A stretch of 64,000 bases of DNA. Origin: an uncultured Methylococcaceae bacterium. GTDB lineage: Bacteria > Pseudomonadota > Gammaproteobacteria > Methylococcales > Methylococcaceae. The DNA is taken from positions 124,001 to 188,000 of the forward strand of contig CAIOOA010000067.1 in the NCBI GenBank assembly GCA_903859815.1, written 5' to 3'. This document shows, piece after piece, positions 1-64,000 of the stretch; positions within the stretch are counted from its first letter, which is position 1, and every line of letters begins with the position of its first letter. The notes below the pieces were generated by a model that worked only from the letters and a program-made list of their open reading frames with translations, was not told where the DNA came from and ran no database searches. Made by a program: the position numbers and the translations under genes.

Positions 1-169
1 GCTTGATGTAAGGCATGGTTTTCTAAGACCCACTAAAATTCTACACTATTTTTTTCCATCAGAGCAACAATTTATTTACCCAATCTAAACAATTGAATTC
101 TTTGAATAACAATGCTTTTTTCTCGCGCCCCGTTTACCGGGAAGCCCAAAACCCACCTAATTTCGAGCA

Positions 170-937
170 TTGGTCAAAACTCCGCCGTTACTTTGCAGAT
201 GGAGTTCATCAGACCTAATTCTGAAGATCGCCATTGCTGCCGAGACCGGGCTAGTCCCGAACTTCAAGGGGTTTGAGCGGGTACTGGAACAATTGCTGGA
301 GGCGGCGCACTTGCCAGAGCATAAGTCTGTCAATGGAACGCTTCATGAACCGATTGAAGGTGTTAGCATGGCTTACACCTTCGAAAATCCAATAGCAGAA
401 AGCCAACACAAGACCAATATTTCGAAATATTCGGCAACCGTGGGATTTACCAGAACGGATGGTTTACAGGCACTGTGCCTAGGACACCTTGGGAACCAAA
501 GCCACGGGCGAAGTTAAATTAGGACAAATGGGAATTCTATGACAACCGATCTGACTTCAGCCTAGCCAAGGATTGGGCTACGTAAATCTCGAACAAGAGC
601 GGCAAACCGACTTACGTCTATAACTTCTAGGGGAGTAAACGCTCTATTCGGTTAATGCCGCCAAACCCCTGTCGCCGGGCAAGAACAGTCTCCGTTTCGA
701 GTTTGCCTATGATGGCGGTGGATTAGGCAAAGGGGGGTTGGCATACTCTTCGTGATCGGCAAACAGGTCGCTCAGGTACGTATAGATCAGATGCAGCCGA
801 TGATTTTCTTATCCGGCGAGACAGCCGATGTCGGCGAAGATGATGCCACGCCGGTGACAGAAAATTACAATGAACCGGACATCCAGTTCACCGGCACGAT
901 TCGGCAGGTGACAGTGGCTTTGCAACCAGTTTCATAG
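170..937 (+). pseudogene. Decayed C-terminal part of an arylsulfatase
   Basis: This is a broken remnant of the C-terminal region of a large arylsulfatase (alkaline-phosphatase superfamily). Read across several frames, the translation has the landmarks I know from that family: a stretch with VNGTLHEPIEGVSMAYTFEN near 330-390, then (in a shifted frame near 410-480) FGNRGIY-like and GWF-TGT-like segments and TPWEPKPRA, then LRFEFAYDGGGLGKGG near 690-735, and finally a 61-residue piece with ADVGEDDATPV and FTGTIRQVTVAL at 752-937. Frames change at least three times and stops interrupt them, so no functional enzyme is made. The N-terminal catalytic half with the CxPxR formylglycine motif is absent from the window and may lie upstream or be lost. 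Family assignment is from recalled sequence features, not a search. Confidence 0.7.
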
Positions 938-1152
938 AGCTTTGTTCTAAAGCCTGAGTCAATTCAGTGTCATCACCCAATTTGTACCTCCGCAATGGAT
1001 CGTTCAAAAGCTTACACTGGCATAATCCTACATTTACTTTCCATCTTCCAAAGCGAGAAGTGATGAGGCTTTCCAAGCATTCACAACCTAATTCAGTGGA
1101 ATCCGATTATACTAAGGCATAATCCAATTGAATTGCCAGCTTTGCAACCATC

Positions 1153-2301
1153 ATGTTAACTGTTTTAATCGTCGATGACGCGCCGGAAAATCTGTCGATA
1201 CTCAATGATTTGCTGCGGCCTTATTACCGAGTGCGCGTGGCAAACTCCGGCATTCGCGCATTGCGAGTGGCTAACAGCGAACCCAAACCGGATTTGATCA
1301 TGCTCGATGTGATGATGCCGGGCATGGATGGTTACGAAGTCATCACCAAGCTAAAGGACGACCCAAACACCACCGATATCCCAGTCATTTTTGTCACCGC
1401 TTTGGAAAGCAGTGCCGATGAAGAGCGCGGCCTCATGCTGGGCGCAGTCGACTACATCACCAAACCGCTACGCCCTGCGATCGTCATACAAAGGGTAAAA
1501 ACCCATTTGGAGTTGAAGGCCGCCCGAGACTGGCTAAAAGACCGCAATGCGGTGCTTGAAGCTGAAGTGGAACGACGAATGGAAGAAAACCTACTGATAC
1601 AAGATGTCAGCATCCGAGCATTGGCGCATTTGGCCGAAATCCGCGACTTGGAAACAGGCAATCATTTGCGCCGCACCCAGGGCTATGTTCAGGTTTTAGC
1701 CATGCACTTGAAATCACATCCGCGCTTCAGCAATTTCCTGACCCCACGCAACATTCAGTTGCTGCTCAAATCCGCCCCGTTGCACGATATTGGAAAGGTG
1801 GGCATACCTGACCACATTCTCCTTAAGCCCGGAAAGCTGACGCCAGAGGAACATGAGATCATGAAAACCCATAGCCAAATGGGTTATTTTGCACTTGAGC
1901 AAGCTGAGAAAGATGCCGAGCGGCCCATTGATTTTCTTGCAATTGCCAAAGACATCGCCCTTTGCCATCATGAAAAATGGGATGGCTCAGGCTATCCTGC
2001 TGGCTTGGCAGGGGATGCGATTCCGATTCCTGCCCGCTTGATGGCTCTAGCCGATGTCTTTGATGCCATCATTTTTCAGCGGGCCTACAAACCGCCTTTG
2101 CCATTCGAGCAGGCGCTTGATTTCATTAAGGAAAAACGGGGAAGCCACTTCGACCCTGATGTCGTCGATGCGTTCTTGGCCTGCTTGGATGAATTTCAGT
2201 CCATCGCAAAGCAAAATGCCGAAGTGAGTGACAACCTCAAGGCTGTCTATTCGGACAGCCCTGATGTGGATGACTTAAAACCTCTCGATCAAATTTCATG
2301 A
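1153..2301 (+). CDS. Response regulator with HD-GYP cyclic-di-GMP phosphodiesterase domain
   Basis: A 382-residue cytoplasmic two-component output protein expected to hydrolyse cyclic di-GMP. Residues 1-120 form a receiver domain with the acidic pair D8/D9, phospho-acceptor D52 (in [10 protein letters not shown]) and the conserved Lys in DYITKP. Residues about 165-350 form the HD-GYP domain: H211-D212 in [12 protein letters not shown], the downstream [12 protein letters not shown] signature with GYP at 280-282, and the late LADVFDA segment are all intact, so catalysis looks preserved. It overlaps the next gene by 4 nt (ATGA), which couples it translationally to the hybrid histidine kinase; that kinase is the likely phosphodonor. 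The architecture matches RpfG-type regulators. The input signal is unknown. Confidence 0.93.
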
Positions 2302-5300
2302 AATCCTTGCGGGCCACTAACAACAGGTTCTCCCGCAGTTTTTCTTGGACAATCGCCTTACTTATTGCCCTCAATCTGATTTTCGCCGTTTATGTTTGGT
2401 CGGAAAAGCAGATTGACCGAGCGCATCATCAAAGGTTTGAAACATTTTTGCTGGCCGACGAACTGCATCAATCTTCGGATGACCTGACTCTGATGTCCCG
2501 CCTCTATGTTGCAACGGGCAACCCTGCCTATAAGCAGTACTACCAAGAGATTCTGGATATCCGTGATGGCAAAAAGCCCCGGCCTGAAGGCTATAAGGAA
2601 ATTTACTGGGATTTTGTTTTAGCCAATGGCGAACAGCCAAGCTCGGATGACGCAAAAGCCATTCCGATTATGGATTTGATGCGAGAAGCAGGGTTAACCG
2701 CACAAGAATTGCAAAAAATGGAGGAGGCCAAGTTAAATTCGGACAAGCTCGCGGTCACCGAAATCGAAGCGATGAAATTATCCGAATCCACTGGCCCTCA
2801 AGCCAAAGGCAACCGTGCCAAAGCTTTGCAAATGCTGCAAGATAGTCAGTATTTCCAAGCCAAAGCTTCGATCATGCGCCCTATAGAAGACTTCCGCTGG
2901 ATGATGGACCAACGCACGCAGGCAGCGGTAAAAGATGCCGAAACTATTGCCTTGGTTTACCGATTTGTATTCATCAGCTTTGGCCTTGGGCTAATGTTGG
3001 CGCTGTGGCGGACCAATGCGGCATTGCGCAGCACATTGGGAGGGGCAGTCGATGAAATTCATGCGAATATCGCCAGAATTGGCAGCGGGGACTTTGCTTC
3101 CAATATTCCCATTGCCAAGGGTCAGGAAGACACGGTGATGGGCTGGCTGGTGGAAACACAAAACAATTTGCAACGCCTAGACCTTGCAAAGAAAGATGCG
3201 GACAAAGCTGCAAGGGATTCGGAACGGCTAGAAAGTGAATTGCGGAGGCAAATGATGGAGTCGCTGCCAGGAATATTTTATATGTTTGACCGTGACGGGC
3301 AATTCTTGGCATGGAACAAAAATTTCGAGAAATTCACCCAACGCCGTCCCGAGGAACTCGCGCGCACCCATCCACTGGATTTATTCGACGGAAGCGAAAA
3401 GCCATTGTTTGAACAAAAGATTCATGCTGTTTTTGAATCCAAGATACAAGCATCCGTGGAAGCCAATATTCTAAGCAAAGATGGAAATCGCAATCTCTTC
3501 TTTCTAACGGGTTCATTCATCGACTTCGGGGGCAAAGAAGCTCTGATTGGCACGGGGGTCGATATATCCGCCCGCAAACAAGCCGAAGAAGCATTACGGC
3601 AAAGCGAAGAAAACCTTAAGCGCGCCCAAGCGGTGGGCGAGGTCGGGAGTTGGTATCTGCATATCCAAAGTGATCGCTTGGAATGTTCAGACGAGACTTA
3701 TCGCATCTTTGGCTTTCCTTTGCTAAACCCTGTGACCATGGAAAGCTTTGCCGCCTGTGTCCACCCGTTGGATCGCGAATCCGTTAGCAAAGCATGGCAT
3801 GAAGCGTTTGCCGGGGCAGCCTTTGACATCGAACACCGCATCATCGTTGCCGGGGAAACGCGATGGGTGCGTGAACGCGCCCAGATCGAACGTGACCCAA
3901 TGGGCCGCGCACAGGTCATTGTGGGCATGGTCCAGGATATTACTGACCGCAAGCAAACCGCTTACGAGTTGGAACGGCATCGTCAACATCTGGAGGAACT
4001 GGTTCTCGCCCGCACAACGGATTTGAGCAAGGCAAAAGAAACGGCGGAAGCCGCCAGTCGCGCCAAGAGTGCATTTCTGGCCAATATGAGCCACGAAATC
4101 CGAACCCCCATGAATGCCATTATTGGCTTGACCTATTTATTACGAAAGGAAATCACCGACCCTAAAGCCCTCGATCAGTTGGTCAAAGTCGGGGAAGCAG
4201 CCCAGCATCTGTTGCACATCATCAACGACATCCTCGACTTGTCGAAAATCGAAGCTGGGCGAATGACTTTGGAAGAAACCGACTTCTCCCCGGCACAGGT
4301 CATCGATCATGTCTCCAGCATGATGGGGGAACGGGCTGCGGCCAAAGGTTTGCGTTTGGTGCATAATATCGATCCCGCAGTCCCAACTCGGCTGGTGGGA
4401 GATCCTCTTCGCCTTGGGCAAATCCTGTTGAATTTCACTAGCAACGCCATCAAATTTTCCGAACAAGGACAAATCGCTGTCCGGGCTTACTTATCTGAGG
4501 ACTATGGCTCATCCGTGCTGTTTCGCGTGGAAGTTGAAGACCAAGGCATTGGATTGAACCCGGAGCAACTGTCGCGACTTTTCAAAGCATTTTCCCAAGC
4601 GGATAATTCCACCACTCGCAAATTTGGCGGAACTGGCTTGGGACTCGTGATTGCAGAGAGACTGGCAGGGTTGATGGGGGGCGAGGTGGGTGTGGAAAGC
4701 CAGGAAAATGTCGGCAGCACCTTTTGGGCCAACATGCGATTGTCCAAAATCATAGCACCGGATCTGGAATCCTCCGACGAAACTGAGGTGCCGCCACAGC
4801 AAATCCTATCGCAACACTACCGAGGCGCAAGGGTGTTGCTGGCAGAGGATGACCAAATCAATCAAGAAGTGGCTAGGGAATTATTGCAAGATATAGGTCT
4901 CAGCGTCGAGGTGGTGAATAACGGTCAACAAGCCGTGGAACGCGTCATGGCTGATGATTTCGCTTTGGTGTTGATGGACATACAAATGCCAATAATGGAC
5001 GGGCTGGATGCAACTCGTGCCATCCGACGGCTGCCGGGAAAGGGCGACTTGCCAGTGATTGCCATGACTGCAAACGCCTTTAAAGAAGACCGGGATGTCT
5101 GCTTGGAAGCAGGCATGAACGACCACATCGGCAAGCCAGTTGACCCAGAAAAACTATTTGGCATTTTGCTGCGCTGGCTACCGGCAACAGCAATAACCGG
5201 CTTGGAATGGACTAAGCTTTCCCCCATTGAGCAGGATGACGCAGAACTACGCTTTGCTTTGGCCCATACCCACGGTTTGAATAGTGAGGATGGACTAAAA

Positions 5301-5837
5301 AGAGTGAATGGCAAATTGCCCAATTACATCCGCTTGCTAAGAATGTTTGTGGACAACCATGCCGACGATATAGCCGTCTTGCGCGCCCATCTAGGTTTGG
5401 GGGAAAATGTCGATGCACTTCGAGTCGCCCACTCGCTAAAAGGTGCCTCCGCAACCATAGGGGCCGAGTCCCTGCGTCAACGGGCATTTGAATTGGAAAT
5501 GGCATTACGCGAAGAATGGGAAGGGGAAGAGATCGAAATCCGTATCAATGCCGTTGAAAATGAGCTTAGAGCCCTATTATCGGCACTCCAGCCACTGCAA
5601 ACAGAGGAAGACACGGACAAATTATCTGTCTCTAGCTTGGATTGGCCGAAAGTGAGAATAATATTGAAGGAACTGAACTCGGCATTAGCCGGGGATGATG
5701 CCAAGAGCAACGATATATGGCGTGATTATGCCCCAATGCTGGAAGCCGCTTTGGGTCATGCCGCGACCCCATTGCGGCAGGCCATAGAAAAGTACGATTA
5801 CGACCAAGCCCTAAAAATACTCAGCAATATCGAGTAG
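2298..5837 (+). CDS. Hybrid sensor histidine kinase (2TM, HAMP, two PAS, HisKA, HATPase, REC, Hpt)
   Basis: An 1179-residue inner-membrane phosphorelay kinase. A transmembrane helix at about 17-36 and another at about 219-240 bracket a periplasmic sensory region of about 180 residues. A HAMP-like linker follows, then two PAS modules (about 315-430 and 440-555; each ends in a PAC-like D(I/T)-RKQ segment) and a short coiled coil. The transmitter has phospho-acceptor H599 in [15 protein letters not shown], an N-box [13 protein letters not shown] and G-boxes DQGIGL and GGTGLGL. A receiver follows with D894 in [11 protein letters not shown], and a C-terminal Hpt domain with H1045 in AHSLKGAS. This is the BarA/TorS-type four-step relay layout. 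The start overlaps the stop of the HD-GYP regulator by 4 nt, so the Hpt may pass phosphate to that protein's D52 (inference from operon structure). Confidence 0.93.
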
Positions 5838-6061
5838 AACCTGAGCCAATCACTCGAAACAAAATACTCAATCAAGCTGTCAAAACATAATTGACTGCGA
5901 ATAAGTTGGCGTTTGCCGCATCGTACCCCTATAATTTCCACTGCAAAGATTGTCTTATGTTTACAAGGTTTCGGGTGCTGACTAGTCGGAACACCCTCTC
6001 GCGGAATTTTCCGCAACCTGTTGGGGAGGCCCATGCATTTTGAAGAGTCGAGGTTACGCCA

Positions 6062-7000
6062 ATGTTTAAAGCATTGATCGGTCAATCGCCTAATTTCGAG
6101 GCGATGCTCAGAAGTGCAAAAATGGTGGCGGCGACTGACGTAACCGTATTGATATGCGGCGAAACCGGAACCGGCAAGGAATTGCTGGCTAAGGCGCTGC
6201 AAAACCACAGTCCGCGAGCTAAAAAACCATTCATCACCTTAAATTGCGCCGCCTTGCCTGAATCTTTGGTTGAATCCGAACTGTTTGGGCATCGCCGGGG
6301 AGCATTCACCGGAGCGGTTGCAAACCAAACGGGTCGCTTGCAAGCGGCTGATGGTGGAACCCTATTCATGGACGAGGTCGATTCCTTGCCCCTGCCCGTC
6401 CAAGCCAAATTATTGCGCTTCCTTGAAACGGGCGACATACAACCCGTTGGCGACACCCTCTCGCAACGGGTGGATGTGCGCATCATCGCCGCCACCAACA
6501 TCAATTTAGAGGAAAAAATCGCCGCTGGCGAGTTCCGCAAAGACCTTTACTATCGCCTCAATGTCGTTCCTTTGGAAATACCGCCATTGCGCGAGCGCAT
6601 GGGTGACATTCAACTGCTGCTGAATCACTTCATACGACATTTTGCCGCCGCACACAAGCTACAAGCCCCCACCTTGGCCAATCGAACCATGGCCCGCTTG
6701 CTGGAGCATGACTGGCCGGGGAATGTGCGCGAACTGCGCAATGTCTGCGAACGGCTTTGCATTTTATTGGCAGGCCGACAAATTGAAGAGGACAACTTAC
6801 CAGACGAAATTGCCAAGAACAATCGCGCAATGGGCGAGTTCATCCTACCGGAGGAAGGGGTGGAATTGGAGCAAATAGAAATCGACCTCATCCAACAAGC
6901 CTTGGATCGCACTCAAGGCAATCGAAGCAACAGCGCCAAATTGCTTGGCATCTCACGGGATACACTGCTGTACCGAATGCAAAAATATAATCTGCGATAA
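6062..7000 (+). CDS. Sigma-54-dependent transcriptional activator lacking a receiver domain
   Basis: A 312-residue bacterial enhancer-binding protein that should remodel RNA polymerase with sigma-54. The AAA+ domain begins almost at residue 1: Walker A GETGTGKE at about 36, the sigma-54-contacting loop GAFTGA at about 80, Walker B GTLFMDEVDS at about 98, and arginine-finger segments (FRKDLYYRLNV, PLRER). A Fis-type helix-turn-helix closes the protein (about 275-312; SAKLLGISRDTLLYRMQKYN). There is no receiver, GAF or PAS domain, and an in-frame stop lies seven codons before the ATG, so the short N terminus is real. Such proteins (PspF-like) are controlled by a partner or by expression level. 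It follows the HD-GYP/hybrid-kinase pair after a 224-bp gap and may act with it. No sigma-54 target was recognised in the window. Confidence 0.88.
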   Translation: MFKALIGQSPNFEAMLRSAKMVAATDVTVLICGETGTGKELLAKALQNHSPRAKKPFITLNCAALPESLVESELFGHRRGAFTGAVANQTGRLQAADGGTLFMDEVDSLPLPVQAKLLRFLETGDIQPVGDTLSQRVDVRIIAATNINLEEKIAAGEFRKDLYYRLNVVPLEIPPLRERMGDIQLLLNHFIRHFAAAHKLQAPTLANRTMARLLEHDWPGNVRELRNVCERLCILLAGRQIEEDNLPDEIAKNNRAMGEFILPEEGVELEQIEIDLIQQALDRTQGNRSNSAKLLGISRDTLLYRMQKYNLR

Positions 7001-7064
7001 TGGAAAAACTGGGCGGAAGGCTTATTTGCCTAAGCCGCGCTTTGATTTATGATAACCTAGGATT

Positions 7065-7142
7065 GGAGCGTCAAAGCTTGCTTTGACAGGTGAAGAGAGC
7101 ATTGCCTATTCAAACCCAGGTCAAAGCAAGCTTTGACGCTCC
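7065..7142. repeat. REP-like inverted repeat pair (GGAGCGTCAAAGC family)
   Basis: A 78-bp element with a 23-nt arm at each end: GGAGCGTCAAAGCTTGC... on the left and its reverse complement ...GCAAGCTTTGACGCTCC on the right, separated by about 32 bp. The core TCAAAGCTTGCTTTGA is itself nearly palindromic. Related copies lie at 14681-14784, 17853-17875 and, more degenerate, at 21451-21474 and 13627-13648, all between genes. This fits a dispersed REP/BIME-type family. No RAYT-type transposase is present in the window. Confidence 0.8.
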
Positions 7143-7208
7143 GTTTTAACATCCTTGCGTCACATCAGTTATGTTAATATCACTATTAAACCCATTAGGA
7201 AAATCATC

Positions 7209-7415
7209 ATGAGCCTACTCGCAAGACATCCTATCATCACCTTTAGCCTCGGCGTTGCCGCCGGTTATCTGATTCACAAATACCGCAAAGAAATCATTGA
7301 TGCGGGTAATTCAGCCACCGAAAAAAGCAAAGAATTTGTTTTGCACCAAAAGGAAAACCTAGGCGATATCCTCGCTGAAACCAAAGAGGGCGACGAACCG
7401 CTCACTGACGCTTAA
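7209..7415 (+). CDS. Small single-pass membrane protein, unknown function
   Basis: A 68-residue protein with one predicted membrane helix (HPIITFSLGVAAGYLIHKY, about residues 6-24) followed by a charged, Lys/Glu-rich tail that could be helical. I chose the ATG at 7209 because AGGAAA lies about 8 nt upstream; the open frame extends back to a TTG at 7155, but those extra residues have no ribosome-binding site. I do not recognise a family. The layout (short N-terminal anchor with an amphipathic cytoplasmic tail) resembles small YtxH-like proteins, but that is only a resemblance. The gene stands alone between a REP-like element and a strong terminator. Confidence 0.65.
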   Translation: MSLLARHPIITFSLGVAAGYLIHKYRKEIIDAGNSATEKSKEFVLHQKENLGDILAETKEGDEPLTDA

Positions 7416-7422
7416 CTGCATG

Positions 7423-7455
7423 ACAAGCCAGTCTAAGCTTGACTGGCTTGTGTTT
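7423..7455 (+). terminator. Intrinsic terminator of the small membrane protein gene
   Basis: A perfect 11-bp stem (ACAAGCCAGTC / GACTGGCTTGT) with a 7-nt loop, followed by GTTTCCC. It starts 8 bp after the stop codon of the 68-residue protein. A possible TTG start for the next gene (7439) lies inside this hairpin, which argues for the later ATG there. Confidence 0.75.
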
Positions 7456-7480
7456 CCCTATTTGGCTTCGAACTGCCAAC

Positions 7481-8767
7481 ATGAATGTTCCAATCCAACT
7501 TTTCCATTGCCCATCTGCCGTCAACGGCCTTCATATCAAACGTCAACTCCAAATATTAGCCATCCTCCTAATTATCGGGCTTTTGCCCTCATTGACGGCG
7601 GCTGCCACGATTGACTTGGAATTACCCAAGACCGGGTTGACGGCTGAAGAGTTAGCGGTCGTGGTCAACGATGACGACCCGCAAAGCCTAGCCATCGCGG
7701 AATATTACCGGGTAAAGCGGGGAATACCAGAGGCCAACATCCTCCATGTGCATTTTGCCAGCAACGGACCCAACTTGCCGCAGTCCACATTCAATCGGAT
7801 AAGAAATGCTGTGTTGGGGCAAACCCGCCCCAACATCCAAGCTTATGCGCTGGCATGGACCAAACCCTACCGGGTGGACTGCATGTCGATCACCTCGGCC
7901 TTTTCGTTTGGATTCGACAAGGATTATTGCTCGAAAACACTCTGCGCCCCCACCAAAGCCTCTGAATATTTTGACAGCCCCAGCCACACCCCTTTTGACA
8001 GCCATGGCATCAGGCCAAGCATGTTGTTGGCGGGAAATACGTTGGCAGAGGTCAAACGCCTGATTGACCGTGGCGTAGCTTCCGATCACCGCTACCCGAC
8101 TCACACGGGTTATCTGCTCAACACCAGAGACAAAGAAAGATCGGTTCGTGCAGCCTTCTTCCCCGAAACAATTAAAGTACTAGGGCAAGCTTTTCATCTG
8201 GTACGACTGGATGCCGATCAGATTATTGATAAGCAAGACGTGCTTTTCTACTTTACTGGCTTGAAACAGGTGGAAGGTTTGCAGACTTTGCATTTTGTCC
8301 CCGGCGCAATAGCCGACCATCTCACCTCGGCAGGAGGCATATTGGACGGCAAGGATCAAATGAGTAGCTTGCGCTGGTTGGAAGCCGGCGCGACGGGCAG
8401 CTTCGGTGCTGTCGTCGAGCCATGCAACCATGTGCAAAAGTTCCCCATTCCTGCCGTGGTCATGGGCCATTATGCGATGGGCGACACTTTGATTGAAGCC
8501 TATTGGAAAAGCGTGGCTTGGCCGGGTGAAGGCGTGTTCATCGGCGAACCCTTGGCGCATCCGTTTGCGCCCAGTTTGGTTGATGTCCATGAGGACGGGG
8601 CGACCTTAAAATTATTCTCGCCAATCCGGCGTGAAGCACAGCTACAAGGCTCCGAATCAATCATGGGTCCGTATCTTCCGGTGACCCGTTACCCAGTCTT
8701 CCCCGGATTAAACGAGATCAACATCCATCTGCCCGATAAAAACCAGCATTATAGAATGATTCTTTAA
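7481..8767 (+). CDS. TIGR03790-family secreted protein, function unknown
   Basis: A 428-residue protein of the TIGR03790 family, recognised from LAVVVNDDDPQSLAIAEYY, KRGIPEANILHV and the overall layout; no biochemical function is established for the family that I know of. A hydrophobic segment at about residues 22-43 (LQILAILLIIGLLPSLTAAA) after basic residues looks like a signal sequence, so the protein is probably exported. The mature part starts near ATIDLELPKTG. The open frame extends to a TTG at 7439, but that codon lies in a terminator hairpin, so I use the ATG at 7481; no clear ribosome-binding site precedes either. It is monocistronic and followed by a long tandem-repeat tract. The Cys pair near residues 145-160 (CMSITSAFSFGFDKDYC) could form a disulfide (inference). 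Confidence 0.75.
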   Translation: MNVPIQLFHCPSAVNGLHIKRQLQILAILLIIGLLPSLTAAATIDLELPKTGLTAEELAVVVNDDDPQSLAIAEYYRVKRGIPEANILHVHFASNGPNLPQSTFNRIRNAVLGQTRPNIQAYALAWTKPYRVDCMSITSAFSFGFDKDYCSKTLCAPTKASEYFDSPSHTPFDSHGIRPSMLLAGNTLAEVKRLIDRGVASDHRYPTHTGYLLNTRDKERSVRAAFFPETIKVLGQAFHLVRLDADQIIDKQDVLFYFTGLKQVEGLQTLHFVPGAIADHLTSAGGILDGKDQMSSLRWLEAGATGSFGAVVEPCNHVQKFPIPAVVMGHYAMGDTLIEAYWKSVAWPGEGVFIGEPLAHPFAPSLVDVHEDGATLKLFSPIRREAQLQGSESIMGPYLPVTRYPVFPGLNEINIHLPDKNQHYRMIL

Positions 8768-8814
8768 GCTCCATCAGCCGGAAGAAGCATAGCTGTGCCA
8801 GCGGATAGCGCAAC

Positions 8815-9124
8815 AGTGAGAGGGAGAAGCGCTGCGCTGCTAGCGGACACTTTCATCAACACCAGAGAGAAGCGCTGCGCTACTTGCGGACACCTTCATC
8901 AACGCCAGAGAGAAGCGCTGCGCTGCTAGCGGACACTTTCATCAACACCAGAGAGAAGCGCTGCGCTGCTTGCGGACACCTTCATCAACGCCAGAGAGAA
9001 GCGCTGCGCTGCTTGCGGACACCTTCATCAACACCGGAGAGAAGCGCTGCGCTCCTAGCGGACACCTTCATCAACGCCAGAGAGAAGCGCTGCGCTCCTA
9101 GCGGACACTTTCATCAACGCTAGG
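8815..9124. repeat. Tandem repeat array, 43-bp unit, about seven copies
   Basis: Near-identical 43-bp units. The landmark GAGAAGCGCTGCGCT recurs at 8824, 8867, 8910, 8953, 8996, 9039 and 9082, exactly 43 bp apart. Each unit splits into a 22-bp half (GAGAAGCGCTGCGCT plus GCTAGCG) and a 21-bp half (GACACTTTCATCAACACCAGA-like). Copies differ mainly at T/C in CTTTC/CTTC and at GCTAGC/GCTTGC. Diverged units flank it on both sides (about 8780-8815 and 9124-9165). As 43 is not a multiple of three, the long open frame through it is not a credible gene. Confidence 0.9.
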
Positions 9125-9165
9125 GAGAAACGTAGCAGTGCGAGCAGACAGCGCAACAATACGAG

Positions 9166-9270
9166 GGAGAATGGTCTTAGAAGTTCAAAGAAACGTCTTT
9201 GAGTCGCGGAGAACTGTCTCCGAGTTTCGGAGAAGCATCTTCTTCATGCGGAGAATCATCCATGATGCGG
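9166..9270. repeat. 21-bp periodic array of small hairpin units
   Basis: Five consecutive 21-bp units start at 9166, 9187, 9208, 9229 and 9250, four of them with (G/A)(G/A)AGAA. At least three are self-complementary with different stems: AAAGA/TCTTT at 9187, GGAGA/TCTCC at 9208 and GAAG/CTTC near 9231. The primary sequence drifts but pairing is kept. It continues directly from the 43-bp array, whose unit is close to twice 21 bp. Confidence 0.7.
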
Positions 9271-9374
9271 ATTTCCAAGCTTCAACATCAAAGCCAGTCA
9301 CTTAATCCGTAAGCCCGGAGTGCAAGACTTGCCTTGCAAGGACTTCCAACAGCTGGTCAATACCGGGGAAGTAG

Positions 9375-9394
9375 GTCGGCATCCCCATGCCGAC
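9375..9394. repeat. GTCGGCAT palindrome
   Basis: Inverted repeat GTCGGCAT-CCCC-ATGCCGAC. A related palindrome lies on the other side of the SBBP lipoprotein gene at 11912-11937, so that gene is bracketed by two members of the same palindromic family. Confidence 0.6.
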
Positions 9395-9422
9395 TCCGAC
9401 CCAACGTCAAGGGTCGGCATTC

Positions 9423-9442
9423 GGCGGCAAGGGGTTGCCGCC
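9423..9442 (-). terminator. Hairpin downstream of the SBBP lipoprotein gene
   Basis: Perfect 8-bp stem GGCGGCAA / TTGCCGCC with a GGGG (CCCC on the transcript) loop, 18 bp past the stop codon of the minus-strand gene. There is no clear T-tract, so termination is likely but not certain. Confidence 0.5.
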
Positions 9443-9460
9443 CTTCTACGCCTATCTCGG

Positions 9461-11872
9461 CTACTGGCAACCCGCCAAAGGAAACCAATAGGAGGTTGGA
9501 CCTTCGTCCTGCATTTTCCCATTCTGCCCTAGGTAATAAACATGCTTGTCCACCGAAGAAACCCCGAGGTAGGCTTTGGTTGCCGAATAGTAACGATAGG
9601 TATAGACATCCCAAACCGCCGTGGCAAAGCCGGAGGGCGCGAACAGACCGGGATAGTTTTTTTCCGCCCAGTTAAACAGGCATTCGGTTGGAGGCGGGGG
9701 AATTGTGCAACCCGCCACCTGCAACCAATCATTCAGCGGGCCGACATCCTGCGATGTTCCATCAGCCAATTGATAAGACACATGCTGGTTTGACGATGAA
9801 ACCCGTAAAGAGGCGTTGGTGTTCGAATAATAGCGATAGGTGGTATCGCCCGACACCGCCGTGGCAGTGCCAGACGGTGTAAACAGCCCGGCATATTTTT
9901 GCTCTGCCCAGTTGAACAGGCAATTAATATCACTGGTAAGCTTAGCGACGAAGGCATCACCGTTGCTAAATGCTCGTAGCGGGCTGCCCCAACTGGCTTG
10001 ACTGGAACCGACCACATAGACATTGCCGCTGCCGTCAACCGCGATACCGGAGCCGCTATCGACATCCCCGCTGCCCAGGAAGGTGTTCCAAATAAGCTGG
10101 CCCGAACTGTCGACCTGGGCGGCGAAGGCATCTATGAAGAGATACGCCCGCTGCGGGTTGCCCCAAGTGGCGAAACTGGAAGAACCGACCACATAGGCAT
10201 TGCCGCTACCGTCCACCACGATGGCATAGACAGCATCGTCCATACCACCTAGGAAGGTGTTCCAAACGTTCTGCCCCAAGTTGTCGAGCTTGGCAACAAA
10301 TGCATCATGGAAGACGCCGCCAAACGCCCGCTGCGGGCTACCCCAGGTGGCTTCACTCCTGCCTGCGACATAAGCATTGCCGCTGCCGTCCACCGCGATG
10401 GCGGAGCCAGCATCGTACATCTCGCCGCCAAAGAAGGTGTTCCACAAGAGTACCCCCGTGCTGTCGAGCTTGGCGGCGAATGCCTCATTGCCGTTAAGGC
10501 TAATAAACTCCCGCTGCGGGTTGCCCCAAGTGTCGGTACTGTCACCGGTCACATAAGCATTGCCGCTGCCATCCACCGCAATGGCGTAGCCATCATCGCC
10601 ACCCGCACCGCCTAGGAAGGTGTTCCAAACGATCGACCCAAAGCTGTCGAGTTTGGCGACAAAGGTATCAGTGTAGACGCCGCCGCCATAAGCTGCTCGC
10701 TGCGGGTTGCCCCAAGTGGTGTTACTGTAACCGACCACATAGGCATTGCCGTTGCCGTCCACCGCGATGCCGTTGCCTATATCACCCCCAGCACCGCCCA
10801 AGAAGGTGTTCCAAACGAGCTGTCCAAAGCTATTGAGTTTGGCGACAAAGGCATCAGTGTCGCCGCCATAAGCCCGCTGCGGGCTGCCCCAACTGGCTTG
10901 ACTAGTACCGGCCACATAGACATTGCCGCTGCCATCCACCGCGATGGCGGCTTTGCCATACGCACCGCCTAGGAAGGTGTTCCAAATCAATTGGCCCGTG
11001 CTGTCGAGCTTGGCAACAAAGGCATCAGAGATACCGCCGTCAAACGCCCTCTGCGGTCTGCCCCAACTATGGCTACTGCGACCGGCTACATAGACATTAC
11101 CGCTGCCGTCCGCAGCGATGGCATAGCCATCATCGGACCACGCACCTCCCAAAAAGGTATTCCAACTCAGCGTGGGGTCAATCCACACAGGCAGGGCGGG
11201 GTCGTGGTCGCCAAGCTTAAAGCCCAGTTCCTGCTCGCTGTTCAGCGCGAAGGCCACCGCCACGGGTTGCCGCTGTCCGTTCTTTTCCTGCCACGCGATA
11301 GGGGCAGATTCGGTTAGATTGCCGATAGGGTAGCGGATGTTCAAGCTACCGTCTTGGTTGAGCGTCAACGGGCGGTTGTAGCGCAACCGAGCTTGACTGA
11401 TATCCGCGCCCGGTTCGACTTTCCAGACAGTTTCGGCGATGCCATCGGGTTCAGCCTGGTAGCTTAGGTCAATGCCCTGCCACAAGCCGGGGTAGCGGAC
11501 TTCGGACAAGGCAGGGGTTTTGTTGTCCTTGCCGTCGCCGCCGGATGGGTCGCTTTGCGGGGCAATGGGGTTGGCATTGACGAATTCCACTTTCAATGAA
11601 TGAGTCCCACTGGCGAACAGCACCGAGCCAACATCAAAACCCAAGACATGACCCTTGGAGGAGAATTGCCGCAAACTGGCGGACGGAGTGGCTGAATCAA
11701 GGGTTTGATGTAGCGTTCGGCCCGCATCAGGCTTGGCGGTCGGTACAAGAGTGTACCCTGATGCCGGCGGTGACGAATCACATCCCGACAAACCAAGACA
11801 CAAGGCCATCAGGAAGCCGAATGTAAACGCAAACGGGCCGCGAAGAACCAGAGGGTGCAATGATAGTTTCAT
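9461..11872 (-). CDS. SBBP beta-propeller repeat lipoprotein with duplicated C-terminal domain
   Basis: An 803-residue exported lipoprotein. The ATG at 11872 is preceded by AAGGGA at good spacing and starts a signal peptide ending in the lipobox LSGC (Cys at about 31). A DUF7948-like N-terminal beta region (about 50-230) is followed by seven SBBP repeats of about 60 residues, each built as WNTFLGG...(Y/G)AIAVDGSGN(V/A)YV-G-S...WG-PQRAF. They should fold into a beta-propeller on the cell surface or in the periplasm. The last ~145 residues hold two copies of a ~70-residue domain, each starting CLFNWAE and ending (V/L)AGC, with a YRYYS core, separated by a Pro-rich linker. The Cys residues could form disulfides. 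Its binding partner is unknown. The gene is monocistronic. Confidence 0.85.
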   Translation of the reverse strand: MKLSLHPLVLRGPFAFTFGFLMALCLGLSGCDSSPPASGYTLVPTAKPDAGRTLHQTLDSATPSASLRQFSSKGHVLGFDVGSVLFASGTHSLKVEFVNANPIAPQSDPSGGDGKDNKTPALSEVRYPGLWQGIDLSYQAEPDGIAETVWKVEPGADISQARLRYNRPLTLNQDGSLNIRYPIGNLTESAPIAWQEKNGQRQPVAVAFALNSEQELGFKLGDHDPALPVWIDPTLSWNTFLGGAWSDDGYAIAADGSGNVYVAGRSSHSWGRPQRAFDGGISDAFVAKLDSTGQLIWNTFLGGAYGKAAIAVDGSGNVYVAGTSQASWGSPQRAYGGDTDAFVAKLNSFGQLVWNTFLGGAGGDIGNGIAVDGNGNAYVVGYSNTTWGNPQRAAYGGGVYTDTFVAKLDSFGSIVWNTFLGGAGGDDGYAIAVDGSGNAYVTGDSTDTWGNPQREFISLNGNEAFAAKLDSTGVLLWNTFFGGEMYDAGSAIAVDGSGNAYVAGRSEATWGSPQRAFGGVFHDAFVAKLDNLGQNVWNTFLGGMDDAVYAIVVDGSGNAYVVGSSSFATWGNPQRAYLFIDAFAAQVDSSGQLIWNTFLGSGDVDSGSGIAVDGSGNVYVVGSSQASWGSPLRAFSNGDAFVAKLTSDINCLFNWAEQKYAGLFTPSGTATAVSGDTTYRYYSNTNASLRVSSSNQHVSYQLADGTSQDVGPLNDWLQVAGCTIPPPPTECLFNWAEKNYPGLFAPSGFATAVWDVYTYRYYSATKAYLGVSSVDKHVYYLGQNGKMQDEGPTSYWFPLAGCQ

Positions 11873-11911
11873 GGAATATCCCTTAATCAATCAGTTTGGA
11901 CAGGTTGGGGG

Positions 11912-11937
11912 TAAGTCGGTATGGGTATGCCGACTTA
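11912..11937. repeat. TAAGTCGG palindrome upstream of the SBBP gene
   Basis: Inverted repeat TAAGTCGGTAT-GGGT-ATGCCGACTTA about 40 bp upstream of the lipoprotein start. It is related to the palindrome at 9375-9394. It could be a dispersed repeat or a regulatory operator; the sequence alone does not decide. Confidence 0.5.
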
Positions 11938-12058
11938 TTCCATCATTCATCAGAATTGCGTCTGAACCCCCCCCGGATAAATACTATGCAAGAAAAAAAG
12001 GCTTTGCGCAAGCCTAGCGTGTCGGCGTAGTTGGAGCCAACCCGGTTTCGGCGCTTTG

Positions 12059-12501
12059 AAGCAAGGCAAGCCTCGCACTCCTAGACCTGCGGCAACAACG
12101 CTTCCAACAGATCAATAAAAACTCGCGTCTTCCCCGGCATCAGCTTACGGCTGGGGAACACCGCCCAAGCATTCACGGAAGGGGGACACCATTTGGGCAA
12201 CACGGAAAGGAGTTCTCCCGATGCAAGCAATGCTTTGATAAAGTCCGTAGGAGCGGCGACGATGCCCAAGCCTTGTCGGGCAAAAGTTAATAGCAGTTCT
12301 GGCGAATTGGCCGAGGCGCGGACGGGCGGGTTGCCCTTCCATTGCTGGTCACCGCACACCAATTCCCAAGGCACGGTTTCCCGGCTACCCCGCAACAAGC
12401 GCAAGCTGTCATGCTGCATCAAGTCGTCGGGTGTGTGCGGCTCACCGCGTTTTGCCAGATAAGCAGGCGAGGCATACAAGCCGGAGTTCACCCGATATAT
12501 T
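12059..12501. repeat. Partial duplication, partner 13654-14096 (about 443 bp)
   Basis: This stretch matches 13654-14096 in the same orientation at a constant offset of 1595 bp, with only scattered differences (for example AACACGGAAAGGAG against AGCACGGCCAGCAG near 12200). It begins at AAGCAAGGCAAGCCTCGC and ends at CCCGATATAT, exactly where an inverted-repeat element starts. It covers the 3' end of a LysR gene. Confidence 0.9.
12081..12500 (-). pseudogene. Truncated LysR C-terminal fragment (copy of the gene at 13676-14572)
   Basis: About 140 residues corresponding to the C-terminal half of the substrate-binding domain of the intact LysR regulator downstream; the sequence from RVNSGLYASPAYLAKRGEPH to the stop is nearly identical. 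The DNA-binding domain and the first half of the effector domain are missing. The open frame runs upstream into the neighbouring inverted-repeat element, giving a spurious MGTSQI start. It is probably non-functional. Confidence 0.88.
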
Positions 12502-12619
12502 TGGCTGGTTCCCAAACTCCAGTTTGGGAACCTTTGCCTTTCAAGCTCTAGCTTGCCAACCCGACAGAGGCGGGAGCTTCAAATACTAGGTTCCCAAGCA
12601 GAGCTTGGGAACCAGCCAA
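12501..12619. mobile_element. MITE-like element with 15-bp terminal inverted repeats
   Basis: A 119-bp non-coding element bounded by TTGGCTGGTTCCCAA and its perfect reverse complement TTGGGAACCAGCCAA. Each end carries a further hairpin (GGTTCCCAAACT/AGTTTGGGAACC on the left; GGTTCCCAAGC/GCTTGGGAACC on the right). It abuts the break in the LysR fragment. No transposase is encoded and I see no convincing target-site duplication. A related half-motif (TTTGGAAGCCAGCC) lies at about 13154. Confidence 0.7.
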
Positions 12620-12645
12620 TAATCCAAATTGTAAAACTAGCGCAA

Positions 12646-12936
12646 TCATTTCAAGTCGTTTGGCAATAATCTCGCACCATGTATGACCGTCAAGATATCA
12701 ACGGAATCCTCATTGATGCGATAAATCATCCGATAAGGTTCTTCAATGAGTTCTCGTATATTCTCGGTTTGATATTCAGGAACTTTACGTCCAGAAAAAG
12801 GCATAAACGCAATTTGTTTGGAACGGCTGGTCAGTCGATCAATCATGCGTAACGCATAGAATCGGGAATCCTGTGCGATGTAATCATGGATATTTTGGAG
12901 ATTGTCTAATGCCTTGTCTGTCCAGCGGATTTTCAT
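12646..12936 (-). CDS. ParE/RelE-family toxin
   Basis: A 96-residue protein of the ParE/RelE toxin superfamily: MKIRWTDKALDNLQNIHDYI at the N terminus, a central GRKVPEY and IRELIEEPYRMIYRI, and DILTVIHGARLLP at the C terminus, which match the usual beta-strand core and length of about 95-100. ParE members poison gyrase and RelE members cleave mRNA; this sequence looks closer to ParE, but the target is not proven. It overlaps the upstream small gene by 4 nt (ATGA), the normal toxin-antitoxin order. It lies within the rearranged LysR segment. Confidence 0.88.
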   Translation of the reverse strand: MKIRWTDKALDNLQNIHDYIAQDSRFYALRMIDRLTSRSKQIAFMPFSGRKVPEYQTENIRELIEEPYRMIYRINEDSVDILTVIHGARLLPNDLK

Positions 12937-13121
12937 GGTTCCAAACCGAACCTAGCGCGAACCTCTTCAACCGAATGAAGCCTGCCCTCATCCGCGTCCT
13001 GCAAACCCGCCTCAATAGATTGGCGAACATATATTTCATACATCAAATCATCCCAAGTGGCGTTTGCAGGGAGATTTTCCACCAATTCGTGAGCTTGTGA
13101 CTTTAAATTGTTTACTGACAC
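12933..13121 (-). CDS. Antitoxin of the ParE-type module
   Basis: A 62-residue acidic protein that should neutralise the downstream toxin. It starts at a GTG (13121) with GGAG about 7 nt upstream; no ATG is available at this position. The C-terminal half (SIEAGLQDADEGRLHSVEEVRARFG) has the usual form of a toxin-binding tail in short RelB/ParD-like or addiction-module components. The 4-nt overlap with the toxin gene supports the pairing. I cannot assign a specific antitoxin family. Confidence 0.78.
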   Translation of the reverse strand: MSVNNLKSQAHELVENLPANATWDDLMYEIYVRQSIEAGLQDADEGRLHSVEEVRARFGLEP

Positions 13122-13166
13122 GGGTTTTCTCCAAAGTATATTAAACTTGAGTTTGGAAGCCAGCCA

Positions 13167-13490
13167 TCAAGCCAATTCAACCGTCCGCACTTCAAGGCCA
13201 ACCTTCAAACGTGTACGCATCGCCCCGAAGATGGCGGCTAGATTATCCATGCTCGGATTGCCTTTAGGCGATAACATGCGGTGTAGGCTTTTGCTTGGCT
13301 TATCCGTCACTTCCGCCAGTTGTTCAAAGCCTAGCGTAGCATTCACCAAGTCGCGGAGAATGAGGCGGGCGGTTTCCGGCTCGCCACTGAGAAACAAGGT
13401 GGCAGCTTCGTCCAGCAACGCTCTGGCAAATTCAGGATCGCGTTCCACCCGCTCAACTACAGTATTTTTGAAATTTCGAGTTAGTGCCAT
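13167..13490 (-). CDS. HigA-like antitoxin / helix-turn-helix regulator (COG3636-type)
   Basis: A 107-residue protein starting at the ATG at 13490 (MALTRNFKNTVVERV). The pattern RDPEFARALLDEAATLFLSG, ARLILRDLVNATLGFEQLA and SKSLHRMLSPKGNPSMDNL is typical of the addiction-module antidote proteins that bind DNA through a Cro-like helix-turn-helix (about 60-90). The open frame extends upstream to 13673, but that portion has no family similarity and overlaps another frame. The partner toxin gene, normally just upstream, is present only as a C-terminal remnant ending 4 nt before this start. The protein may therefore now act as an orphan regulator. Confidence 0.75.
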   Translation of the reverse strand: MALTRNFKNTVVERVERDPEFARALLDEAATLFLSGEPETARLILRDLVNATLGFEQLAEVTDKPSKSLHRMLSPKGNPSMDNLAAIFGAMRTRLKVGLEVRTVELA

Positions 13491-13494
13491 GGGA

Positions 13495-13605
13495 TTATCT
13501 CTTGGATTTTTTGATTCTATGGACGGCGGCTTTGGCATTTTTTCGTGCTTTGTATTCCGCCAGCAGTTGCTTGGCCCGATCAATATCTCGATGGTATCGT
13601 ATATG
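13495..13605 (-). pseudogene. C-terminal remnant of a toxin gene upstream of the HigA-like gene
   Basis: In the frame ending at the TAA at 13495-13497, the short translation RYHRDIDRAKQLLAEYKARK followed by a basic tail looks like the C-terminal helix of a RelE/HigB-type toxin, and it stops 4 nt before the HigA-like start. An in-frame stop lies just upstream (13606-13608), and the REP-related and LysR-duplication sequence follows. I infer that the toxin's N-terminal part was lost in the rearrangement. It could instead be the end of an unrelated small protein. Confidence 0.4.
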
Positions 13606-13675
13606 TTACCGAACGGCAACTTAGCTGTAAGGCAAGCCTTACGCTCCAAACCCAAGCAAGGCAAGCCTCGCACTC

Positions 13676-14572
13676 CTAGACCTGCGGCAACAACGCTTCC
13701 AACAGATCAATAAAAACTCGCGTCTTCCCCGGCATCAGCTTACGGCTGGGGAACACCGCCCAAGCATTCACCGAAGGGGGACACCATTCGGGCAGCACGG
13801 CCAGCAGTTCTCCCGATGCAATCAATGCTTTGATAAAGTCCGTAGGAGCGGCGACGATGCCCAAGCCTTGTCGGGCAACAGTTAATAGCAGTTCTGGCGA
13901 ATTGACCGAGGCGCGGACGGGCGGGTTGCCCTTCCATTGCTGGTCACCGCATACCAACTCCCAAGGCACGGTTTCCCGGCTACCCCGCAACAAGCGCAAG
14001 CTGTCATGCTGCATCAAGTCGTCGGGTGTGTGCGGCTCACCGCGTTTTGCCAGATAAGCAGGCGAGGCATACAAGCCGGAGTTCACCCGATATATTCGTT
14101 TTGCTGTAAGGCTGGCATCGTCAGGCAGGTCGCCAATGCGGATGGCAAGATCAAACCCCTCGCCCAACACATCGACACGCCTCGCGGAAAGGTCGAGTTC
14201 TAGCCTGATGGCGGGGTAGCGCTCGGCAAATGCCGGCAGCAGATCAGCCAAGACTTGATTGGCAAAATCATTGGGCATGGAAATGCGCAAGACCCCGCTG
14301 GGTTGGAATTGGCGATGTTGGGCCAGCGCGATGGCTGCATCCACTTCTGCCGACACTTGGCGGGCATGTTCCAATAAGGCCAAGCCGAAATCGGTCAGCA
14401 CCAGCTTGCGGGTCGTGCGTTGCAATAGCCGCTCGCCGAGTTGGTTTTCCAACGCGGCGACCCGCCGTGAAATCGTCGATTTAGGCAAGCCCAGTTGCTC
14501 GGCAGTGCGGGAGAAGCTCCCACTATCGGCGACTTTGGCAAAAATGAATAGGTCATTGGCTTCGATTTGCAT
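13676..14572 (-). CDS. LysR-family transcriptional regulator
   Basis: A 298-residue LysR-type regulator. The ATG at 14572 has GAGGG about 8 nt upstream and gives the standard N terminus MQIEANDLFIFAKVADSGSF; the frame extends to 14671 but without family support. The winged helix-turn-helix spans about 1-60 (AEQLGLPKSTISRRVAALE, LLQRTTRKLVLTDFG), followed by an effector-binding domain to the end. It is transcribed divergently from the pirin-yceI pair and probably regulates it; LysR-pirin pairing is a common arrangement. Its last 443 bp, including 3' flank, are duplicated at 12059-12501. The effector is unknown. Confidence 0.92.
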   Translation of the reverse strand: MQIEANDLFIFAKVADSGSFSRTAEQLGLPKSTISRRVAALENQLGERLLQRTTRKLVLTDFGLALLEHARQVSAEVDAAIALAQHRQFQPSGVLRISMPNDFANQVLADLLPAFAERYPAIRLELDLSARRVDVLGEGFDLAIRIGDLPDDASLTAKRIYRVNSGLYASPAYLAKRGEPHTPDDLMQHDSLRLLRGSRETVPWELVCGDQQWKGNPPVRASVNSPELLLTVARQGLGIVAAPTDFIKALIASGELLAVLPEWCPPSVNAWAVFPSRKLMPGKTRVFIDLLEALLPQV

Positions 14573-14680
14573 AGATTGTCCCTCTGGTGGAACAATGTTA
14601 TCCAATTTGGAGTCTTCCGGTCTATCGATAATTAGCCTAAAGTTTCCTACAGACAAGCTGGGTTGCAGCAACCCGCAAGC

Positions 14681-14784
14681 GGAGCGTCGAAGCTTGCTTT
14701 GACAACCGGAGCGTCGAAGCTTGCTTCGCCTGTCAAAGCAAGCTTTGACGCTCCAATCTTAGTCGAGGCAAGCTTTGACGCTCC
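14681..14784. repeat. REP-like cluster in the LysR-pirin intergenic region
   Basis: Four arms of the GGAGCGTC(A/G)AAGC family: two forward (14681, 14708) and two reverse (14732-14754, 14768-14784). They fill most of the divergent promoter region between lysR and the pirin gene and could form alternative hairpins. Their position could affect promoter use, but similar elements elsewhere are not at promoters. Confidence 0.8.
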
Positions 14785-14822
14785 AATCCTAATTATTTGT
14801 AATCATTCTTTGGAGGTAGGCC

Positions 14823-15701
14823 ATGAACGCATTATTGAAACCCGCAAACGTGGTGAAAGTTTCACGTTCCCGCGAAGTTGAGCAAGTGATCGTTGGGCAT
14901 CCCACATCCGACGGGGCGGGTGTCAAATTGACCCGTGTACTAGGGCAGAGCTTGCACCAACGATTGGACCCGTTCCTGATGCTGGATGCCTTTGGCAGCG
15001 ACTCGCCTAATGATTACATTGCCGGGTTTCCTGACCACCCGCATCGTGGTTTTGAGACGGTGACGTATTTAATCGCAGGAAGGATGCGTCACCGTGATAG
15101 CGCGGGTCATGAAGGCTTGTTGCAAAACGGCGGAGTCCAATGGATGACGGCAGGGCGTGGCGTGATCCATTCCGAAATGCCCGAGCAAGAAGAGGGCGTG
15201 ATGGAAGGCTTCCAGCTTTGGCTAAACCTGCCCGCCCGTGACAAGATGACCACCCCTTGGTATCGTGACTTTCAAAGCCAGGAGATTCCAGAGTTCGTCT
15301 CGGATGAGGGTGTCAACGTCAGGGTCATCGCAGGGACTAGTCACGGCGTTGTGGGTGCGATCCAAAAGCCAGTGACTGAGCCATTGTATCTGGACTTGCA
15401 TTTACCGGCGGGTAGCTCTTTTGTCCAGAGCATTGATCCCAACCACAATGCGTTTGCCTATGTCTACCGGGGGGAAGTCAACATCAGTGGTCAAGCTGTT
15501 AGCAAACAGCAAATGGCGATTTTGACCCAATCGTCCAATGCCGATGGTGTTGCGATAGAAGCAGCAAATGCAAGCCGGTTGTTGCTGATTGCCGGAAAGC
15601 CATTGCGCGAGCCAATTGTGCAACAAGGCCCGTTTGTCATGAACACCCAACAGGAAATCGTCCAAGCGATTAACGATTATAGGTCGGGTCGATTGGCCTG
15701 A
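14823..15701 (+). CDS. Pirin family protein
   Basis: A 292-residue bicupin of the pirin family. The metal-binding N-terminal cupin is seen as DHPHRGFETVTYLIAGRMRHRD (His residues for Fe) and GRGVIHSEMPE; the C-terminal cupin (about 170-270) is more divergent, as usual. Some pirins have quercetin 2,3-dioxygenase activity, others act as redox-sensitive regulators; the substrate here is unknown. The start has an excellent GGAGG about 7 nt upstream. The yceI gene follows after 31 bp, so they are probably co-transcribed, under the divergent LysR regulator (inference). Confidence 0.92.
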   Translation: MNALLKPANVVKVSRSREVEQVIVGHPTSDGAGVKLTRVLGQSLHQRLDPFLMLDAFGSDSPNDYIAGFPDHPHRGFETVTYLIAGRMRHRDSAGHEGLLQNGGVQWMTAGRGVIHSEMPEQEEGVMEGFQLWLNLPARDKMTTPWYRDFQSQEIPEFVSDEGVNVRVIAGTSHGVVGAIQKPVTEPLYLDLHLPAGSSFVQSIDPNHNAFAYVYRGEVNISGQAVSKQQMAILTQSSNADGVAIEAANASRLLLIAGKPLREPIVQQGPFVMNTQQEIVQAINDYRSGRLA

Positions 15702-15732
15702 ACTTTACCCATACTTTACAGAGAGAAAACCC

Positions 15733-16296
15733 ATGAATAAATTCGCACTTGCCGTGCTTGCTTCAATCATTTCCCAATCTGCTTTGGCTGAAGACTCCTA
15801 CACGATAGACCCGAACCACACCTTGCCGGTGTTCGAGGTCAACCACTTAGGCTTCACGACCCAGCGCGGTCGCTTTGACAAGACTGCCGGAAAAGTCCTG
15901 CTGGACTTGCAGAAAAAAACTGGCTCGGTGGAATGGATCATTGAGGCCGATTCCCTCAACATGGGGCAGGCCAAGTGGAACGATCATTTGAAGTCGGAAG
16001 ATTTTTTCAATGTTGCCAAATTCCCAACCATCACCTTCAAATCCGACAAGTTAATTTTCAAAGGCGACAAACCGGTGGCGGCGGAAGGGACACTGACTTT
16101 GTTGGGCGTTGCCAAACCGATTAAATTGGATATTCATCGCTTCGTTTGTGGCGAAAACCCGATGAACAAGAAACCACTCTGTGCCGCTGACATCGAGGCC
16201 AAATTGAAACGCTCCGAATTTGGCATGACCAAGTATCTTCCCGCCGTCGGAGATGAGATTAAGGTGTTTGTGCCGGTGGAAGCGTATAAAGATTGA
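15733..16296 (+). CDS. YceI-family periplasmic lipid-binding-like protein
   Basis: A 187-residue exported protein with a signal peptide (MNKFALAVLASIISQSALAE, cleavage after ALA). The mature part is a YceI-type lipocalin-like barrel: YTIDPNHTLPVFEVNHLGF at the start, RFDKTAGKVLLD, LKSEDFFNVAKFPTITFKSD in the middle and EFGMTKYLPAVGDEIKVFV at the end. Family members bind isoprenoid lipids such as polyprenols or ubiquinone-like molecules in the periplasm. GAGAG precedes the ATG. It is the second gene of the pirin operon and ends at a strong bidirectional terminator. Confidence 0.93.
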   Translation: MNKFALAVLASIISQSALAEDSYTIDPNHTLPVFEVNHLGFTTQRGRFDKTAGKVLLDLQKKTGSVEWIIEADSLNMGQAKWNDHLKSEDFFNVAKFPTITFKSDKLIFKGDKPVAAEGTLTLLGVAKPIKLDIHRFVCGENPMNKKPLCAADIEAKLKRSEFGMTKYLPAVGDEIKVFVPVEAYKD

Positions 16297-16308
16297 TAGC
16301 CTGAAAAC

Positions 16309-16345
16309 CAACACCGACTCGGTTTTAAAAACCGAGTCGGTGTTG
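16309..16345. terminator. Bidirectional terminator between yceI and the helicase gene
   Basis: A 14-bp stem (CAACACCGACTCGG / CCGAGTCGGTGTTG) whose loop region consists of TTTT followed by AAAAA, so it can serve as a terminator from both sides for two converging genes. Confidence 0.85.
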
Positions 16346-16349
16346 TTGC

Positions 16350-17831
16350 CTAAAACTCCGCCAACATGATCGACTTTTTCCCACGGGTGGCGGCGACGTA
16401 GTAAACATTAATCTCTTCCTTGATCTTGACCAGACTCACATCTTCCTTGTCAGAATTCAACAGTTTGCGAATATCGTTGCGGGTGGCGAAGTCGTCTTGG
16501 ACCATCTCCACGTAGTCGTATTCTTGCCCCTTGGCTTTGTGAGTCGTGGTGAAGATCAGATCAGCTTGATTTTTCTCGACCAAGCGGCTTTTTATCTTTT
16601 GGTCGAAATCAAACAACTTAGTGCCATAGCGGGACACCAAATCAATCATGGTCGACAACCCGTGGTTTTGAGTATCGCTGGCAAAGCGCTTCACATCTTC
16701 AAAGGCTTTGAATTTTTTGACGAGGGGATCGTTAATTTTGTCGCGCTTGCCTTCTTTGAGATAAAGCAGGCTAGCCACCCTGGCATTCATGAACGCATAG
16801 CTGGGGTAGCCGCCTTCAAAGTACATGGTTCTAATCCCTTTACGGTACAATTGGTCGAGTACGGCTTCAAACAGGGACAGATTGCTGCGGGCGATGACGG
16901 CCAAAGGGTACTTGCCTTTGATGGCGCGTTTGCCATAGCGAGTGTCCATGTCCATGCCCTTCATTTTGAATTCAGCCGCTTCGCCTAGCAGTTCGTAGCC
17001 CTGATTGACCCGCTGGCTGATTTGTTGGGCCAGAGCATCGCCAAAACGAAAGGTCTGGCTTAACCAAAGGCTTTCCCCGTCCACCCGGTCCAGGGAATTG
17101 ACGGCATGACGAAATGCATAGATTTGCTGGTAAGAATCACCCACGAAAATCCGTCGGGCATGTTCCTGCCGATTGATGATGGACAGCATGACACCCGAAG
17201 TATCTTGAGCCTCATCCACCAAAATGATGTCGTAGGGAAGCCGAATTTTGGCGAACTGGAACATCTTCAGATAGAAATCATGCAGAGCCGGGGCTTTGCG
17301 GTTCTTCATATCGGATAGGATGTTCCTGACCAAACCCACCATCTCTTCCCCGCGTGACGCGAGCAGGGACTTCAAGTCTTCCCCCGGCAGCGTGACCGAT
17401 GCATAGGCAGACAATAGCTCGGCATCCAGTTGGGTCAGTTCGGCATTCAGGTAAAAATTGACGATGTCCTTTAACAACCAAGCATAGACCATCCCCTGAT
17501 CCATCCCTCTAAACGAGGCAGGGACATACTGGTCCAACAACCGCCATTCATTCAGGTCGCTTTCCAACTCATAAGAATGCCCGTGGGCATGACGGTAGGC
17601 CAGTGCATGAATGGTATAGACCGTTAAATTACCCAACCCCCTTGCCCTTGCCTTTTCCCTCATTTCCACCGTCACCGACTTGTTATAGGCCAAGTACAGG
17701 ATTCGACAATCAGGATGATGGGCCGCAAACTCCACTAAGGTCGTCGTCTTGCCACTCCCCGCCACTGCATTGACCTTCAGGAGCGGGGCTTGCGATTCAA
17801 CTACGGCGAATTGCTCGTCGGTGAGTGACAT
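16350..17831 (-). CDS. UvrD/Rep-like superfamily 1 DNA helicase
   Basis: A 493-residue ATP-dependent helicase of the UvrD/PcrA/Rep superfamily, shorter than full UvrD (about 720). Walker A is NAVAGSGKTTTLVEFA (about 18-32), motif Ia lies at LYLAYNKSV, motif II is LVDEAQD (about 205), motif III/IV-like ERQ segments follow (GDSYQQIYAFRHAV, SLWLSQTFRF), and motif VI is YYVAATRGKKSI near the C terminus. The 2B-type accessory domain appears reduced. It most likely removes protein or RNA from DNA or aids repair. The reading frame is intact and stands alone; a REP-like copy lies upstream. Confidence 0.88.
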   Translation of the reverse strand: MSLTDEQFAVVESQAPLLKVNAVAGSGKTTTLVEFAAHHPDCRILYLAYNKSVTVEMREKARARGLGNLTVYTIHALAYRHAHGHSYELESDLNEWRLLDQYVPASFRGMDQGMVYAWLLKDIVNFYLNAELTQLDAELLSAYASVTLPGEDLKSLLASRGEEMVGLVRNILSDMKNRKAPALHDFYLKMFQFAKIRLPYDIILVDEAQDTSGVMLSIINRQEHARRIFVGDSYQQIYAFRHAVNSLDRVDGESLWLSQTFRFGDALAQQISQRVNQGYELLGEAAEFKMKGMDMDTRYGKRAIKGKYPLAVIARSNLSLFEAVLDQLYRKGIRTMYFEGGYPSYAFMNARVASLLYLKEGKRDKINDPLVKKFKAFEDVKRFASDTQNHGLSTMIDLVSRYGTKLFDFDQKIKSRLVEKNQADLIFTTTHKAKGQEYDYVEMVQDDFATRNDIRKLLNSDKEDVSLVKIKEEINVYYVAATRGKKSIMLAEF

Positions 17832-17852
17832 GATTCAGGCAACGTCTATCTT

Positions 17853-17875
17853 GGAGCGTCGAAGCTTGCTTTGAC
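17853..17875 (+). repeat. Single REP-like arm
   Basis: One 23-bp copy of the GGAGCGTCGAAGCTTGC family, without a matching inverse arm, between the helicase gene and the MlaC-like gene. Confidence 0.7.
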
Positions 17876-17905
17876 AATAAAAGGCGAGTCTTGCCACAAC
17901 AAAGC

Positions 17906-18520
17906 TTAAGTCGAAGCACCGTTGTTGTTGGCATAATCGGTGATCTTCTGGTTTAGCTTATTCAATAAATTGTCAAAACCTTCGCGCTCGATGATGCTGG
18001 TGTATTGGGCCTTTTTCAGTGCCAAGTCACTGATGCCATCCACGACAATATTAATGATGGTCCATTGACCATTGCTCTGGCCCATGACATATTCAAAAAC
18101 GACAGGCTTTTCCTTGGGTGCGGTCAATGCATAGCGCAAAGTGACGCGGTTGGATTTCATGCCCTGTTCGGATTCAAATTTGAAATCCTCTCCGGCATAG
18201 TCGTTAAACTGGGCCGCATAGGTGGCGATGCTGAGTTCAGTCAACTTGTCGATGAACATTTTCTTCTGTTCATCGCTCAACGTTTTCCAATGACTGCCCA
18301 AAGCGATTTGAGCGATAGTCGGAAAGTCGTGAGTTTCTTTAACGACCGGGTCAAGCTTGGCATAGCGACCCTTGTAACCAAGTTGCCTGGAATTCTTCAT
18401 CGCTTCAATGAGCGTTGCGTTTAATTTATCGACCGTTTGCTTGGCAGCAGCCTGTTCTTCGGCAAAAGAGAACTGTGCAAAGCAAAGCAGCAAAATCCCG
18501 ATAATGGAATGGAAGTACAT
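17906..18520 (-). CDS. MlaC/Ttg2D-family phospholipid-binding protein (possibly HpnM-like)
   Basis: A 204-residue periplasmic protein with a signal peptide (MYFHSIIGILLLCFAQFSFAEE). The mature sequence has the Tol/Ttg2 signature: LNATLIEAMKNSRQLGYKGRY, FPTIAQIALGSHWKTLSDEQKK, ELSIATYAAQFNDYAGEDF and WTIINIVVDGISDLALKKAQY. MlaC proteins carry phospholipids between outer and inner membranes. The relative HpnM is found with hopanoid genes; the sequence style here would suit either. No mla or hpn neighbours are present, so it is an orphan copy and its transport partner is not known. Confidence 0.85.
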   Translation of the reverse strand: MYFHSIIGILLLCFAQFSFAEEQAAAKQTVDKLNATLIEAMKNSRQLGYKGRYAKLDPVVKETHDFPTIAQIALGSHWKTLSDEQKKMFIDKLTELSIATYAAQFNDYAGEDFKFESEQGMKSNRVTLRYALTAPKEKPVVFEYVMGQSNGQWTIINIVVDGISDLALKKAQYTSIIEREGFDNLLNKLNQKITDYANNNGAST

Positions 18521-18642
18521 TGCTGGCTCCTAAATGAGTGAATTAAAGGCAATATACCATAAACAACCTGTCTCCCCTATAGTTTTGTCCAATCTACGCA
18601 ACAAATTTCCAACAATAATGCAACAAGCATCTTAGGGAAACT

Positions 18643-19317
18643 TTATTCCAGCATGGCTCTTATCGCTCGCACTGCATTGCCATTTATCGCTGCCGTTCTT
18701 TGATGTTGAATGCACAAAGCCCCACGAAAGCCAAGATAGTCAGGCCGCAAGTTCAGCAACAACGGAATATCGCTATGGCGCAAGGAGCCAGCCAATCCGC
18801 ACAACATTCCGTTAGCTTTGACCTCCACCACAAATTGGCTTAAGAAATCATAGGTGCAAACCTGCAACAACGAACCGCCTTGTTTGTCCATGGTATCCAG
18901 CATGACACCGCTAAAACCGGCTTGAGCCAACTCGGCAATTTGACTTAACGCCGGATTTTGATCGCCAAACAACACCGCGACGAGCCGGACTCCTTTATTA
19001 ACAAGACTGCTGAGTTCCAAGACAGATTGCCGCCAGTCTCCTCCGGGGAAAAAGCCAATCTTGACATAATCAACCCCTGTGTCAGCCATGGCTTCAACCG
19101 CGTCCCTGACCTGTTGCGGAAACATAGGCATGTCGCCTATCGTGGCGCTCACCGGTAGCAAGCCATTCACCGCTAGGACAATCTCCCTGACCACAGGCAC
19201 TGGCAAAGCCCCCAATGCACCGGCGGAAGGTGATTTCAAATCAATAATGTCCACTCCCGCATCCAACACCACCCTAGCCTCAGCCAGATTTTCAACACTG
19301 GCAAGCATACCGGTCAT
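18643..19317 (-). CDS. mfnB: (5-formylfuran-3-yl)methyl phosphate synthase
   Basis: A 224-residue TIM-barrel-type enzyme that condenses two glyceraldehyde-3-phosphate molecules into 4-(hydroxymethyl)-2-furancarboxaldehyde phosphate, the first committed step to the furan of methanofuran in archaea and in methylotrophs. Recognised from MLASVENLAEARVVLDAGVD, IIDLKSPSAGALGALP, VSATIGDMP, GVDYVKIGFF, GVMLDTMDKQGGSLL and DYLGFRGALC, including the Lys of DLK and of YVKIG. It overlaps the upstream DUF447 gene by 4 nt (ATGA), making it the third gene of an operon for C1-transfer cofactors. It supports a formaldehyde-oxidising methylotroph. Confidence 0.92.
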   Translation of the reverse strand: MTGMLASVENLAEARVVLDAGVDIIDLKSPSAGALGALPVPVVREIVLAVNGLLPVSATIGDMPMFPQQVRDAVEAMADTGVDYVKIGFFPGGDWRQSVLELSSLVNKGVRLVAVLFGDQNPALSQIAELAQAGFSGVMLDTMDKQGGSLLQVCTYDFLSQFVVEVKANGMLCGLAGSLRHSDIPLLLNLRPDYLGFRGALCIQHQRTAAINGNAVRAIRAMLE

Positions 19318-19895
19318 GTGCGCCCTCCCCCGCCATCCATGCCATTCCTATGCGCCTCTACTTTTTCCATCAACCAGCCCCAAGCCTCCTTCTCGCGCTG
19401 GCCGGCACATTTGTCCAAACCGATGCGCAGATAAGCCAATTCCGATTCCACCTTGTCCCAAGGCAACATCTGCAAACGGCTGACTAGGATAGCCGCTTCC
19501 AACACCGAATATTGGGCACGGTTGAAGCCCTGAAATGGCGCATGATTGGCTTCGTGGATCACCTTGCAAAATAGCTTGGGACGCAGATCATCATTCTCTA
19601 CGCGGGTCAATTCCAATTCCAGATGCGACAAGCTATCAGCCAACCTCGCCACTGGAACCTTTACCGAATTGACTAAGGGCCAATTGCGTAGTCCAGTCAG
19701 GCAACCTGCGAAGACTCGCACATCGTCGGTATGGTTTAACACCGCGCAACCCGAGGCTAGGATGTTTTCCAAGGTCGTTGAAGGACGAAATGGCATGACT
19801 AGCCTAGTTCCGTCGTCCATGACATGGATGCCCATGGGGGCGATGTGAACCACGCCAAGATGAGATTGGGTGGTGACAATAGTTTCTAAGATCAT
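19314..19895 (-). CDS. DUF447 family protein of the C1-cofactor operon
   Basis: A 193-residue protein of the DUF447 family, recognised from the N terminus ETIVTTQSHLGVVHIAPMGI, VMPFRPSTTLENIL, CAVLNHTDDVRVFAGC and PFQGFNRAQYSVLEAAILVSRL. The family has a flavin-reductase-like split-barrel core and occurs with methanopterin and methanofuran genes in archaea and methylotrophs; its reaction is not established to my knowledge. Start and stop overlap both neighbours by 4 nt, so the three proteins are translated together. Confidence 0.88.
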   Translation of the reverse strand: MILETIVTTQSHLGVVHIAPMGIHVMDDGTRLVMPFRPSTTLENILASGCAVLNHTDDVRVFAGCLTGLRNWPLVNSVKVPVARLADSLSHLELELTRVENDDLRPKLFCKVIHEANHAPFQGFNRAQYSVLEAAILVSRLQMLPWDKVESELAYLRIGLDKCAGQREKEAWGWLMEKVEAHRNGMDGGGGRT

Positions 19896-21295
19896 TGATT
19901 GTCTTTATCTGGTTTTTTTAAGGTCGTCCCTGCCGGTTTATAAATATGGGGATCAACCTTGGCATCGATATTTTCAAAGGCACATCCCCAGTTCAAGGGT
20001 TCGTCTTGATTATAACGCTTGCCTAATTGCCAAGCGATTTGTGCCCGCCCCAACTCCACCCCCAAATAAAAGGCATGTCCGCCATCATGTTCAACGCCCA
20101 ACATGGGGAAAAGCTCGAATGGGTCGGTGGCACTGTGAAAACCGTCACGATTGAAAATATGCAAACCTTCCACGCTATTCTGAATGCGGAAGCTGGGGTC
20201 GCGTATGGCTTGCCACAACTCCTTCAACTCAGCCAACGAATAAGGAAAAGGCTTGCGCTCATGCAAAGCCATCAAACCATCGTTGATTTGCTTGGGCAAA
20301 GAGCCCATCTCACGCGCTGCAAACAGGATACGCCGCGCTAGGTCGGCTTCGCGCAACGCTTTGCAGGCATGTTGGCTGACTTGGGTGGCAAGTATCGCCC
20401 TGATGCCCAATTCGGAACAAATGCCCAACAGCATGGCATTCATCCCCACGGTGTCGGCATGGGTCAGTTCGGTCAGATTGCCAACGCCCATTAACATTTC
20501 CACATCGGGATGCCGACGGCGTGTTTCATGATAACGCACAATGGAATCGGCAAACCCAAAGTGGATAGGCTCAAGGATGGGGTCAACGAGGAATTCACGT
20601 CCACGGCTTTCCATGCCCGCGATGGCTCGGTCCAATGAATCCAAATCTTGATGTTTGGCCGGGATCAACACCGGGATGGCAGCCACCTCGTCCGCCACCC
20701 AAAGCGAATGTTCATGCAGGCTCAATAGAAAATCCGCCCCTGCCCTGCCACCTCGCAACAAATCTTGGTTGTCCAAGGAATCCACGCTGACTTTAAAGCC
20801 TTCTTCCTTCAATGCGACGATGGATTGTTCCAAATGCTCAAACGGTGTTTCCGGCAAACATCCCAAGTCGATGACATCCGCGCCATCGCGGCGATAATCG
20901 CGGGCTTGCCGCAAAATGGCATCCACCTCCATTCGGGGCGCATCGGTGATTTCGGCGAAAATGCGTAAATCATAGCGATCCAGCGATGGCTTTTTCGACT
21001 TTTTCCCGAAAAACTCTGGCAAGTCTCGCAACTCGTCTGGCCCACGCTCGAAACGCAATCCCATGTCAGTGGAAAGCTGCTCCAAATCACCCCGGCATCG
21101 ACCCGGCACAATGACCCGATCCGCACCGAAACAATCCTTTAAACGCCGCCTAATCATATCCGCCGTCATCAGCGCCGCCACCGTCAAACCCAATTCATGG
21201 ACGGTGTATTCAAACTCCGGGTTGATCTCATCCAGAATCCGCCGCAATGGTTTTTGGGCTAGTTTGCCGGTCAGAAAAAGCAGATGTTCAGCCAT
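19892..21295 (-). CDS. Dihydropteroate-synthase-like protein of tetrahydromethanopterin biosynthesis (DUF6513-type)
   Basis: A 467-residue protein with an N-terminal domain of about 150 residues (EHLLFLTGKLAQKPLRRIL, FEYTVHELGLTVAALMTADMI) and a DHPS-like TIM barrel (ADVIDLGCLPETPFEHLEQ, GFKVSVDSLDNQDLLRGGRAG, FLVDPILEPIHFGF, MLMGVGNLTELTHADTVGMN). The barrel suggests a pterin-joining step that replaces folate-type p-aminobenzoate chemistry in methanopterin synthesis; the precise reaction is inferred from the family. First gene of the operon with DUF447 and mfnB. The start has an AAGAAG-rich purine tract upstream. In bacteria these genes are characteristic of methylotrophs. Confidence 0.88.
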   Translation of the reverse strand: MAEHLLFLTGKLAQKPLRRILDEINPEFEYTVHELGLTVAALMTADMIRRRLKDCFGADRVIVPGRCRGDLEQLSTDMGLRFERGPDELRDLPEFFGKKSKKPSLDRYDLRIFAEITDAPRMEVDAILRQARDYRRDGADVIDLGCLPETPFEHLEQSIVALKEEGFKVSVDSLDNQDLLRGGRAGADFLLSLHEHSLWVADEVAAIPVLIPAKHQDLDSLDRAIAGMESRGREFLVDPILEPIHFGFADSIVRYHETRRRHPDVEMLMGVGNLTELTHADTVGMNAMLLGICSELGIRAILATQVSQHACKALREADLARRILFAAREMGSLPKQINDGLMALHERKPFPYSLAELKELWQAIRDPSFRIQNSVEGLHIFNRDGFHSATDPFELFPMLGVEHDGGHAFYLGVELGRAQIAWQLGKRYNQDEPLNWGCAFENIDAKVDPHIYKPAGTTLKKPDKDNQ

Positions 21296-21450
21296 TTTCT
21301 TCTTCTTAAACTAGATAAAAGCCATAGTGTATAGGATTTCGGGACTAAATGTGGGTGTAAGGATAGCCTATCCTAAATTTGCACCAGCCAAAACCCCGAC
21401 GAGAAATTCATCCTGTTTTATTGTCAACATGGATGGTAGCAGCCTAATAT

Positions 21451-21474
21451 TGAAGCGTCAAAGCCTACTTTGAC
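21451..21474 (+). repeat. Degenerate REP-like arm
   Basis: TGAAGCGTCAAAGCCTACTT followed by TGAC, a diverged member of the family at 7065-7142, located between the TIR gene and the H4MPT operon. Confidence 0.55.
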
Positions 21475-21538
21475 TAGTCTCCCTCCACACTCGAACATAA
21501 GCCGCTTTTGCGTCCATGCACAACATCAATCCAAAAAC

Positions 21539-22063
21539 TCAACTTCTGCCAATAAATAGCGGTTTCGATAGCGAGGGCCAAGCCGTCGTCTTGACGAGGT
21601 TGACAAGGACATCCAGTTCCTTCTCCGCCGAACCCCTGACCCGCTCGTCCCAACCGAGTGCATGGCGGACATTTGACATCACTCTGCGAATTTCCTCCAC
21701 TTCAGTGAGTCGAGCCGCATCGGACCCTCTCATCGCGGCTGGCAAATCCCTTTCTGTCACCCCTGCGAGTAGCGGGTAGGTTCGCTTAGCCAATACCCAA
21801 GCCCCACCAAGTTCAAACATGCACCATGGACTTTGCAAGCTATTCGGCGTCAACAGACTGAGGACGCAGGAGGATTGGGTCAGATGATTGCGTAGATGCA
21901 GACTCACATCCGAGCCCTCCGGTTCACGGTATTTCGGAAAGTCATGCGATGTGCAGAGAATGCGTTCTCGCGGCACCATGGTTGCCTCGATCACGTCTAC
22001 GAGTGCAGCAGCAATTTTTTTATCATCATGAGAATGACTGATGAAAAGACGAATATCACCCAT
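21539..22063 (-). CDS. Stand-alone TIR-domain protein
   Basis: A 174-residue protein consisting of a TIR domain with a short helical tail. Visible features: beta-A strand DIRLFISHSHDDKKIAAALVD, the BB-loop region RERILCTSHDF, the helix LRNHLTQSSCVLSLLTPNS, and SPWCMFELGGAWVLAKRTYP, where the Glu of WCMFE fits the conserved catalytic Glu of NAD-hydrolysing TIR domains. Bacterial TIR proteins act in abortive infection by consuming NAD+ or by making cyclic ADP-ribose signals, or as secreted effectors; no signal peptide is seen. The start is preceded by GAGGAAA at 9 nt. No companion (ThsA, SLOG, AGO or STING) is adjacent, so a defence role is only an inference. Confidence 0.85.
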   Translation of the reverse strand: MGDIRLFISHSHDDKKIAAALVDVIEATMVPRERILCTSHDFPKYREPEGSDVSLHLRNHLTQSSCVLSLLTPNSLQSPWCMFELGGAWVLAKRTYPLLAGVTERDLPAAMRGSDAARLTEVEEIRRVMSNVRHALGWDERVRGSAEKELDVLVNLVKTTAWPSLSKPLFIGRS

Positions 22064-22269
22064 GGTGTTTATTTCCTCGCTGTTCGGAACGAAAGACTTA
22101 AATTTTGATTATGTTCTTGGGAATATGGGCTGTCAATGCTCCTCGATTTTCAGCGAACCCTCAGCATCGATTGTAAGTGTAAGGCGGAATAATAGTTGGC
22201 TGGACAGGCTAGTCGATTTAACCCTATGTCGGTTTGAAAAATTGATTCCGCAATGGTTTTTGGACATCG

Positions 22270-22601
22270 CAACTATGCTGAGGAACAGTCACCAAGCATT
22301 TTTCACCGTTCCCCGGCTATTGCGGAACAATCCTCAAGCCTTGCGGAGCGTTCCTTAAGCATTGCGACGCTTCCTCAAACACTGCGGAGCATTCCCTGAC
22401 GGTTGAGGAATGCTCCTCAGCGGTTAAGGAGTGTTCCTCAAGCCTTGAGGAATGGGCTAAACGATTTTGCACCATTCCCCAAGCCTCTAGGATGCTACCC
22501 AATCTTCGGGGAATGCTCCGCAAATCTTGAGGAGCATTCAAAAACCGTTGGGGAATGCTCCACAATGTTTGGTGAACGGTGCAAAAGCTTGGGGGAACGT
22601 G
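22270..22601. repeat. Array of about fifteen 20-21-bp self-complementary units
   Basis: Contiguous units start at about 22291, 22311, 22332, 22353, 22373, 22394, 22415, 22436, 22457, 22477, 22498, 22518, 22539, 22560 and 22581; most are 21 bp, four are 20 bp. The clearest unit (22436) has the palindrome CCTCAAGCCTTGAGG, and the junction between units also pairs (GAGGA-ATGC-TCCTC at 22405-22418), so the array is nearly the same on both strands. Both strands translate into seven-residue repeats (LRNAPQ-type and EHSST-type), but the 20-bp units break the frame. Units differ widely yet keep pairing. No gene is supported here. Confidence 0.85.
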
Positions 22602-22630
22602 GAGAGAGAAGATATAACGGCTACCCCGTC

Positions 22631-22653
22631 ATTCCGGCATGGACCGCCGGAAT
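22631..22653. repeat. dRS3-like palindrome
   Basis: ATTCCGGC-ATGGACC-GCCGGAAT, with GTC before and CCC after. It resembles the short ATTCC(N)GGAAT inverted repeats scattered in many proteobacterial genomes. The remaining DNA at 22654-22924 shows only the untranslated leader of the next gene. Confidence 0.6.
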
Positions 22654-22924
22654 CCCAACTGCATGGATGCTTGCAAGTTCAATCCCCCCTAAATAGGAAA
22701 GTGTTGACCGTCGTTCACAACCGTAGACAACTTGTGCAAGATAAGATATTTTCGGGCTTCTGATTGATGAGTGAGGCTCATATTGTAAGTAACTCAAAAT
22801 GACAGTTAGCACTCACTAGTGCTAGACTTTTATGTCTTGCGAGTGCGGCTTACGGCGGACCACGCAAGGGCGTTGACGGCGCAGCAGTCACCGTTTTTTT
22901 CCGCCCATAGACTGAGGTTTAGAC

Positions 22925-23653
22925 ATGAAACACTGCGATACCCGTAATCCTTACCGCTGGGATACCGTTCTTCAAACGCTGGCGATCCTTGCATTCTTGG
23001 CGATTCCCTTCTCTGTCCACGCCGGGCCGATACCCCTCCCCGCCAGCACCAACGCGACTTGCAACATTCCCCAGACTGATACAACCGACAAGTGGTTTAA
23101 TGCCGATGATGTCATCCATTCTTTCGCCGGCTATCAATGTTCGTTGGAAACCCTGAGCCAAGATACCATTTTTTTTCGTTACTATAGCTTTCCCTCGGCT
23201 CCTACCATCAATATTGGCCGTTATCTGACCACCGATTTTTTTAATTTAAATTCGGATGTCATCGTCAAATTGGCGCTTTATCCCTTCCCCCCCAATCCGC
23301 AATTTCAAAACTTTGCCTATTATCGGGAGGAAGTGCTTGTCAAGGCTAACACAGATATCTTTGTGGGCTTGGCCGGTCCTCAACCTCCCAGTGATTTAGG
23401 CTCCTGCTATGCAGGCGGGGCGGCCCAATATTTTTACGCGGGGGATAATGTCAGCAACAACCCCAGTATTACGTTTAGTGGGGGGGTGGGAATCACCAAA
23501 GATACGCGCTACCCCAATCAATATGGCGTAGGCGACCCTTGCAACGTCTATTACGTATCGGAACCTGATTCCCTGACCTTGGTACTGTTGGGAATAGGTA
23601 ATATCGGCCTGCTGAGGCTGATCGGTTTCAGGCGTCGTAAGACATACGGGTAA
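22925..23653 (+). CDS. Secreted protein with a PEP-CTERM-type sorting tail
   Basis: A 242-residue exported protein with a signal peptide (hydrophobic stretch TLAILAFLAIPFSVHAG, about 18-34) and a C-terminal sorting signal: SEPDSLTLVLLGIGNIGLLRLIGF followed by RRRK. This matches the PEP-CTERM layout (Glu-Pro-type motif, hydrophobic helix, basic end), with SEPDS in place of the usual (V)PEPs. Exosortase A, encoded at 58884-60443, would be the natural processing enzyme. The mature body is beta-rich, contains several Cys residues (about 58, 79, 160, 210) and is of unknown function. GAGG lies about 8 nt before the ATG. It is monocistronic, with a hairpin after the stop. Confidence 0.75.
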   Translation: MKHCDTRNPYRWDTVLQTLAILAFLAIPFSVHAGPIPLPASTNATCNIPQTDTTDKWFNADDVIHSFAGYQCSLETLSQDTIFFRYYSFPSAPTINIGRYLTTDFFNLNSDVIVKLALYPFPPNPQFQNFAYYREEVLVKANTDIFVGLAGPQPPSDLGSCYAGGAAQYFYAGDNVSNNPSITFSGGVGITKDTRYPNQYGVGDPCNVYYVSEPDSLTLVLLGIGNIGLLRLIGFRRRKTYG

Positions 23654-23660
23654 TCATGTT

Positions 23661-23689
23661 GTGGGCAAATGGCTTCATCGTTTGCCCAC
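23661..23689 (+). terminator. Hairpin after the PEP-CTERM-type gene
   Basis: GTGGGCAAA / TTTGCCCAC, 9-bp perfect stem with an 11-nt loop, 7 bp past the stop codon. No T-tract follows, so its efficiency is uncertain. Confidence 0.55.
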
Positions 23690-23770
23690 GCAGAATAAAT
23701 CTTCGCCAACCACAAATGCTAGGAATGCCAAAAGCCTGACCAGCGATTATCGAATGGCTTTTTGCATAGA

Positions 23771-24652
23771 CTACATTGACCAATAATTAACCGCCAAGCC
23801 CACAAACACCGTCGTTCCAAACCAATGGTTGTTCAAAAAGGCTTTGAAACAATCGACCTTCACTCGGTGGTAAATCAGGGTCTGCTGGTAGACGAAAAAC
23901 CCGGCAGCCATCACTAAGCCTAGATAATAAGGCCAAGCCAAACCCAGTTGCAGCCCGATGATTGCCAATATCAACAGCATCAAGACTTGTAAACCACCAA
24001 TGATATGCCGGTCATATTCGCCAAAAAGAATAGCGGTCGATTTAACCCCAATTTTCAAATCGTCGTCGCGATCCACCATCGCATACATCGTGTCGTAAAT
24101 CAGCGCCCAGATGACAGTCGCCAAAAACAACTCCCATCCCACCCAGGGTATGGCATTGGTCTGTGCAGCAAAACTCATCGGCACGGCCCAGCCGAAAGCG
24201 ACACCCAAATAAGCTTGGGGCAAATGGGTGAAGCGTTTCATGAACGGGTATGAAGCCGCAAGGAAGGCTCCCGGCACAGATAGCGCAATGGTGAAACCGT
24301 TCAATAGGCACACCAAGCCAAACGAAGCCAGGCAAAGCACAACGAACAGTATCAAGGCTTCCTTGGGGGATACCAATCCAGCGGCGATGGGCCTTTGCTG
24401 GGTCCGCTGCACATGCGGGTCGAAATCCCGGTCGGCATAATCATTGATGACACAACCAGCGGCACGCATCACCACCACACCGGTCACAATGACGAATAAC
24501 ACGAGCGGGTCGGGCCTTCCCTGCCCTGCAATCCACAAAGCCCAAAGCGCTGGCCAAAGCAACAACAGGATGCCGATAGGCTTGTCAAATCGCATCAGCC
24601 GCCAATAATGGCCTAGGCGATCTCGATTGAAAGCAAAGCTTGCAGTACTCAT
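23771..24652 (-). CDS. ubiA: 4-hydroxybenzoate polyprenyltransferase
   Basis: A 293-residue integral membrane prenyltransferase that attaches the polyprenyl chain to 4-hydroxybenzoate in ubiquinone synthesis. The two Asp-rich Mg2+/diphosphate motifs are present: [19 protein letters not shown] (about 68-86) and [20 protein letters not shown] (about 188-207), among eight to nine hydrophobic helices. Length and motifs match UbiA. Its start overlaps the stop of ubiC by 1 nt (TAATG), so the two are translationally coupled. Confidence 0.95.
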
Positions 24653-25221
24653 TATTCACTATCCGATAACATCAAAACAGAAGGCAGGAAAAACTCGCAC
24701 ACGGTGAGGGAAACCTGATCCACTTGGTATAAGGAGCGCCTACCCCAAACCGTTGAATTGATCGAGAACTCCCTTGCGACGGGGGGTTTCCAATGCGTGT
24801 GAATCGCCCTTGCCACTTCCAAATGGCTGCGTTGCAAACCCCGATAGGCAAACAACAATTCGCCGAGGGGTCTTTCGCCTAAATGGGCCATGCCACAATG
24901 AATGCCTCGCAACGTGCGAGGGGGGATCACCGAGCGAGCTAACACTAGAGGCTGGCCTCGCCAATGCAACAGCACCTCCCTGACCAATGCGCGACGGCGG
25001 GTTTGCAAACCCAGCAACGCGGCCTCGTCAACATAGGGTCTGGCCCAGCATTGCCCTATCAGTCTCACACCAAACCCCTGCCCGAATGCATGCTTCAAAC
25101 GGGCCGTCAATGAACCCGACTCGTCCAACCAAGACCTAACCGCATTCGGCACTCCCAATTCACCTGCTTTTGCGGGTCGCCAAAGGGGTTCACGTTGAAA
25201 TAACCTACTTCGAGGGTACAA
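24652..25221 (-). CDS. ubiC: Chorismate pyruvate-lyase
   Basis: A 189-residue enzyme that converts chorismate to 4-hydroxybenzoate and pyruvate, the first ubiquinone-specific step. Seen: [11 protein letters not shown] at the N terminus, [39 protein letters not shown] (the Arg of ARSVIP is conserved) and WGRRSLY near the C terminus. The start is a TTG at 25221: no ATG is near, and GGAAG lies 7 nt upstream. The product feeds the coupled ubiA gene. The frame is intact. Confidence 0.9.
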
Positions 25222-25307
25222 TTCGAATCTTCCAAAAAAGTTACCAAGCCACTAAAGGGATTAGGGGCGAATGATACCGCAGGAGCCGTATTTCCGCGAA
25301 GAAACTT

Positions 25308-25701
25308 ATGTCGCAAATTGAAGAGTTTCACAAACCCGTCGAATTTTTTTACAATGAAATGGTCGATTGATAGGAAGGTCGTCACATACAACTACATGTA
25401 TCGCACGGAAATTGATGCTGTTTTAACTGAACTGCTGCAACAGCGATAAGCAAAGCACCCAATTTCTGTGATTGAATTCGGCTGTGGAGATGCCTCGTGT
25501 TCGGCTAAGGCACATTCAACTGCCCACGTTGAGCACTATTTAGGCTATGATTGGTCAGAAGCCGCTCTCCTTGAAGCAAGAAAAAACTTGGCGGTCCTGA
25601 ATGGCGAAAATAGCTTGATTTCTGGTGATTTGCTAGAAGGGGTTTCCAAAACAAGCATAGGACACCATACTTGGCATCAATTCTGGTATTTTGCGAACTA
25701 A
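25308..25701 (+). pseudogene. Broken SAM-dependent methyltransferase
   Basis: Remnant of a class I methyltransferase. A first segment (MSQIEEFHKPVEFFYNEMVD from 25308) runs into stops near 25370. After a frame change the reading continues as YNYMYRTEIDAVLTELLQQR, hits another stop at about 25447, and resumes with motif I VIEFGCGDA and YLGYDWSEAALLEARKNLAV. The frame then ends in an unrelated tail at 25701, without the later methyltransferase motifs. With a frameshift, internal stops and a lost C terminus it is not functional. The partner or substrate cannot be told. Confidence 0.65.
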
Positions 25702-25716
25702 CTACACCCTACAAAC

Positions 25717-26829
25717 ATGGATCCATTTTATCAAAAATTCTTTCAAGCTTTGCCGATCCATTATGTGAATACAGACGAAGATCTGCATTTGTTGACCCCG
25801 GAAGAACTTCATTTAGTCAGAAAAACCGAACGATGGGCTTTATGGTTAGCCGTATTGATTGAACTGGTCGCATATTTACTCATTTTCCTGCCACTTTATG
25901 AGTTCCCTGATTTTTTTGAATCACACACCATTAGCCTAGGTGGACCATTTATTCATTTAACGGGGAAGTTTCATTGGGTGAAAGATGGTTGGATGATATT
26001 AGTGACCATCACCGAACTCTATGTCTTACTGTTGCTTAACTTGGCTGCGGTTCATGGCATTGCCGTGGCTACAGGGTATATAAAAAGGCATGAAATGGCC
26101 CAAGACACGATTGGCTTGATTAAAATCGCATTAGAAAGGCAATTTTCAGAACTACAACAATTTGGGATTGACCCTTATCAGCGAATGAGTCCTTGGATGC
26201 TGTATATTTTCCTAGCTTTCAATCGTTTAAAGGGTTTAATCGGGAGTGTGATAGCACGGGCAGTGATATCCAACCTTTTTGGACGTGAGATACTGAGAGT
26301 TTACTTGGATTTTTCGGGTATGCCTATCTACATGGCAATCAACTGGTATACTACACGCATAATTCTCCGCAATGCCCGCGTTGTGATTATGGGCCAAACC
26401 TCCATTGAAATTGTGCAACGACAATTGCCTGATGTGCATTTAACTCCGAGCGAAAAGGATCTTATCTATGATAGTTTGCAGTTCATTGCGGTCAACAAGC
26501 AGGATTATCATGCCAACCATTATTACCTAACCAAAGCCATGGTCGAACATTATGGCATTGAGATTCAAGCATCTCATCCTCTTCCCCCTGATTATTTGGA
26601 CAAATTAAAATCATCGAGACCGATAGTCGCAAACATTTGCAAACTTATCATTGTTCTTGGGTTTATACTTGATGGGACGCTTTCATGGCGGGAACGCCGG
26701 GAACTTGCATTCCTGCAACAGGAAGGCATCCTATCCCTCAGCTATGCTGATTTGGAAGGCTATAGGCGTCAATTCGTCGACGGACAGGGACTCGATGAGG
26801 TAACCAGCCACTTGCTGCAAGCCTCCTAA
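25717..26829 (+). CDS. Conserved-looking membrane protein of unknown function
   Basis: A 370-residue protein with at least two strong membrane helices (about 44-63, LWLAVLIELVAYLLIFLPLY; about 92-115, WMILVTITELYVLLLLNLAAVHG) and weaker hydrophobic segments near 185-215 and 305-322. The N terminus (HYVNTDEDLHLLTPEEL) and C terminus (LSYADLEGYRRQFVDGQGLDEVTSHLL) are soluble and charged. The general layout reminds me of the uncharacterised LBF_2804-type membrane proteins, but I cannot confirm that. The ATG at 25717 is the only good start. It follows the broken methyltransferase and precedes pncC by 27 bp. Confidence 0.7.
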   Translation: MDPFYQKFFQALPIHYVNTDEDLHLLTPEELHLVRKTERWALWLAVLIELVAYLLIFLPLYEFPDFFESHTISLGGPFIHLTGKFHWVKDGWMILVTITELYVLLLLNLAAVHGIAVATGYIKRHEMAQDTIGLIKIALERQFSELQQFGIDPYQRMSPWMLYIFLAFNRLKGLIGSVIARAVISNLFGREILRVYLDFSGMPIYMAINWYTTRIILRNARVVIMGQTSIEIVQRQLPDVHLTPSEKDLIYDSLQFIAVNKQDYHANHYYLTKAMVEHYGIEIQASHPLPPDYLDKLKSSRPIVANICKLIIVLGFILDGTLSWRERRELAFLQQEGILSLSYADLEGYRRQFVDGQGLDEVTSHLLQAS

Positions 26830-26856
26830 ACTAGTATAGATTGCAGAGCCATATTC

Positions 26857-27348
26857 ATGAACGAAGACAATCAGTTACAGAGCTTAGCACAAAAAGTCGC
26901 AGATAAACTTCATGAACAAGGCCATAAACTGACTGCGGCAGAATCATGCACAGGAGGTTGGATATGCCAAATCTTGACTGACATTGCCGGCAGTTCGGCT
27001 TGGTTTGACTGTGGATTCATCACTTATTCGAATCAAGCCAAGCAGGATATGCTGGGCGTACCAAAATCCATCTTGGACGAATATGGCGCAGTTAGCGAGC
27101 AAACAGTGTTAGCTATGGTGGCCGGGGCATTGCGGAATAGTCAGGCTGACTCAGCGTTGGCAGTCAGCGGTATTGCCGGGCCAAGCGGAGGAACCGTTGG
27201 CAAACCTGTTGGCACGGTTTGGTTTGCATGGCAACAACGAAACGGCAATTTTGCCAGCAAAATAATACATTTCGATGGCGACCGGCGCTCAGTGCGAATA
27301 CAAGCGGTGGCTACGGCCTTGCAGGGTTTGTTGGATATTTATGGCTAA
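26857..27348 (+). CDS. pncC: Nicotinamide-nucleotide amidase (CinA C-terminal family)
   Basis: A 163-residue enzyme that deamidates nicotinamide mononucleotide to nicotinate mononucleotide in pyridine-nucleotide recycling. Family landmarks: LTAAESCTGGWICQILTDI (catalytic Ser region, about 27-45), FDCGFITYSNQAKQDMLGV, AVSGIAGPSGGTVGKPVGTVWFAW. It is the stand-alone short form without the N-terminal CinA domain. It overlaps the following thpR by 8 nt. Confidence 0.93.
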   Translation: MNEDNQLQSLAQKVADKLHEQGHKLTAAESCTGGWICQILTDIAGSSAWFDCGFITYSNQAKQDMLGVPKSILDEYGAVSEQTVLAMVAGALRNSQADSALAVSGIAGPSGGTVGKPVGTVWFAWQQRNGNFASKIIHFDGDRRSVRIQAVATALQGLLDIYG

Positions 27349-27871
27349 CGACCAACATAGACTGTTTTTTGCCCTCTGGCCGGAGATAGCAACCCGCAAT
27401 GAGTTGGCTGACTTGTCAAATCGTCTGCGATCCAACACCCCCGCCCGTTGGATTAGGCCGGAAAATCTTCATATCACCTTAGCCTTTCTTGGCGACGTGG
27501 AGAAAGGGCGCATAAAAAGTCTGGCCTCCGCAGCTAGCGAAGTCGAACCACGGGGTGTAAAATTCAAGCTTGACCGCATAGAACATTGGCGTAAGCCCCA
27601 AGTGATTTGCCTGACCGCGGCAGAACCCTCGGGTGTTTTGGATGATCTTGCCACCGACTTGACCTCCCGGCTTCGAAATGCAGGCTTCATTTTGGAAAAT
27701 CGCCCTTTCCGCGCCCACCTGACTCTAGCCCGGAAAGCAGTTGCACACGCTACGGAAATTCGCTTGCAGGAAAACATCGTTTGGGAATCAAGGGAATTCG
27801 CTTTAGTCGAATCCACACATCATCCCGAAGGGTCCCTTTACACAACTCTATCGTCATGGCCTTTGCAATAA
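27341..27871 (+). CDS. thpR: RNA 2',3'-cyclic phosphodiesterase
   Basis: A 176-residue 2H phosphoesterase of the ThpR (LigT-like) family. The start is the ATG at 27341 (MANDQHRLFFALWPE), overlapping pncC by 8 nt; the frame extends upstream but only inside pncC. The two catalytic motifs are HITLAFLG (about 44-51) and HLTLARK (about 125), flanked by the typical RLFFALWP and WRKPQVICL strands. It acts on 2',3'-cyclic phosphate RNA ends; the cellular substrate is not known. Confidence 0.92.
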   Translation: MANDQHRLFFALWPEIATRNELADLSNRLRSNTPARWIRPENLHITLAFLGDVEKGRIKSLASAASEVEPRGVKFKLDRIEHWRKPQVICLTAAEPSGVLDDLATDLTSRLRNAGFILENRPFRAHLTLARKAVAHATEIRLQENIVWESREFALVESTHHPEGSLYTTLSSWPLQ

Positions 27872-28010
27872 TACTCCAAAGTATTGTTGGACGTTTGCAA
27901 ACCCCAACATTATTTTCGCGGCACATTTCACAGCAAGGCAACGTTTCTAGTGAATTGAAATATGCTAAACTATAAAAATATAAGAATAATGGAATCAGGC
28001 CATAACCATC

Positions 28011-28376
28011 ATGACATCTAAAACAGTGTTGATCGTAGATGACAGTAGACTCTCAAGGATGATCATCAAAGCCCTGATTTTGGAAAAATATCCCGATTGG
28101 CAGGTGATGGAAACAACAAACGCAGAACAAACTCTCTCTTTGGTGGACACGATCGAAGAGCCCAACCTAATCACCCTGGATGTCAACATGCCAGGGATGG
28201 ACGGCTTGTCTTTGGCTGCGATCATCAGGGAAACATGGGAGAATGTCCCTATAGTCATTATGACCGCTAACGTTCAAGAAAGCGTCAGCCGGAAGTGCGC
28301 AGAACTTAAAGTAGGCTTTGTTGAAAAGCCAATTACTGCGGATTCGGTCTCCAAAGCACTGACATATATGGAATAA
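28011..28376 (+). CDS. Single-domain response regulator (CheY-like)
   Basis: A 121-residue receiver domain: D10/D11, phospho-acceptor D57 in ITLDVNMPGMDG, the Thr of IVIMTANV and the Lys of VEKPI are all in place. It is followed 4 bp later by cheC, whose product dephosphorylates such receivers, so this is probably the CheC-controlled regulator of the chemosensory system rather than the CheY next to cheA. First gene of the plus-strand half of the locus. Confidence 0.9.
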   Translation: MTSKTVLIVDDSRLSRMIIKALILEKYPDWQVMETTNAEQTLSLVDTIEEPNLITLDVNMPGMDGLSLAAIIRETWENVPIVIMTANVQESVSRKCAELKVGFVEKPITADSVSKALTYME

Positions 28377-28380
28377 ACCT

Positions 28381-28992
28381 ATGTTCGTATTAAACGACTT
28401 ACAACAAGATGCGTTGTTGGAAATATTTAACATAGGCGTGGGAAAAGCGGCGGCGGCATTGAGTAAAATGACTTCGGAGGAGGTTCTGCTGAGTGTGCCA
28501 ACCCTTGAATTTTTGGAATGGGAGGAGGCCAAGCAACATTTACCCGGCAACGGCAAGATAATATGTGGCATTTCTCAGCGTTTTGACGGACCCTTCAACA
28601 CTGAGGCAATCCTCATGTTTCCGGAGGAGAAATCACTAGAAATTATTCGTTACATATTGGGATTGGACTCCCTGCTGGAACGGCTAACCGAAATGGAACA
28701 AGAAGCCCTCTGCGAAATTGGCAACATTGTCTTGAATGCCTGCATGGCGCCAATAGCCGACATTTTTTCGGCTGAATTTCGAGCAACAATGCCTGAATAT
28801 AGATCCGGCACGAGCGAGCATGTGCTAAGTGTGGATGTCGCAGAAACAAACCGGGTAATCATGCTGATGCTGGTCAAATTACAAATGGAAAAGCACGAGA
28901 TCGAGGGATACTTGGCATTTTTGTCGGTGTTGCCAGACATTCAGCGCTTAACCGCCAATGTTGACCGATTTATTTCTGAATTCACCAAATAA
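28381..28992 (+). CDS. cheC: CheC-family phosphatase of phosphorylated receivers
   Basis: A 203-residue CheC/CheX/FliY-type phosphatase. Two copies of the active-site helix are visible: ALLEIFNIGVGKAAAALS at about 8-25 and ALCEIGNIVLNACM at about 108-121, each with the E-x-x-N pair that orients water for attack on Asp-phosphate. In CheC the protein often works with CheD, which is encoded 2 kb downstream. It follows a single-domain response regulator by 4 bp and precedes a diguanylate cyclase. Confidence 0.9.
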   Translation: MFVLNDLQQDALLEIFNIGVGKAAAALSKMTSEEVLLSVPTLEFLEWEEAKQHLPGNGKIICGISQRFDGPFNTEAILMFPEEKSLEIIRYILGLDSLLERLTEMEQEALCEIGNIVLNACMAPIADIFSAEFRATMPEYRSGTSEHVLSVDVAETNRVIMLMLVKLQMEKHEIEGYLAFLSVLPDIQRLTANVDRFISEFTK

Positions 28993-28999
28993 CAGCCTC

Positions 29000-30049
29000 A
29001 TGACGAGCTTAGGTTCAATTTCCGACGAGTGTTTCCAGAACTCCAAATTGCATCTGGCTGAGCTAGTTGTCCGCGAAGCGCAAATTGGATTAATGGTTCT
29101 CGACACAAATGAAAAAATTGTTTTATTCAATGATTGGCTGTCAAAAGCGGCCAATCTGAAAGAAACTGAAGCCCTTGGCAAAGGGCTGACCGAACTGTTC
29201 CCGGAACTTAAAGACTCCCGCCTCCAAAACGCGGTGGAAACTTCCCTGCAAATGGGTTTCCCCGCCCTGCTCTCTCAATCCCTTAATCGAGCGCCCTTCC
29301 CTCTTTTCGCCGGGGAAGAAGAGCGTAGGATGGGGCTTCGAATCGAACAGCAAATTCAAGTCATCCCTTTGGGAAGAGGAGATTCGCCGCGGTTTTCCTT
29401 GATCCAGATTGCCAACGTAAGCGTGGCTGTCAAGCGCGAAAACATGCTACTTGAACAGGCTAAGGAATTAAAACGAAATTTGATCATTGATGGTTTGACA
29501 GGTGTATACAGTCGGCGTTATTGGGAAGAGCAAACCTTGATCGAATTACGCAAAGCTAGGCGCGCATGCCTGCCAGTGGCGATGATCATGCTGGATGTCG
29601 ATTTATTTAAAAACTACAATGACGCCTACGGACACCAAGAAGGCGACCTTTGCCTTGCCCGGGTGGCCAAAGCGGCAGCAAACGCATTGAAGCGACCCCG
29701 CGACATACTTGCACGCTATGGGGGCGAAGAATTCGTAGCACTCCTTCCAGAAACCGATCTCGAAGGCGCAACAGTCGTTTCAAAAAGGATCTTGCAATTC
29801 GTGGAATCGCTTCAAATTGCCCATAAGCAATCCGACGTGGCATCCTATGTCACCGTAAGCATGGGTGTTTCTTGCGGATTTCCAAGTGAGGGAGAATCCC
29901 AAGAAATAATATTGTCTGAAGCTGACCAAGCTTTGTATATCGCCAAAGCCGTTGGTAGGAACCGAGTGGTTTTATGCAAAAATAAAGGTTTTTTTACCAC
30001 CGACGGCAATGCGATTAACAGCTCATTGCCTGAGAGAAGGTATAGATGA
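29000..30049 (+). CDS. Diguanylate cyclase with N-terminal PAS domain
   Basis: A 349-residue soluble PAS-GGDEF protein. The PAS module spans about 20-135 (QIGLMVLDTNEKIVLFNDWLS). The GGDEF domain (about 170-330) has MLDVDLFKNYNDAYGHQEGD, the active-site GGEEF, and RPRD five residues before it, which fits the allosteric I-site RxxD. It should make cyclic di-GMP, with product inhibition. I use the ATG at 29000; another ATG at 28958 overlaps cheC by 35 nt and is possible, and neither has a clear ribosome-binding site. Its place inside a chemotaxis locus suggests that the array output includes cyclic di-GMP (inference). Confidence 0.9.
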   Translation: MTSLGSISDECFQNSKLHLAELVVREAQIGLMVLDTNEKIVLFNDWLSKAANLKETEALGKGLTELFPELKDSRLQNAVETSLQMGFPALLSQSLNRAPFPLFAGEEERRMGLRIEQQIQVIPLGRGDSPRFSLIQIANVSVAVKRENMLLEQAKELKRNLIIDGLTGVYSRRYWEEQTLIELRKARRACLPVAMIMLDVDLFKNYNDAYGHQEGDLCLARVAKAAANALKRPRDILARYGGEEFVALLPETDLEGATVVSKRILQFVESLQIAHKQSDVASYVTVSMGVSCGFPSEGESQEIILSEADQALYIAKAVGRNRVVLCKNKGFFTTDGNAINSSLPERRYR

Positions 30050-30126
30050 TCCGCTTGCAAATGGCCAAGCACAACAATCGAAAGTTCAATTCAGAAAAGT
30101 CATCAAGCCCAAAAATATTTTTTCGA

Positions 30127-30132
30127 TATAAT
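30127..30132 (+). promoter_or_regulatory. Candidate -10 box upstream of cheR
   Basis: A perfect TATAAT lies 71 bp before the cheR start, in an AT-rich 150-bp gap. No good -35 hexamer is found at 16-18 bp spacing, so this is a weak call. Confidence 0.25.
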
Positions 30133-30202
30133 CGTACTTACCCACTAGAAAAGAGATTTCAGCATTCAAGTATGCTCACTTTATAATTTCATAATTATAC
30201 CA

Positions 30203-31033
30203 ATGGATTTCCCCATATTATATACTCATGAGTTTGATTTCACTGAAGACGACTTCAGGATGATTCAAAAACTCATTTACGACTATGCTGGAATATCCTT
30301 GAGCGATGCGAAGCAGAATCTTGTTTATAGTAGGCTAAGTCGGCGTTTACGCGAAAACAACATAACTAAATTTTCTTCTTACATTCAATTATTAGCTAAG
30401 AATAAAAAGGAGTGGCAGCTTTTTATTAACGCACTCACCACAAACCTGACCTCTTTCTTCCGTGAGCCGCACCACTTTCCCGTATTGGCAGAGCACATTA
30501 AAAATTTTGATGCGAAAGAAACGATTGCCCTATGGTCTTGTGCCGCTTCGACCGGTGAAGAACCTTATTCCATGGCTATGACAATGGTCGAGCTTTTTGG
30601 CAGTTACACCCCCCCGGTACGTATCATTGCCACCGATATCGACACCCAAGCTCTTGAAAAAGCGAAAGCTGGCATATATAGCATGGACAAGGTCGACATG
30701 CTCACACCAGATCAGTTGAGACCCTTTTTTTTAAAAGGTAAATGCGAAAATGAAGGACTAGTCAAAATTCGTGATGAACTTCAGGAAATAGTCACATTTC
30801 GCCAAGTGAACTTACTAAGCGACTATTGGCCGGTACGAGGTCCATTTGCCGCTATTTTCTGCCGCAATGTAATGATTTACTTAGATAAAAAAACCCAAGC
30901 GAATCTGCTTCAGCGATTCGCGCCTTTATTGGCACCCCGTGGTCTCCTGTTTGTGGGACATTCGGAAAACATTGTTTTAATATCAAATTTGTTCAAGCTT
31001 CACAGCAGGACAGTTTACGAACTGCAAAAATAA
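30203..31033 (+). CDS. cheR: Chemoreceptor glutamate methyltransferase
   Basis: A 276-residue SAM-dependent methyltransferase that methylates Glu side chains of chemoreceptors. The N-terminal helical domain (about 14-80) is followed by the Rossmann domain: NLTSFFREPHHFPVL, ALWSCAASTGEEPYSMAMT (SAM-binding motif I), IIATDIDTQALEKA, FAAIFCRNVMIYLDK and LLFVGHSENI. A chemoreceptor with a CheR-tether-like C terminus is encoded at 35910-38147. Followed by cheD after 5 bp. Confidence 0.95.
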   Translation: MDFPILYTHEFDFTEDDFRMIQKLIYDYAGISLSDAKQNLVYSRLSRRLRENNITKFSSYIQLLAKNKKEWQLFINALTTNLTSFFREPHHFPVLAEHIKNFDAKETIALWSCAASTGEEPYSMAMTMVELFGSYTPPVRIIATDIDTQALEKAKAGIYSMDKVDMLTPDQLRPFFLKGKCENEGLVKIRDELQEIVTFRQVNLLSDYWPVRGPFAAIFCRNVMIYLDKKTQANLLQRFAPLLAPRGLLFVGHSENIVLISNLFKLHSRTVYELQK

Positions 31034-31038
31034 CGAAC

Positions 31039-31623
31039 ATGACGGTAGTGACCCTCTATTACCATCAGGTTTTTAAATGTGAAGCGGTTAATATTTTTCC
31101 AGGGCAATTTTATGTGACAGACCAGGATATTTTGATCTGCACTATCTTAGGGTCTTGTGTGGCCGCATGCATCAGGGATCGAATATCAGGCATAGGTGGA
31201 ATGAATCACTTTATACTCCCTTTTATTGGATCAGACCCTAACAATCCAGCATCCGAATCGGCAAGGTATGGAGCTTACGCAATGGAGTCTCTTGTTAATG
31301 AGGTAATTAAATTGGGTGCCATCAGAAAAAACCTTGAAGCCAAGGTATTTGGTGGTGGGAATGTATCTCGGAATTACACTAACTTCAATATAGGCAAGAA
31401 TAATGTCATTTTTGTGCGTGAGTACTTACGAAATGAGGGCATTAGAATTACTGCCGAAGACCTTGCTGACATTCAAGGGAGGAAGGTCTATTTTTTCCCA
31501 CGTTCAGGCAAAGTATTCGTAAAAAAGATGGCAATCATAACACCATCTATTTTAAATATCGAAAAGGAATACACTGACTCTATGAAAGTTGAAACGCTGT
31601 CTGACAAAATAGATTCATTGTGA
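31039..31623 (+). CDS. cheD: Chemoreceptor glutamine deamidase
   Basis: A 194-residue deamidase that converts Gln to Glu at receptor methylation sites and can bind CheC. The catalytic Cys is in [11 protein letters not shown] (about 42), the His in [10 protein letters not shown] (about 59), and the family segments [10 protein letters not shown] and [15 protein letters not shown] are present. It lies 5 bp after cheR and 16 bp before cheB. Confidence 0.93.
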
Positions 31624-31639
31624 ACAGGAAGTAGATACG

Positions 31640-32716
31640 ATGAAGCTAAAAGTTTTGGTCGTGGATGACTCAGCTTTAATTCGCAGCATCATGAAGGAGA
31701 TCATCAACAGCCAACCCGACATGGAACTGGTCGGGGCTGCACCGGATGCCTATGTCGCTAGGGAACTTATCAAGCAATTGAACCCCGATGTCATAACCCT
31801 GGACGTTGAAATGCCAAAAATGGACGGCTTGGATTTCTTGGAGAAACTGATGCGCCTTAGGCCAATGCCCGTACTGATGGTTTCTTCACAAACGGAAAGG
31901 GGTTCGGAAACGACCTTGCGAGCCTTGGAGTTGGGGGCGGTGGACTTTATCACAAAACCCAAATTAGGCATACAAAGCGGCATGATGGAATACAGTCATT
32001 TAATTGCCGATAAAATTCGCCTAGTTGCAAGCGCTAAAGTTGAAAGACGAACCTTGCCAAAGAACACTATTCCAATCAAGGAAATGGAAGCCCCCTCTTT
32101 CTTGCACAACCTATCCCAAAACAATGAAAGGCTAATCGCTATTGGTGCCTCGACAGGTGGAACCGAAGCGATTAGAAGATTCCTGACACAAATGCCCGCC
32201 GATTGCCCTGCCATACTGATTGCCCAGCACATGCCTGAAGGCTTTACCCGTTCATTTGCACGCCGTCTGATGGCTTTATGTAAGATTTCAGTAAAAGAGG
32301 CAGAGGATGGGGAGCCTGTTCTGCCGGGTGTGGCTTATATCGCGCCAGGCAACCGCCACCTTCTGGTTCGGCGTAGCGGGGAACGCTATTTAACCCTCTT
32401 GGATTCAGGGCCTCCTGTCAATCGCCACAGGCCGTCGGTGGATCTCCTGTTCAGCTCCATAGCCACCAACGCTGGCAAAAAAGCAATCGGCATTATCATG
32501 ACGGGAATGGGCAAAGATGGTGCCATGGGGTTGCTTGACATGAGAAAGTCAGGGGCGATCAACTTTGCCCAAGATGAAGCAAGCTGTGCAATTTATGGCA
32601 TGCCTAAGGAAGCAGTGGCATTGGGTGCTGTTCATGTCATTGCGTCGCTTGATGATCTGCCATTTCGAGTATTGAGCTATTTGTCTTCTTTGGAGAAATC
32701 TGCTAATTTCCATTAG
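31640..32716 (+). CDS. cheB: Chemoreceptor methylesterase/response regulator
   Basis: A 358-residue two-domain adaptation enzyme. The receiver domain has D9/D10, D55 ([11 protein letters not shown]) and the Lys of DFITKP. The methylesterase domain carries the triad S171 (IGASTGG), H197 (AQHMPEGF) and D293 (GMGKDGAMG). It removes methyl groups added by CheR, under control of CheA. AGGAAG precedes the ATG. Last gene of the plus-strand half; it converges on cheW with a 35-bp gap and no obvious terminator. Confidence 0.95.
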
Positions 32717-32751
32717 CAAACTCGCTAGAATAATCCGACGACTTGTTTCAT

Positions 32752-33273
32752 TTAAACCATATCTTCGTCGTTTTCAGTCAGAGCCATTTCTGGGCTAGTC
32801 ATTAGCTTATCGACGTTGATCAAAATCACCATGCGATCCCCAATTGAACACAATCCAAATAAATACTCTGATTTCAATATCGTACTGTAATTTGGCAAGC
32901 TTTGGATTTGATTAGGGTTTAGTGTAATCACGTCGGAGACACCGCTAACCACTATACCTGCCAAACGCCCATTGATATTGAGAATGATCACAGCCGTTAG
33001 ATGGTCATAAGAGGAAACCCCCAATTTGAATTTTATGCGCATGTCTACGATAGGAATAATCAAACCACGAAGGTTGGTCACTCCTTTAATATAATCGGGT
33101 ACTCCAGGGATTCGCGTGACATTATCGTAGCCGCGAATCTCTTGGACTTTAAGAATGTCGATGCCATATTCCTCATTACCCAGCATGAAAGTAAGAAACT
33201 CTTGGCAATCTTCGCCTTCCTCAACATCTTCGTCTATAGGTCTTACAAATTCCGACATCACTATGTCCATCAT
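32752..33273 (-). CDS. cheW: Chemotaxis coupling protein, first copy
   Basis: A 173-residue CheW with an acidic N-terminal extension ([14 protein letters not shown]). The core has [49 protein letters not shown] and the [13 protein letters not shown] segment that contacts receptor and CheA. It lies 9 bp after cheA. Several in-frame ATGs (33273, 33270, 33258) could be the start. The second CheW (38224-38709) brackets the receptor on the other side. Confidence 0.92.
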
Positions 33274-33282
33274 GGTAGGATA

Positions 33283-35433
33283 TTAAGAAAGGGCAAGGTT
33301 GGAGCTAGTTGGTTTTGTATAAAGCTGATTAGAAATACTCAACAACGAGGGAACATCTAGAATCAAAGAAACACTTCCATCACCCAAAATGGTCGCACCA
33401 GAAACGCCAGGAATCCTGCGAAAATTAGTTTCAAGGTTTTTTACCACTATCTGCTGCTGACCAATCAAGCTATCGACCAATAAGGCAGCTTTCTTGCCTA
33501 GCGCCTCGACGACTACGACAATGCCCTCTGTAGGTTCAGCCAAACGAGAGGGAATCGCAAAAAGTTCGTGCAAAAAGATGAGTGGTATGTACTCCTCGCG
33601 CACACGTATGACCATACCCTTGCCGCTAATCTCACGGATTTGACCAGAAACTGGTTGAAGGGATTCGACGACCACCAACAAAGGCAATATATACACTTCC
33701 TCACCCGAACGGATTAACATACCTTCGAGTATCGCCAAGGTCAATGGCAATGTAATGGTGACGTAAGTGCCCTGACCATGGATAGAATGAATGTCCACGC
33801 TTCCCCCCATGGCAGCAATATTGCGTTTCACTACATCCATTCCAACACCCCTACCGGAAACGTCTGTCACCGCCTTTGCCGTAGTGAACCCAGGGGCGAA
33901 AATAATTTGCCAGACCTCTTCGTCGCTCATTTCGTCGGAAACAGAAATCCCACAATCCATAGCCTTCCGAACAATGGTTTCCCGATCCAGACCACAGCCA
34001 TCGTCGTGGACTTGCAACACGATATTCCCGCTTTCATGGACAGCGGAAAGTGTGATTATTCCCGTTTCAGGCTTGTGATTCTGCAATCGGACGTGAGGCT
34101 CTTCAAGACCATGGTCGATGCCATTGCGAACAAGGTGGGTCAAAGGGTCGATGATACGTTCGATCAGCCCCTTGTCAAGTTCTGTGGCCCCACCGATGGT
34201 AATGAGTTTGGCCTTTTTTCCTAGTTTCCCTGCCAGTTCTCTAACCATCCTTGGAAAGCGTGAGAACACTAACTCCATCGGCATCATTCGGATCGACATG
34301 ACCGACTCCTGCAAATCGCGAGTATTCCTTGCCAAAGTGGTCAAGTGATTCAACAGTTGTTCGTGATTGATTGCGTCAATCCTCCCCGCATGTTGGTCTA
34401 TCATTGCCTGGGTGATGACCAACTCACCGACCAAATTGATCAATTGATCGACTTTTTCCAGATTTACCCGGATATACCTTGAATCTTGATTGAAAACACT
34501 AACTTCTCCCGACCTAGACTTTTCACAATTTGTATCGGCAGCTTCTTTCTTCGGAAAGGCATGTGCCGACGCTAAAAATATTGAGTTATCAATATCCTTG
34601 GTTGGGAAAGGCATGTCCCCCGCGGTTTTATCCCTATTTAATGGCTCGAACAACCCATATTCGTCGCTAGTGACAGCATTGCCGCAGACATCGTCAACCG
34701 GAATGCACCCCATTGTTTCGACGGCATTGGATAAGGCCGACACCTCCGTGATATGCACATCTTTAGGATCCATCAAAAACGAACAAATGGCAACCACATC
34801 ATCGAATGTGCTTGAGGTCTCCAATAGTAAGACAGTCCTTGCGTCAGGCAATTTCTCAAGCTTTAAGTCTCCCTTCAGGGCAAGTTCCGCTGTCAATGCC
34901 TCTAAATCATCCGTTGTAATCTGTGGCAATTCGATGCGAAAAAAATTCCTCACCTCTTCCGACGAAAGGGGTTCATCCGTTGATTTGGCGATTGCTTGGG
35001 AATGATCGGACACATCAGTGGCATCCAAATCGACCGTGCTTTGCTTAGACAAATCTCTCAGCAAACCTAAAACTTCAGTGGAAATATTGCTCTCAACCGG
35101 TAATTTTTGGTGGTGGGCGTATAGTTGCCGCTTAAGGATGTCCTTAGCCTTCAGGAATGCGCTGACATGGTCTTCCGTCAGTTTCATACTGCCCTTACGA
35201 ATCTTATCGAGCAAAGACTCCATGATATGTGTGAGTTCGACCATATCGGTCAACCCAAACGTCGCCGCCCCGCCCTTGATCGAATGCGCTGTACGAAAAA
35301 TCGCATTACACTCTTCTTTGTCAGGCGAAGATATGTCAATTGCCAACAGCAATCCCTCCATCTCAGCCAATAGCTCGCCCGATTCCTCGAAGAATACGTC
35401 AAGAAATTGACCGATATCTATCGATGAAGTCAT
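33283..35433 (-). CDS. cheA: Chemotaxis histidine kinase
   Basis: A 716-residue CheA. The Hpt domain has H50 in TAHSIKGGAATFG. A variable linker (about 130-325) follows in which no clear CheY-binding P2 domain is recognised. The dimerisation domain (about 327-390, VNLEKVDQLINLVGELVITQAM), ATPase domain (LVRNGIDHGLEEP, HDDGCGLD, GRGVGMDVVKRNI) and CheW-like regulatory domain (about 560-700) are complete. It drives the neighbouring CheY and CheB. The second cheY lies 33 bp upstream, in the same operon. Confidence 0.95.
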   Translation of the reverse strand: MTSSIDIGQFLDVFFEESGELLAEMEGLLLAIDISSPDKEECNAIFRTAHSIKGGAATFGLTDMVELTHIMESLLDKIRKGSMKLTEDHVSAFLKAKDILKRQLYAHHQKLPVESNISTEVLGLLRDLSKQSTVDLDATDVSDHSQAIAKSTDEPLSSEEVRNFFRIELPQITTDDLEALTAELALKGDLKLEKLPDARTVLLLETSSTFDDVVAICSFLMDPKDVHITEVSALSNAVETMGCIPVDDVCGNAVTSDEYGLFEPLNRDKTAGDMPFPTKDIDNSIFLASAHAFPKKEAADTNCEKSRSGEVSVFNQDSRYIRVNLEKVDQLINLVGELVITQAMIDQHAGRIDAINHEQLLNHLTTLARNTRDLQESVMSIRMMPMELVFSRFPRMVRELAGKLGKKAKLITIGGATELDKGLIERIIDPLTHLVRNGIDHGLEEPHVRLQNHKPETGIITLSAVHESGNIVLQVHDDGCGLDRETIVRKAMDCGISVSDEMSDEEVWQIIFAPGFTTAKAVTDVSGRGVGMDVVKRNIAAMGGSVDIHSIHGQGTYVTITLPLTLAILEGMLIRSGEEVYILPLLVVVESLQPVSGQIREISGKGMVIRVREEYIPLIFLHELFAIPSRLAEPTEGIVVVVEALGKKAALLVDSLIGQQQIVVKNLETNFRRIPGVSGATILGDGSVSLILDVPSLLSISNQLYTKPTSSNLALS

Positions 35434-35466
35434 CGGTTGACCCCCTGTCTTGGTTCCGGCGGGAGT

Positions 35467-35847
35467 TTATCCGTTGGCATCGCCGATTGCTTTATGGACA
35501 AGTTCCAGCAAACGCTTTGGATCGAAAGGCTTGACGATCCAGCCGGTTGCCCCAGCCTCCTTCCCCAAGGCTTTCATTTCTTCCCCTGTCTCATTGGTGA
35601 GCATAAATATGGGTATGTTCCTGTAATTTTGGGAATTGCGCAGAGCCTTGATCAACCATATCCCATCGAACTGGGGCATATTTTGATCGGTAAAAACCAA
35701 ATCAAACGGCTCAGCTTGGGACTTTTGCCAGCCATCCTTGCCATCGACAGCTTCCACCACTTCGTAACCTAGCGTATTGAGGGTGTAGGCCACCATTTGT
35801 CGTAAGGATCGCGAATCGTCTATAACCAGTATTTTTTTTGTTCTCAT
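35467..35847 (-). CDS. cheY: Chemotaxis response regulator CheY
   Basis: A 126-residue single receiver domain, phospho-acceptor D54 (VFTDQNMPQFDG), acidic pair D10/D11, Thr in MLTNET and Lys in IVKPF. Lying between the receptor and cheA genes, it is the obvious phosphorylation target of CheA. The motor or other target is not encoded here. Confidence 0.92.
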   Translation of the reverse strand: MRTKKILVIDDSRSLRQMVAYTLNTLGYEVVEAVDGKDGWQKSQAEPFDLVFTDQNMPQFDGIWLIKALRNSQNYRNIPIFMLTNETGEEMKALGKEAGATGWIVKPFDPKRLLELVHKAIGDANG

Positions 35848-35909
35848 GTTTTTCCATTCTGCTTGTTTCTTTCCTTCCGGGCAAATAAATTAGCAACCTC
35901 GAGTTTTTT

Positions 35910-38147
35910 CTAAAACTCGGTCCAGTTTTCATCCATCTTTGGCAGTATCTTGGCCGATGCAACTGGCCGGACGGGCGTGGTTTTTGCCTTGCCGACCATT
36001 TTGGCGGCAATCGGCCTGGATACATCAGACGCCCGAATTGAGACAACAGGGATTTCGTTGATATTGCTTAACCGGAAACGGGACATCAAAATAGCCAATC
36101 GCTCAGCCTGCTCCTCCAAAGACTCCGAAGCTGCGGCTGCTTGCTCCACCAACGCTGCATTTTGTTGGGTCACTTCATCCATTTGGCTGATGGCTTGGTT
36201 AACCTGTTGAATGCCGTTACTTTGCTCCATTGAGGCGGAAGCTATTTCCCCCATGATGTCAGTGACTCTCTTCACCGACGCAACAATTTCGTCCATTGTG
36301 CGGCCCGCATCGGCAACTAGCTTCGATCCGTGCTTCACCTTATCCACTGAATTCCCAATCAAAGACTTGATATCCTTGGCTGCGGCAGCGGACCGCTGCG
36401 CAAGGTTTCGCACCTCGCTGGCGACAACGGCGAAACCACGACCCTGCTCGCCGGCCCGGGCCGCCTCCACGGCGGCATTCAATGCCAAGATGTTGGTTTG
36501 GAATGCAATACTGTCGATGACACTGATTATATCGACGATTTTCCGTGAACTTTCGTTTATATCATTCATGGTTTCAACGACTTGCTGAACCAACTTCCCG
36601 CCTTTCATCGCCACATCGGAGGCCATCACCGACATCTGGTTGGCTTGCTTCGCGTTGTCTGCATTCTGTTTGACGGTTGACGACAACTCTTCCATGCTAG
36701 TGGCTGTTTCCTCCAAACTTGCAGCTTGCTCCTCCGTGCGTTGCGACAGGTCCGTGTTGCCCATGGCAATTTCCCTTGACACCGTATTGATTGCATCGGC
36801 CGCTTCCTTGATGGTCGTCACACTCTGCGCCAGATTATCCACCGTCGTATTGGCATCGTTGCAAAGCTTGGCAAAAGTACCTTGATAGTTTAGGTTGATC
36901 CTCTCGGTCAGGTCACCTTTAGCCATTGCCCCCAACACACGGACCACTTCTTCAATTGGGCTGTCCACCGCATCCAAAGTATCGTTGATTCCATCCAGCA
37001 GTTTGCGGTAAACACCCTGAGTGCGCCCTTCGTCCGCACGTATGCTCAGTTGCCCGGTCTTGGCGGCTTGGATAATGATACCTATCTGTTCCGCCAAAGT
37101 CTCAATAGCGTTGATGCAGAGATTCAAGTTGTCTTTAATGGCATTAAAGTCGCCCGCATACTGGTCAGTGATAATCGGCGGCGTTTCTCCTTTTGCAATT
37201 TTGTCAACATAGTTGGCGGCAACATTCAGCGGACCAATCACCGCGTCTAGGGTTTGATTGAAACCATCAATGATCTTCCGGTAGTCGCCTTGGTGCTTGC
37301 TGGCATCGGCACGAATCGCCAACTTACCATCGACAGCGGCCGCAGACAGCAGGGTGGCGTCGGCAATCATGGATTTCACGTTATCCACGATGCTCTTCAC
37401 CGCCACGGCTAGGCTGGTTTGTTCCTTCCCGTTCGTGTCAATTGCAAACGAGAGGTCTCCTAAGGCGATTTTCCGGGCAAATTCAACCGCCTCAGTCGGC
37501 TCGCAGCCCAATTTGTCAATGATGCTCCGCGTGGTGAACCGGCCAACGACGCCAATCACGACCAAAATGAGGGAGGCGATGATCAACATTGACCAAATGG
37601 AGTCACTCGCAATCTCCGAAGCCTTGACAGCACTATTTTGCGCCGAAACGACATTATATTGACGATGCGAATGGAAAGTCTCGTAGAGCTTGCTGATATT
37701 GTCTTGGTTAGCCATAAGCAAATCCCGGGCTGCTTGGCTTTTCTCAGCACCTGAGAGAGCAAACACTTTTGCGCGAAGCACATCATACTCACCCAAGGCT
37801 TTTTGGTCTAAGGACAATAAAAGACGGTCCCTATCGTCGGCAATGTAGGTATGCTCGTATTGCTTTAACCACTCGTCTATTTTTTTCCTTGATTCCTCAA
37901 CAATCTGTTCGATGGACTCCCTGTTGTCCTTGTCGGCAGAGCTTATGTGTTGCCAAGTTTTCGAGCGGATGTCGGCTAATTCGTCCAAGACCTGATTCAG
38001 CAAGATGACACTGGGCATAGCCTTTACATTGGAATAATTCGCCGCCAGAAAGACTTTGTCCAACTGGTATTGCCCTATGCTAACCAGTCCGATCAGTCCA
38101 GGCATCGCCAATAGAACCAATACTGTTAATTTAGTACCCACTTTCAT
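35910..38147 (-). CDS. Methyl-accepting chemotaxis protein with CheR-tether-like C terminus
   Basis: A 745-residue chemoreceptor. The ATG at 38147 has GGAG 8 nt upstream. TM1 lies at about 7-26 and TM2 at about 185-207, with a four-helix-bundle type periplasmic domain between them. HAMP and two further HAMP-like modules follow (GDYRKIIDGFNQTLDAVI and GVYRKLLDGINDTLDAV), then the signalling domain with hairpin tip ALNAAVEAARAGEQGRGFAVVASEVRNLAQRS. The last five residues are NWTEF, fitting the aromatic-x-x-aromatic pattern of the CheR-binding pentapeptide (NWETF) after a ~50-residue flexible linker. The ligand is unknown. Confidence 0.95.
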   Translation of the reverse strand: MKVGTKLTVLVLLAMPGLIGLVSIGQYQLDKVFLAANYSNVKAMPSVILLNQVLDELADIRSKTWQHISSADKDNRESIEQIVEESRKKIDEWLKQYEHTYIADDRDRLLLSLDQKALGEYDVLRAKVFALSGAEKSQAARDLLMANQDNISKLYETFHSHRQYNVVSAQNSAVKASEIASDSIWSMLIIASLILVVIGVVGRFTTRSIIDKLGCEPTEAVEFARKIALGDLSFAIDTNGKEQTSLAVAVKSIVDNVKSMIADATLLSAAAVDGKLAIRADASKHQGDYRKIIDGFNQTLDAVIGPLNVAANYVDKIAKGETPPIITDQYAGDFNAIKDNLNLCINAIETLAEQIGIIIQAAKTGQLSIRADEGRTQGVYRKLLDGINDTLDAVDSPIEEVVRVLGAMAKGDLTERINLNYQGTFAKLCNDANTTVDNLAQSVTTIKEAADAINTVSREIAMGNTDLSQRTEEQAASLEETATSMEELSSTVKQNADNAKQANQMSVMASDVAMKGGKLVQQVVETMNDINESSRKIVDIISVIDSIAFQTNILALNAAVEAARAGEQGRGFAVVASEVRNLAQRSAAAAKDIKSLIGNSVDKVKHGSKLVADAGRTMDEIVASVKRVTDIMGEIASASMEQSNGIQQVNQAISQMDEVTQQNAALVEQAAAASESLEEQAERLAILMSRFRLSNINEIPVVSIRASDVSRPIAAKMVGKAKTTPVRPVASAKILPKMDENWTEF

Positions 38148-38223
38148 AGCACATCTCCAAAAAAAACCAATCAATTTTCCTAAGGAATCATTTTAGGCCA
38201 ATCATAATCTAACCATTAAGGCG

Positions 38224-38709
38224 TCATGAATGCCAAGCCTTATGAATTTGCACCATATCTTCAGCGGAAAGCCATCGCTCCAGGTCAGTCAGCAGTATCA
38301 TGCGACCGTCAATAGCCCCCACCCCAAAAATGAACTGGAAATTCAAGTCAGATCCGATCTGGGGTGCGGGGAGAATCTGATCCGCAGCTAGGGACACCAC
38401 ATCGTTAACACTGTCAACAACCATGCCAATCAGGCTTCCTTCGATAACGAGAACAATTACGACCGTAAACTGGTCATAAGATTGGGGGCCTAGGTTGTAC
38501 TTGACACGCATATCCACAATAGGCACGATGCATCCACGCAGGTTGATGACACCGATGATGAACGTTGGAGAATTGACGATTTTGGTGACCTTCTCATAGG
38601 CCCTGATCTCTTTAACTTTTAGTATATTGATTCCATATTCTTCCCCACCTATGATGAATGTCAGAAATTCGGCATTGCCTTTATCAAAGTGGGTTTGTAT
38701 GTTTTGCAT
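38224..38709 (-). CDS. cheW: Chemotaxis coupling protein, second copy
   Basis: A 161-residue CheW: LTFIIGGEEYGINILKVKEIRAY, PTFIIGVINLRGCIVPIVDMR, VVDSVNDVVSL. It is clearly related to the other CheW but without the acidic N-terminal extension. First gene of the minus-strand che operon; the receptor gene follows after 76 bp. Two CheW forms might build arrays with different stoichiometry (inference). Confidence 0.92.
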   Translation of the reverse strand: MQNIQTHFDKGNAEFLTFIIGGEEYGINILKVKEIRAYEKVTKIVNSPTFIIGVINLRGCIVPIVDMRVKYNLGPQSYDQFTVVIVLVIEGSLIGMVVDSVNDVVSLAADQILPAPQIGSDLNFQFIFGVGAIDGRMILLTDLERWLSAEDMVQIHKAWHS

Positions 38710-39074
38710 GAATTACACTTTAGAATGCGTTGGTAGACCCTTTCCATACCTAGGATTCATCTGCCGTATTGCGACTTTCAGATAAATTTTGTCTTCATAT
38801 CAATGACTTGCTTCTAATACATCAACTGTGCTTAATGGGCAGAAGTAAAAACCCAATCCTGCCTTTTGGAAAGATTATGCTGTAATCATATTATTATAGT
38901 CTCCGAATTGTTATAAAATAACACTGTTTAGTAGGAAAAGCGGGGAAATTTTCCTCCACTTCCATCTAATTTGCAAGGTAATGAGCTTTCATCCAATTAG
39001 CCCGGGTTCCAATCGCCTCATTGACGGAAATTTTAGATGACTCCAAAATTGACCTACCCGGGATTCGAAGAATT
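38710..39074. other. Divergent intergenic region between cheW and the FHA gene
   Basis: A 365-bp AT-rich stretch that must hold the promoters of both the minus-strand che operon and the plus-strand FHA/PP2C/kinase operon. I see no gene, tRNA, strong palindrome or convincing promoter pair. A small open frame on the minus strand is antisense to the FHA gene start and has no support. Confidence 0.5.
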
Positions 39075-39590
39075 ATGCCATCATCCGCCATCGAACAGCT
39101 TAGCCAATTGAGCAACGCCTTAATCGCGTATTGGCCCACCGCAGTCATCTTGGGCATCATTATTTTTATTGTAATGATTTGGCTGATGGTTAGAAGGCGA
39201 TTTCCTGCGGCAAATCCCTCCGATTCAATGCAAAGGCACCCAAGCTCAGCGTCCATGCCGGTTCCTGTCCTTCGCGGAATCAGCGGCGAATTCTGTGGTA
39301 GCCTCATCGAACTGGACGAAGAACCCGTATTGATCGGAAGAGATCCAAAACTCTGTCAATTGGTTTTTCCTGCCCATATGCAAAGCATCAGCAAACGGCA
39401 CTGCATCATCCGTTACCATGCCCGTTCGCAATGTTTTCTGTTGGTTGACTGCAACTCGGCCAACGGGACTTTTATCGAGGACGCTGAACGCTTGCCTAAT
39501 GGAGGCTCGCAATTACTCGTTGCGGGACAACGATTTTATTTGTCCGGCCCGGATAATATGTTCGAGGTCAACTTTGAGGCGCCACGATGA
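39075..39590 (+). CDS. Membrane-anchored FHA-domain protein
   Basis: A 171-residue protein with an N-terminal membrane helix (about 20-42, TAVILGIIIFIVMIWLMV) and a C-terminal FHA domain (about 90-165) that should bind phosphothreonine peptides: PVLIGRDPKLCQLVF, the SISKRHCIIRY loop with Ser/Arg/His, and NSANGTFI. The ATG at 39075 is preferred over a TTG at 39021 that only adds non-conserved residues. It overlaps the PP2C gene by 4 nt (ATGA), and is the first gene of the phospho-signalling operon. Confidence 0.85.
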   Translation: MPSSAIEQLSQLSNALIAYWPTAVILGIIIFIVMIWLMVRRRFPAANPSDSMQRHPSSASMPVPVLRGISGEFCGSLIELDEEPVLIGRDPKLCQLVFPAHMQSISKRHCIIRYHARSQCFLLVDCNSANGTFIEDAERLPNGGSQLLVAGQRFYLSGPDNMFEVNFEAPR

Positions 39591-40336
39591 AATTGTTTCA
39601 TGCATCCTTGTCGAAAGCGGGGGGCCGGGAGGAAAATGAAGATTGCATCGGCATTCGACTCCTGCCTGGCGGTGCTGGGTGTTGGGTGGTCGCAGACGGT
39701 TTGGGTGGTCACGCCGAGGGAGCGACGGCATCCAGGCTTGCCGTTGATACCCTGATTGAGTCATTTGCCACTGACCCCAAAATTACCAGACACTCGCTGC
39801 TAAATGGCTTGGAATGCGCACATCAAGACATTCTAAAACATCAATCTGACTCATCCTCCGACAACTCGATGCGCACCGCAGTCGCCGCTTTGATCAGCGA
39901 CGGACTTATTGCCCATTGGGCGCATGTTGGCGATGTCAGACTTTATGTTTTCCGCGATGGGAAAGTATTTTTCCAAACCAAAGATCATAGTGTGCCTCAA
40001 GCCTTGGTGAATGCGGGAGAAATTGGCGTCGATGCAATCCGGGGGCACGAAGACCGCAACCGATTGCTTCGATCGCTTGGTTCTCCCGAAAATCATCAGC
40101 CCAGTATTTTGGAAAATCCATTTGTTATACTAAGGGGAGACATCTTCCTGCTCTGCACCGATGGCTTTTGGGAATATGTGAATGAATTGGAAATGCTGCT
40201 GGAATGGTGCAAAAGCCTGAATTTGCGGGATTGGCTAGAGCGCATGGAACTTCGTATTTTGAAGTGTGCGCCACAAGGACACGATAACTACAGTGCTATT
40301 GCACTATTTGCCGATGTTGACGGAGTATTCACATGA
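39587..40336 (+). CDS. PP2C-type Ser/Thr protein phosphatase
   Basis: A 249-residue soluble phosphatase. The metal-binding motifs are VVADGLGGHAEG (about 28-39), HVGDVRLYVFRDG, LLCTDGFWEYV and GHDNYSAIALF. The N-terminal GGREENEDCIG holds the first Asp/Glu pair. It should reverse phosphorylation by the kinase encoded two genes downstream. Both ends overlap neighbours by 4 nt, so stoichiometric translation is likely. Confidence 0.92.
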   Translation: MKLFHASLSKAGGREENEDCIGIRLLPGGAGCWVVADGLGGHAEGATASRLAVDTLIESFATDPKITRHSLLNGLECAHQDILKHQSDSSSDNSMRTAVAALISDGLIAHWAHVGDVRLYVFRDGKVFFQTKDHSVPQALVNAGEIGVDAIRGHEDRNRLLRSLGSPENHQPSILENPFVILRGDIFLLCTDGFWEYVNELEMLLEWCKSLNLRDWLERMELRILKCAPQGHDNYSAIALFADVDGVFT

Positions 40337-40923
40337 GTATGAAGCGTTGCGATAACGGTCATTATTTCGATTCTAGCAAATATTCGACATGCCCTTCATG
40401 TGGCATTCAAGATTTGGACATCCATGCCACAGTGATTCATCATGTGTCGCAACCGGCTGCTGCCAATGCGGAAGGGCAAACCGTCCGCCAAAACCAAGCC
40501 CCTCCACCCTCCAGCGAAGCAGGTGTCACTGTAGGCGTGTTTCGCAAGAAAATTGGCATAGACCCGGTGGTTGGCTGGCTAGTCTGCATAGAAGGTGCCG
40601 ATAAAGGGAAGGATTTTCGCGTCAGGAGTGAAAGAAACACGATTGGCCGGGGAGCCAACATGGATGTTTGCATCAGCGGAGATGATGGGATTTCCAGGGA
40701 AAAGCATGCTTTCATCAGCTACAACCCGCGAAAAAACTCTTTCTTACTCTTGCCCGGCGAAAGCCGCGGGATTGTCTACTTAAACGATGATGAAGTTGCC
40801 GCACCGATGCCCTTAAAGGCGTTCGATCTCATCGAGCTGGGACAAACCAAGCTGCTATTCGTCCCGTTTTGTGGCGATCGATTTGAATGGGCCAAGACGG
40901 CAGAACCAGAGGCGGATGATTAG
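40333..40923 (+). CDS. Zinc-ribbon FHA-domain protein
   Basis: A 196-residue protein with an N-terminal zinc-ribbon-like segment (RCDNGHYFDSSKYSTCPSCG), a Gln/Pro-rich linker and an FHA domain at about 85-175 (GRGANMDVCISGDDGISREKHAFISYNP). It has no membrane segment. It probably links the phosphorylated kinase or receptors to other proteins. Overlaps the PP2C gene by 4 nt; the kinase gene follows after 74 bp. Confidence 0.88.
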   Translation: MSMKRCDNGHYFDSSKYSTCPSCGIQDLDIHATVIHHVSQPAAANAEGQTVRQNQAPPPSSEAGVTVGVFRKKIGIDPVVGWLVCIEGADKGKDFRVRSERNTIGRGANMDVCISGDDGISREKHAFISYNPRKNSFLLLPGESRGIVYLNDDEVAAPMPLKAFDLIELGQTKLLFVPFCGDRFEWAKTAEPEADD

Positions 40924-40997
40924 GCAGAATCCGCATCAGATTATTTTAGGACTTGCCCCCTTGACTGGTACAGAATATCTCCAACAACCACCCGAAT

Positions 40998-43571
40998 ATG
41001 CCTAGCCCACTCTTCTCTAACCTATGCCCTGGCTGTTTTGCCGACAAGGGGGAAAGTGCCGTTTGCCCTCACTGCAATTATGACGAGAGTGCGCCACGAG
41101 GCGTGCTGGTGTTACCGCATCGGACAGTGTTGAACAACCAATATTTAATCGGTGGCACCCTCGGCAAACTGGGTGGTTTTGGCATAACCTATCTTGCCTG
41201 GGACATTCATTTGGAAACACCCGTCGCCATCAAGGAATACCTCCCCCGCGACTTGGCCGGTCGTGACAGCAACCACCTTACCATCACGGCACACTCCAAA
41301 GAAGACCAAGCATTGTTTTTGGTGGGCTTGGGCTTGTTCCTCAGAGAGGCGCGCACCCTAGCCAAATTCGACCATGAAAATATCGTCCGGGTGCGCAATG
41401 TGCTGGAGGAGAACGGCACTGCCTATTTGGTTATGAACTTCTACGAAGGCACAACCCTTGCCGCTCACTTGGAACAAAAGGGGGGGAGAGTACCGGAAAA
41501 GACCGCGCTATCCATCATGTTGCCGATCCTGGATGGATTGAGGGATGTACACTCCAAAGGCTTTCTGCATAGGGACATCAAACCGCAAAATATTTACCTG
41601 ACAAAAACTGGCATTCCCATACTGTTAGACTTTGGTTCGGCACGTATGGTCATGGGCGAGCGCACCCGAAGCATGACCGTCCTGATGACACCCGGTTACG
41701 CACCTTTCGAACAATATCATCGCAAAGGGCTGCAAGGGCCATGGACAGATATTTATTCCTGTGGGGCGACGCTTTACCATATGTTGACGGGTATCGTACC
41801 AGTCGAAGCAACCGAACGCGCAGAGCGGGACACATTGCTATCCCCTTCCAGCCTTGTTCCTGAAATCTCCCCCGCTGTGTCAAGTATTGTCATGCAAGCC
41901 ATGGCAATGAACCGAGATGCGAGGCCATCATCAGTGGCTGAATTAATGGATGCATTGGAAAATGCCAAGCAAAACAGACTATCTCCCATCGAAATCAAAA
42001 AGCCTGAAGCCAAGCCACCAGAGCGGAAAATAATTTCTGCTGAAAACCTGGTGACTCAACCCGAACCACAGGAACAGACGCTTGCCCCTTATTTCAAAGC
42101 CGGACTGGGCAAGGGAAACTTGGGCTATTACTTAACAAGGTTTGCCAAGTTTGATTTACATTGGAGTGAATTGCTGAAACCGTCATGGAACACAGCAGGT
42201 TTTTTATTTAATGCTTTCTGGCTACTTTACCGGCGAATATTCGGGTTTGGAGTTCTAATTTTCGCTATGCCCCTATTATTAATGACAATTACCAATAATA
42301 AATTGATAGGCTTGTATAGCTGGCTCATTCTCTCACTAATCATAGGATTTTACGGCAATGCATTGTATTACCTTACTATCTCTAATAGAGTATCTCGTTT
42401 AGAGCAGTATTTCCCCGGCAGCCGTTTGAACCCTCTAAAATTATCTCGTCTTGCTGCGGCTGGACAAGCAAGCCTGCGAATACCTATCATATATTTTTTC
42501 ATTGCCTTAATTGCCATTTATTCTCATGGAGAATTTCGTCAATGGCTGTCTGAAAAGGCCGCAAAAACCGCTCATTTGCCAGCAAAGCCAAAGCTTGCCA
42601 CCCATCTACCCGCCCCTCAATATCCAAGGGATGACTTGCCTAACGAAAACGCTGAAATAAAATCTGCTTATGATGCCAACCAATACAAGGAAAAGGCTGA
42701 TGAGTTGCAAAAAGCATCTGATTGGTGGGCTTTACTGGAACTTTCCCAGAAATGGTGCAGTTTAGATAGGATAAATCCAGATGCTTGGCTGGCATTTGGG
42801 CTCGCCAACTTTGAACTGGCCCAATATTCCTTGGCACAACCTGCCTTTGAAACTTACTTTAGATTGAAGCCTGAAGAAAATGATGAGGTTCTAGGATACT
42901 TAACCAAAACGTATGTAAAGCTAAAAAAGAAGATACCCGCCGAACAGGCGTTGCTTAAAATTATTGCCCTCCGCTCCAAGTTTAACCGACCGAAATCAAG
43001 CGATGATTCATTCTATTATAATGAACTTGCTAATATTTACTTTTCATCCAACGACAGAAAACTTGAGGCTTTACAACTCTATAGGCAAGCTCTCGCAACA
43101 GACCCAAACAATGAGTTATACAAGGTCAATGTGAATGCCTCACTCAAAGCGGTTGCACAGCCATCAGGAGGAACGCTGGCGAATAAATCCACTACGGATT
43201 CCCATTCAATAAACCCCAATGACGGCCTGAATGATGCCAACGATTGGTTCAGTGAAAATTATTCATCCACTACCAAACCAAAATCTTACGGAAGCTTATC
43301 CAACGCAGCAGCAGTGGGTGACATTCAAACCGTACAACTTATGATTAATAAAGGTGCGGATATTAATAAAATGGAAATGGGCAGTTACCCATTAATTCAA
43401 GCAGTCAAACATAGACAAAGTGAAATGGTTGCCTTTTTATTAAAAAATGGTGCAAATATCAATGCAGAGGATAACAATGGCAATAAGGCGATACTTTACA
43501 GCATAGCTAACGGCGATAAAAAATCAATCGACATATTGACTAATGCCGGGGCATTCACTAATGATCGGTAA
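40998..43571 (+). CDS. Ser/Thr protein kinase with zinc ribbon, DUF2628-like membrane region, TPR and ankyrin repeats
   Basis: An 857-residue kinase of unusual build. N-terminal zinc ribbon (CPGC...CPHC, about 9-27); kinase domain (about 45-325) with the Lys K79 (VAIKEYL), catalytic loop H191-R-D-I-K-P-Q-N, DFG and TPGYAPFEQY; a linker with a DUF2628-like region of two to four membrane helices (about 400-510, NAFWLLYRRIFGFGVLIF); TPR-type helices (about 560-715); and ankyrin repeats at the C terminus (about 760-857, AAAVGDIQTVQLMINKGAD, GANINAEDNNGN). All catalytic residues are present. The ankyrin end lies on the far side of the membrane segments from the kinase domain or on the same side depending on helix number; not settled. 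Neighbouring FHA and PP2C genes form its circuit. Confidence 0.9.
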   Translation: MPSPLFSNLCPGCFADKGESAVCPHCNYDESAPRGVLVLPHRTVLNNQYLIGGTLGKLGGFGITYLAWDIHLETPVAIKEYLPRDLAGRDSNHLTITAHSKEDQALFLVGLGLFLREARTLAKFDHENIVRVRNVLEENGTAYLVMNFYEGTTLAAHLEQKGGRVPEKTALSIMLPILDGLRDVHSKGFLHRDIKPQNIYLTKTGIPILLDFGSARMVMGERTRSMTVLMTPGYAPFEQYHRKGLQGPWTDIYSCGATLYHMLTGIVPVEATERAERDTLLSPSSLVPEISPAVSSIVMQAMAMNRDARPSSVAELMDALENAKQNRLSPIEIKKPEAKPPERKIISAENLVTQPEPQEQTLAPYFKAGLGKGNLGYYLTRFAKFDLHWSELLKPSWNTAGFLFNAFWLLYRRIFGFGVLIFAMPLLLMTITNNKLIGLYSWLILSLIIGFYGNALYYLTISNRVSRLEQYFPGSRLNPLKLSRLAAAGQASLRIPIIYFFIALIAIYSHGEFRQWLSEKAAKTAHLPAKPKLATHLPAPQYPRDDLPNENAEIKSAYDANQYKEKADELQKASDWWALLELSQKWCSLDRINPDAWLAFGLANFELAQYSLAQPAFETYFRLKPEENDEVLGYLTKTYVKLKKKIPAEQALLKIIALRSKFNRPKSSDDSFYYNELANIYFSSNDRKLEALQLYRQALATDPNNELYKVNVNASLKAVAQPSGGTLANKSTTDSHSINPNDGLNDANDWFSENYSSTTKPKSYGSLSNAAAVGDIQTVQLMINKGADINKMEMGSYPLIQAVKHRQSEMVAFLLKNGANINAEDNNGNKAILYSIANGDKKSIDILTNAGAFTNDR

Positions 43572-43616
43572 GTATTTCGCCATCAACTCCCTATTAACAT
43601 GGAATGAGGATTTATC

Positions 43617-44645
43617 ATGTTAGGGCAAACCGAACTTCGCGATCACGGGGGCGCACAGCAGCCCATATCACTGGGGGTAGGAAATGCCCAAATCATTGGG
43701 GACAGAACCGAACAGCAAGACGCATTCGGATTTTCTGACAAGGATGACGAATGCTTTGTCCGACATGGCGGTTTGCTTGCCGTAGTCGCCGATGGAATGG
43801 GGGGGCATGCCTACGGGGGGGATGCCAGCCGAATTGCGGTCAAGGCTTTCCTGCAAAATTACATGACAAAACCCGCACACCAATCCATACCCGATGCACT
43901 GAATCAAGCCCTGAAAGCAGCCAACCACGCAGTGTGCGCATTTGCAGAGAACACTGGCGCAACGGGAAATTGTGGAACCACACTGATCGCGGCGGCAGTC
44001 CACCCGGCAAGCTTGTCCTTGCACTGGATCGGCGCGGGAGACAGTCGTTTATTTTTATTTCGCGACCCGCAATGGGTTCAAATAAACAATGACACTAATT
44101 ATGGAAACCAATTGCTCCGAGATCAAATCAAGGGGATACCCGTTGACCTTTCCAATAATGACAAATCGGAACTACAGGGTTTAACTAGTTTTTTAGGGCT
44201 GCAGGAACTTGATGAAATTGACCGATCCATCCGTGCATTCAAGCTTCAATCCATGGATTGGCTGGTGCTTTGCACGGACGGTGTTTATGACACCCTCAGC
44301 AAGGATGAAATGGTGGATTGCCTCATTGGTGATCCTAACTTTGCCAGTGAACTGGTCATGAAAGCAATATCCGAAAAAAAGACTAGCCATCAAGATAACG
44401 CAAGCTTGGCGATCATCGCCTGTGATTTCGATGCCGCCGCTAACATGTCTGACAAATCGGGCTACCTCCGTAAGGCACTCATTCTAATACTAGCATTTGG
44501 ACTACCTCTCATCATGGCGACTGTCATCGCTTTCTTGGTGGGTCTCAATTTGGGGCAAAACTGTGGTACTGCCAGTCAATTAGGAATTTGGGGGCAAATT
44601 GAATCGACATTGGATTGCCTCAAAGAAAAGCTTCAATTGAATTGA
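43617..44645 (+). CDS. PP2C-type phosphatase with a C-terminal membrane anchor
   Basis: A 342-residue phosphatase: RTEQQDAFGF, VVADGMGGHAYGGDASRIA, WIGAGDSRLFLFRD, LCTDGVYDTLS and HQDNASLAIIACD supply the metal-binding Asp residues. A hydrophobic helix at about 288-312 (LILILAFGLPLIMATVIAFLVG) anchors it near the C terminus. It follows the kinase by 45 bp with a good AGGA ribosome-binding site. The membrane location fits the membrane-anchored kinase and FHA protein. Confidence 0.9.
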   Translation: MLGQTELRDHGGAQQPISLGVGNAQIIGDRTEQQDAFGFSDKDDECFVRHGGLLAVVADGMGGHAYGGDASRIAVKAFLQNYMTKPAHQSIPDALNQALKAANHAVCAFAENTGATGNCGTTLIAAAVHPASLSLHWIGAGDSRLFLFRDPQWVQINNDTNYGNQLLRDQIKGIPVDLSNNDKSELQGLTSFLGLQELDEIDRSIRAFKLQSMDWLVLCTDGVYDTLSKDEMVDCLIGDPNFASELVMKAISEKKTSHQDNASLAIIACDFDAAANMSDKSGYLRKALILILAFGLPLIMATVIAFLVGLNLGQNCGTASQLGIWGQIESTLDCLKEKLQLN

Positions 44646-44787
44646 CGCCGATTACCCCCCCATCCCGCTTCCCACCACTGACTCGATTTTGTGTGATTCA
44701 AAACAACGAATCAGTTCCACTTGACCCGCCGATGTTTTATGCTATCACCTACAATTTGCTTGATCGGCCAACCGGGAGAAAACCATA

Positions 44788-46068
44788 ATGAATCAGACTT
44801 CCCTGCCCTTTGAATATGATGAATCCCCTAAGCCTGTTGTAGGGGGGGGGCTACTTGACCGACGCTTGTTTTTGCGTCAAAGTTTAGCCTTGGGAGGTAT
44901 GGTATTCATGGGTCAAGACGCATTGGGAGACGAGTTTGACCGTCCGGCTTGGATGCTTAAACCAGGGCTACCATTCAGCAATTATGGACAACCCTCCCCT
45001 CATGAAAAAGAAGCCATCCGCTGGGTTTCTTCGAATCCGGCAGTTCCCGGCAACGGGGTATCATGGACCCCTTTACACGTTCTGGCAGGTACAGTCACAC
45101 CATCAGGGTTGCATTTCGAACGTCACCACAATGGAGTGCCACAAATCGACCCTGCCCAGCACCGTCTATTGATTCATGGCCTGGTAAACTTCCCTTTTTT
45201 CTTAAGCATGGACAAATTAGCCCGTTATCCCATGGTGTCCCGCTTCTGTTTCATTGAGTGTGGCGGCAACAGCAATACTGGCTGGCATGATGAACCCGTT
45301 CAAGCTTCCGCGGGTAATCTGCATGGCCTTGTCTCATGCAGCGAGTGGACGGGCGTACCTTTGTCAATCATTTTGAATGAAGCGGGAATACAGACTAATG
45401 CCCGTTGGCTGATTGCCGAAGGCGCAGATGCAGCCGCCATGAACGTTAGCATTCCTATGGAGAAAGCGCTTGACGATGCTATTTTAGCGATTTATCAGAA
45501 CGGGGAGCATATCCGCCCCGAAAATGGCTACCCACTCAGACTATTGCTGCCTGGATGGGAAGGGGTCACTCAAGTTAAATGGTTACGCCGTCTTGAGGCC
45601 ACCGACCAACCTGCCATGACACGCAATGAGACATCCAAATACACCGAGCTACAACCCAACGGCAAGGCACGGCAATTCACCTTTATTATGGAAGCCAAAT
45701 CACTCATCACTCACCCATCCCCCGGACATGCTCTGCAAGGCCCGGGGCTTTACCAAATTTCAGGACTTGCATGGAGTGGGCGGGGGAAAATCAATAAAGT
45801 AGAAGTTTCCGCCGACGGCGGCAGTAGTTGGGCCGAGGCAGAGCTACAAGAACCCATCTTATCCAAATCCTTCACTCGATTTCGCATTCCATGGCGCTGG
45901 AACGGGGGGAAAACCGTTTTGAAAAGTCGGGCCTTTGACGAAAGCGGGTATATGCAGCCAGAGCGGGGAAAACTCATCCTCGAAAGAGGAAAAAACAGCT
46001 ACTTTCATTACAATGGTCAAGTGGCATGGAGCGTAGACACAGAAGGCCGGCTAAGCCATGTGTATTGA
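44788..46068 (+). CDS. soxC: Sulfite dehydrogenase, molybdopterin subunit (SoxC-like)
   Basis: A 426-residue molybdoenzyme of the sulfite oxidase family. The twin-arginine signal is DRRLFLRQSLALGG (about 24-37), so it is exported folded. The Mo-ligating Cys is C158 in FIECGGNSNTGW; the substrate-pocket segments GADAAAMNVSIPMEKAL and GYPLRLLLPGWEGV-QVKWLRRL and the C-terminal Mo-co dimerisation domain (about 290-400) are complete. SoxC oxidises the sulfane sulfur or sulfite in the periplasm and passes electrons to SoxD. GGGAG precedes the ATG. No soxXYZAB genes are in the window. Confidence 0.9.
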   Translation: MNQTSLPFEYDESPKPVVGGGLLDRRLFLRQSLALGGMVFMGQDALGDEFDRPAWMLKPGLPFSNYGQPSPHEKEAIRWVSSNPAVPGNGVSWTPLHVLAGTVTPSGLHFERHHNGVPQIDPAQHRLLIHGLVNFPFFLSMDKLARYPMVSRFCFIECGGNSNTGWHDEPVQASAGNLHGLVSCSEWTGVPLSIILNEAGIQTNARWLIAEGADAAAMNVSIPMEKALDDAILAIYQNGEHIRPENGYPLRLLLPGWEGVTQVKWLRRLEATDQPAMTRNETSKYTELQPNGKARQFTFIMEAKSLITHPSPGHALQGPGLYQISGLAWSGRGKINKVEVSADGGSSWAEAELQEPILSKSFTRFRIPWRWNGGKTVLKSRAFDESGYMQPERGKLILERGKNSYFHYNGQVAWSVDTEGRLSHVY

Positions 46069-46106
46069 CTGAAGTCGCATTGACACACTAAGACCGGAGA
46101 ACAACT

Positions 46107-46667
46107 TTGAACCAATCCAACCATCCAGTCATTAGATTCCCGAAATTAAGGTCTTTAGGGCTTTTGTTGATACTTTCAATCGCCCCTCCAATGGCTTCTG
46201 TCGCAGACGAAGGGCCAAAGTTGGGCAAACCTGCAAACCCCCAAGAAATAGCAGCGTGGAACCTAACTGTTTACCCTGATGGCAAAGGCTTGCCTTTAGG
46301 CCATGGCTCTGCCATCGAAGGCAAGCAAGTCTACGAACGTCAATGCGCATCTTGTCATGGCTCTAACGGTTTAGGGGGAAGCAGCGAGGAACTCGCCGGA
46401 GGCAAACATAAGTTGACCGACCCAAACCCAGACAAAACTATCGGCACCTATTGGCCCTACGCGACGACACTTTATGATTTTGTCCGACGTTCGATGCCTC
46501 CCAACTCCCCTGGTTCACTCAGCCACGACCAGATTTATGCGGTTTGCGCCTATCTGCTCCATCTCAACGGCATCATCCCAGAGACAGCCGAAATGAACGC
46601 CACAACGCTTACCCAAGTGAAAATGCCCAACCGCGAAGGATTTTTACGCATTGATGCCCCACAATAA
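46107..46667 (+). CDS. soxD: c-type cytochrome subunit of sulfite dehydrogenase (SoxD-like)
   Basis: A 186-residue periplasmic monohaem cytochrome c. It starts at a TTG (46107): GGAGA lies about 7 nt upstream, no ATG occurs before residue 29, and only this start provides the signal peptide (LGLLLILSIAPPMASVAD). The haem site is CASCH (about 77-81), with axial Met probably in RRSMPP (about 130). It is 39 bp after soxC, so the two form the catalytic and electron-accepting subunits. It is shorter than classical two-haem SoxD and resembles the SorB/single-haem form; the exact match is not certain. Confidence 0.85.
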   Translation: MNQSNHPVIRFPKLRSLGLLLILSIAPPMASVADEGPKLGKPANPQEIAAWNLTVYPDGKGLPLGHGSAIEGKQVYERQCASCHGSNGLGGSSEELAGGKHKLTDPNPDKTIGTYWPYATTLYDFVRRSMPPNSPGSLSHDQIYAVCAYLLHLNGIIPETAEMNATTLTQVKMPNREGFLRIDAPQ

Positions 46668-46910
46668 AAAAGTCTGAATTGACTTTATGGAAGATTACCC
46701 AACACGCAAGAATTGCAAAAATTGACTAATTTTTAAATCATGGTGGAACCAACACAAATCAAGCAGGTCATAACTTACGTAAACAGGGAGACAAAATTAT
46801 TTGCAAGGGGGAGGGGGTAGCGAGACCTGTGGATGTTTTACGCCATAATTCTTGACTGTTTTCCTCAGGCTTCATGACCGACTCAATTCCATACTTAGGG
46901 AGCCTCTAAC

Positions 46911-48827
46911 GTGAAAGACATGATGAAAAACATTTTACTGTGGGTAGTTATAGCTGTCGTTTTGATGACGCTATTTAACAATTTTGGCAATCGTAAGACT
47001 GAAGACACATCACTGCCATATTCCCAGTTCATCTCACAAGTGAATGATGGGCAAATTAAACAAGTAACCATTGATGGTCATGTGATAAGAGGAATAACCA
47101 CGACTGGTGATAAGTTTATGACTTATAGTCCAGGTGACCCCCACTTGGTGGATGACCTGTTAAAAAATCGTGTTGAAATAAAAGCTCAGCCACCTGAGCA
47201 GCAATCCATGCTAATGCAAATTTTCATTTCATGGGCACCTATGCTACTGCTAGTTGGAGTATGGATTTATTTCATGCGCAAATCACAAGGCGGAGCTAAC
47301 GGTGGTGCCATGACCTTCGGTAAAAGCAAAGCTAGACTGCTAGAAGAAGATCAAGTTAAAGTAACTTTTGCGGACGTGGCAGGTGTTGAAGAAGCCAAGG
47401 AAGATGTCTCGGAAATGGTTGACTTTCTGAGGGATCCTGGAAAATTCCAAAAACTGGGGGGCAAGATACCTCGCGGTGCATTAATGGTTGGCCCTCCCGG
47501 TACAGGGAAAACATTGCTTGCCAGGGCTATTGCGGGTGAAGCTAAAGTCCCTTTCTTTACAATATCTGGTTCAGACTTCGTTGAAATGTTTGTAGGTGTT
47601 GGCGCTTCACGGGTACGTGACATGTTCGAACAAGCCAAAAAGCGTTCACCTTGCATTATCTTCATCGACGAAATCGATGCAGTTGGTAGGCATCGTGGGG
47701 CAGGTCTCGGCGGTGGGCATGACGAGCGAGAACAAACATTAAATCAATTACTAGTAGAAATGGATGGCTTCGAAGGTAATCAAGGTGTTATTGTGATAGC
47801 GGCCACCAACCGCCCAGATGTTCTTGATCCAGCATTGCTGCGTCCCGGTCGCTTTGACCGTCAAATAACAGTCGGTTTACCAGACGTTAGAGGAAGAGAG
47901 CAAATTCTGAGAGTTCACGCCAAACGTTTACCCTTAGCTGATGACGTTGAGATAAAATATTTGGCTCGTGGAACACCAGGATTCTCTGGGGCTGACATTG
48001 CCAATTTAGTGAATGAAGCAGCATTGTTTGCAGCACGTAAAAACAAACGCGATGTGCAAATGGAAGATTTTGAAAAAGCTAAGGACAAAATACTAATGGG
48101 TGCTGAACGTACCTCAATGGTAATGAGTGAAGATGAAAAGAAGCTTACGGCATATCATGAAGCAGGGCATGCAATAGTAGGGCGCTTGGTACCAGAACAT
48201 GATCCAGTTTATAAAGTTAGCATAATGCCTCGTGGAAGAGCATTAGGCATAACGATGTTTTTGCCTGAAAGAGATACCTACAGCGCTAGCAAGCAAAAAC
48301 TAGAAAGCATGATTTCAAGCCTCTTTGGTGGTAGATTGGCTGAGGAAATAATTTTTGGCAAGGAACGGGTTACAACCGGAGCATCAAACGACATTGAAAG
48401 AGCAACAGGATTAGCTAGAAACATGGTAACCCGTTGGGGATTGTCAGATCGTCTAGGACCGCTTGCATACAGTGAAGAAGAAGGTGAGGTTTTCTTGGGT
48501 AGATCAGTTACTAAACATAAATCAGTATCCGAAGAAACTGCACATGTGATTGATGAAGAAATTCGCTCAGTAATCGATAGCAATTATGAGAGAGCTGAGC
48601 GGTTATTGAGAGAAAACATGGAAAAATTGCATGTAATGGCAGATGCGTTGATGAAGTACGAAACAATTGACCACTACCAAATCGATGAAATTATGGATGG
48701 GAAAATTCCTAGTGCACCAAAAAGCTGGTCTGATACCCCACCTCCAAGCGGTGATGGTCAGACTGGTGTGACTTCGACAAATGTTGACGGCACAGCAGGG
48801 CTTGGAAAGCCTGCAATCCAACATTAG
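46911..48827 (+). CDS. ftsH: ATP-dependent zinc metalloprotease FtsH
   Basis: A 638-residue membrane AAA+ protease. GTG start with AGGGAG 8 nt upstream. Two membrane helices (about 7-24 and 106-122) flank a small periplasmic domain. The AAA domain has [13 protein letters not shown], the FVGVGA pore loop and [13 protein letters not shown]; the protease domain has the zinc site HEAGH (about 420) and the third ligand Asp in the [19 protein letters not shown] region. It degrades membrane and short-lived cytosolic proteins. Base composition is lower in GC than the upstream genes, and it lies next to the XrtA region. It ends in a strong terminator. A second, housekeeping ftsH elsewhere is possible. 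Confidence 0.95.
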
Positions 48828-48852
48828 TTTCATTTCAAACTCTACACACAGG

Positions 48853-48881
48853 AAACCCCGACTTAGGTCGGGGTTTTTTTT
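48853..48881 (+). terminator. Intrinsic terminator of ftsH
   Basis: AAACCCCGAC-TTAG-GTCGGGGTTT, a 10-bp perfect stem with a tetraloop followed by a T-tract, 26 bp after the ftsH stop. Confidence 0.93.
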
Positions 48882-49289
48882 CTCCGCTGGAAATTAAATT
48901 TAGAAATAAAACAATTAATTGATAATAATAAAGGATAAAATATTCACACTTAATTATGTTCATGTCATAATAGTCGGAATTGTTTAAAAACGGAAATAAC
49001 AAGATTTTATGTTTGTAAAATAAAACAGACTAAACACTCCTACAATTAATAAATAGCTATAGGTTTTTATTAACTTGTATAACGATTACAATATTTTCTA
49101 GAAATGCGCTCTAAGTATCGACATGTTGTTGAGTATTCACATATTCTTTGAAGTTGCAGGAGGTTTAATATTTTCAATGATAGGATCACTGGAAGCCTAA
49201 ACATATAGAGCGAAGAGGTAAACGCCTATCATAATTCACAATCGCACATAGAAATCAATTCAAGGAAATACTTATCATTAGATTTGTTA

Positions 49290-49625
49290 ATGAATAATAT
49301 TAGAATGGCACGTCCAAGCCGTCATAATAAATGGATACTCGAAATACCGGAATCAACTAAAAGAACAATGACAGCGTGGTACGAAAAACCTCATCAAATT
49401 TTCGATGAATATTACGTACCATTCATGGTATATTTAAATCCTTACCATGGAAGGAAATTATATCAAATCAGTTTAGGGGAATACATTTGTCTCATGGATA
49501 TAAGAAAAACACACTCGACTGCTTCTGAGCAGATACGTTACTGTAGTAGTAATAGGTATCATAGGTTTAGGTTTGATAATTTCATACTTGATTGGATTGA
49601 TTTTAAGCTGGAAGAATTTTTTTAA
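49290..49625 (+). CDS. Small hypothetical protein, doubtful
   Basis: An open frame of 111 residues from the ATG at 49290 (MNNIRMARPSRHN). It is rich in Tyr, His and Arg and lacks membrane segments or any family I recognise. The last third overlaps, in another frame, a strongly hydrophobic reading (49503-49791) that looks more protein-like, so the two may be halves of one gene split by a frameshift near 49500. No clear ribosome-binding site. The stretch 48882-49289 upstream holds no gene I can support. Confidence 0.25.
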   Translation: MNNIRMARPSRHNKWILEIPESTKRTMTAWYEKPHQIFDEYYVPFMVYLNPYHGRKLYQISLGEYICLMDIRKTHSTASEQIRYCSSNRYHRFRFDNFILDWIDFKLEEFF

Positions 49626-49791
49626 TAATCGACCAGGACTTTATTCATCCATCAATATTGGAGACGTGCTAAAACGAACACATAAAATACACCTTGGAAT
49701 GGGAATATTTAGCTTGCTAGTTTTAATAGTAATTAAACTGACAGGATTGAATGTGTGTTTTCCCAATGTGTTGAAATCAGTACTTGACTGA
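49503..49791 (+). pseudogene. Hydrophobic reading frame, possibly part of a broken membrane protein
   Basis: From just after a stop at about 49502 the frame reads on to 49791 with two hydrophobic stretches (VTVVVIGIIGLGLIISYLIG and MGIFSLLVLIVIKLTG) separated by about 35 polar residues containing DVLKRTHKIHLG. No good start codon or ribosome-binding site is present, and the open frame at 49290 overlaps it in another frame. I read this as a degraded two-helix membrane protein, or the 3' part of one; the family is not recognised. Confidence 0.3.
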
Positions 49792-50042
49792 TCGGGCATG
49801 AATCATAATAACAAAGGGAATCATAATTAAAAGCGCTGCAATTCCGAGAAAACATCAATTTAGCTCATCTGACGCAGAAGCAATATACCAAGGTCTGTTT
49901 CTACATTATTCTTTATGCAGCGTTGATTTACCAGTCGGAGAGGATGGAACATAAAGGATAAAATTACAACATCAAGAAGAAGCTTACGTCCGGCACCCAT
50001 ATAATGGTTGGTATCTTAGGATAAAAAACATACTATCTTATC

Positions 50043-50068
50043 AAAAACTTCCGATAAGAAGTTTTTTC
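50043..50068 (+). terminator. Terminator-like hairpin before the first amidotransferase gene
   Basis: AAAAACTTC-CGATAA-GAAGTTTTT followed by further T and CTT, 50 bp upstream of the asparagine-synthase-like gene. It could end a transcript from the 49.2-50.0 kb region or act as an attenuator in the leader of the following gene. Confidence 0.6.
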
Positions 50069-50117
50069 TTTATATTTGATAATTCTTTTGTTAGTTAACA
50101 ATATTGAGGAGTAACAT

Positions 50118-51956
50118 ATGAGCGGAATTTGCGGTTGGAACAACAACCATTTTACGATGGAAAAAAGTTCAGAAATAATCAATAAAATGGCTTCATCTCT
50201 TTTGATTAATCAAACACATTCAATAAAAAAAGCTTCGCAGAAATATTGTAGCTTAGCATCAACTGGATTATCAAACGAATGTGATATAACTATTGTAAAC
50301 AATATTGGCATTGTTATTAAGGGTTCATTGCGTTGGTCGGACACCAATTTACAGGAGATGTTTATTAGCAGAGGTTTAACGCAGACAATACAACATGCTT
50401 ATGAAACGTATGATATTTCATTTTTAAATAAGATTTCAGGTAGTTTTGCTATATGCATAGTAGATATATCAAAACAAAAGACAATCATTGCCATAGATAA
50501 AATAGGCATTGAATCGATGTTCTTTTCCTTCATAAACGAGCAATTAATATTTTCATCAAATGCAAGATCGATATTGTGTCATCCCGATTCAATTGGTGAT
50601 GTAAATCCTCAAAGTATATTTGATTACCTTTTTTTTCACATGATACCTAGTCCCCGCAGTATATTCGAAAAAATGGAGAAGCTAGGTCCTGGGGAATATT
50701 TATCTTTTGAAAATAAAAAAATTATAAAGAAACAATATTGGATACCGAGTTACATAGAAACAAATAACAATGAAATAACTTTGTTAAAGAGGGAGTTTTT
50801 ACATATTTTGGAGAAAACCGTAAGCAATGCATCTACTAACCCATTGACAGGATCCTTTTTAAGCGGTGGAACGGATAGCTCAACTATTTCTGGTATGCTC
50901 AGAAAAATCCAAAAAAAACCAATTAATACTTACAGTATAGGATTTGATACTGAGGGTTTTGATGAGACAAAATACGCACGTATTGCTGCCAGTCATTTCA
51001 AAACTACACCACACGAATACTATTTAAAGCCTCAAGATGTTGTCGATGCTATCCCTGAAATAGCCAGCGCTTACGACGAACCATTTGGTAATGCATCTGC
51101 AGTACCCGCTTACTATTGCGCCAAGTTAGCAAATAATGATGGTATAAAAGTATTATTAGCGGGGGACGGGGGTGATGAAATATTTGCGGGAAACTTACGA
51201 TATGCAAAGCAGAAAATATTTGAACTTTATCTTCATATACCTTACAATATTCGCAATTTAATTATTGAACCGGCGATCTTTAATTTTCCTTATGGCGACA
51301 ATTTATGGCCTATAAATAAATCAAAAAGCTATATAAATCAAGCAAATATTCCGCTTCCAAACCGCATGGAGACATATAACTTTTTAAATAGAATTCCCTT
51401 AACTGAAATATTTGAAGCAGAGTTTTTAAATTCCATAAATATCAACGAACCTTCGAACTTTCTTTGCGAAAGATATGGTAACGCCCCTACAAAATCAACT
51501 TTAAATAAGATGCTTTTTTTAGATTTAAAATTTACACTGGCAGATAATGATTTAAGAAAAGTGAATCGGATGTGTGAGCTTGCAAATATTGAAGTAAAAT
51601 ACCCATTTTTAGATGATGAATTCATTGTGTTCAGTTCAAAACTGCCACCATCATTGAAGTTGAATGGATTAAGTTTAAGATATTTATTTAAAGAAGCCTT
51701 AAAGGACTTTTTGCCGAGAGAAGTATTGAGTAAACAAAAACAAGGTTTTGGACTACCATTTGGTATATGGATGAATAATTATCTACCTCTAAGTGATATA
51801 GCATTCGAAAGCATAACTTCACTTTCTAAACGCGGAATTATAAAACCAGATTTTATCAATTCTATACAAAACCATCATAAAACCTACCCAGGATATTACG
51901 GTGTAATCATCTGGGTGTTGATGATGCTTGAACAATGGTTCAAAAGTGTTAAATAA
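50118..51956 (+). CDS. Asparagine-synthase-like amidotransferase with Ser in place of the nucleophilic Cys
   Basis: A 612-residue protein of the AsnB family used in polysaccharide loci. The N-terminal half is a class II glutaminase fold but begins MSGICGW, so residue 2 is Ser rather than the catalytic Cys of MCGI. The C-terminal synthetase domain has the PP-loop SFLSGGTDSSTISGML (about 244-259), FGNASAVPAYY and LLAGDGGDEIFAGNLRY, and appears complete. An ATP-dependent amidation or amide-forming reaction with free ammonia or another donor is likely (inference). GAGGAG precedes the ATG. It faces the rest of the XrtA cluster, transcribed in the opposite direction, and is very AT-rich. Confidence 0.88.
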   Translation: MSGICGWNNNHFTMEKSSEIINKMASSLLINQTHSIKKASQKYCSLASTGLSNECDITIVNNIGIVIKGSLRWSDTNLQEMFISRGLTQTIQHAYETYDISFLNKISGSFAICIVDISKQKTIIAIDKIGIESMFFSFINEQLIFSSNARSILCHPDSIGDVNPQSIFDYLFFHMIPSPRSIFEKMEKLGPGEYLSFENKKIIKKQYWIPSYIETNNNEITLLKREFLHILEKTVSNASTNPLTGSFLSGGTDSSTISGMLRKIQKKPINTYSIGFDTEGFDETKYARIAASHFKTTPHEYYLKPQDVVDAIPEIASAYDEPFGNASAVPAYYCAKLANNDGIKVLLAGDGGDEIFAGNLRYAKQKIFELYLHIPYNIRNLIIEPAIFNFPYGDNLWPINKSKSYINQANIPLPNRMETYNFLNRIPLTEIFEAEFLNSININEPSNFLCERYGNAPTKSTLNKMLFLDLKFTLADNDLRKVNRMCELANIEVKYPFLDDEFIVFSSKLPPSLKLNGLSLRYLFKEALKDFLPREVLSKQKQGFGLPFGIWMNNYLPLSDIAFESITSLSKRGIIKPDFINSIQNHHKTYPGYYGVIIWVLMMLEQWFKSVK

Positions 51957-51986
51957 ACTAAATAAGTAGCCAAACAAAAATAATCT

Positions 51987-52047
51987 GGCATAAGACTAGG
52001 TTAACAATCAAGGACATACATAATGGATATGCCCGAGGACTTATGCC
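51987..52047. repeat. Inverted repeat between converging genes
   Basis: GGCATAAG at 51987-51994 and CTTATGCC at 52040-52047, 45 bp apart, in the 102-bp gap between two genes that run towards each other. The arms are short and the loop long; this may be a remnant of a small element or a chance pair. No T-tract terminator is evident. Confidence 0.35.
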
Positions 52048-52058
52048 TGACTACTTAA

Positions 52059-53381
52059 TTAAATAACTTTTTTTACTATTGGTTTTACGAAATCATTTCC
52101 ACCTATGTGTTCAGAATTGATTGAATCTAATAGAACTTGTGGATTTTTTTCATATTGAACTAAATAAGTTTTACACCCTACCAATATTGAAATTAGGCAA
52201 TAATATAAGTCAAAATCAGCCAGGCCCAAAAATGAACCTGCCGACCAATACCCAATAAAACTTACTTGAATCATTGAACTCAAATCATAAATCCATTGCA
52301 AATCTATTTTGTTTTTTGTTAACTCCATCAAAGATGATGCTAATCTCCATGATGAAAATGCAATTGCCAAGAAAAAACCCAATCCAATAAATCCATGCTC
52401 AGCAAGAACTTGGAAATATATACTATGTGCATCATGTATGTCTAAAGGATTTGAAGCATATTGTTCGAATACCCATGGTATTGGCAATCCTTTAAACCCT
52501 CCCCCAGTAAGATGATTAAGTGCAATATTAATGGCTGCACCCCATGCATTTATTCGTCCTAAAGCAGATCCATCAGCTTTATATTCTTTTATTGTACTCA
52601 TCCGTTCATGCCATGATTCTGGCATGAATGCTATAATGATGGGTATAGCGATAAGCATTAAAATAGTTAATAAAACTTTCTGTCTACTTTTGAAAATTAA
52701 AAATATTATCATACTTATCATTCCTATTAAAGCTCCTCTTGATTGGGTACCTAAAATAGTTATTAAAGTTAATATCATTGCTACCATTAAACCTTGTTTG
52801 ACGTAAACTTTTGTTTCTAATAGACTTAAATATCGCAATAAAGGAACAGTCATACATAATGCTAATCCAATTTCGTTGTTACCGCCTATAAATGATCCAT
52901 CGGGACCCCAAACTTTTTGCCCACCTCCAGTCAAAACAGTAAATATCCCACCTTTTATCCCATAGAAACCTAATGACAATGATACTACCCATACAAGTCT
53001 ATTTATATTAATAGGTGTAATCATTACAATCATCGTAATGAAGGTAATTAATTGAATTCTCCACATTCTATCCCATAGAGTCCAAGCCGCGATAGGATCG
53101 AATGCAAAAATCGTTGTTATAGTCATCCATATTGTATAAAGAAATAACAATACATTAGCTGGCATCCATAAAATATTTTTCTTTCCCTTCCACAATAGTA
53201 AACTAATAAGTAATGTTATAGCCGTAACAAATGCAAATTGCATATTCACGGCAAATCCCCAGCACATTCTGTGAGGATTCATCAATGAAATCCAATAAAA
53301 CATGAGCACAGCCAAATCCGGCCTAAATAATAATTTAGGTATTGAACCGAAAATAATTATTGTTAATACTAAATCACGCAA
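52059..53381 (-). CDS. O-antigen-ligase-like protein of the XrtA system
   Basis: A 440-residue polytopic membrane protein with about ten to twelve helices, of the O-antigen ligase/polymerase type. The start RDLVLTIIIFGSIPKLLFRPDLAVLMFYWISLMNPHRMCWGFA fits the family described as putative O-glycosylation ligase associated with exosortase A (TIGR03097). The conserved large periplasmic loop carries HDAHSIYFQVLAEHGFIGLG near the C terminus. The start is a TTG at 53381 without a clear ribosome-binding site; no ATG precedes the first helix. It may attach or polymerise glycan (inference). Confidence 0.8.
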   Translation of the reverse strand: MRDLVLTIIIFGSIPKLLFRPDLAVLMFYWISLMNPHRMCWGFAVNMQFAFVTAITLLISLLLWKGKKNILWMPANVLLFLYTIWMTITTIFAFDPIAAWTLWDRMWRIQLITFITMIVMITPININRLVWVVSLSLGFYGIKGGIFTVLTGGGQKVWGPDGSFIGGNNEIGLALCMTVPLLRYLSLLETKVYVKQGLMVAMILTLITILGTQSRGALIGMISMIIFLIFKSRQKVLLTILMLIAIPIIIAFMPESWHERMSTIKEYKADGSALGRINAWGAAINIALNHLTGGGFKGLPIPWVFEQYASNPLDIHDAHSIYFQVLAEHGFIGLGFFLAIAFSSWRLASSLMELTKNKIDLQWIYDLSSMIQVSFIGYWSAGSFLGLADFDLYYCLISILVGCKTYLVQYEKNPQVLLDSINSEHIGGNDFVKPIVKKVI

Positions 53382-53429
53382 AATTGATTAAAATATATGC
53401 TTATGGTTTTCGATTAATGAATACAACTC

Positions 53430-54617
53430 TTATGACTCACATTTTATTATTTTTCTAAAAATATTAAGCTGCCCGTTCGTTGTTTCAACCCAACTAAAGT
53501 GTTCAGCATACTTTCTAACAACTGATCTTTGAGGATAATGATCGAATAGATCGTGAACACATTTAACTAAAGATTCCGGTGTTCGATCCATCATTAGGCG
53601 TCCAACATCTGGGTCGCGTACAATTTCTGGCGTACCCCAAATAGAAGTAGCAATTACAGGTGTACCACATGCCATTGATTCTAGAAGTACATTCGCCCAA
53701 CCTTCTCGGCTAGAGCAAAGTACCAATGCATCAACAGCGCTGTACCAATAAGCAAGGGAATTTTGTGATACTGACCCAATGAATTTAACACGATTGGACA
53801 CACCAAGCTCATCTGCCAAGTTGTAAAGATACTTGAATAATTCCCCTTCACCAATCAATGCAAGTTTAAAATCCGTCAGTTGAACTAATGCCCTAATTGC
53901 AATATCGTGTCCTTTTCGTTCAGTCAACCAACCAACTGATAGAAGCCATCGACCACTATCAATTCCTAACTTTTCACGAGCAATTTCTGGGTTAATTGGA
54001 TGAAACAAGTTAAGATCAACCCCATTTTGTAGAACATAAATTGAATTTGAACTGACACCCAATAATTTGAGTTGATTCGCTAGTGCTTGGCATACAGCTA
54101 TAGAAACATTGGTAGTCTTAGCAGCCCATTTAATAAGAATGCGAGGGATGATATATTTGGGTATTAGGTTAATATCTGTACCTCTAGCGGTTATGACTAA
54201 TGGTTTTCTAAAAACTTTTGAAATAATTGCTGCTGCAACTCCATCAGGGTAGTAATAATGTGCATCAATCAAATCAAATTTGTATTCTTTGTAGATTTTA
54301 ATTATGGTCGGTAGACAAAAAAGAGCGATTAAAAAAGGGACAAGGCTCATTCCAAATTTTGGAATGATTGGATATCGGGGATATTCGACAATAAAATTAT
54401 GATAAAAATCATTTGAAGGTGTTTTAGCAATTTGTGCCCATCGCCCAAAAAAAGAAGAAGTAGAAGGAAACCATGGAACTGGAGCAACAACACGAACTTC
54501 AATTTGATTAGTTTCAATTAAATGCCGTAATCTAGATTCAACAAATATTCCATGAACTGGTCGTGCTGTACTAGGAAATAGAGTAGAGAATAATAAAACT
54601 TTAATAGGCCTTTTCAT
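53430..54617 (-). CDS. Glycosyltransferase family 4
   Basis: A 395-residue GT-B glycosyltransferase. The N-terminal half begins IKVLLFSTLFPSTARPVHGIFVESRL and the C-terminal nucleotide-sugar-binding half has VLQNGVDLNLFHP, LLSVGWLTERKGHDIAIRAL, ALIGEGELF and VLCSSREGWANVLLESMACGTPVIATS with the usual E-x7-E. It should add a sugar to the exopolysaccharide repeat or a protein glycan; donor and acceptor are unknown. Its start overlaps the stop of the next upstream glycosyltransferase by 1 nt. Confidence 0.9.
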   Translation of the reverse strand: MKRPIKVLLFSTLFPSTARPVHGIFVESRLRHLIETNQIEVRVVAPVPWFPSTSSFFGRWAQIAKTPSNDFYHNFIVEYPRYPIIPKFGMSLVPFLIALFCLPTIIKIYKEYKFDLIDAHYYYPDGVAAAIISKVFRKPLVITARGTDINLIPKYIIPRILIKWAAKTTNVSIAVCQALANQLKLLGVSSNSIYVLQNGVDLNLFHPINPEIAREKLGIDSGRWLLSVGWLTERKGHDIAIRALVQLTDFKLALIGEGELFKYLYNLADELGVSNRVKFIGSVSQNSLAYWYSAVDALVLCSSREGWANVLLESMACGTPVIATSIWGTPEIVRDPDVGRLMMDRTPESLVKCVHDLFDHYPQRSVVRKYAEHFSWVETTNGQLNIFRKIIKCES

Positions 54618-55780
54618 TACTTCTGAAAATTGCTTAATAATAATTTTTGGGCAACATTTTCAACTTTCATAGCATTTCCTGTCCAAGTTAATTGTAATTG
54701 ATCTATAGTATCTCTCGCACCAGTGCCAATCAGATTGCGCAGGGTTGAATCAGAACATAGTTTGTTTAGTGCAGATTCAAAAGAAGTAGGTTGACTAATA
54801 TTGAATAGAAGTGCATTTTTTTCATTTTCAAGTATTTCACGTAAGTTAGGCGTATCTGGAGCTATTATAGGTTTAGCTAGTGCCATATATTCGAATAATT
54901 TGAGTGGAGATGCATAGGAAACAACGGAAGGTTGCAAGGCAATATCAAATGAAGCTACGTAATTAGGTACTTTATCTCTGGGTATAACACCTGTAAATGA
55001 TATTCTTGACTCTAGTTTTAATGATTTTGCTAAGCTTTCCAATTCTACTCTTGCAGGCCCATCTCCAACAATTAGTAGGTGAGTATTATAATGATTGTTA
55101 TTTTTCATCCAATATAAAACTTTATCTATTCCGTGCCAATCTCGAACAAATCCAGTAAAACCAAGAATTAGTTTACCTTGCAGACCCAATTCAAATTTAG
55201 CCTGATCTTTAGAAATGTTTTTTGAAAATTTAGATAAATTAATACCATTTGGTATGACATGGATTCGATTTTTTGGAACACCATAAGCCTCAACATAGTT
55301 AGCTAAAACATGCGTAACAGGCAAAACGATATTTGCAGATCGCCAAACTAATCCTTCGATCCAAGTTGCTAACTTGGGAAAACTGAGGCCCCCATGTATA
55401 CTTCTTTCTTCGGCTAGGGGAGAGTTTACTTCGAGAATAAAAGGTAGGCCATGTAGTTTGTGAATAATAGCACCAGCTATCATAAAAAGGTTATATCTTT
55501 CGTATAAGATATCTGGTTTAAATTGTTTCATTATGATAAAAAGACGGTAATATGCTAAGATACTATAAGTAAGCTCCATAATTTCATATAGATGTTTAGG
55601 TGAATGATTCCTTAATTTTTCTACCCAACTAATCGTGTTTCCCATTTGATTATTATCTTTCTGTTGTGGCGAAACAATTTTGATTTCATGACCAAGTTCC
55701 TTCATGGCAAGTATCATTTCTTCTATATGAACAGCTTGACCATCAGAAGAAGCTGTACGGTGATGATATAGTATTTTCAT
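54617..55780 (-). CDS. Glycosyltransferase family 4 (XrtA cluster)
   Basis: A 387-residue GT4 enzyme. N-terminal MKILYHHRTASSDGQAVHIEEMI resembles the exosortase-associated glycosyltransferases I recall (Daro_2409-type), then IHVIPNGINLSKF, LILGFTGFVRDWHGIDKVL, LIVGDGPARVELESLA and ALQPSVVSYASPLKLFEYMALAKPIIAPD. Donor and acceptor are not known. Coupled to the downstream glycosyltransferase (1-nt overlap). Confidence 0.88.
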   Translation of the reverse strand: MKILYHHRTASSDGQAVHIEEMILAMKELGHEIKIVSPQQKDNNQMGNTISWVEKLRNHSPKHLYEIMELTYSILAYYRLFIIMKQFKPDILYERYNLFMIAGAIIHKLHGLPFILEVNSPLAEERSIHGGLSFPKLATWIEGLVWRSANIVLPVTHVLANYVEAYGVPKNRIHVIPNGINLSKFSKNISKDQAKFELGLQGKLILGFTGFVRDWHGIDKVLYWMKNNNHYNTHLLIVGDGPARVELESLAKSLKLESRISFTGVIPRDKVPNYVASFDIALQPSVVSYASPLKLFEYMALAKPIIAPDTPNLREILENEKNALLFNISQPTSFESALNKLCSDSTLRNLIGTGARDTIDQLQLTWTGNAMKVENVAQKLLLSNFQK

Positions 55781-55840
55781 GCAATTAAAAATGATTAATG
55801 AATTAATAAAAAAAAACAGAAAAACTATTTTTTGTAAATC

Positions 55841-57730
55841 TTAAATCGATTGACGTAAGAAAGACTCGAAAATTAATAATGCCCAAAGTGTAGGACCATG
55901 ATCTTTTCTACCTTCTTGGTGTTGATTGATTAGCTGTGTGAGACTATTATGATTAAAAAAGCCAACATCTCTCATTAATGGACTAAGCAATGAACTTCTC
56001 AAGGATTCTTTTAATGGACCTCTAAACCATTTGGAAATAGGTATTGAAAACCCCATTTTAGGTCGGTACAGAATTTCATTCGTTAAATAGGGTTCAAGTG
56101 ATTTTTTCAGAACATATTTTCCTTGTCTTCCATTGAGTTTCAGGTTTGGTGACAATGTCGATATCCATTCTACTAATTTATGGTCAAGAAAAGGAACACG
56201 AACTTCTAAAGCATGGGCCATACTTGCACGATCAACTTTTGTGAGTATATCCCCAGGTAGATAAGTTTTAAAATCAAGATACTGAACGAGAGAAAGCGGA
56301 TCTGTTGTTGGCGCTGTTAAGGAATGGCCTCTTAGTACCTCAATAGCATTATAGTTCTGAAGCTCATTTTTAAAATTATCTGAATATAAAAAATTCCTAA
56401 GGTCGTTATTAATAACAGAAACACCATGGAAATATCCTTCAAGTGAATCTCTAGATATGGCTTCGAAAGTAGATTTTGCTCTAAAGATTTTAGGAGCCCA
56501 ATCAAGCTTAGGATATGATTTACCAAGGAATCCAAATATTAATTTTCTCATAGTTGGATTAAGTATATTTCTAAAATTCTCTTCATATACATGCCAGCGA
56601 TACCGTCTATATCCTGCAAAATTTTCATCCCCCCCATCACCAGATAAAGCAACAATTACACTCTTACGTGCTAATTCACAAACTTTATATGTAGGTAATG
56701 CCGAACTATCTGCAAATGGTTCATCATAAATGTTGACAAGTTTATCTAATAGGGAATAATCGTTTGGATCAACTATTTCAGTATGATGATTAGTAGAATA
56801 TTGATCAGCTACGAGCTTTGCGTATCTAGATTCATTGTAGAGTGGATCTCCAAATGAAATGGAACATGTATTAACCGGATCACTAGATAAACCAGCCATA
56901 ATCGCGACAATGGCACTTGAATCGACACCACCAGAAAGAAAAGCTCCTAATGGAACATCAGATAACCTTCTAATATCAACTGCTTCTTTTAGTCGATATG
57001 GAAGTTCTTCTATTGCTTGTTGTTCAGTTATGGTTTTATCAATTGTAAAAGGAATATTCCAATATTGCTTAGGTTGTGGAAATGGATAATTTCTTCTTAT
57101 TGTTAAATAATATCCAGGTAATAATTTAAACACATTTTTATATATCGTTTTTGGATCTGGTATATACCCGTATGCGAAATATTCTTCTACAGAAGTATAA
57201 TCTATGTTCTTTCTAAAACTTGGATGCAGCACTAAGCTTTTCAATTCAGAACCAAATATAAAAAATCCATCGTTCAATATTGCATAATAAAGCGGTTTAA
57301 CACCTAATCTATCTCGTGCAAGAAACAAAGTTTGATTGATCCTATCCCAAAGAGCAAATGCAAACATACCCCTAAAGTGATGTACACAATTCTCACCCCA
57401 TGCTGCCCATGCATAAATAATAACCTCTGTATCGCAGTTAGTTGAAAAAATATAACCAAGGCTTTCAAGCTTCGTTTTGATATCCTGAAAATTATAAATT
57501 TCACCATTATATGTTAACACTATTGAATTGCTTCGACTGTACATGGGTTGTTTGCCACTAGCCAAATCAATGATAGAAAGACGACGATGTCCAAGCCCAA
57601 TTCCAGATTCAGTGTGAATTCCTCCAGAATCTGGCCCACGATGAAATTGAGATTCGTTCATCTGAAATAAAAGATCACGGTTAATCTCTCGATAACCATT
57701 CAAATCATAAATACCAACGATACCGCACAT
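55841..57730 (-). CDS. Asparagine-synthase-type amidotransferase 1 of the XrtA system
   Basis: A 629-residue AsnB-family protein with an intact glutaminase: C2 in MCGIVGIYD, the HRRLSIIDLASGKQPM and YNGEIYNF motifs and the DTEVIIYAW. The synthetase domain has VPLGAFLSGGVDSSAIVAIM (PP-loop), YDEPFADSSALPTYK and VALSGDGGDENFAGYRRYR. It fits the family of amidotransferase 1, exosortase A-associated (TIGR03108-like). It probably amidates a uronic acid or lipid-linked sugar in the repeat unit (inference). The gene lies between two glycosyltransferases, all in the same direction. Confidence 0.9.
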   Translation of the reverse strand: MCGIVGIYDLNGYREINRDLLFQMNESQFHRGPDSGGIHTESGIGLGHRRLSIIDLASGKQPMYSRSNSIVLTYNGEIYNFQDIKTKLESLGYIFSTNCDTEVIIYAWAAWGENCVHHFRGMFAFALWDRINQTLFLARDRLGVKPLYYAILNDGFFIFGSELKSLVLHPSFRKNIDYTSVEEYFAYGYIPDPKTIYKNVFKLLPGYYLTIRRNYPFPQPKQYWNIPFTIDKTITEQQAIEELPYRLKEAVDIRRLSDVPLGAFLSGGVDSSAIVAIMAGLSSDPVNTCSISFGDPLYNESRYAKLVADQYSTNHHTEIVDPNDYSLLDKLVNIYDEPFADSSALPTYKVCELARKSVIVALSGDGGDENFAGYRRYRWHVYEENFRNILNPTMRKLIFGFLGKSYPKLDWAPKIFRAKSTFEAISRDSLEGYFHGVSVINNDLRNFLYSDNFKNELQNYNAIEVLRGHSLTAPTTDPLSLVQYLDFKTYLPGDILTKVDRASMAHALEVRVPFLDHKLVEWISTLSPNLKLNGRQGKYVLKKSLEPYLTNEILYRPKMGFSIPISKWFRGPLKESLRSSLLSPLMRDVGFFNHNSLTQLINQHQEGRKDHGPTLWALLIFESFLRQSI

Positions 57731-57741
57731 AATTTATTTAT

Positions 57742-58887
57742 TTATTTATTAAGTTGAATTAAATCATCATAAACGTCAATATAACTATTTACCATTTTAT
57801 CGAGCGAAAATTCATTATTAGCTCTTTCAAATCCACATTTTCCGTGTTCGATAATCTTATCAGGATTATTGATATAATATTCTATTGAGATTGCAATAGC
57901 TTCAGGATTTTTTGGGGCAATTAAAAATCCTGTTTTTGAATTTATTACTAATTCGGGATTTCCTCCAACATTTGTAGCTATAACAGGTATTCCTGTGGCC
58001 ATCGCCTCAAGAATTACGTTTGAAATTCCTTCAGAGTATGAAGGTAAAACAAAAATATCAATTATGTTAAGAATTTCAGCTATATCTTGCCGTTCACCGG
58101 GTAACCATACCAAATCTATAACCCCTGAATTTGAAAAATATTTTAACGCTTCATTTCGTAATGGTCCATCACCAATCATAACCAATCTCAAAAAACATCT
58201 TAACTGTGGTTTATGAGTAATCAAATAAATGAAAGCATTAACTAAATTAATTTGATCTTTCACTCCATGCATACGTCCTATAGTTCCTACCACTATAAAG
58301 TTTTCGTATATGGAGAAAGGATAGCCAGAAATATGAGGTTTTTTTATCATAGGTTTAAATTTGTTACAATTAACGCCGTTAATGATAATTCTTATTTTAC
58401 TTTCTGGTATGTGGACTTTATAAATCAGGTAGTTTTTTATTTCAATAGATAAGGAAATAAAAGTTTGAATTATATATGAATAAATTTTACGTAATATCTG
58501 ATATTTAACAATTTCACCCCTAGGATCGAATATGTCCCAACCATGTTCACTATGTATTCGATGTTTAACACCTGCTAATAAGGCAGATAATTGACATTCG
58601 ATTGTAGAAAGGTTTCGGGTATGAACAATATCGGGGCTTAATTTTCTTAACAAACAATATAATTTATAAAACATAAAAAGATCATGACCATCCTTTTTAT
58701 GCAAACTAATAACTTCTACTTCTTTATTTAATATTTGACATTTATATTCAGTTGCATCTTTGAGACAAATAATTACATGCTTATATTGTTGTTCCGGGAT
58801 ATTATTGATTAAATTAATGAGTCCATTTTCCAATCCCCCTACAGATAAACGATGAATGATATGCACTATTAAAGTTGGCTTTTTCAT
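57742..58887 (-). CDS. XrtA-associated glycosyltransferase (TIGR03088-like)
   Basis: A 381-residue GT4 enzyme recognised from the start LIVHIIHRLSVGGLENGLINLI, which is characteristic of the sugar transferases associated with PEP-CTERM/EpsH1 systems, plus IHSEHGWDIFDP, IIINGVNCNKF, VVGTIGRMHGVKDQINLV and VLPSYSEGISNVILEAMATGIPVIATNVGGNPELV. It overlaps the exosortase gene by 4 nt (ATGA), so the two are translated together. Confidence 0.9.
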   Translation of the reverse strand: MKKPTLIVHIIHRLSVGGLENGLINLINNIPEQQYKHVIICLKDATEYKCQILNKEVEVISLHKKDGHDLFMFYKLYCLLRKLSPDIVHTRNLSTIECQLSALLAGVKHRIHSEHGWDIFDPRGEIVKYQILRKIYSYIIQTFISLSIEIKNYLIYKVHIPESKIRIIINGVNCNKFKPMIKKPHISGYPFSIYENFIVVGTIGRMHGVKDQINLVNAFIYLITHKPQLRCFLRLVMIGDGPLRNEALKYFSNSGVIDLVWLPGERQDIAEILNIIDIFVLPSYSEGISNVILEAMATGIPVIATNVGGNPELVINSKTGFLIAPKNPEAIAISIEYYINNPDKIIEHGKCGFERANNEFSLDKMVNSYIDVYDDLIQLNK

Positions 58888-60443
58888 TTTGAAATCACGC
58901 CAGAAGACAATGAAAGACTTTTATTTATTGATGCAAACATATCATTTGCAAAATGTGTTAAAGCAATTTCAGAGTAATATGGATCATCTTTATCCACAAC
59001 AAATAAGAATATTGCCGCATCTAATGAAGGCTTTTTTAATAATTTTTGTCTTAAATTTAACAACTTCGCTTCGATTCTACTAATTGTATTTACTCCATTA
59101 ATCCAATTAAATTGCCAAATAATAAGTACTTGATCAGTCGATTTTAACTTAGACTCAACTATATTAGTTTGTTTACCATTTATATTAATTCTTTTTGGGT
59201 TGCTTATTATTTCCTTCCATATTTGATCCTTTTCATTAATTAAAACATTTCTTGAATTTATAAGCTCTGACCCTTGTCTAGAATTAGCATAGTATTCAAT
59301 TATAACTCCAATTTTATCTTGACCATTGGAAAAAAAAACAGTATTTTCGCTACTTACCCCAAAGTATTTAGGTTTCCAATCCGTAAATGATCCTGAATAT
59401 TTCCATTCTCCTGAGGGCTTAAGAGAAATATATTCAAACCGATGTGCGCTATTTTCATCATATGATAAAACTAAGTTAATTATATGCCATACGGATACCA
59501 CAAACAAGCATGACAATGAAACAAAAATTTTACGTTTTGAATTACATTCTTTTGCATTAGATACAGCTATATAATTATTTGGGATAATTTCTTTACACTC
59601 ATTATCATTCCATTGTGACCCAATCCAAAACAATAAAGCCATACCAACACCAAAGAAAACCCATCCATACACAAAATGGTCATCCCCAATTCCAAACTTC
59701 ATCCCACTAAAATGTCCTATCATCACAATTAAATAGGCCCTTAATCCATTTAAAAAAATTGGTACTATAACTGATAACACAATGAACATGATACGGTATT
59801 TGTAAGAGTGGTAATTGATATAAGCGAAAAGTGAACCCAAAGTTATTGATGCGATAAGATAACGTAATCCAGCACATGCTTCAACAACTGACCAATCACC
59901 GCTCACAATACTGAAGTAATTTCCTTCACGAAAAACTGGCATACCACTCAAACGGATTAGGCCCACAGTGAAATCCGCTGTAAAATTAATCATTATAGGT
60001 AATAAGAAATCACCAAATGGAACACAAAAAAGAAGAAACCATAATGGAAACAACAATTCCAAATATACTCTACGGCCTAAAATAGCCCAAACAATAAAAG
60101 GAATTGATGATACTAATGCATATTCTTGCAACACCAAGATATCAATTAAATTTCCAATCAGCCAGATAAAACCTAGTGATGCAATATAAAATATAGGGGT
60201 TATTTCTGAAATCGGATATATTTTCTCTATAACGGCTCTTTTAGTCCATATCAAGTATCCAGAAATTGGAATAATAAGATAGCAATGTGCATAAGTATGG
60301 GTGTTCCAAGCATCCAACATCAACAAAAATGTAGTATTGTATAAAAAAACAACGCTGATGATTGTGATTACAGTAATACAAGAAGCTACTACCCATGGAG
60401 GATTTTCAGCCAAATATAGAGTTTCCTTGTACTTATTCATCAT
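58884..60443 (-). CDS. xrtA: Exosortase A with C-terminal EpsI-like domain
   Basis: A 519-residue integral membrane transpeptidase-like enzyme. About eight helices carry the exosortase catalytic set: C190 in VVEACAGLRYL, R235 in LNGLRAYLIV and H256 in GDDHFVYGW. The part from about 310 to the end has a single membrane helix and a soluble EpsI-like domain (KPSGEWKYSGSFTDWKPKYFG), as in fused exosortase/EpsI proteins. It recognises PEP-CTERM tails, cleaves them and probably hands the protein to a glycan or lipid. The predicted substrate is at 22925-23653. Two ATGs (60443 and 60440) are possible starts. The gene follows a FemAB-like gene by 23 bp. Confidence 0.93.
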   Translation of the reverse strand: MMNKYKETLYLAENPPWVVASCITVITIISVVFLYNTTFLLMLDAWNTHTYAHCYLIIPISGYLIWTKRAVIEKIYPISEITPIFYIASLGFIWLIGNLIDILVLQEYALVSSIPFIVWAILGRRVYLELLFPLWFLLFCVPFGDFLLPIMINFTADFTVGLIRLSGMPVFREGNYFSIVSGDWSVVEACAGLRYLIASITLGSLFAYINYHSYKYRIMFIVLSVIVPIFLNGLRAYLIVMIGHFSGMKFGIGDDHFVYGWVFFGVGMALLFWIGSQWNDNECKEIIPNNYIAVSNAKECNSKRKIFVSLSCLFVVSVWHIINLVLSYDENSAHRFEYISLKPSGEWKYSGSFTDWKPKYFGVSSENTVFFSNGQDKIGVIIEYYANSRQGSELINSRNVLINEKDQIWKEIISNPKRININGKQTNIVESKLKSTDQVLIIWQFNWINGVNTISRIEAKLLNLRQKLLKKPSLDAAIFLFVVDKDDPYYSEIALTHFANDMFASINKSLSLSSGVISK

Positions 60444-60466
60444 GACACTTTCATTTTTTTATACTT

Positions 60467-61489
60467 TTAGCCAATATTCTTCGAAATAAAAGGGCCTATC
60501 AAAGTACTCAGGCTAAGAGGCAAATGTTTCCAAGCGTTGATCAAAAACCTATATTTTGGATTAAGTGGATTTATCTCAGGTAGAGTTGTTGAGTTAACCA
60601 ATTGATATTCGTAATGCAATGGCTTTGATTCAAAACCCCAATGCAATTTAAATCTGTACGAACCAGACCCAGATTTACTCCTTCCAAAATCGAAGATTTT
60701 ACAACCTCTATCAACGGAATGCTTCATCACTTCCCAATACATAAAATCATTTGCACTCAACTCCCGAGCTAAAGTAGAGCCTCCCCCATAATAAGGTAGA
60801 ATTTCATCACGAAAGAAAAAATTAAGTACGCTACTAACTACCGAATAATTATTTTCAATGCTAATTATTTCTACGTCATCAACAAAAACATGTTTTAGTA
60901 TCTCAAAATATCTTCTTCCTAAAACAGGAGTACCCAAATTTCTAAGACTTTCAGAGTACATGTTATAAAATCTGGTTAAATCAGTATCAATTACGCTCTT
61001 CAAACCTACAGATATTCCCTTTCTTATCATTGCCCTTTGTTTACGTGGGATTGCCATAAAATTACTATTGTAATCAGGAAATAGAGCTTTCCTAAATGTA
61101 ACGTAAAGTTGCGATTTTGGATTTTTATTAAAAGAATCTTCGATATTCCTTAATTCCAAATAATCAACTTTTAAATCGCGAGCTAAATCGTAGGCAGCTT
61201 TGTCTAATAATTGACTAGCCTTTTCGTTACTAGACACTATTCCTCCGTAAACGCAAAACGGGGTAGAGATCAGTGAATTTCCAAAAAGTTTACTTTTTAT
61301 ATGACCTAAAGGTAATATAGCTTGTATCGAACAATTATCTTCCACATATAAATAATAAGTATCATGACCGAATGCACTTTGTAGAACATTTCGCCATCCT
61401 GCCTTGTGAAAAAATGTTGCTTGAGGGTGGTTATGTACAAAGCTATCCCAATTAACAGCATTACAATCATCGAGTATTTTTATATCCAT
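60467..61489 (-). CDS. FemAB-like protein of the XrtA system
   Basis: A 340-residue soluble GNAT-fold acyl transferase of the FemAB type associated with exosortase A (TIGR03019-like): AVNWDSFVHNHPQATFFHKAGW at the N terminus, IPRKQRAMIRKGI in the centre, NDFMYWEVMKHSVDRGCKIFDFGRSKSGSGSYRFKLHWGFE near the C terminus. FemAB proteins move amino acids from aminoacyl-tRNA onto peptides; in XrtA systems the acceptor is not known. It lies between the exosortase and deacetylase genes in one direction. Confidence 0.9.
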   Translation of the reverse strand: MDIKILDDCNAVNWDSFVHNHPQATFFHKAGWRNVLQSAFGHDTYYLYVEDNCSIQAILPLGHIKSKLFGNSLISTPFCVYGGIVSSNEKASQLLDKAAYDLARDLKVDYLELRNIEDSFNKNPKSQLYVTFRKALFPDYNSNFMAIPRKQRAMIRKGISVGLKSVIDTDLTRFYNMYSESLRNLGTPVLGRRYFEILKHVFVDDVEIISIENNYSVVSSVLNFFFRDEILPYYGGGSTLARELSANDFMYWEVMKHSVDRGCKIFDFGRSKSGSGSYRFKLHWGFESKPLHYEYQLVNSTTLPEINPLNPKYRFLINAWKHLPLSLSTLIGPFISKNIG

Positions 61490-61511
61490 AATTATTGAGA
61501 ACTAATCTAAA

Positions 61512-62351
61512 TTAAACTATTTTATTCGATAAAAAGACTTTTTCAATTGAATCCCAATCAAAATCCCTCATTAATTTATTTAATTTATCTTCCATACTAG
61601 ATAGGTTTAAATAATGTCTAAATCTTGTTCTAGAATCCAAACCCAATTGACGAGGTTGATCAGGATCAATTTCCCATGGATGAAAGTAAAATATACAGGG
61701 CTGGTTCTCTTCATTGTTAACTTTATTAATAGCCCATTTCGAAAATTCGTAAGGGTATAAACGGAAAAAACCGCCTCCACCACAAGGAAATCTTTTTCCA
61801 AATATGCTTATTGTAGAAACAGGTATTTCGATAAGCTGGTTTGTATTTTCAGGTTTAAATGCAAACCTAGGAGCATTGGGCATCCCGTAGATGTCATGCT
61901 TAATTGGATATATACTCGAGCTATAATCAAAACCTAGGTCATCAAGTATTTCTAATGCCCATAGATTACGACTTCCAATTGAATAACTTGCAGCTCTATA
62001 CCCTCTCATTCGCACTCCCGCTATATCCTCAATAATAGACTTGGCTGAAAAGACATCATCACGAAATTCATCGGGTTCTTGTAAATATGCCTTTATGTGA
62101 TAATAACCATGGCAAGCTATTTCATGGCCCTGACTACTAATAGTCCTAACAAGCACAGGGAATCTCTCCGCTATCCATCCGAGAATAAAAAAGGTAGCTT
62201 TTATATTATAATAACTTAGTATTTCCAGAATACGGTAAGTATTTTTTTCAACTCTTGAAGGTATTTTATCCCACTCACTTCTATTGATATACTTTTCAAA
62301 AGCTGAAACTTGAAAAAAATCTTCTACGTCTACAGATATTGCATTCTTCAT
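61512..62351 (-). CDS. Polysaccharide deacetylase of the XrtA system
   Basis: A 279-residue NodB-fold deacetylase, without a signal peptide, starting ISVDVEDFFQVSAFEK (metal-binding Asp), ATFFILGWIAERFP, HEIACHGYYHIKAYLQ (His pair), MRGYRAASYSIGSRN and IFYFHPWEID, with the DUF3473-type C-terminal segment. It is of the exosortase-associated polysaccharide deacetylase family (TIGR03006-like) and should remove N-acetyl groups from hexosamines in the exopolysaccharide. All catalytic residues are seen. Confidence 0.92.
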   Translation of the reverse strand: MKNAISVDVEDFFQVSAFEKYINRSEWDKIPSRVEKNTYRILEILSYYNIKATFFILGWIAERFPVLVRTISSQGHEIACHGYYHIKAYLQEPDEFRDDVFSAKSIIEDIAGVRMRGYRAASYSIGSRNLWALEILDDLGFDYSSSIYPIKHDIYGMPNAPRFAFKPENTNQLIEIPVSTISIFGKRFPCGGGGFFRLYPYEFSKWAINKVNNEENQPCIFYFHPWEIDPDQPRQLGLDSRTRFRHYLNLSSMEDKLNKLMRDFDWDSIEKVFLSNKIV

Positions 62352-62396
62352 TATTATTTTCTTTGCAGTATAATTAAATATAATAGTTATATTATG

Positions 62397-63437
62397 CTAG
62401 TTAGGATGGTTATCATAAATGTTGCTCATATCTAAGTTAATCAATATTGCCTTTCTTAGCAAAACCTTTTCTTTATTAACTTCATTTATCAGATATTTAA
62501 TTTGATTTTCTAATTGGGTTAGCCTTAATTCAAATTCGGGTGATTTATTGGGTGATAATTCAATATCATGATTTTCTGTGGGCGTATAAATTGTATTATC
62601 AACAGCTAAATCAGCCTTTTGGTATTTAGAATCCTGTTCAATTTCATTGATTACTATAGTTGCAGCTTGTCTATCTAATACGTTCAATTCTTCTAAAAAA
62701 CCATAGAGTAACAGACGATCACAGAGATTATTGATAATCCTTGGTGTTCCTCCAGTAAATTCGAAGATATCGTCGAATATTTCCTCAGAAAACTTTGGGT
62801 TTTTATTCCAACCCGCTGTTATTAATCTATGGAGGATATAGTCCTTAGTTTCTTCTTTTTCTAATGCTCTAAGATGATATGTTGCTGTGATTCTTTGTCG
62901 AACTTGTTCCATATTATCCGCTTGCAACAGGCATCGTAACTCATCTTGACCAAGCATAAAAATTTGTAATAATGGCTTACCGTTAAACTCCAAGTTCAAC
63001 AACATCCGCAACTCTTCTAAGGACTGGTATGGCAAGTGCTGAGCTTCATCTACAACTAGCAGCACTCGTTTGCCTTCTTGAGCTTTCATTTTAAAAAATC
63101 CTTCTAGACTTTTTAACAGAACTGCCTTTGGTATACCATCAAAAGGAAGATCATATGATGCTGCCACCATTCTCAATGCATCATCAGCTCCAATCTGTGA
63201 TGTAACCATCAATCCGGGTATAACTTCCTCTTTATGAATAGTTTCGAATAGTTCCTTAACTAACATTGTTTTTCCAGTCCCAGGTGCCCCTGTTACTACT
63301 ATAAATCCCTCGCCTTGCTCTAAACCATAGCGCAGATAAGCTAAACCGCGTTTATGTACTGCACTATTAAAGAAAAATTCAGGATCAGGATTTAGCTGAA
63401 AAGGCTTTTTTGTCAAATTATAAAATGTTGAATACAT
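62397..63437 (-). CDS. XrtA-associated ATPase (ExeA/GspA-like AAA)
   Basis: A 346-residue AAA ATPase: MYSTFYNLTKKPFQLNPDPEF start, Walker A VVTGAPGTGKTMLVKEL (about 48-64), Walker B LLVVDEAQHLPYQSLEELRMLLN, QRITATYHLRAL sensor region and GGTPRIINNLCDRLLLYGF. This is the typical profile of the exosortase-associated ATPase (TIGR03015-like), a relative of ExeA/GspA and TniB. The C-terminal ~70 residues are a coiled coil. It may power assembly of the export complex. It lies 9 bp after the beta-barrel gene. Confidence 0.92.
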   Translation of the reverse strand: MYSTFYNLTKKPFQLNPDPEFFFNSAVHKRGLAYLRYGLEQGEGFIVVTGAPGTGKTMLVKELFETIHKEEVIPGLMVTSQIGADDALRMVAASYDLPFDGIPKAVLLKSLEGFFKMKAQEGKRVLLVVDEAQHLPYQSLEELRMLLNLEFNGKPLLQIFMLGQDELRCLLQADNMEQVRQRITATYHLRALEKEETKDYILHRLITAGWNKNPKFSEEIFDDIFEFTGGTPRIINNLCDRLLLYGFLEELNVLDRQAATIVINEIEQDSKYQKADLAVDNTIYTPTENHDIELSPNKSPEFELRLTQLENQIKYLINEVNKEKVLLRKAILINLDMSNIYDNHPN

Positions 63438-63446
63438 GACTATTTC

Positions 63447-64000
63447 CTAAAACCTAATATTTATACTTGCAGTAATTCTGTTGGACTCATAATTTCCTAA
63501 ATTATTACTAATGCTACTTATTCCCGTTAACCCATTATAATCTGATTGATAATGATTAAATTGCAAATAAGCAGTAGAAAAAGACGATAACTGTCTGCTG
63601 ATTGTTAATGCTACACTCGCAAAATCTGTTCTACGGTTACCACCAGTTAAATTTGAGCCATTAGAAAATTCGCTAGTCTGCCATGTTCCCCCTATAGAAG
63701 CATTCATCCTTTGTGCAAATCGCCAAGTCCAGTTAGCATTAAACCCATACATATCTTGCGGAGGATATGCCCCTGAAACATAGGATATGTTATTCTGAAA
63801 TCCAGTCATTGTAAAAGTTGTTTTTTGCAAATACCACGTTAGCGACAGTTGTGCTCTTTTTATAACCATTACATCATTGTTTAAATTAAACAAATTGATT
63901 AGTCTACTGTTAGCTACAGGGTCACCAACAGGTATTCCATTAATATCTGTAGATTGTGTAAACGTGGGAATGCTAGATAGAAATTGTTGCGCAGTACCCG
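63447..64000 (-). CDS. Outer-membrane beta-barrel of the XrtA system (TIGR03016-like), C-terminal part
   Basis: The gene runs off the right end of the window; about 184 residues of its C-terminal part are seen. The frame is open to base 64000 (GTAQQFLSSIPTFTQSTDIN), so the ATG at 63893 (MFNLNNDVMV) is internal. Alternating-polarity strands (LSLTWYLQKTTFTMTGF, TWRFAQRMNASIGGTW, VALTISRQLSSFSTAYLQFNHYQ, NRITASINIRF) and a terminal Phe are those of a porin-like outer-membrane barrel. It fits the PEP-CTERM system-associated outer-membrane protein family and could be the export pore. Confidence 0.8.
   Translation of the reverse strand, partial: GTAQQFLSSIPTFTQSTDINGIPVGDPVANSRLINLFNLNNDVMVIKRAQLSLTWYLQKTTFTMTGFQNNISYVSGAYPPQDMYGFNANWTWRFAQRMNASIGGTWQTSEFSNGSNLTGGNRRTDFASVALTISRQLSSFSTAYLQFNHYQSDYNGLTGISSISNNLGNYESNRITASINIRF

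Follow-up and report, generated by a model that had tools for sequence, protein, structure and literature searches.

The repeat array described here is, judged from alignments with homologous loci, a stranded copy of a two-part module, one that has kept its array and lost its gene. We conclude with high confidence that the complete module consists of about 15 to 20 dyad-symmetric 21-bp units, a short leader with a ribosome-binding site, and a gene for a protein of about 229 aa. The module is found in several bacterial groups and is apparently undescribed; no description of it was found in the open-access literature searched. The stretch of DNA analyzed (the window) comprises 64,000 nucleotides from an uncultured Methylococcaceae bacterium and corresponds to G000:C67:124001-188000 of the 5.8-Mb genome G000. 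The first-pass annotation of this sequence had offered three options for the array, a transcribed multi-hairpin RNA, a protein-binding array, and a replication-slippage product, among which a protein-binding DNA array appears to survive best.

Layout of the window array

The array is non-coding, and its units are contiguous and degenerate, with no spacers between them. At 21 bp, the autocorrelation of positions 22270 to 22601 was 0.492, compared with a maximum of 0.349 for the best of periods 15 to 49 in 1,000 dinucleotide shuffles, and the unit-parsing score was 183.7 versus 45 or less in 20 shuffles. About fifteen contiguous units, mostly of 21 bp, had been counted from the letters; the parse recovers the same number (Table 1), far above chance in shuffles. 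The reported 20-bp units are present as well, although the parse finds one fewer than the four given earlier. The unit consensus CTCAAGCGTTGAGGAACGTTC is symmetric on one circular axis (dyad z 5.8, equaled in 0 of 300 column permutations), while shuffled sequence passed through the same pipeline gave a dyad z of -0.19 ± 0.67. Centered on this axis, the array reads GTTCC.CAA.c.TTG.GGAAC. A single circular axis means that the unit center and the unit junction both pair, so the self-complementary frame with pairing junctions noted in the first-pass annotation holds for the unit consensus. The GAGCATTCC core lies mostly in one orientation in the first half of the array and as its reverse complement in the second.

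The window lacks the 229-aa gene; tblastn with four family proteins gave no significant match there. In G005:C194, the family gene's start codon lies about 40 bp past the segment that matches window positions 22574 to 22702; because this part of the window aligns to the spacer leading into the gene, we take the window copy to be a solo array, with homology to the gene-linked module ending at a junction near 22702. Other solo arrays are found at C67:235.45k, at C242:15.6k, and on three G004 contigs.

Table 1. Features of the module copy in the window
Feature	Position	Strand	Evidence
Left leader of the module, common to two copies in sister species G001 (contigs C523, C481)	22195..22269	+	Homologous-locus alignment; blastn of window versus C523 starts here
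Repeat array; 15 units without gaps, twelve 21 bp and three 20 bp long; consensus CTCAAGCGTTGAGGAACGTTC	22270..22602	+	Unit parse, autocorrelation, dyad test
Array end and post-array spacer, 84% identity to G005:C194:12748-12875	22574..22702	+	blastn
REP-like dispersed element GTCATTCCGGCATGGACCGCCGGAATCC..., in the spacer directly after the array	22626..22671	.	Many matches per sister genome
Junction where homology to the gene-linked module ends	22702..22703	.	blastn ends here

Several other features of the window were observed. A stand-alone TIR-domain protein (PF13676) adjoins the array at 21539-22063 on the minus strand and is not tied to arrays elsewhere. A second non-coding array occupies 8787-9172, flanked by two genes that converge on it, and has no nearby family gene; it has about 18 units alternating between 21 and 22 bp, which form a 43-bp higher-order repeat with copies 92% identical, lacks dyad symmetry, and is followed by a few 21-bp units (9189-9242). 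It may be a further solo array that was amplified recently. At 9971-11165, a repeat-protein gene (SGNVYVAG / FAKLDSTGQLIWNTFLGG repeats, beta-propeller type) contains tandem repeats of roughly 180 bp.

The 229-residue protein family and its upstream arrays

Five of the six sister species, which belong to the genus of Candidatus Methylumidiphilus, carry homologues of the window array, and the genome itself holds one more copy at C75. These homologous arrays lie directly upstream of a 229-aa gene: within about 150 bp after most full-length copies there is a 229-codon open reading frame (ORF) starting MPTSSYMPKDD, the exceptions being the window copy and its G002 orthologue. Close copies share homology from the start of the array to the stop codon of the gene, where it mostly ends, and their flanks differ.

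A tblastn search found 180 relatives of the protein in named genomes, 80 of which were kept; they belong to Methylococcales (including Crenothrix and Methylobacter), Gallionellales, Zoogloea, Thiodictyon, and Verrucomicrobia. A 21/42-bp array lies at most 900 bp upstream in 62 of the 74 named-genome relatives with enough upstream sequence to be counted, and downstream in 2 of 70. When all subfamilies are pooled, 78 of 93 family genes have such an array within 700 bp upstream (downstream, 2 of 85). Of these 93 genes, 75 pass at period 21 and 64 at period 42, compared with 0 to 7 at each other period from 15 to 49; the remote subfamilies B and C likewise carry upstream arrays. A 704-kb sample of the genome itself, partly chosen around family contigs, contains 14 blocks at period 21, 15 at period 42, and 0 to 5 at other periods. 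Plain slippage, one of the origins suggested in the first-pass annotation, does not explain this upstream linkage at one fixed period.

Other than the 229-aa family, no gene is a constant neighbor at array loci. CCDC90-like/DUF1640 genes were considered as a second partner and rejected, since other DUF1640 genes have no arrays. A degenerate 21-bp array is nevertheless seen directly upstream of one such gene (L044 8566-9013, G000:C67:46.56-47.01k; counterpart in G002:C474), and the distance between a second DUF1640 gene of this genome (C67:236.2k) and a solo array is 240 bp.

The 229-aa protein has no match in Pfam, NCBIfam, PHROG, or PADLOC. In its AlphaFold2 model (pLDDT 85), the N-terminal part is helical and the remainder forms a beta-sandwich similar to fibronectin-III and cytokine-receptor domains; the N-terminal domain modeled alone (pLDDT 88) found no fold match in PDB or BFVD. 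These profile and fold searches revealed no recognizable DNA-binding domain, and the N-terminal 130 residues of the family have a median pI of about 6.1 and are thus not basic. Codon positions 1 and 2 of the gene are far more conserved than position 3, the pattern expected of a functional gene under purifying selection. Most sister species contain 5 to 17 tblastn matches to the family per genome, fragments counted, and G003 contains 1. We found no membership of the family in a defense system, and no relatives in the plasmids, phages, and viral contigs searched. At G005:C194 (L054, about 8800-9300), a short perfect hairpin (TATTTTCTTTTCACCCCGCGCTGCGGGGTGAAAAGAAAATA), which may be a tiny insertion element, interrupts the family gene.

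Unit turnover and candidate functions

The geometry of the arrays is far more constant than their sequence. Spacing is exactly 21 bp in 91.8% of 898 linked unit intervals, and the unit consensus is dyad symmetric in 73.5% of 68 arrays (mean z 3.26), about a quarter showing no significant dyad. Motif similarity is 0.8 to 0.9 above 75% protein identity and equals the permuted-column null (0.31) below about 65%, with motifs ranging from TTTTGTCACATGACAAAA in Zoogloea to GTCTAGCAATCATTGCTAGAC, GCTCATCAATCATTGATGAGC, and TTTACC...GGTAA; array identity tracks the third codon positions of the family gene. The first-pass annotation had proposed that pairing is kept while sequence drifts, and the drift proves to be far larger than a single array can reveal. 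Aligned on the dyad axis, ten motif clusters share the weak pattern RYYNNNCAANSNTTGNNNRRY (3.27 bits versus 1.07 ± 0.24, z 9.2, 0 of 1,000 permutations); the clusters are not fully independent by descent, and the common core and the period may be partly ancestral. Intergenic indels are expected to destroy a 21-bp register before similarity vanishes, and we therefore infer that the constant period reflects constraint. In L063, L068, and L074, the first array unit is the same palindrome CATCAAGCCTTGATG and the remaining motifs are different, which suggests that one subgroup conserves the unit at which its arrays start.

We give about an even chance to the reading in which a dimeric protein binds the arrays as phased dyad sites in double-stranded DNA and controls or marks the neighboring gene. 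The array would act as double-stranded DNA, each unit offering two half-sites around a dyad with the core CAA-NSN-TTG, and a second dyad (RRY|RYY) would lie one helical turn (10.5 bp) away, at every unit junction. As 21 bp is two turns of B-DNA, all units would present the same face, a dimeric protein could load side by side along them, and the resulting nucleoprotein patch would control or mark the adjacent gene. Units would turn over by duplication, inversion, and conversion, which would give each array a new spelling and keep the spacing, the symmetry, and the weak core. Our guess is that the gene's own product, as the sole constant partner, would be the likeliest ligand of the array beside it. 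Speaking against these proposals, the solo arrays in the window, at C67:235.45k, and at C242:15.6k persist without the gene; the L063 and L068 genes are about 84% identical and their arrays have different flanks, so that any matching change in protein specificity would have to be small; and the encoded protein is neither basic nor endowed with a known DNA-binding fold. It is doubtful that the 229-aa proteins are a new DNA-recognizing type, with a helical and a fibronectin-III-like domain, each reading a private 21-bp dyad array, so that several independent protein-array pairs would exist per genome, spread as modules, and re-spell their arrays on divergence.

The arrays might also be a mutational by-product. 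Their units would be made and homogenized in both orientations by template switching at quasi-palindromes, slippage, and unequal crossing-over, and the array would travel with the gene and do nothing. The arrays drift at about the synonymous rate; their units occur in both orientations, often in runs, which by itself suffices for a symmetric consensus; solo arrays survive; and the weak covariation within units (described below) is what template switching predicts. We nevertheless consider a purely mutational by-product unlikely, since constraint is needed to account for the upstream placement at 78 of 93 genes of a single family, for a near-invariant period despite complete loss of similarity, and for a common core on the dyad axis.

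Arrays might instead be read by structure, like attC sites or REP hairpins, and be moved together with the gene by a recombinase or transposase acting in trans. The number of family matches per genome, the end of copy homology at the stop codon, the existence of solo arrays, and a RAYT-like ORF just upstream of the array at a few loci (L043, L170) are consistent with such a mobility signal. It is decidedly unlikely, however, because array loci have no constant recombinase neighbor, target-site duplications were not detected at them (4.23 versus 4.13 ± 0.24), the strong compensatory change expected of folded sites is absent, and the plasmids, phages, and viral contigs contain no relative.

Compensatory change also bears on whether the array works as RNA, either as an mRNA 5' leader or as a separate RNA of 15 to 20 hairpins. 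The first-pass annotation had noted substitutions in one arm matched in the other, a claim that is borne out weakly: raw Watson-Crick pairing within units showed no excess over 48 arrays (observed/expected 0.979), and once units were oriented, the ratio for paired changes rose to 1.053 versus a null of 1.006 ± 0.012 (mean per-array z 0.87, p 2e-4; window array z 2.1). The excess of compensatory change within units is thus slight, about 5%. There was no excess of G-U pairs (0.974) and nothing off-axis (0.994). The fold predicted for the window array is very stable, with z -10.1 and -9.4 on the two strands, and over the arrays the real unit order folds slightly better than shuffled units (mean z -0.77); any symmetric repeat gives such stability, however, equally on both strands, and after composition correction the sense strand folds better in just 25 of 57 arrays, which is no preference. 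The whole array as one long hairpin was rejected, unit-order shuffles being nearly as stable. Homologous arrays have no common fold and share few pairs, the covariation term over eight of them is unfavorable (+3.69 kcal/mol), and the window has no Rfam match. With neither a sense-strand nor a G-U bias and no conserved fold, a hairpin RNA is disfavored and very unlikely, and half-sites for a dimeric protein would fit better.

That the array is degenerate coding sequence of a heptad-repeat protein is scarcely credible: the period is an exact multiple of three (21 bp, seven codons), some arrays have long open frames (L190, L191, L193), and the seven-residue repeat reported on both strands is real locally, but 20-bp units break its frame in the window copy and most arrays have stops in all six frames, at close to the shuffled frequency (mean minimum 2.6 per array versus 2.9 in shuffles), so that the heptad repeat is a by-product of the 21-bp period.

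Comparison with known systems

Dyad binding-site arrays are well known from plasmid and viral maintenance, including iterons, F sopC/SopB, pSK41 parC/ParR, and the EBV family of repeats bound by EBNA1. Such arrays have tandem units of about two (or four) helical turns, often dyad symmetric, beside the gene of the binding protein, and their sequence varies between systems while the geometry is kept. The module resembles them in its tandem spacing at helical turns and its dyad consensus. It differs from iteron and partition arrays in being chromosomal and multi-copy within a genome, with its own sequence in each copy; no domain known from replication, partition, or DNA binding is present in its partner protein, an ATPase partner was not seen, and neither family nor fold matches revealed a Rep/ParR/ParB-type neighbor, nor were there plasmid or phage relatives.

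REP/BIME elements with their RAYT transposases share with the module palindromic intergenic units, a mosaic of orientations, and a dispersed distribution, and a RAYT-like ORF stands beside a few arrays. REP, however, is one sequence genome-wide, whereas module arrays each have their own sequence at a fixed 21 bp and are tied to one gene family; a DNA search of the genome with the window array returned one other large array of that sequence and a small match, the consensuses of the remaining arrays being unrelated. The REP-like element at 22626-22671 is separate from the array units. Integron cassettes likewise combine a gene with an imperfect palindrome, and attC is read by structure more than by sequence; in the module, by contrast, the array is upstream, has 15 to 20 units, and is scattered rather than set in a cassette row, no integrase neighbor was seen, and the compensatory excess within units, unlike that of attC, is slight. 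Bacterial minisatellites and VNTRs, and the cyanobacterial STRR and LTRR, are also non-coding short tandem repeats between genes, but they are untied to one gene family and have no period and dyad that survive sequence turnover. CRISPR arrays have near-identical repeats with unique spacers, unlike the spacerless, degenerate units seen here, and structured RNAs of the Rfam kind would show a covariation-supported fold, which the array does not. By geometry, then, the module is likened to iteron and centromere arrays; it appears to fail their other defining features and those of REP/BIME, attC, CRISPR, and Rfam families, in agreement with the first-pass view that no named element matches.

A cis element whose geometry is kept while its sequence is lost, tied to an unannotated gene family over Proteobacteria and Verrucomicrobia, is missed by homology searches. 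The module would be a natural system for studying how binding arrays re-spell in step, by molecular drive or by selection, and its array linkage gives a first clue to the function of a gene family that is multi-copy and lacks annotation.
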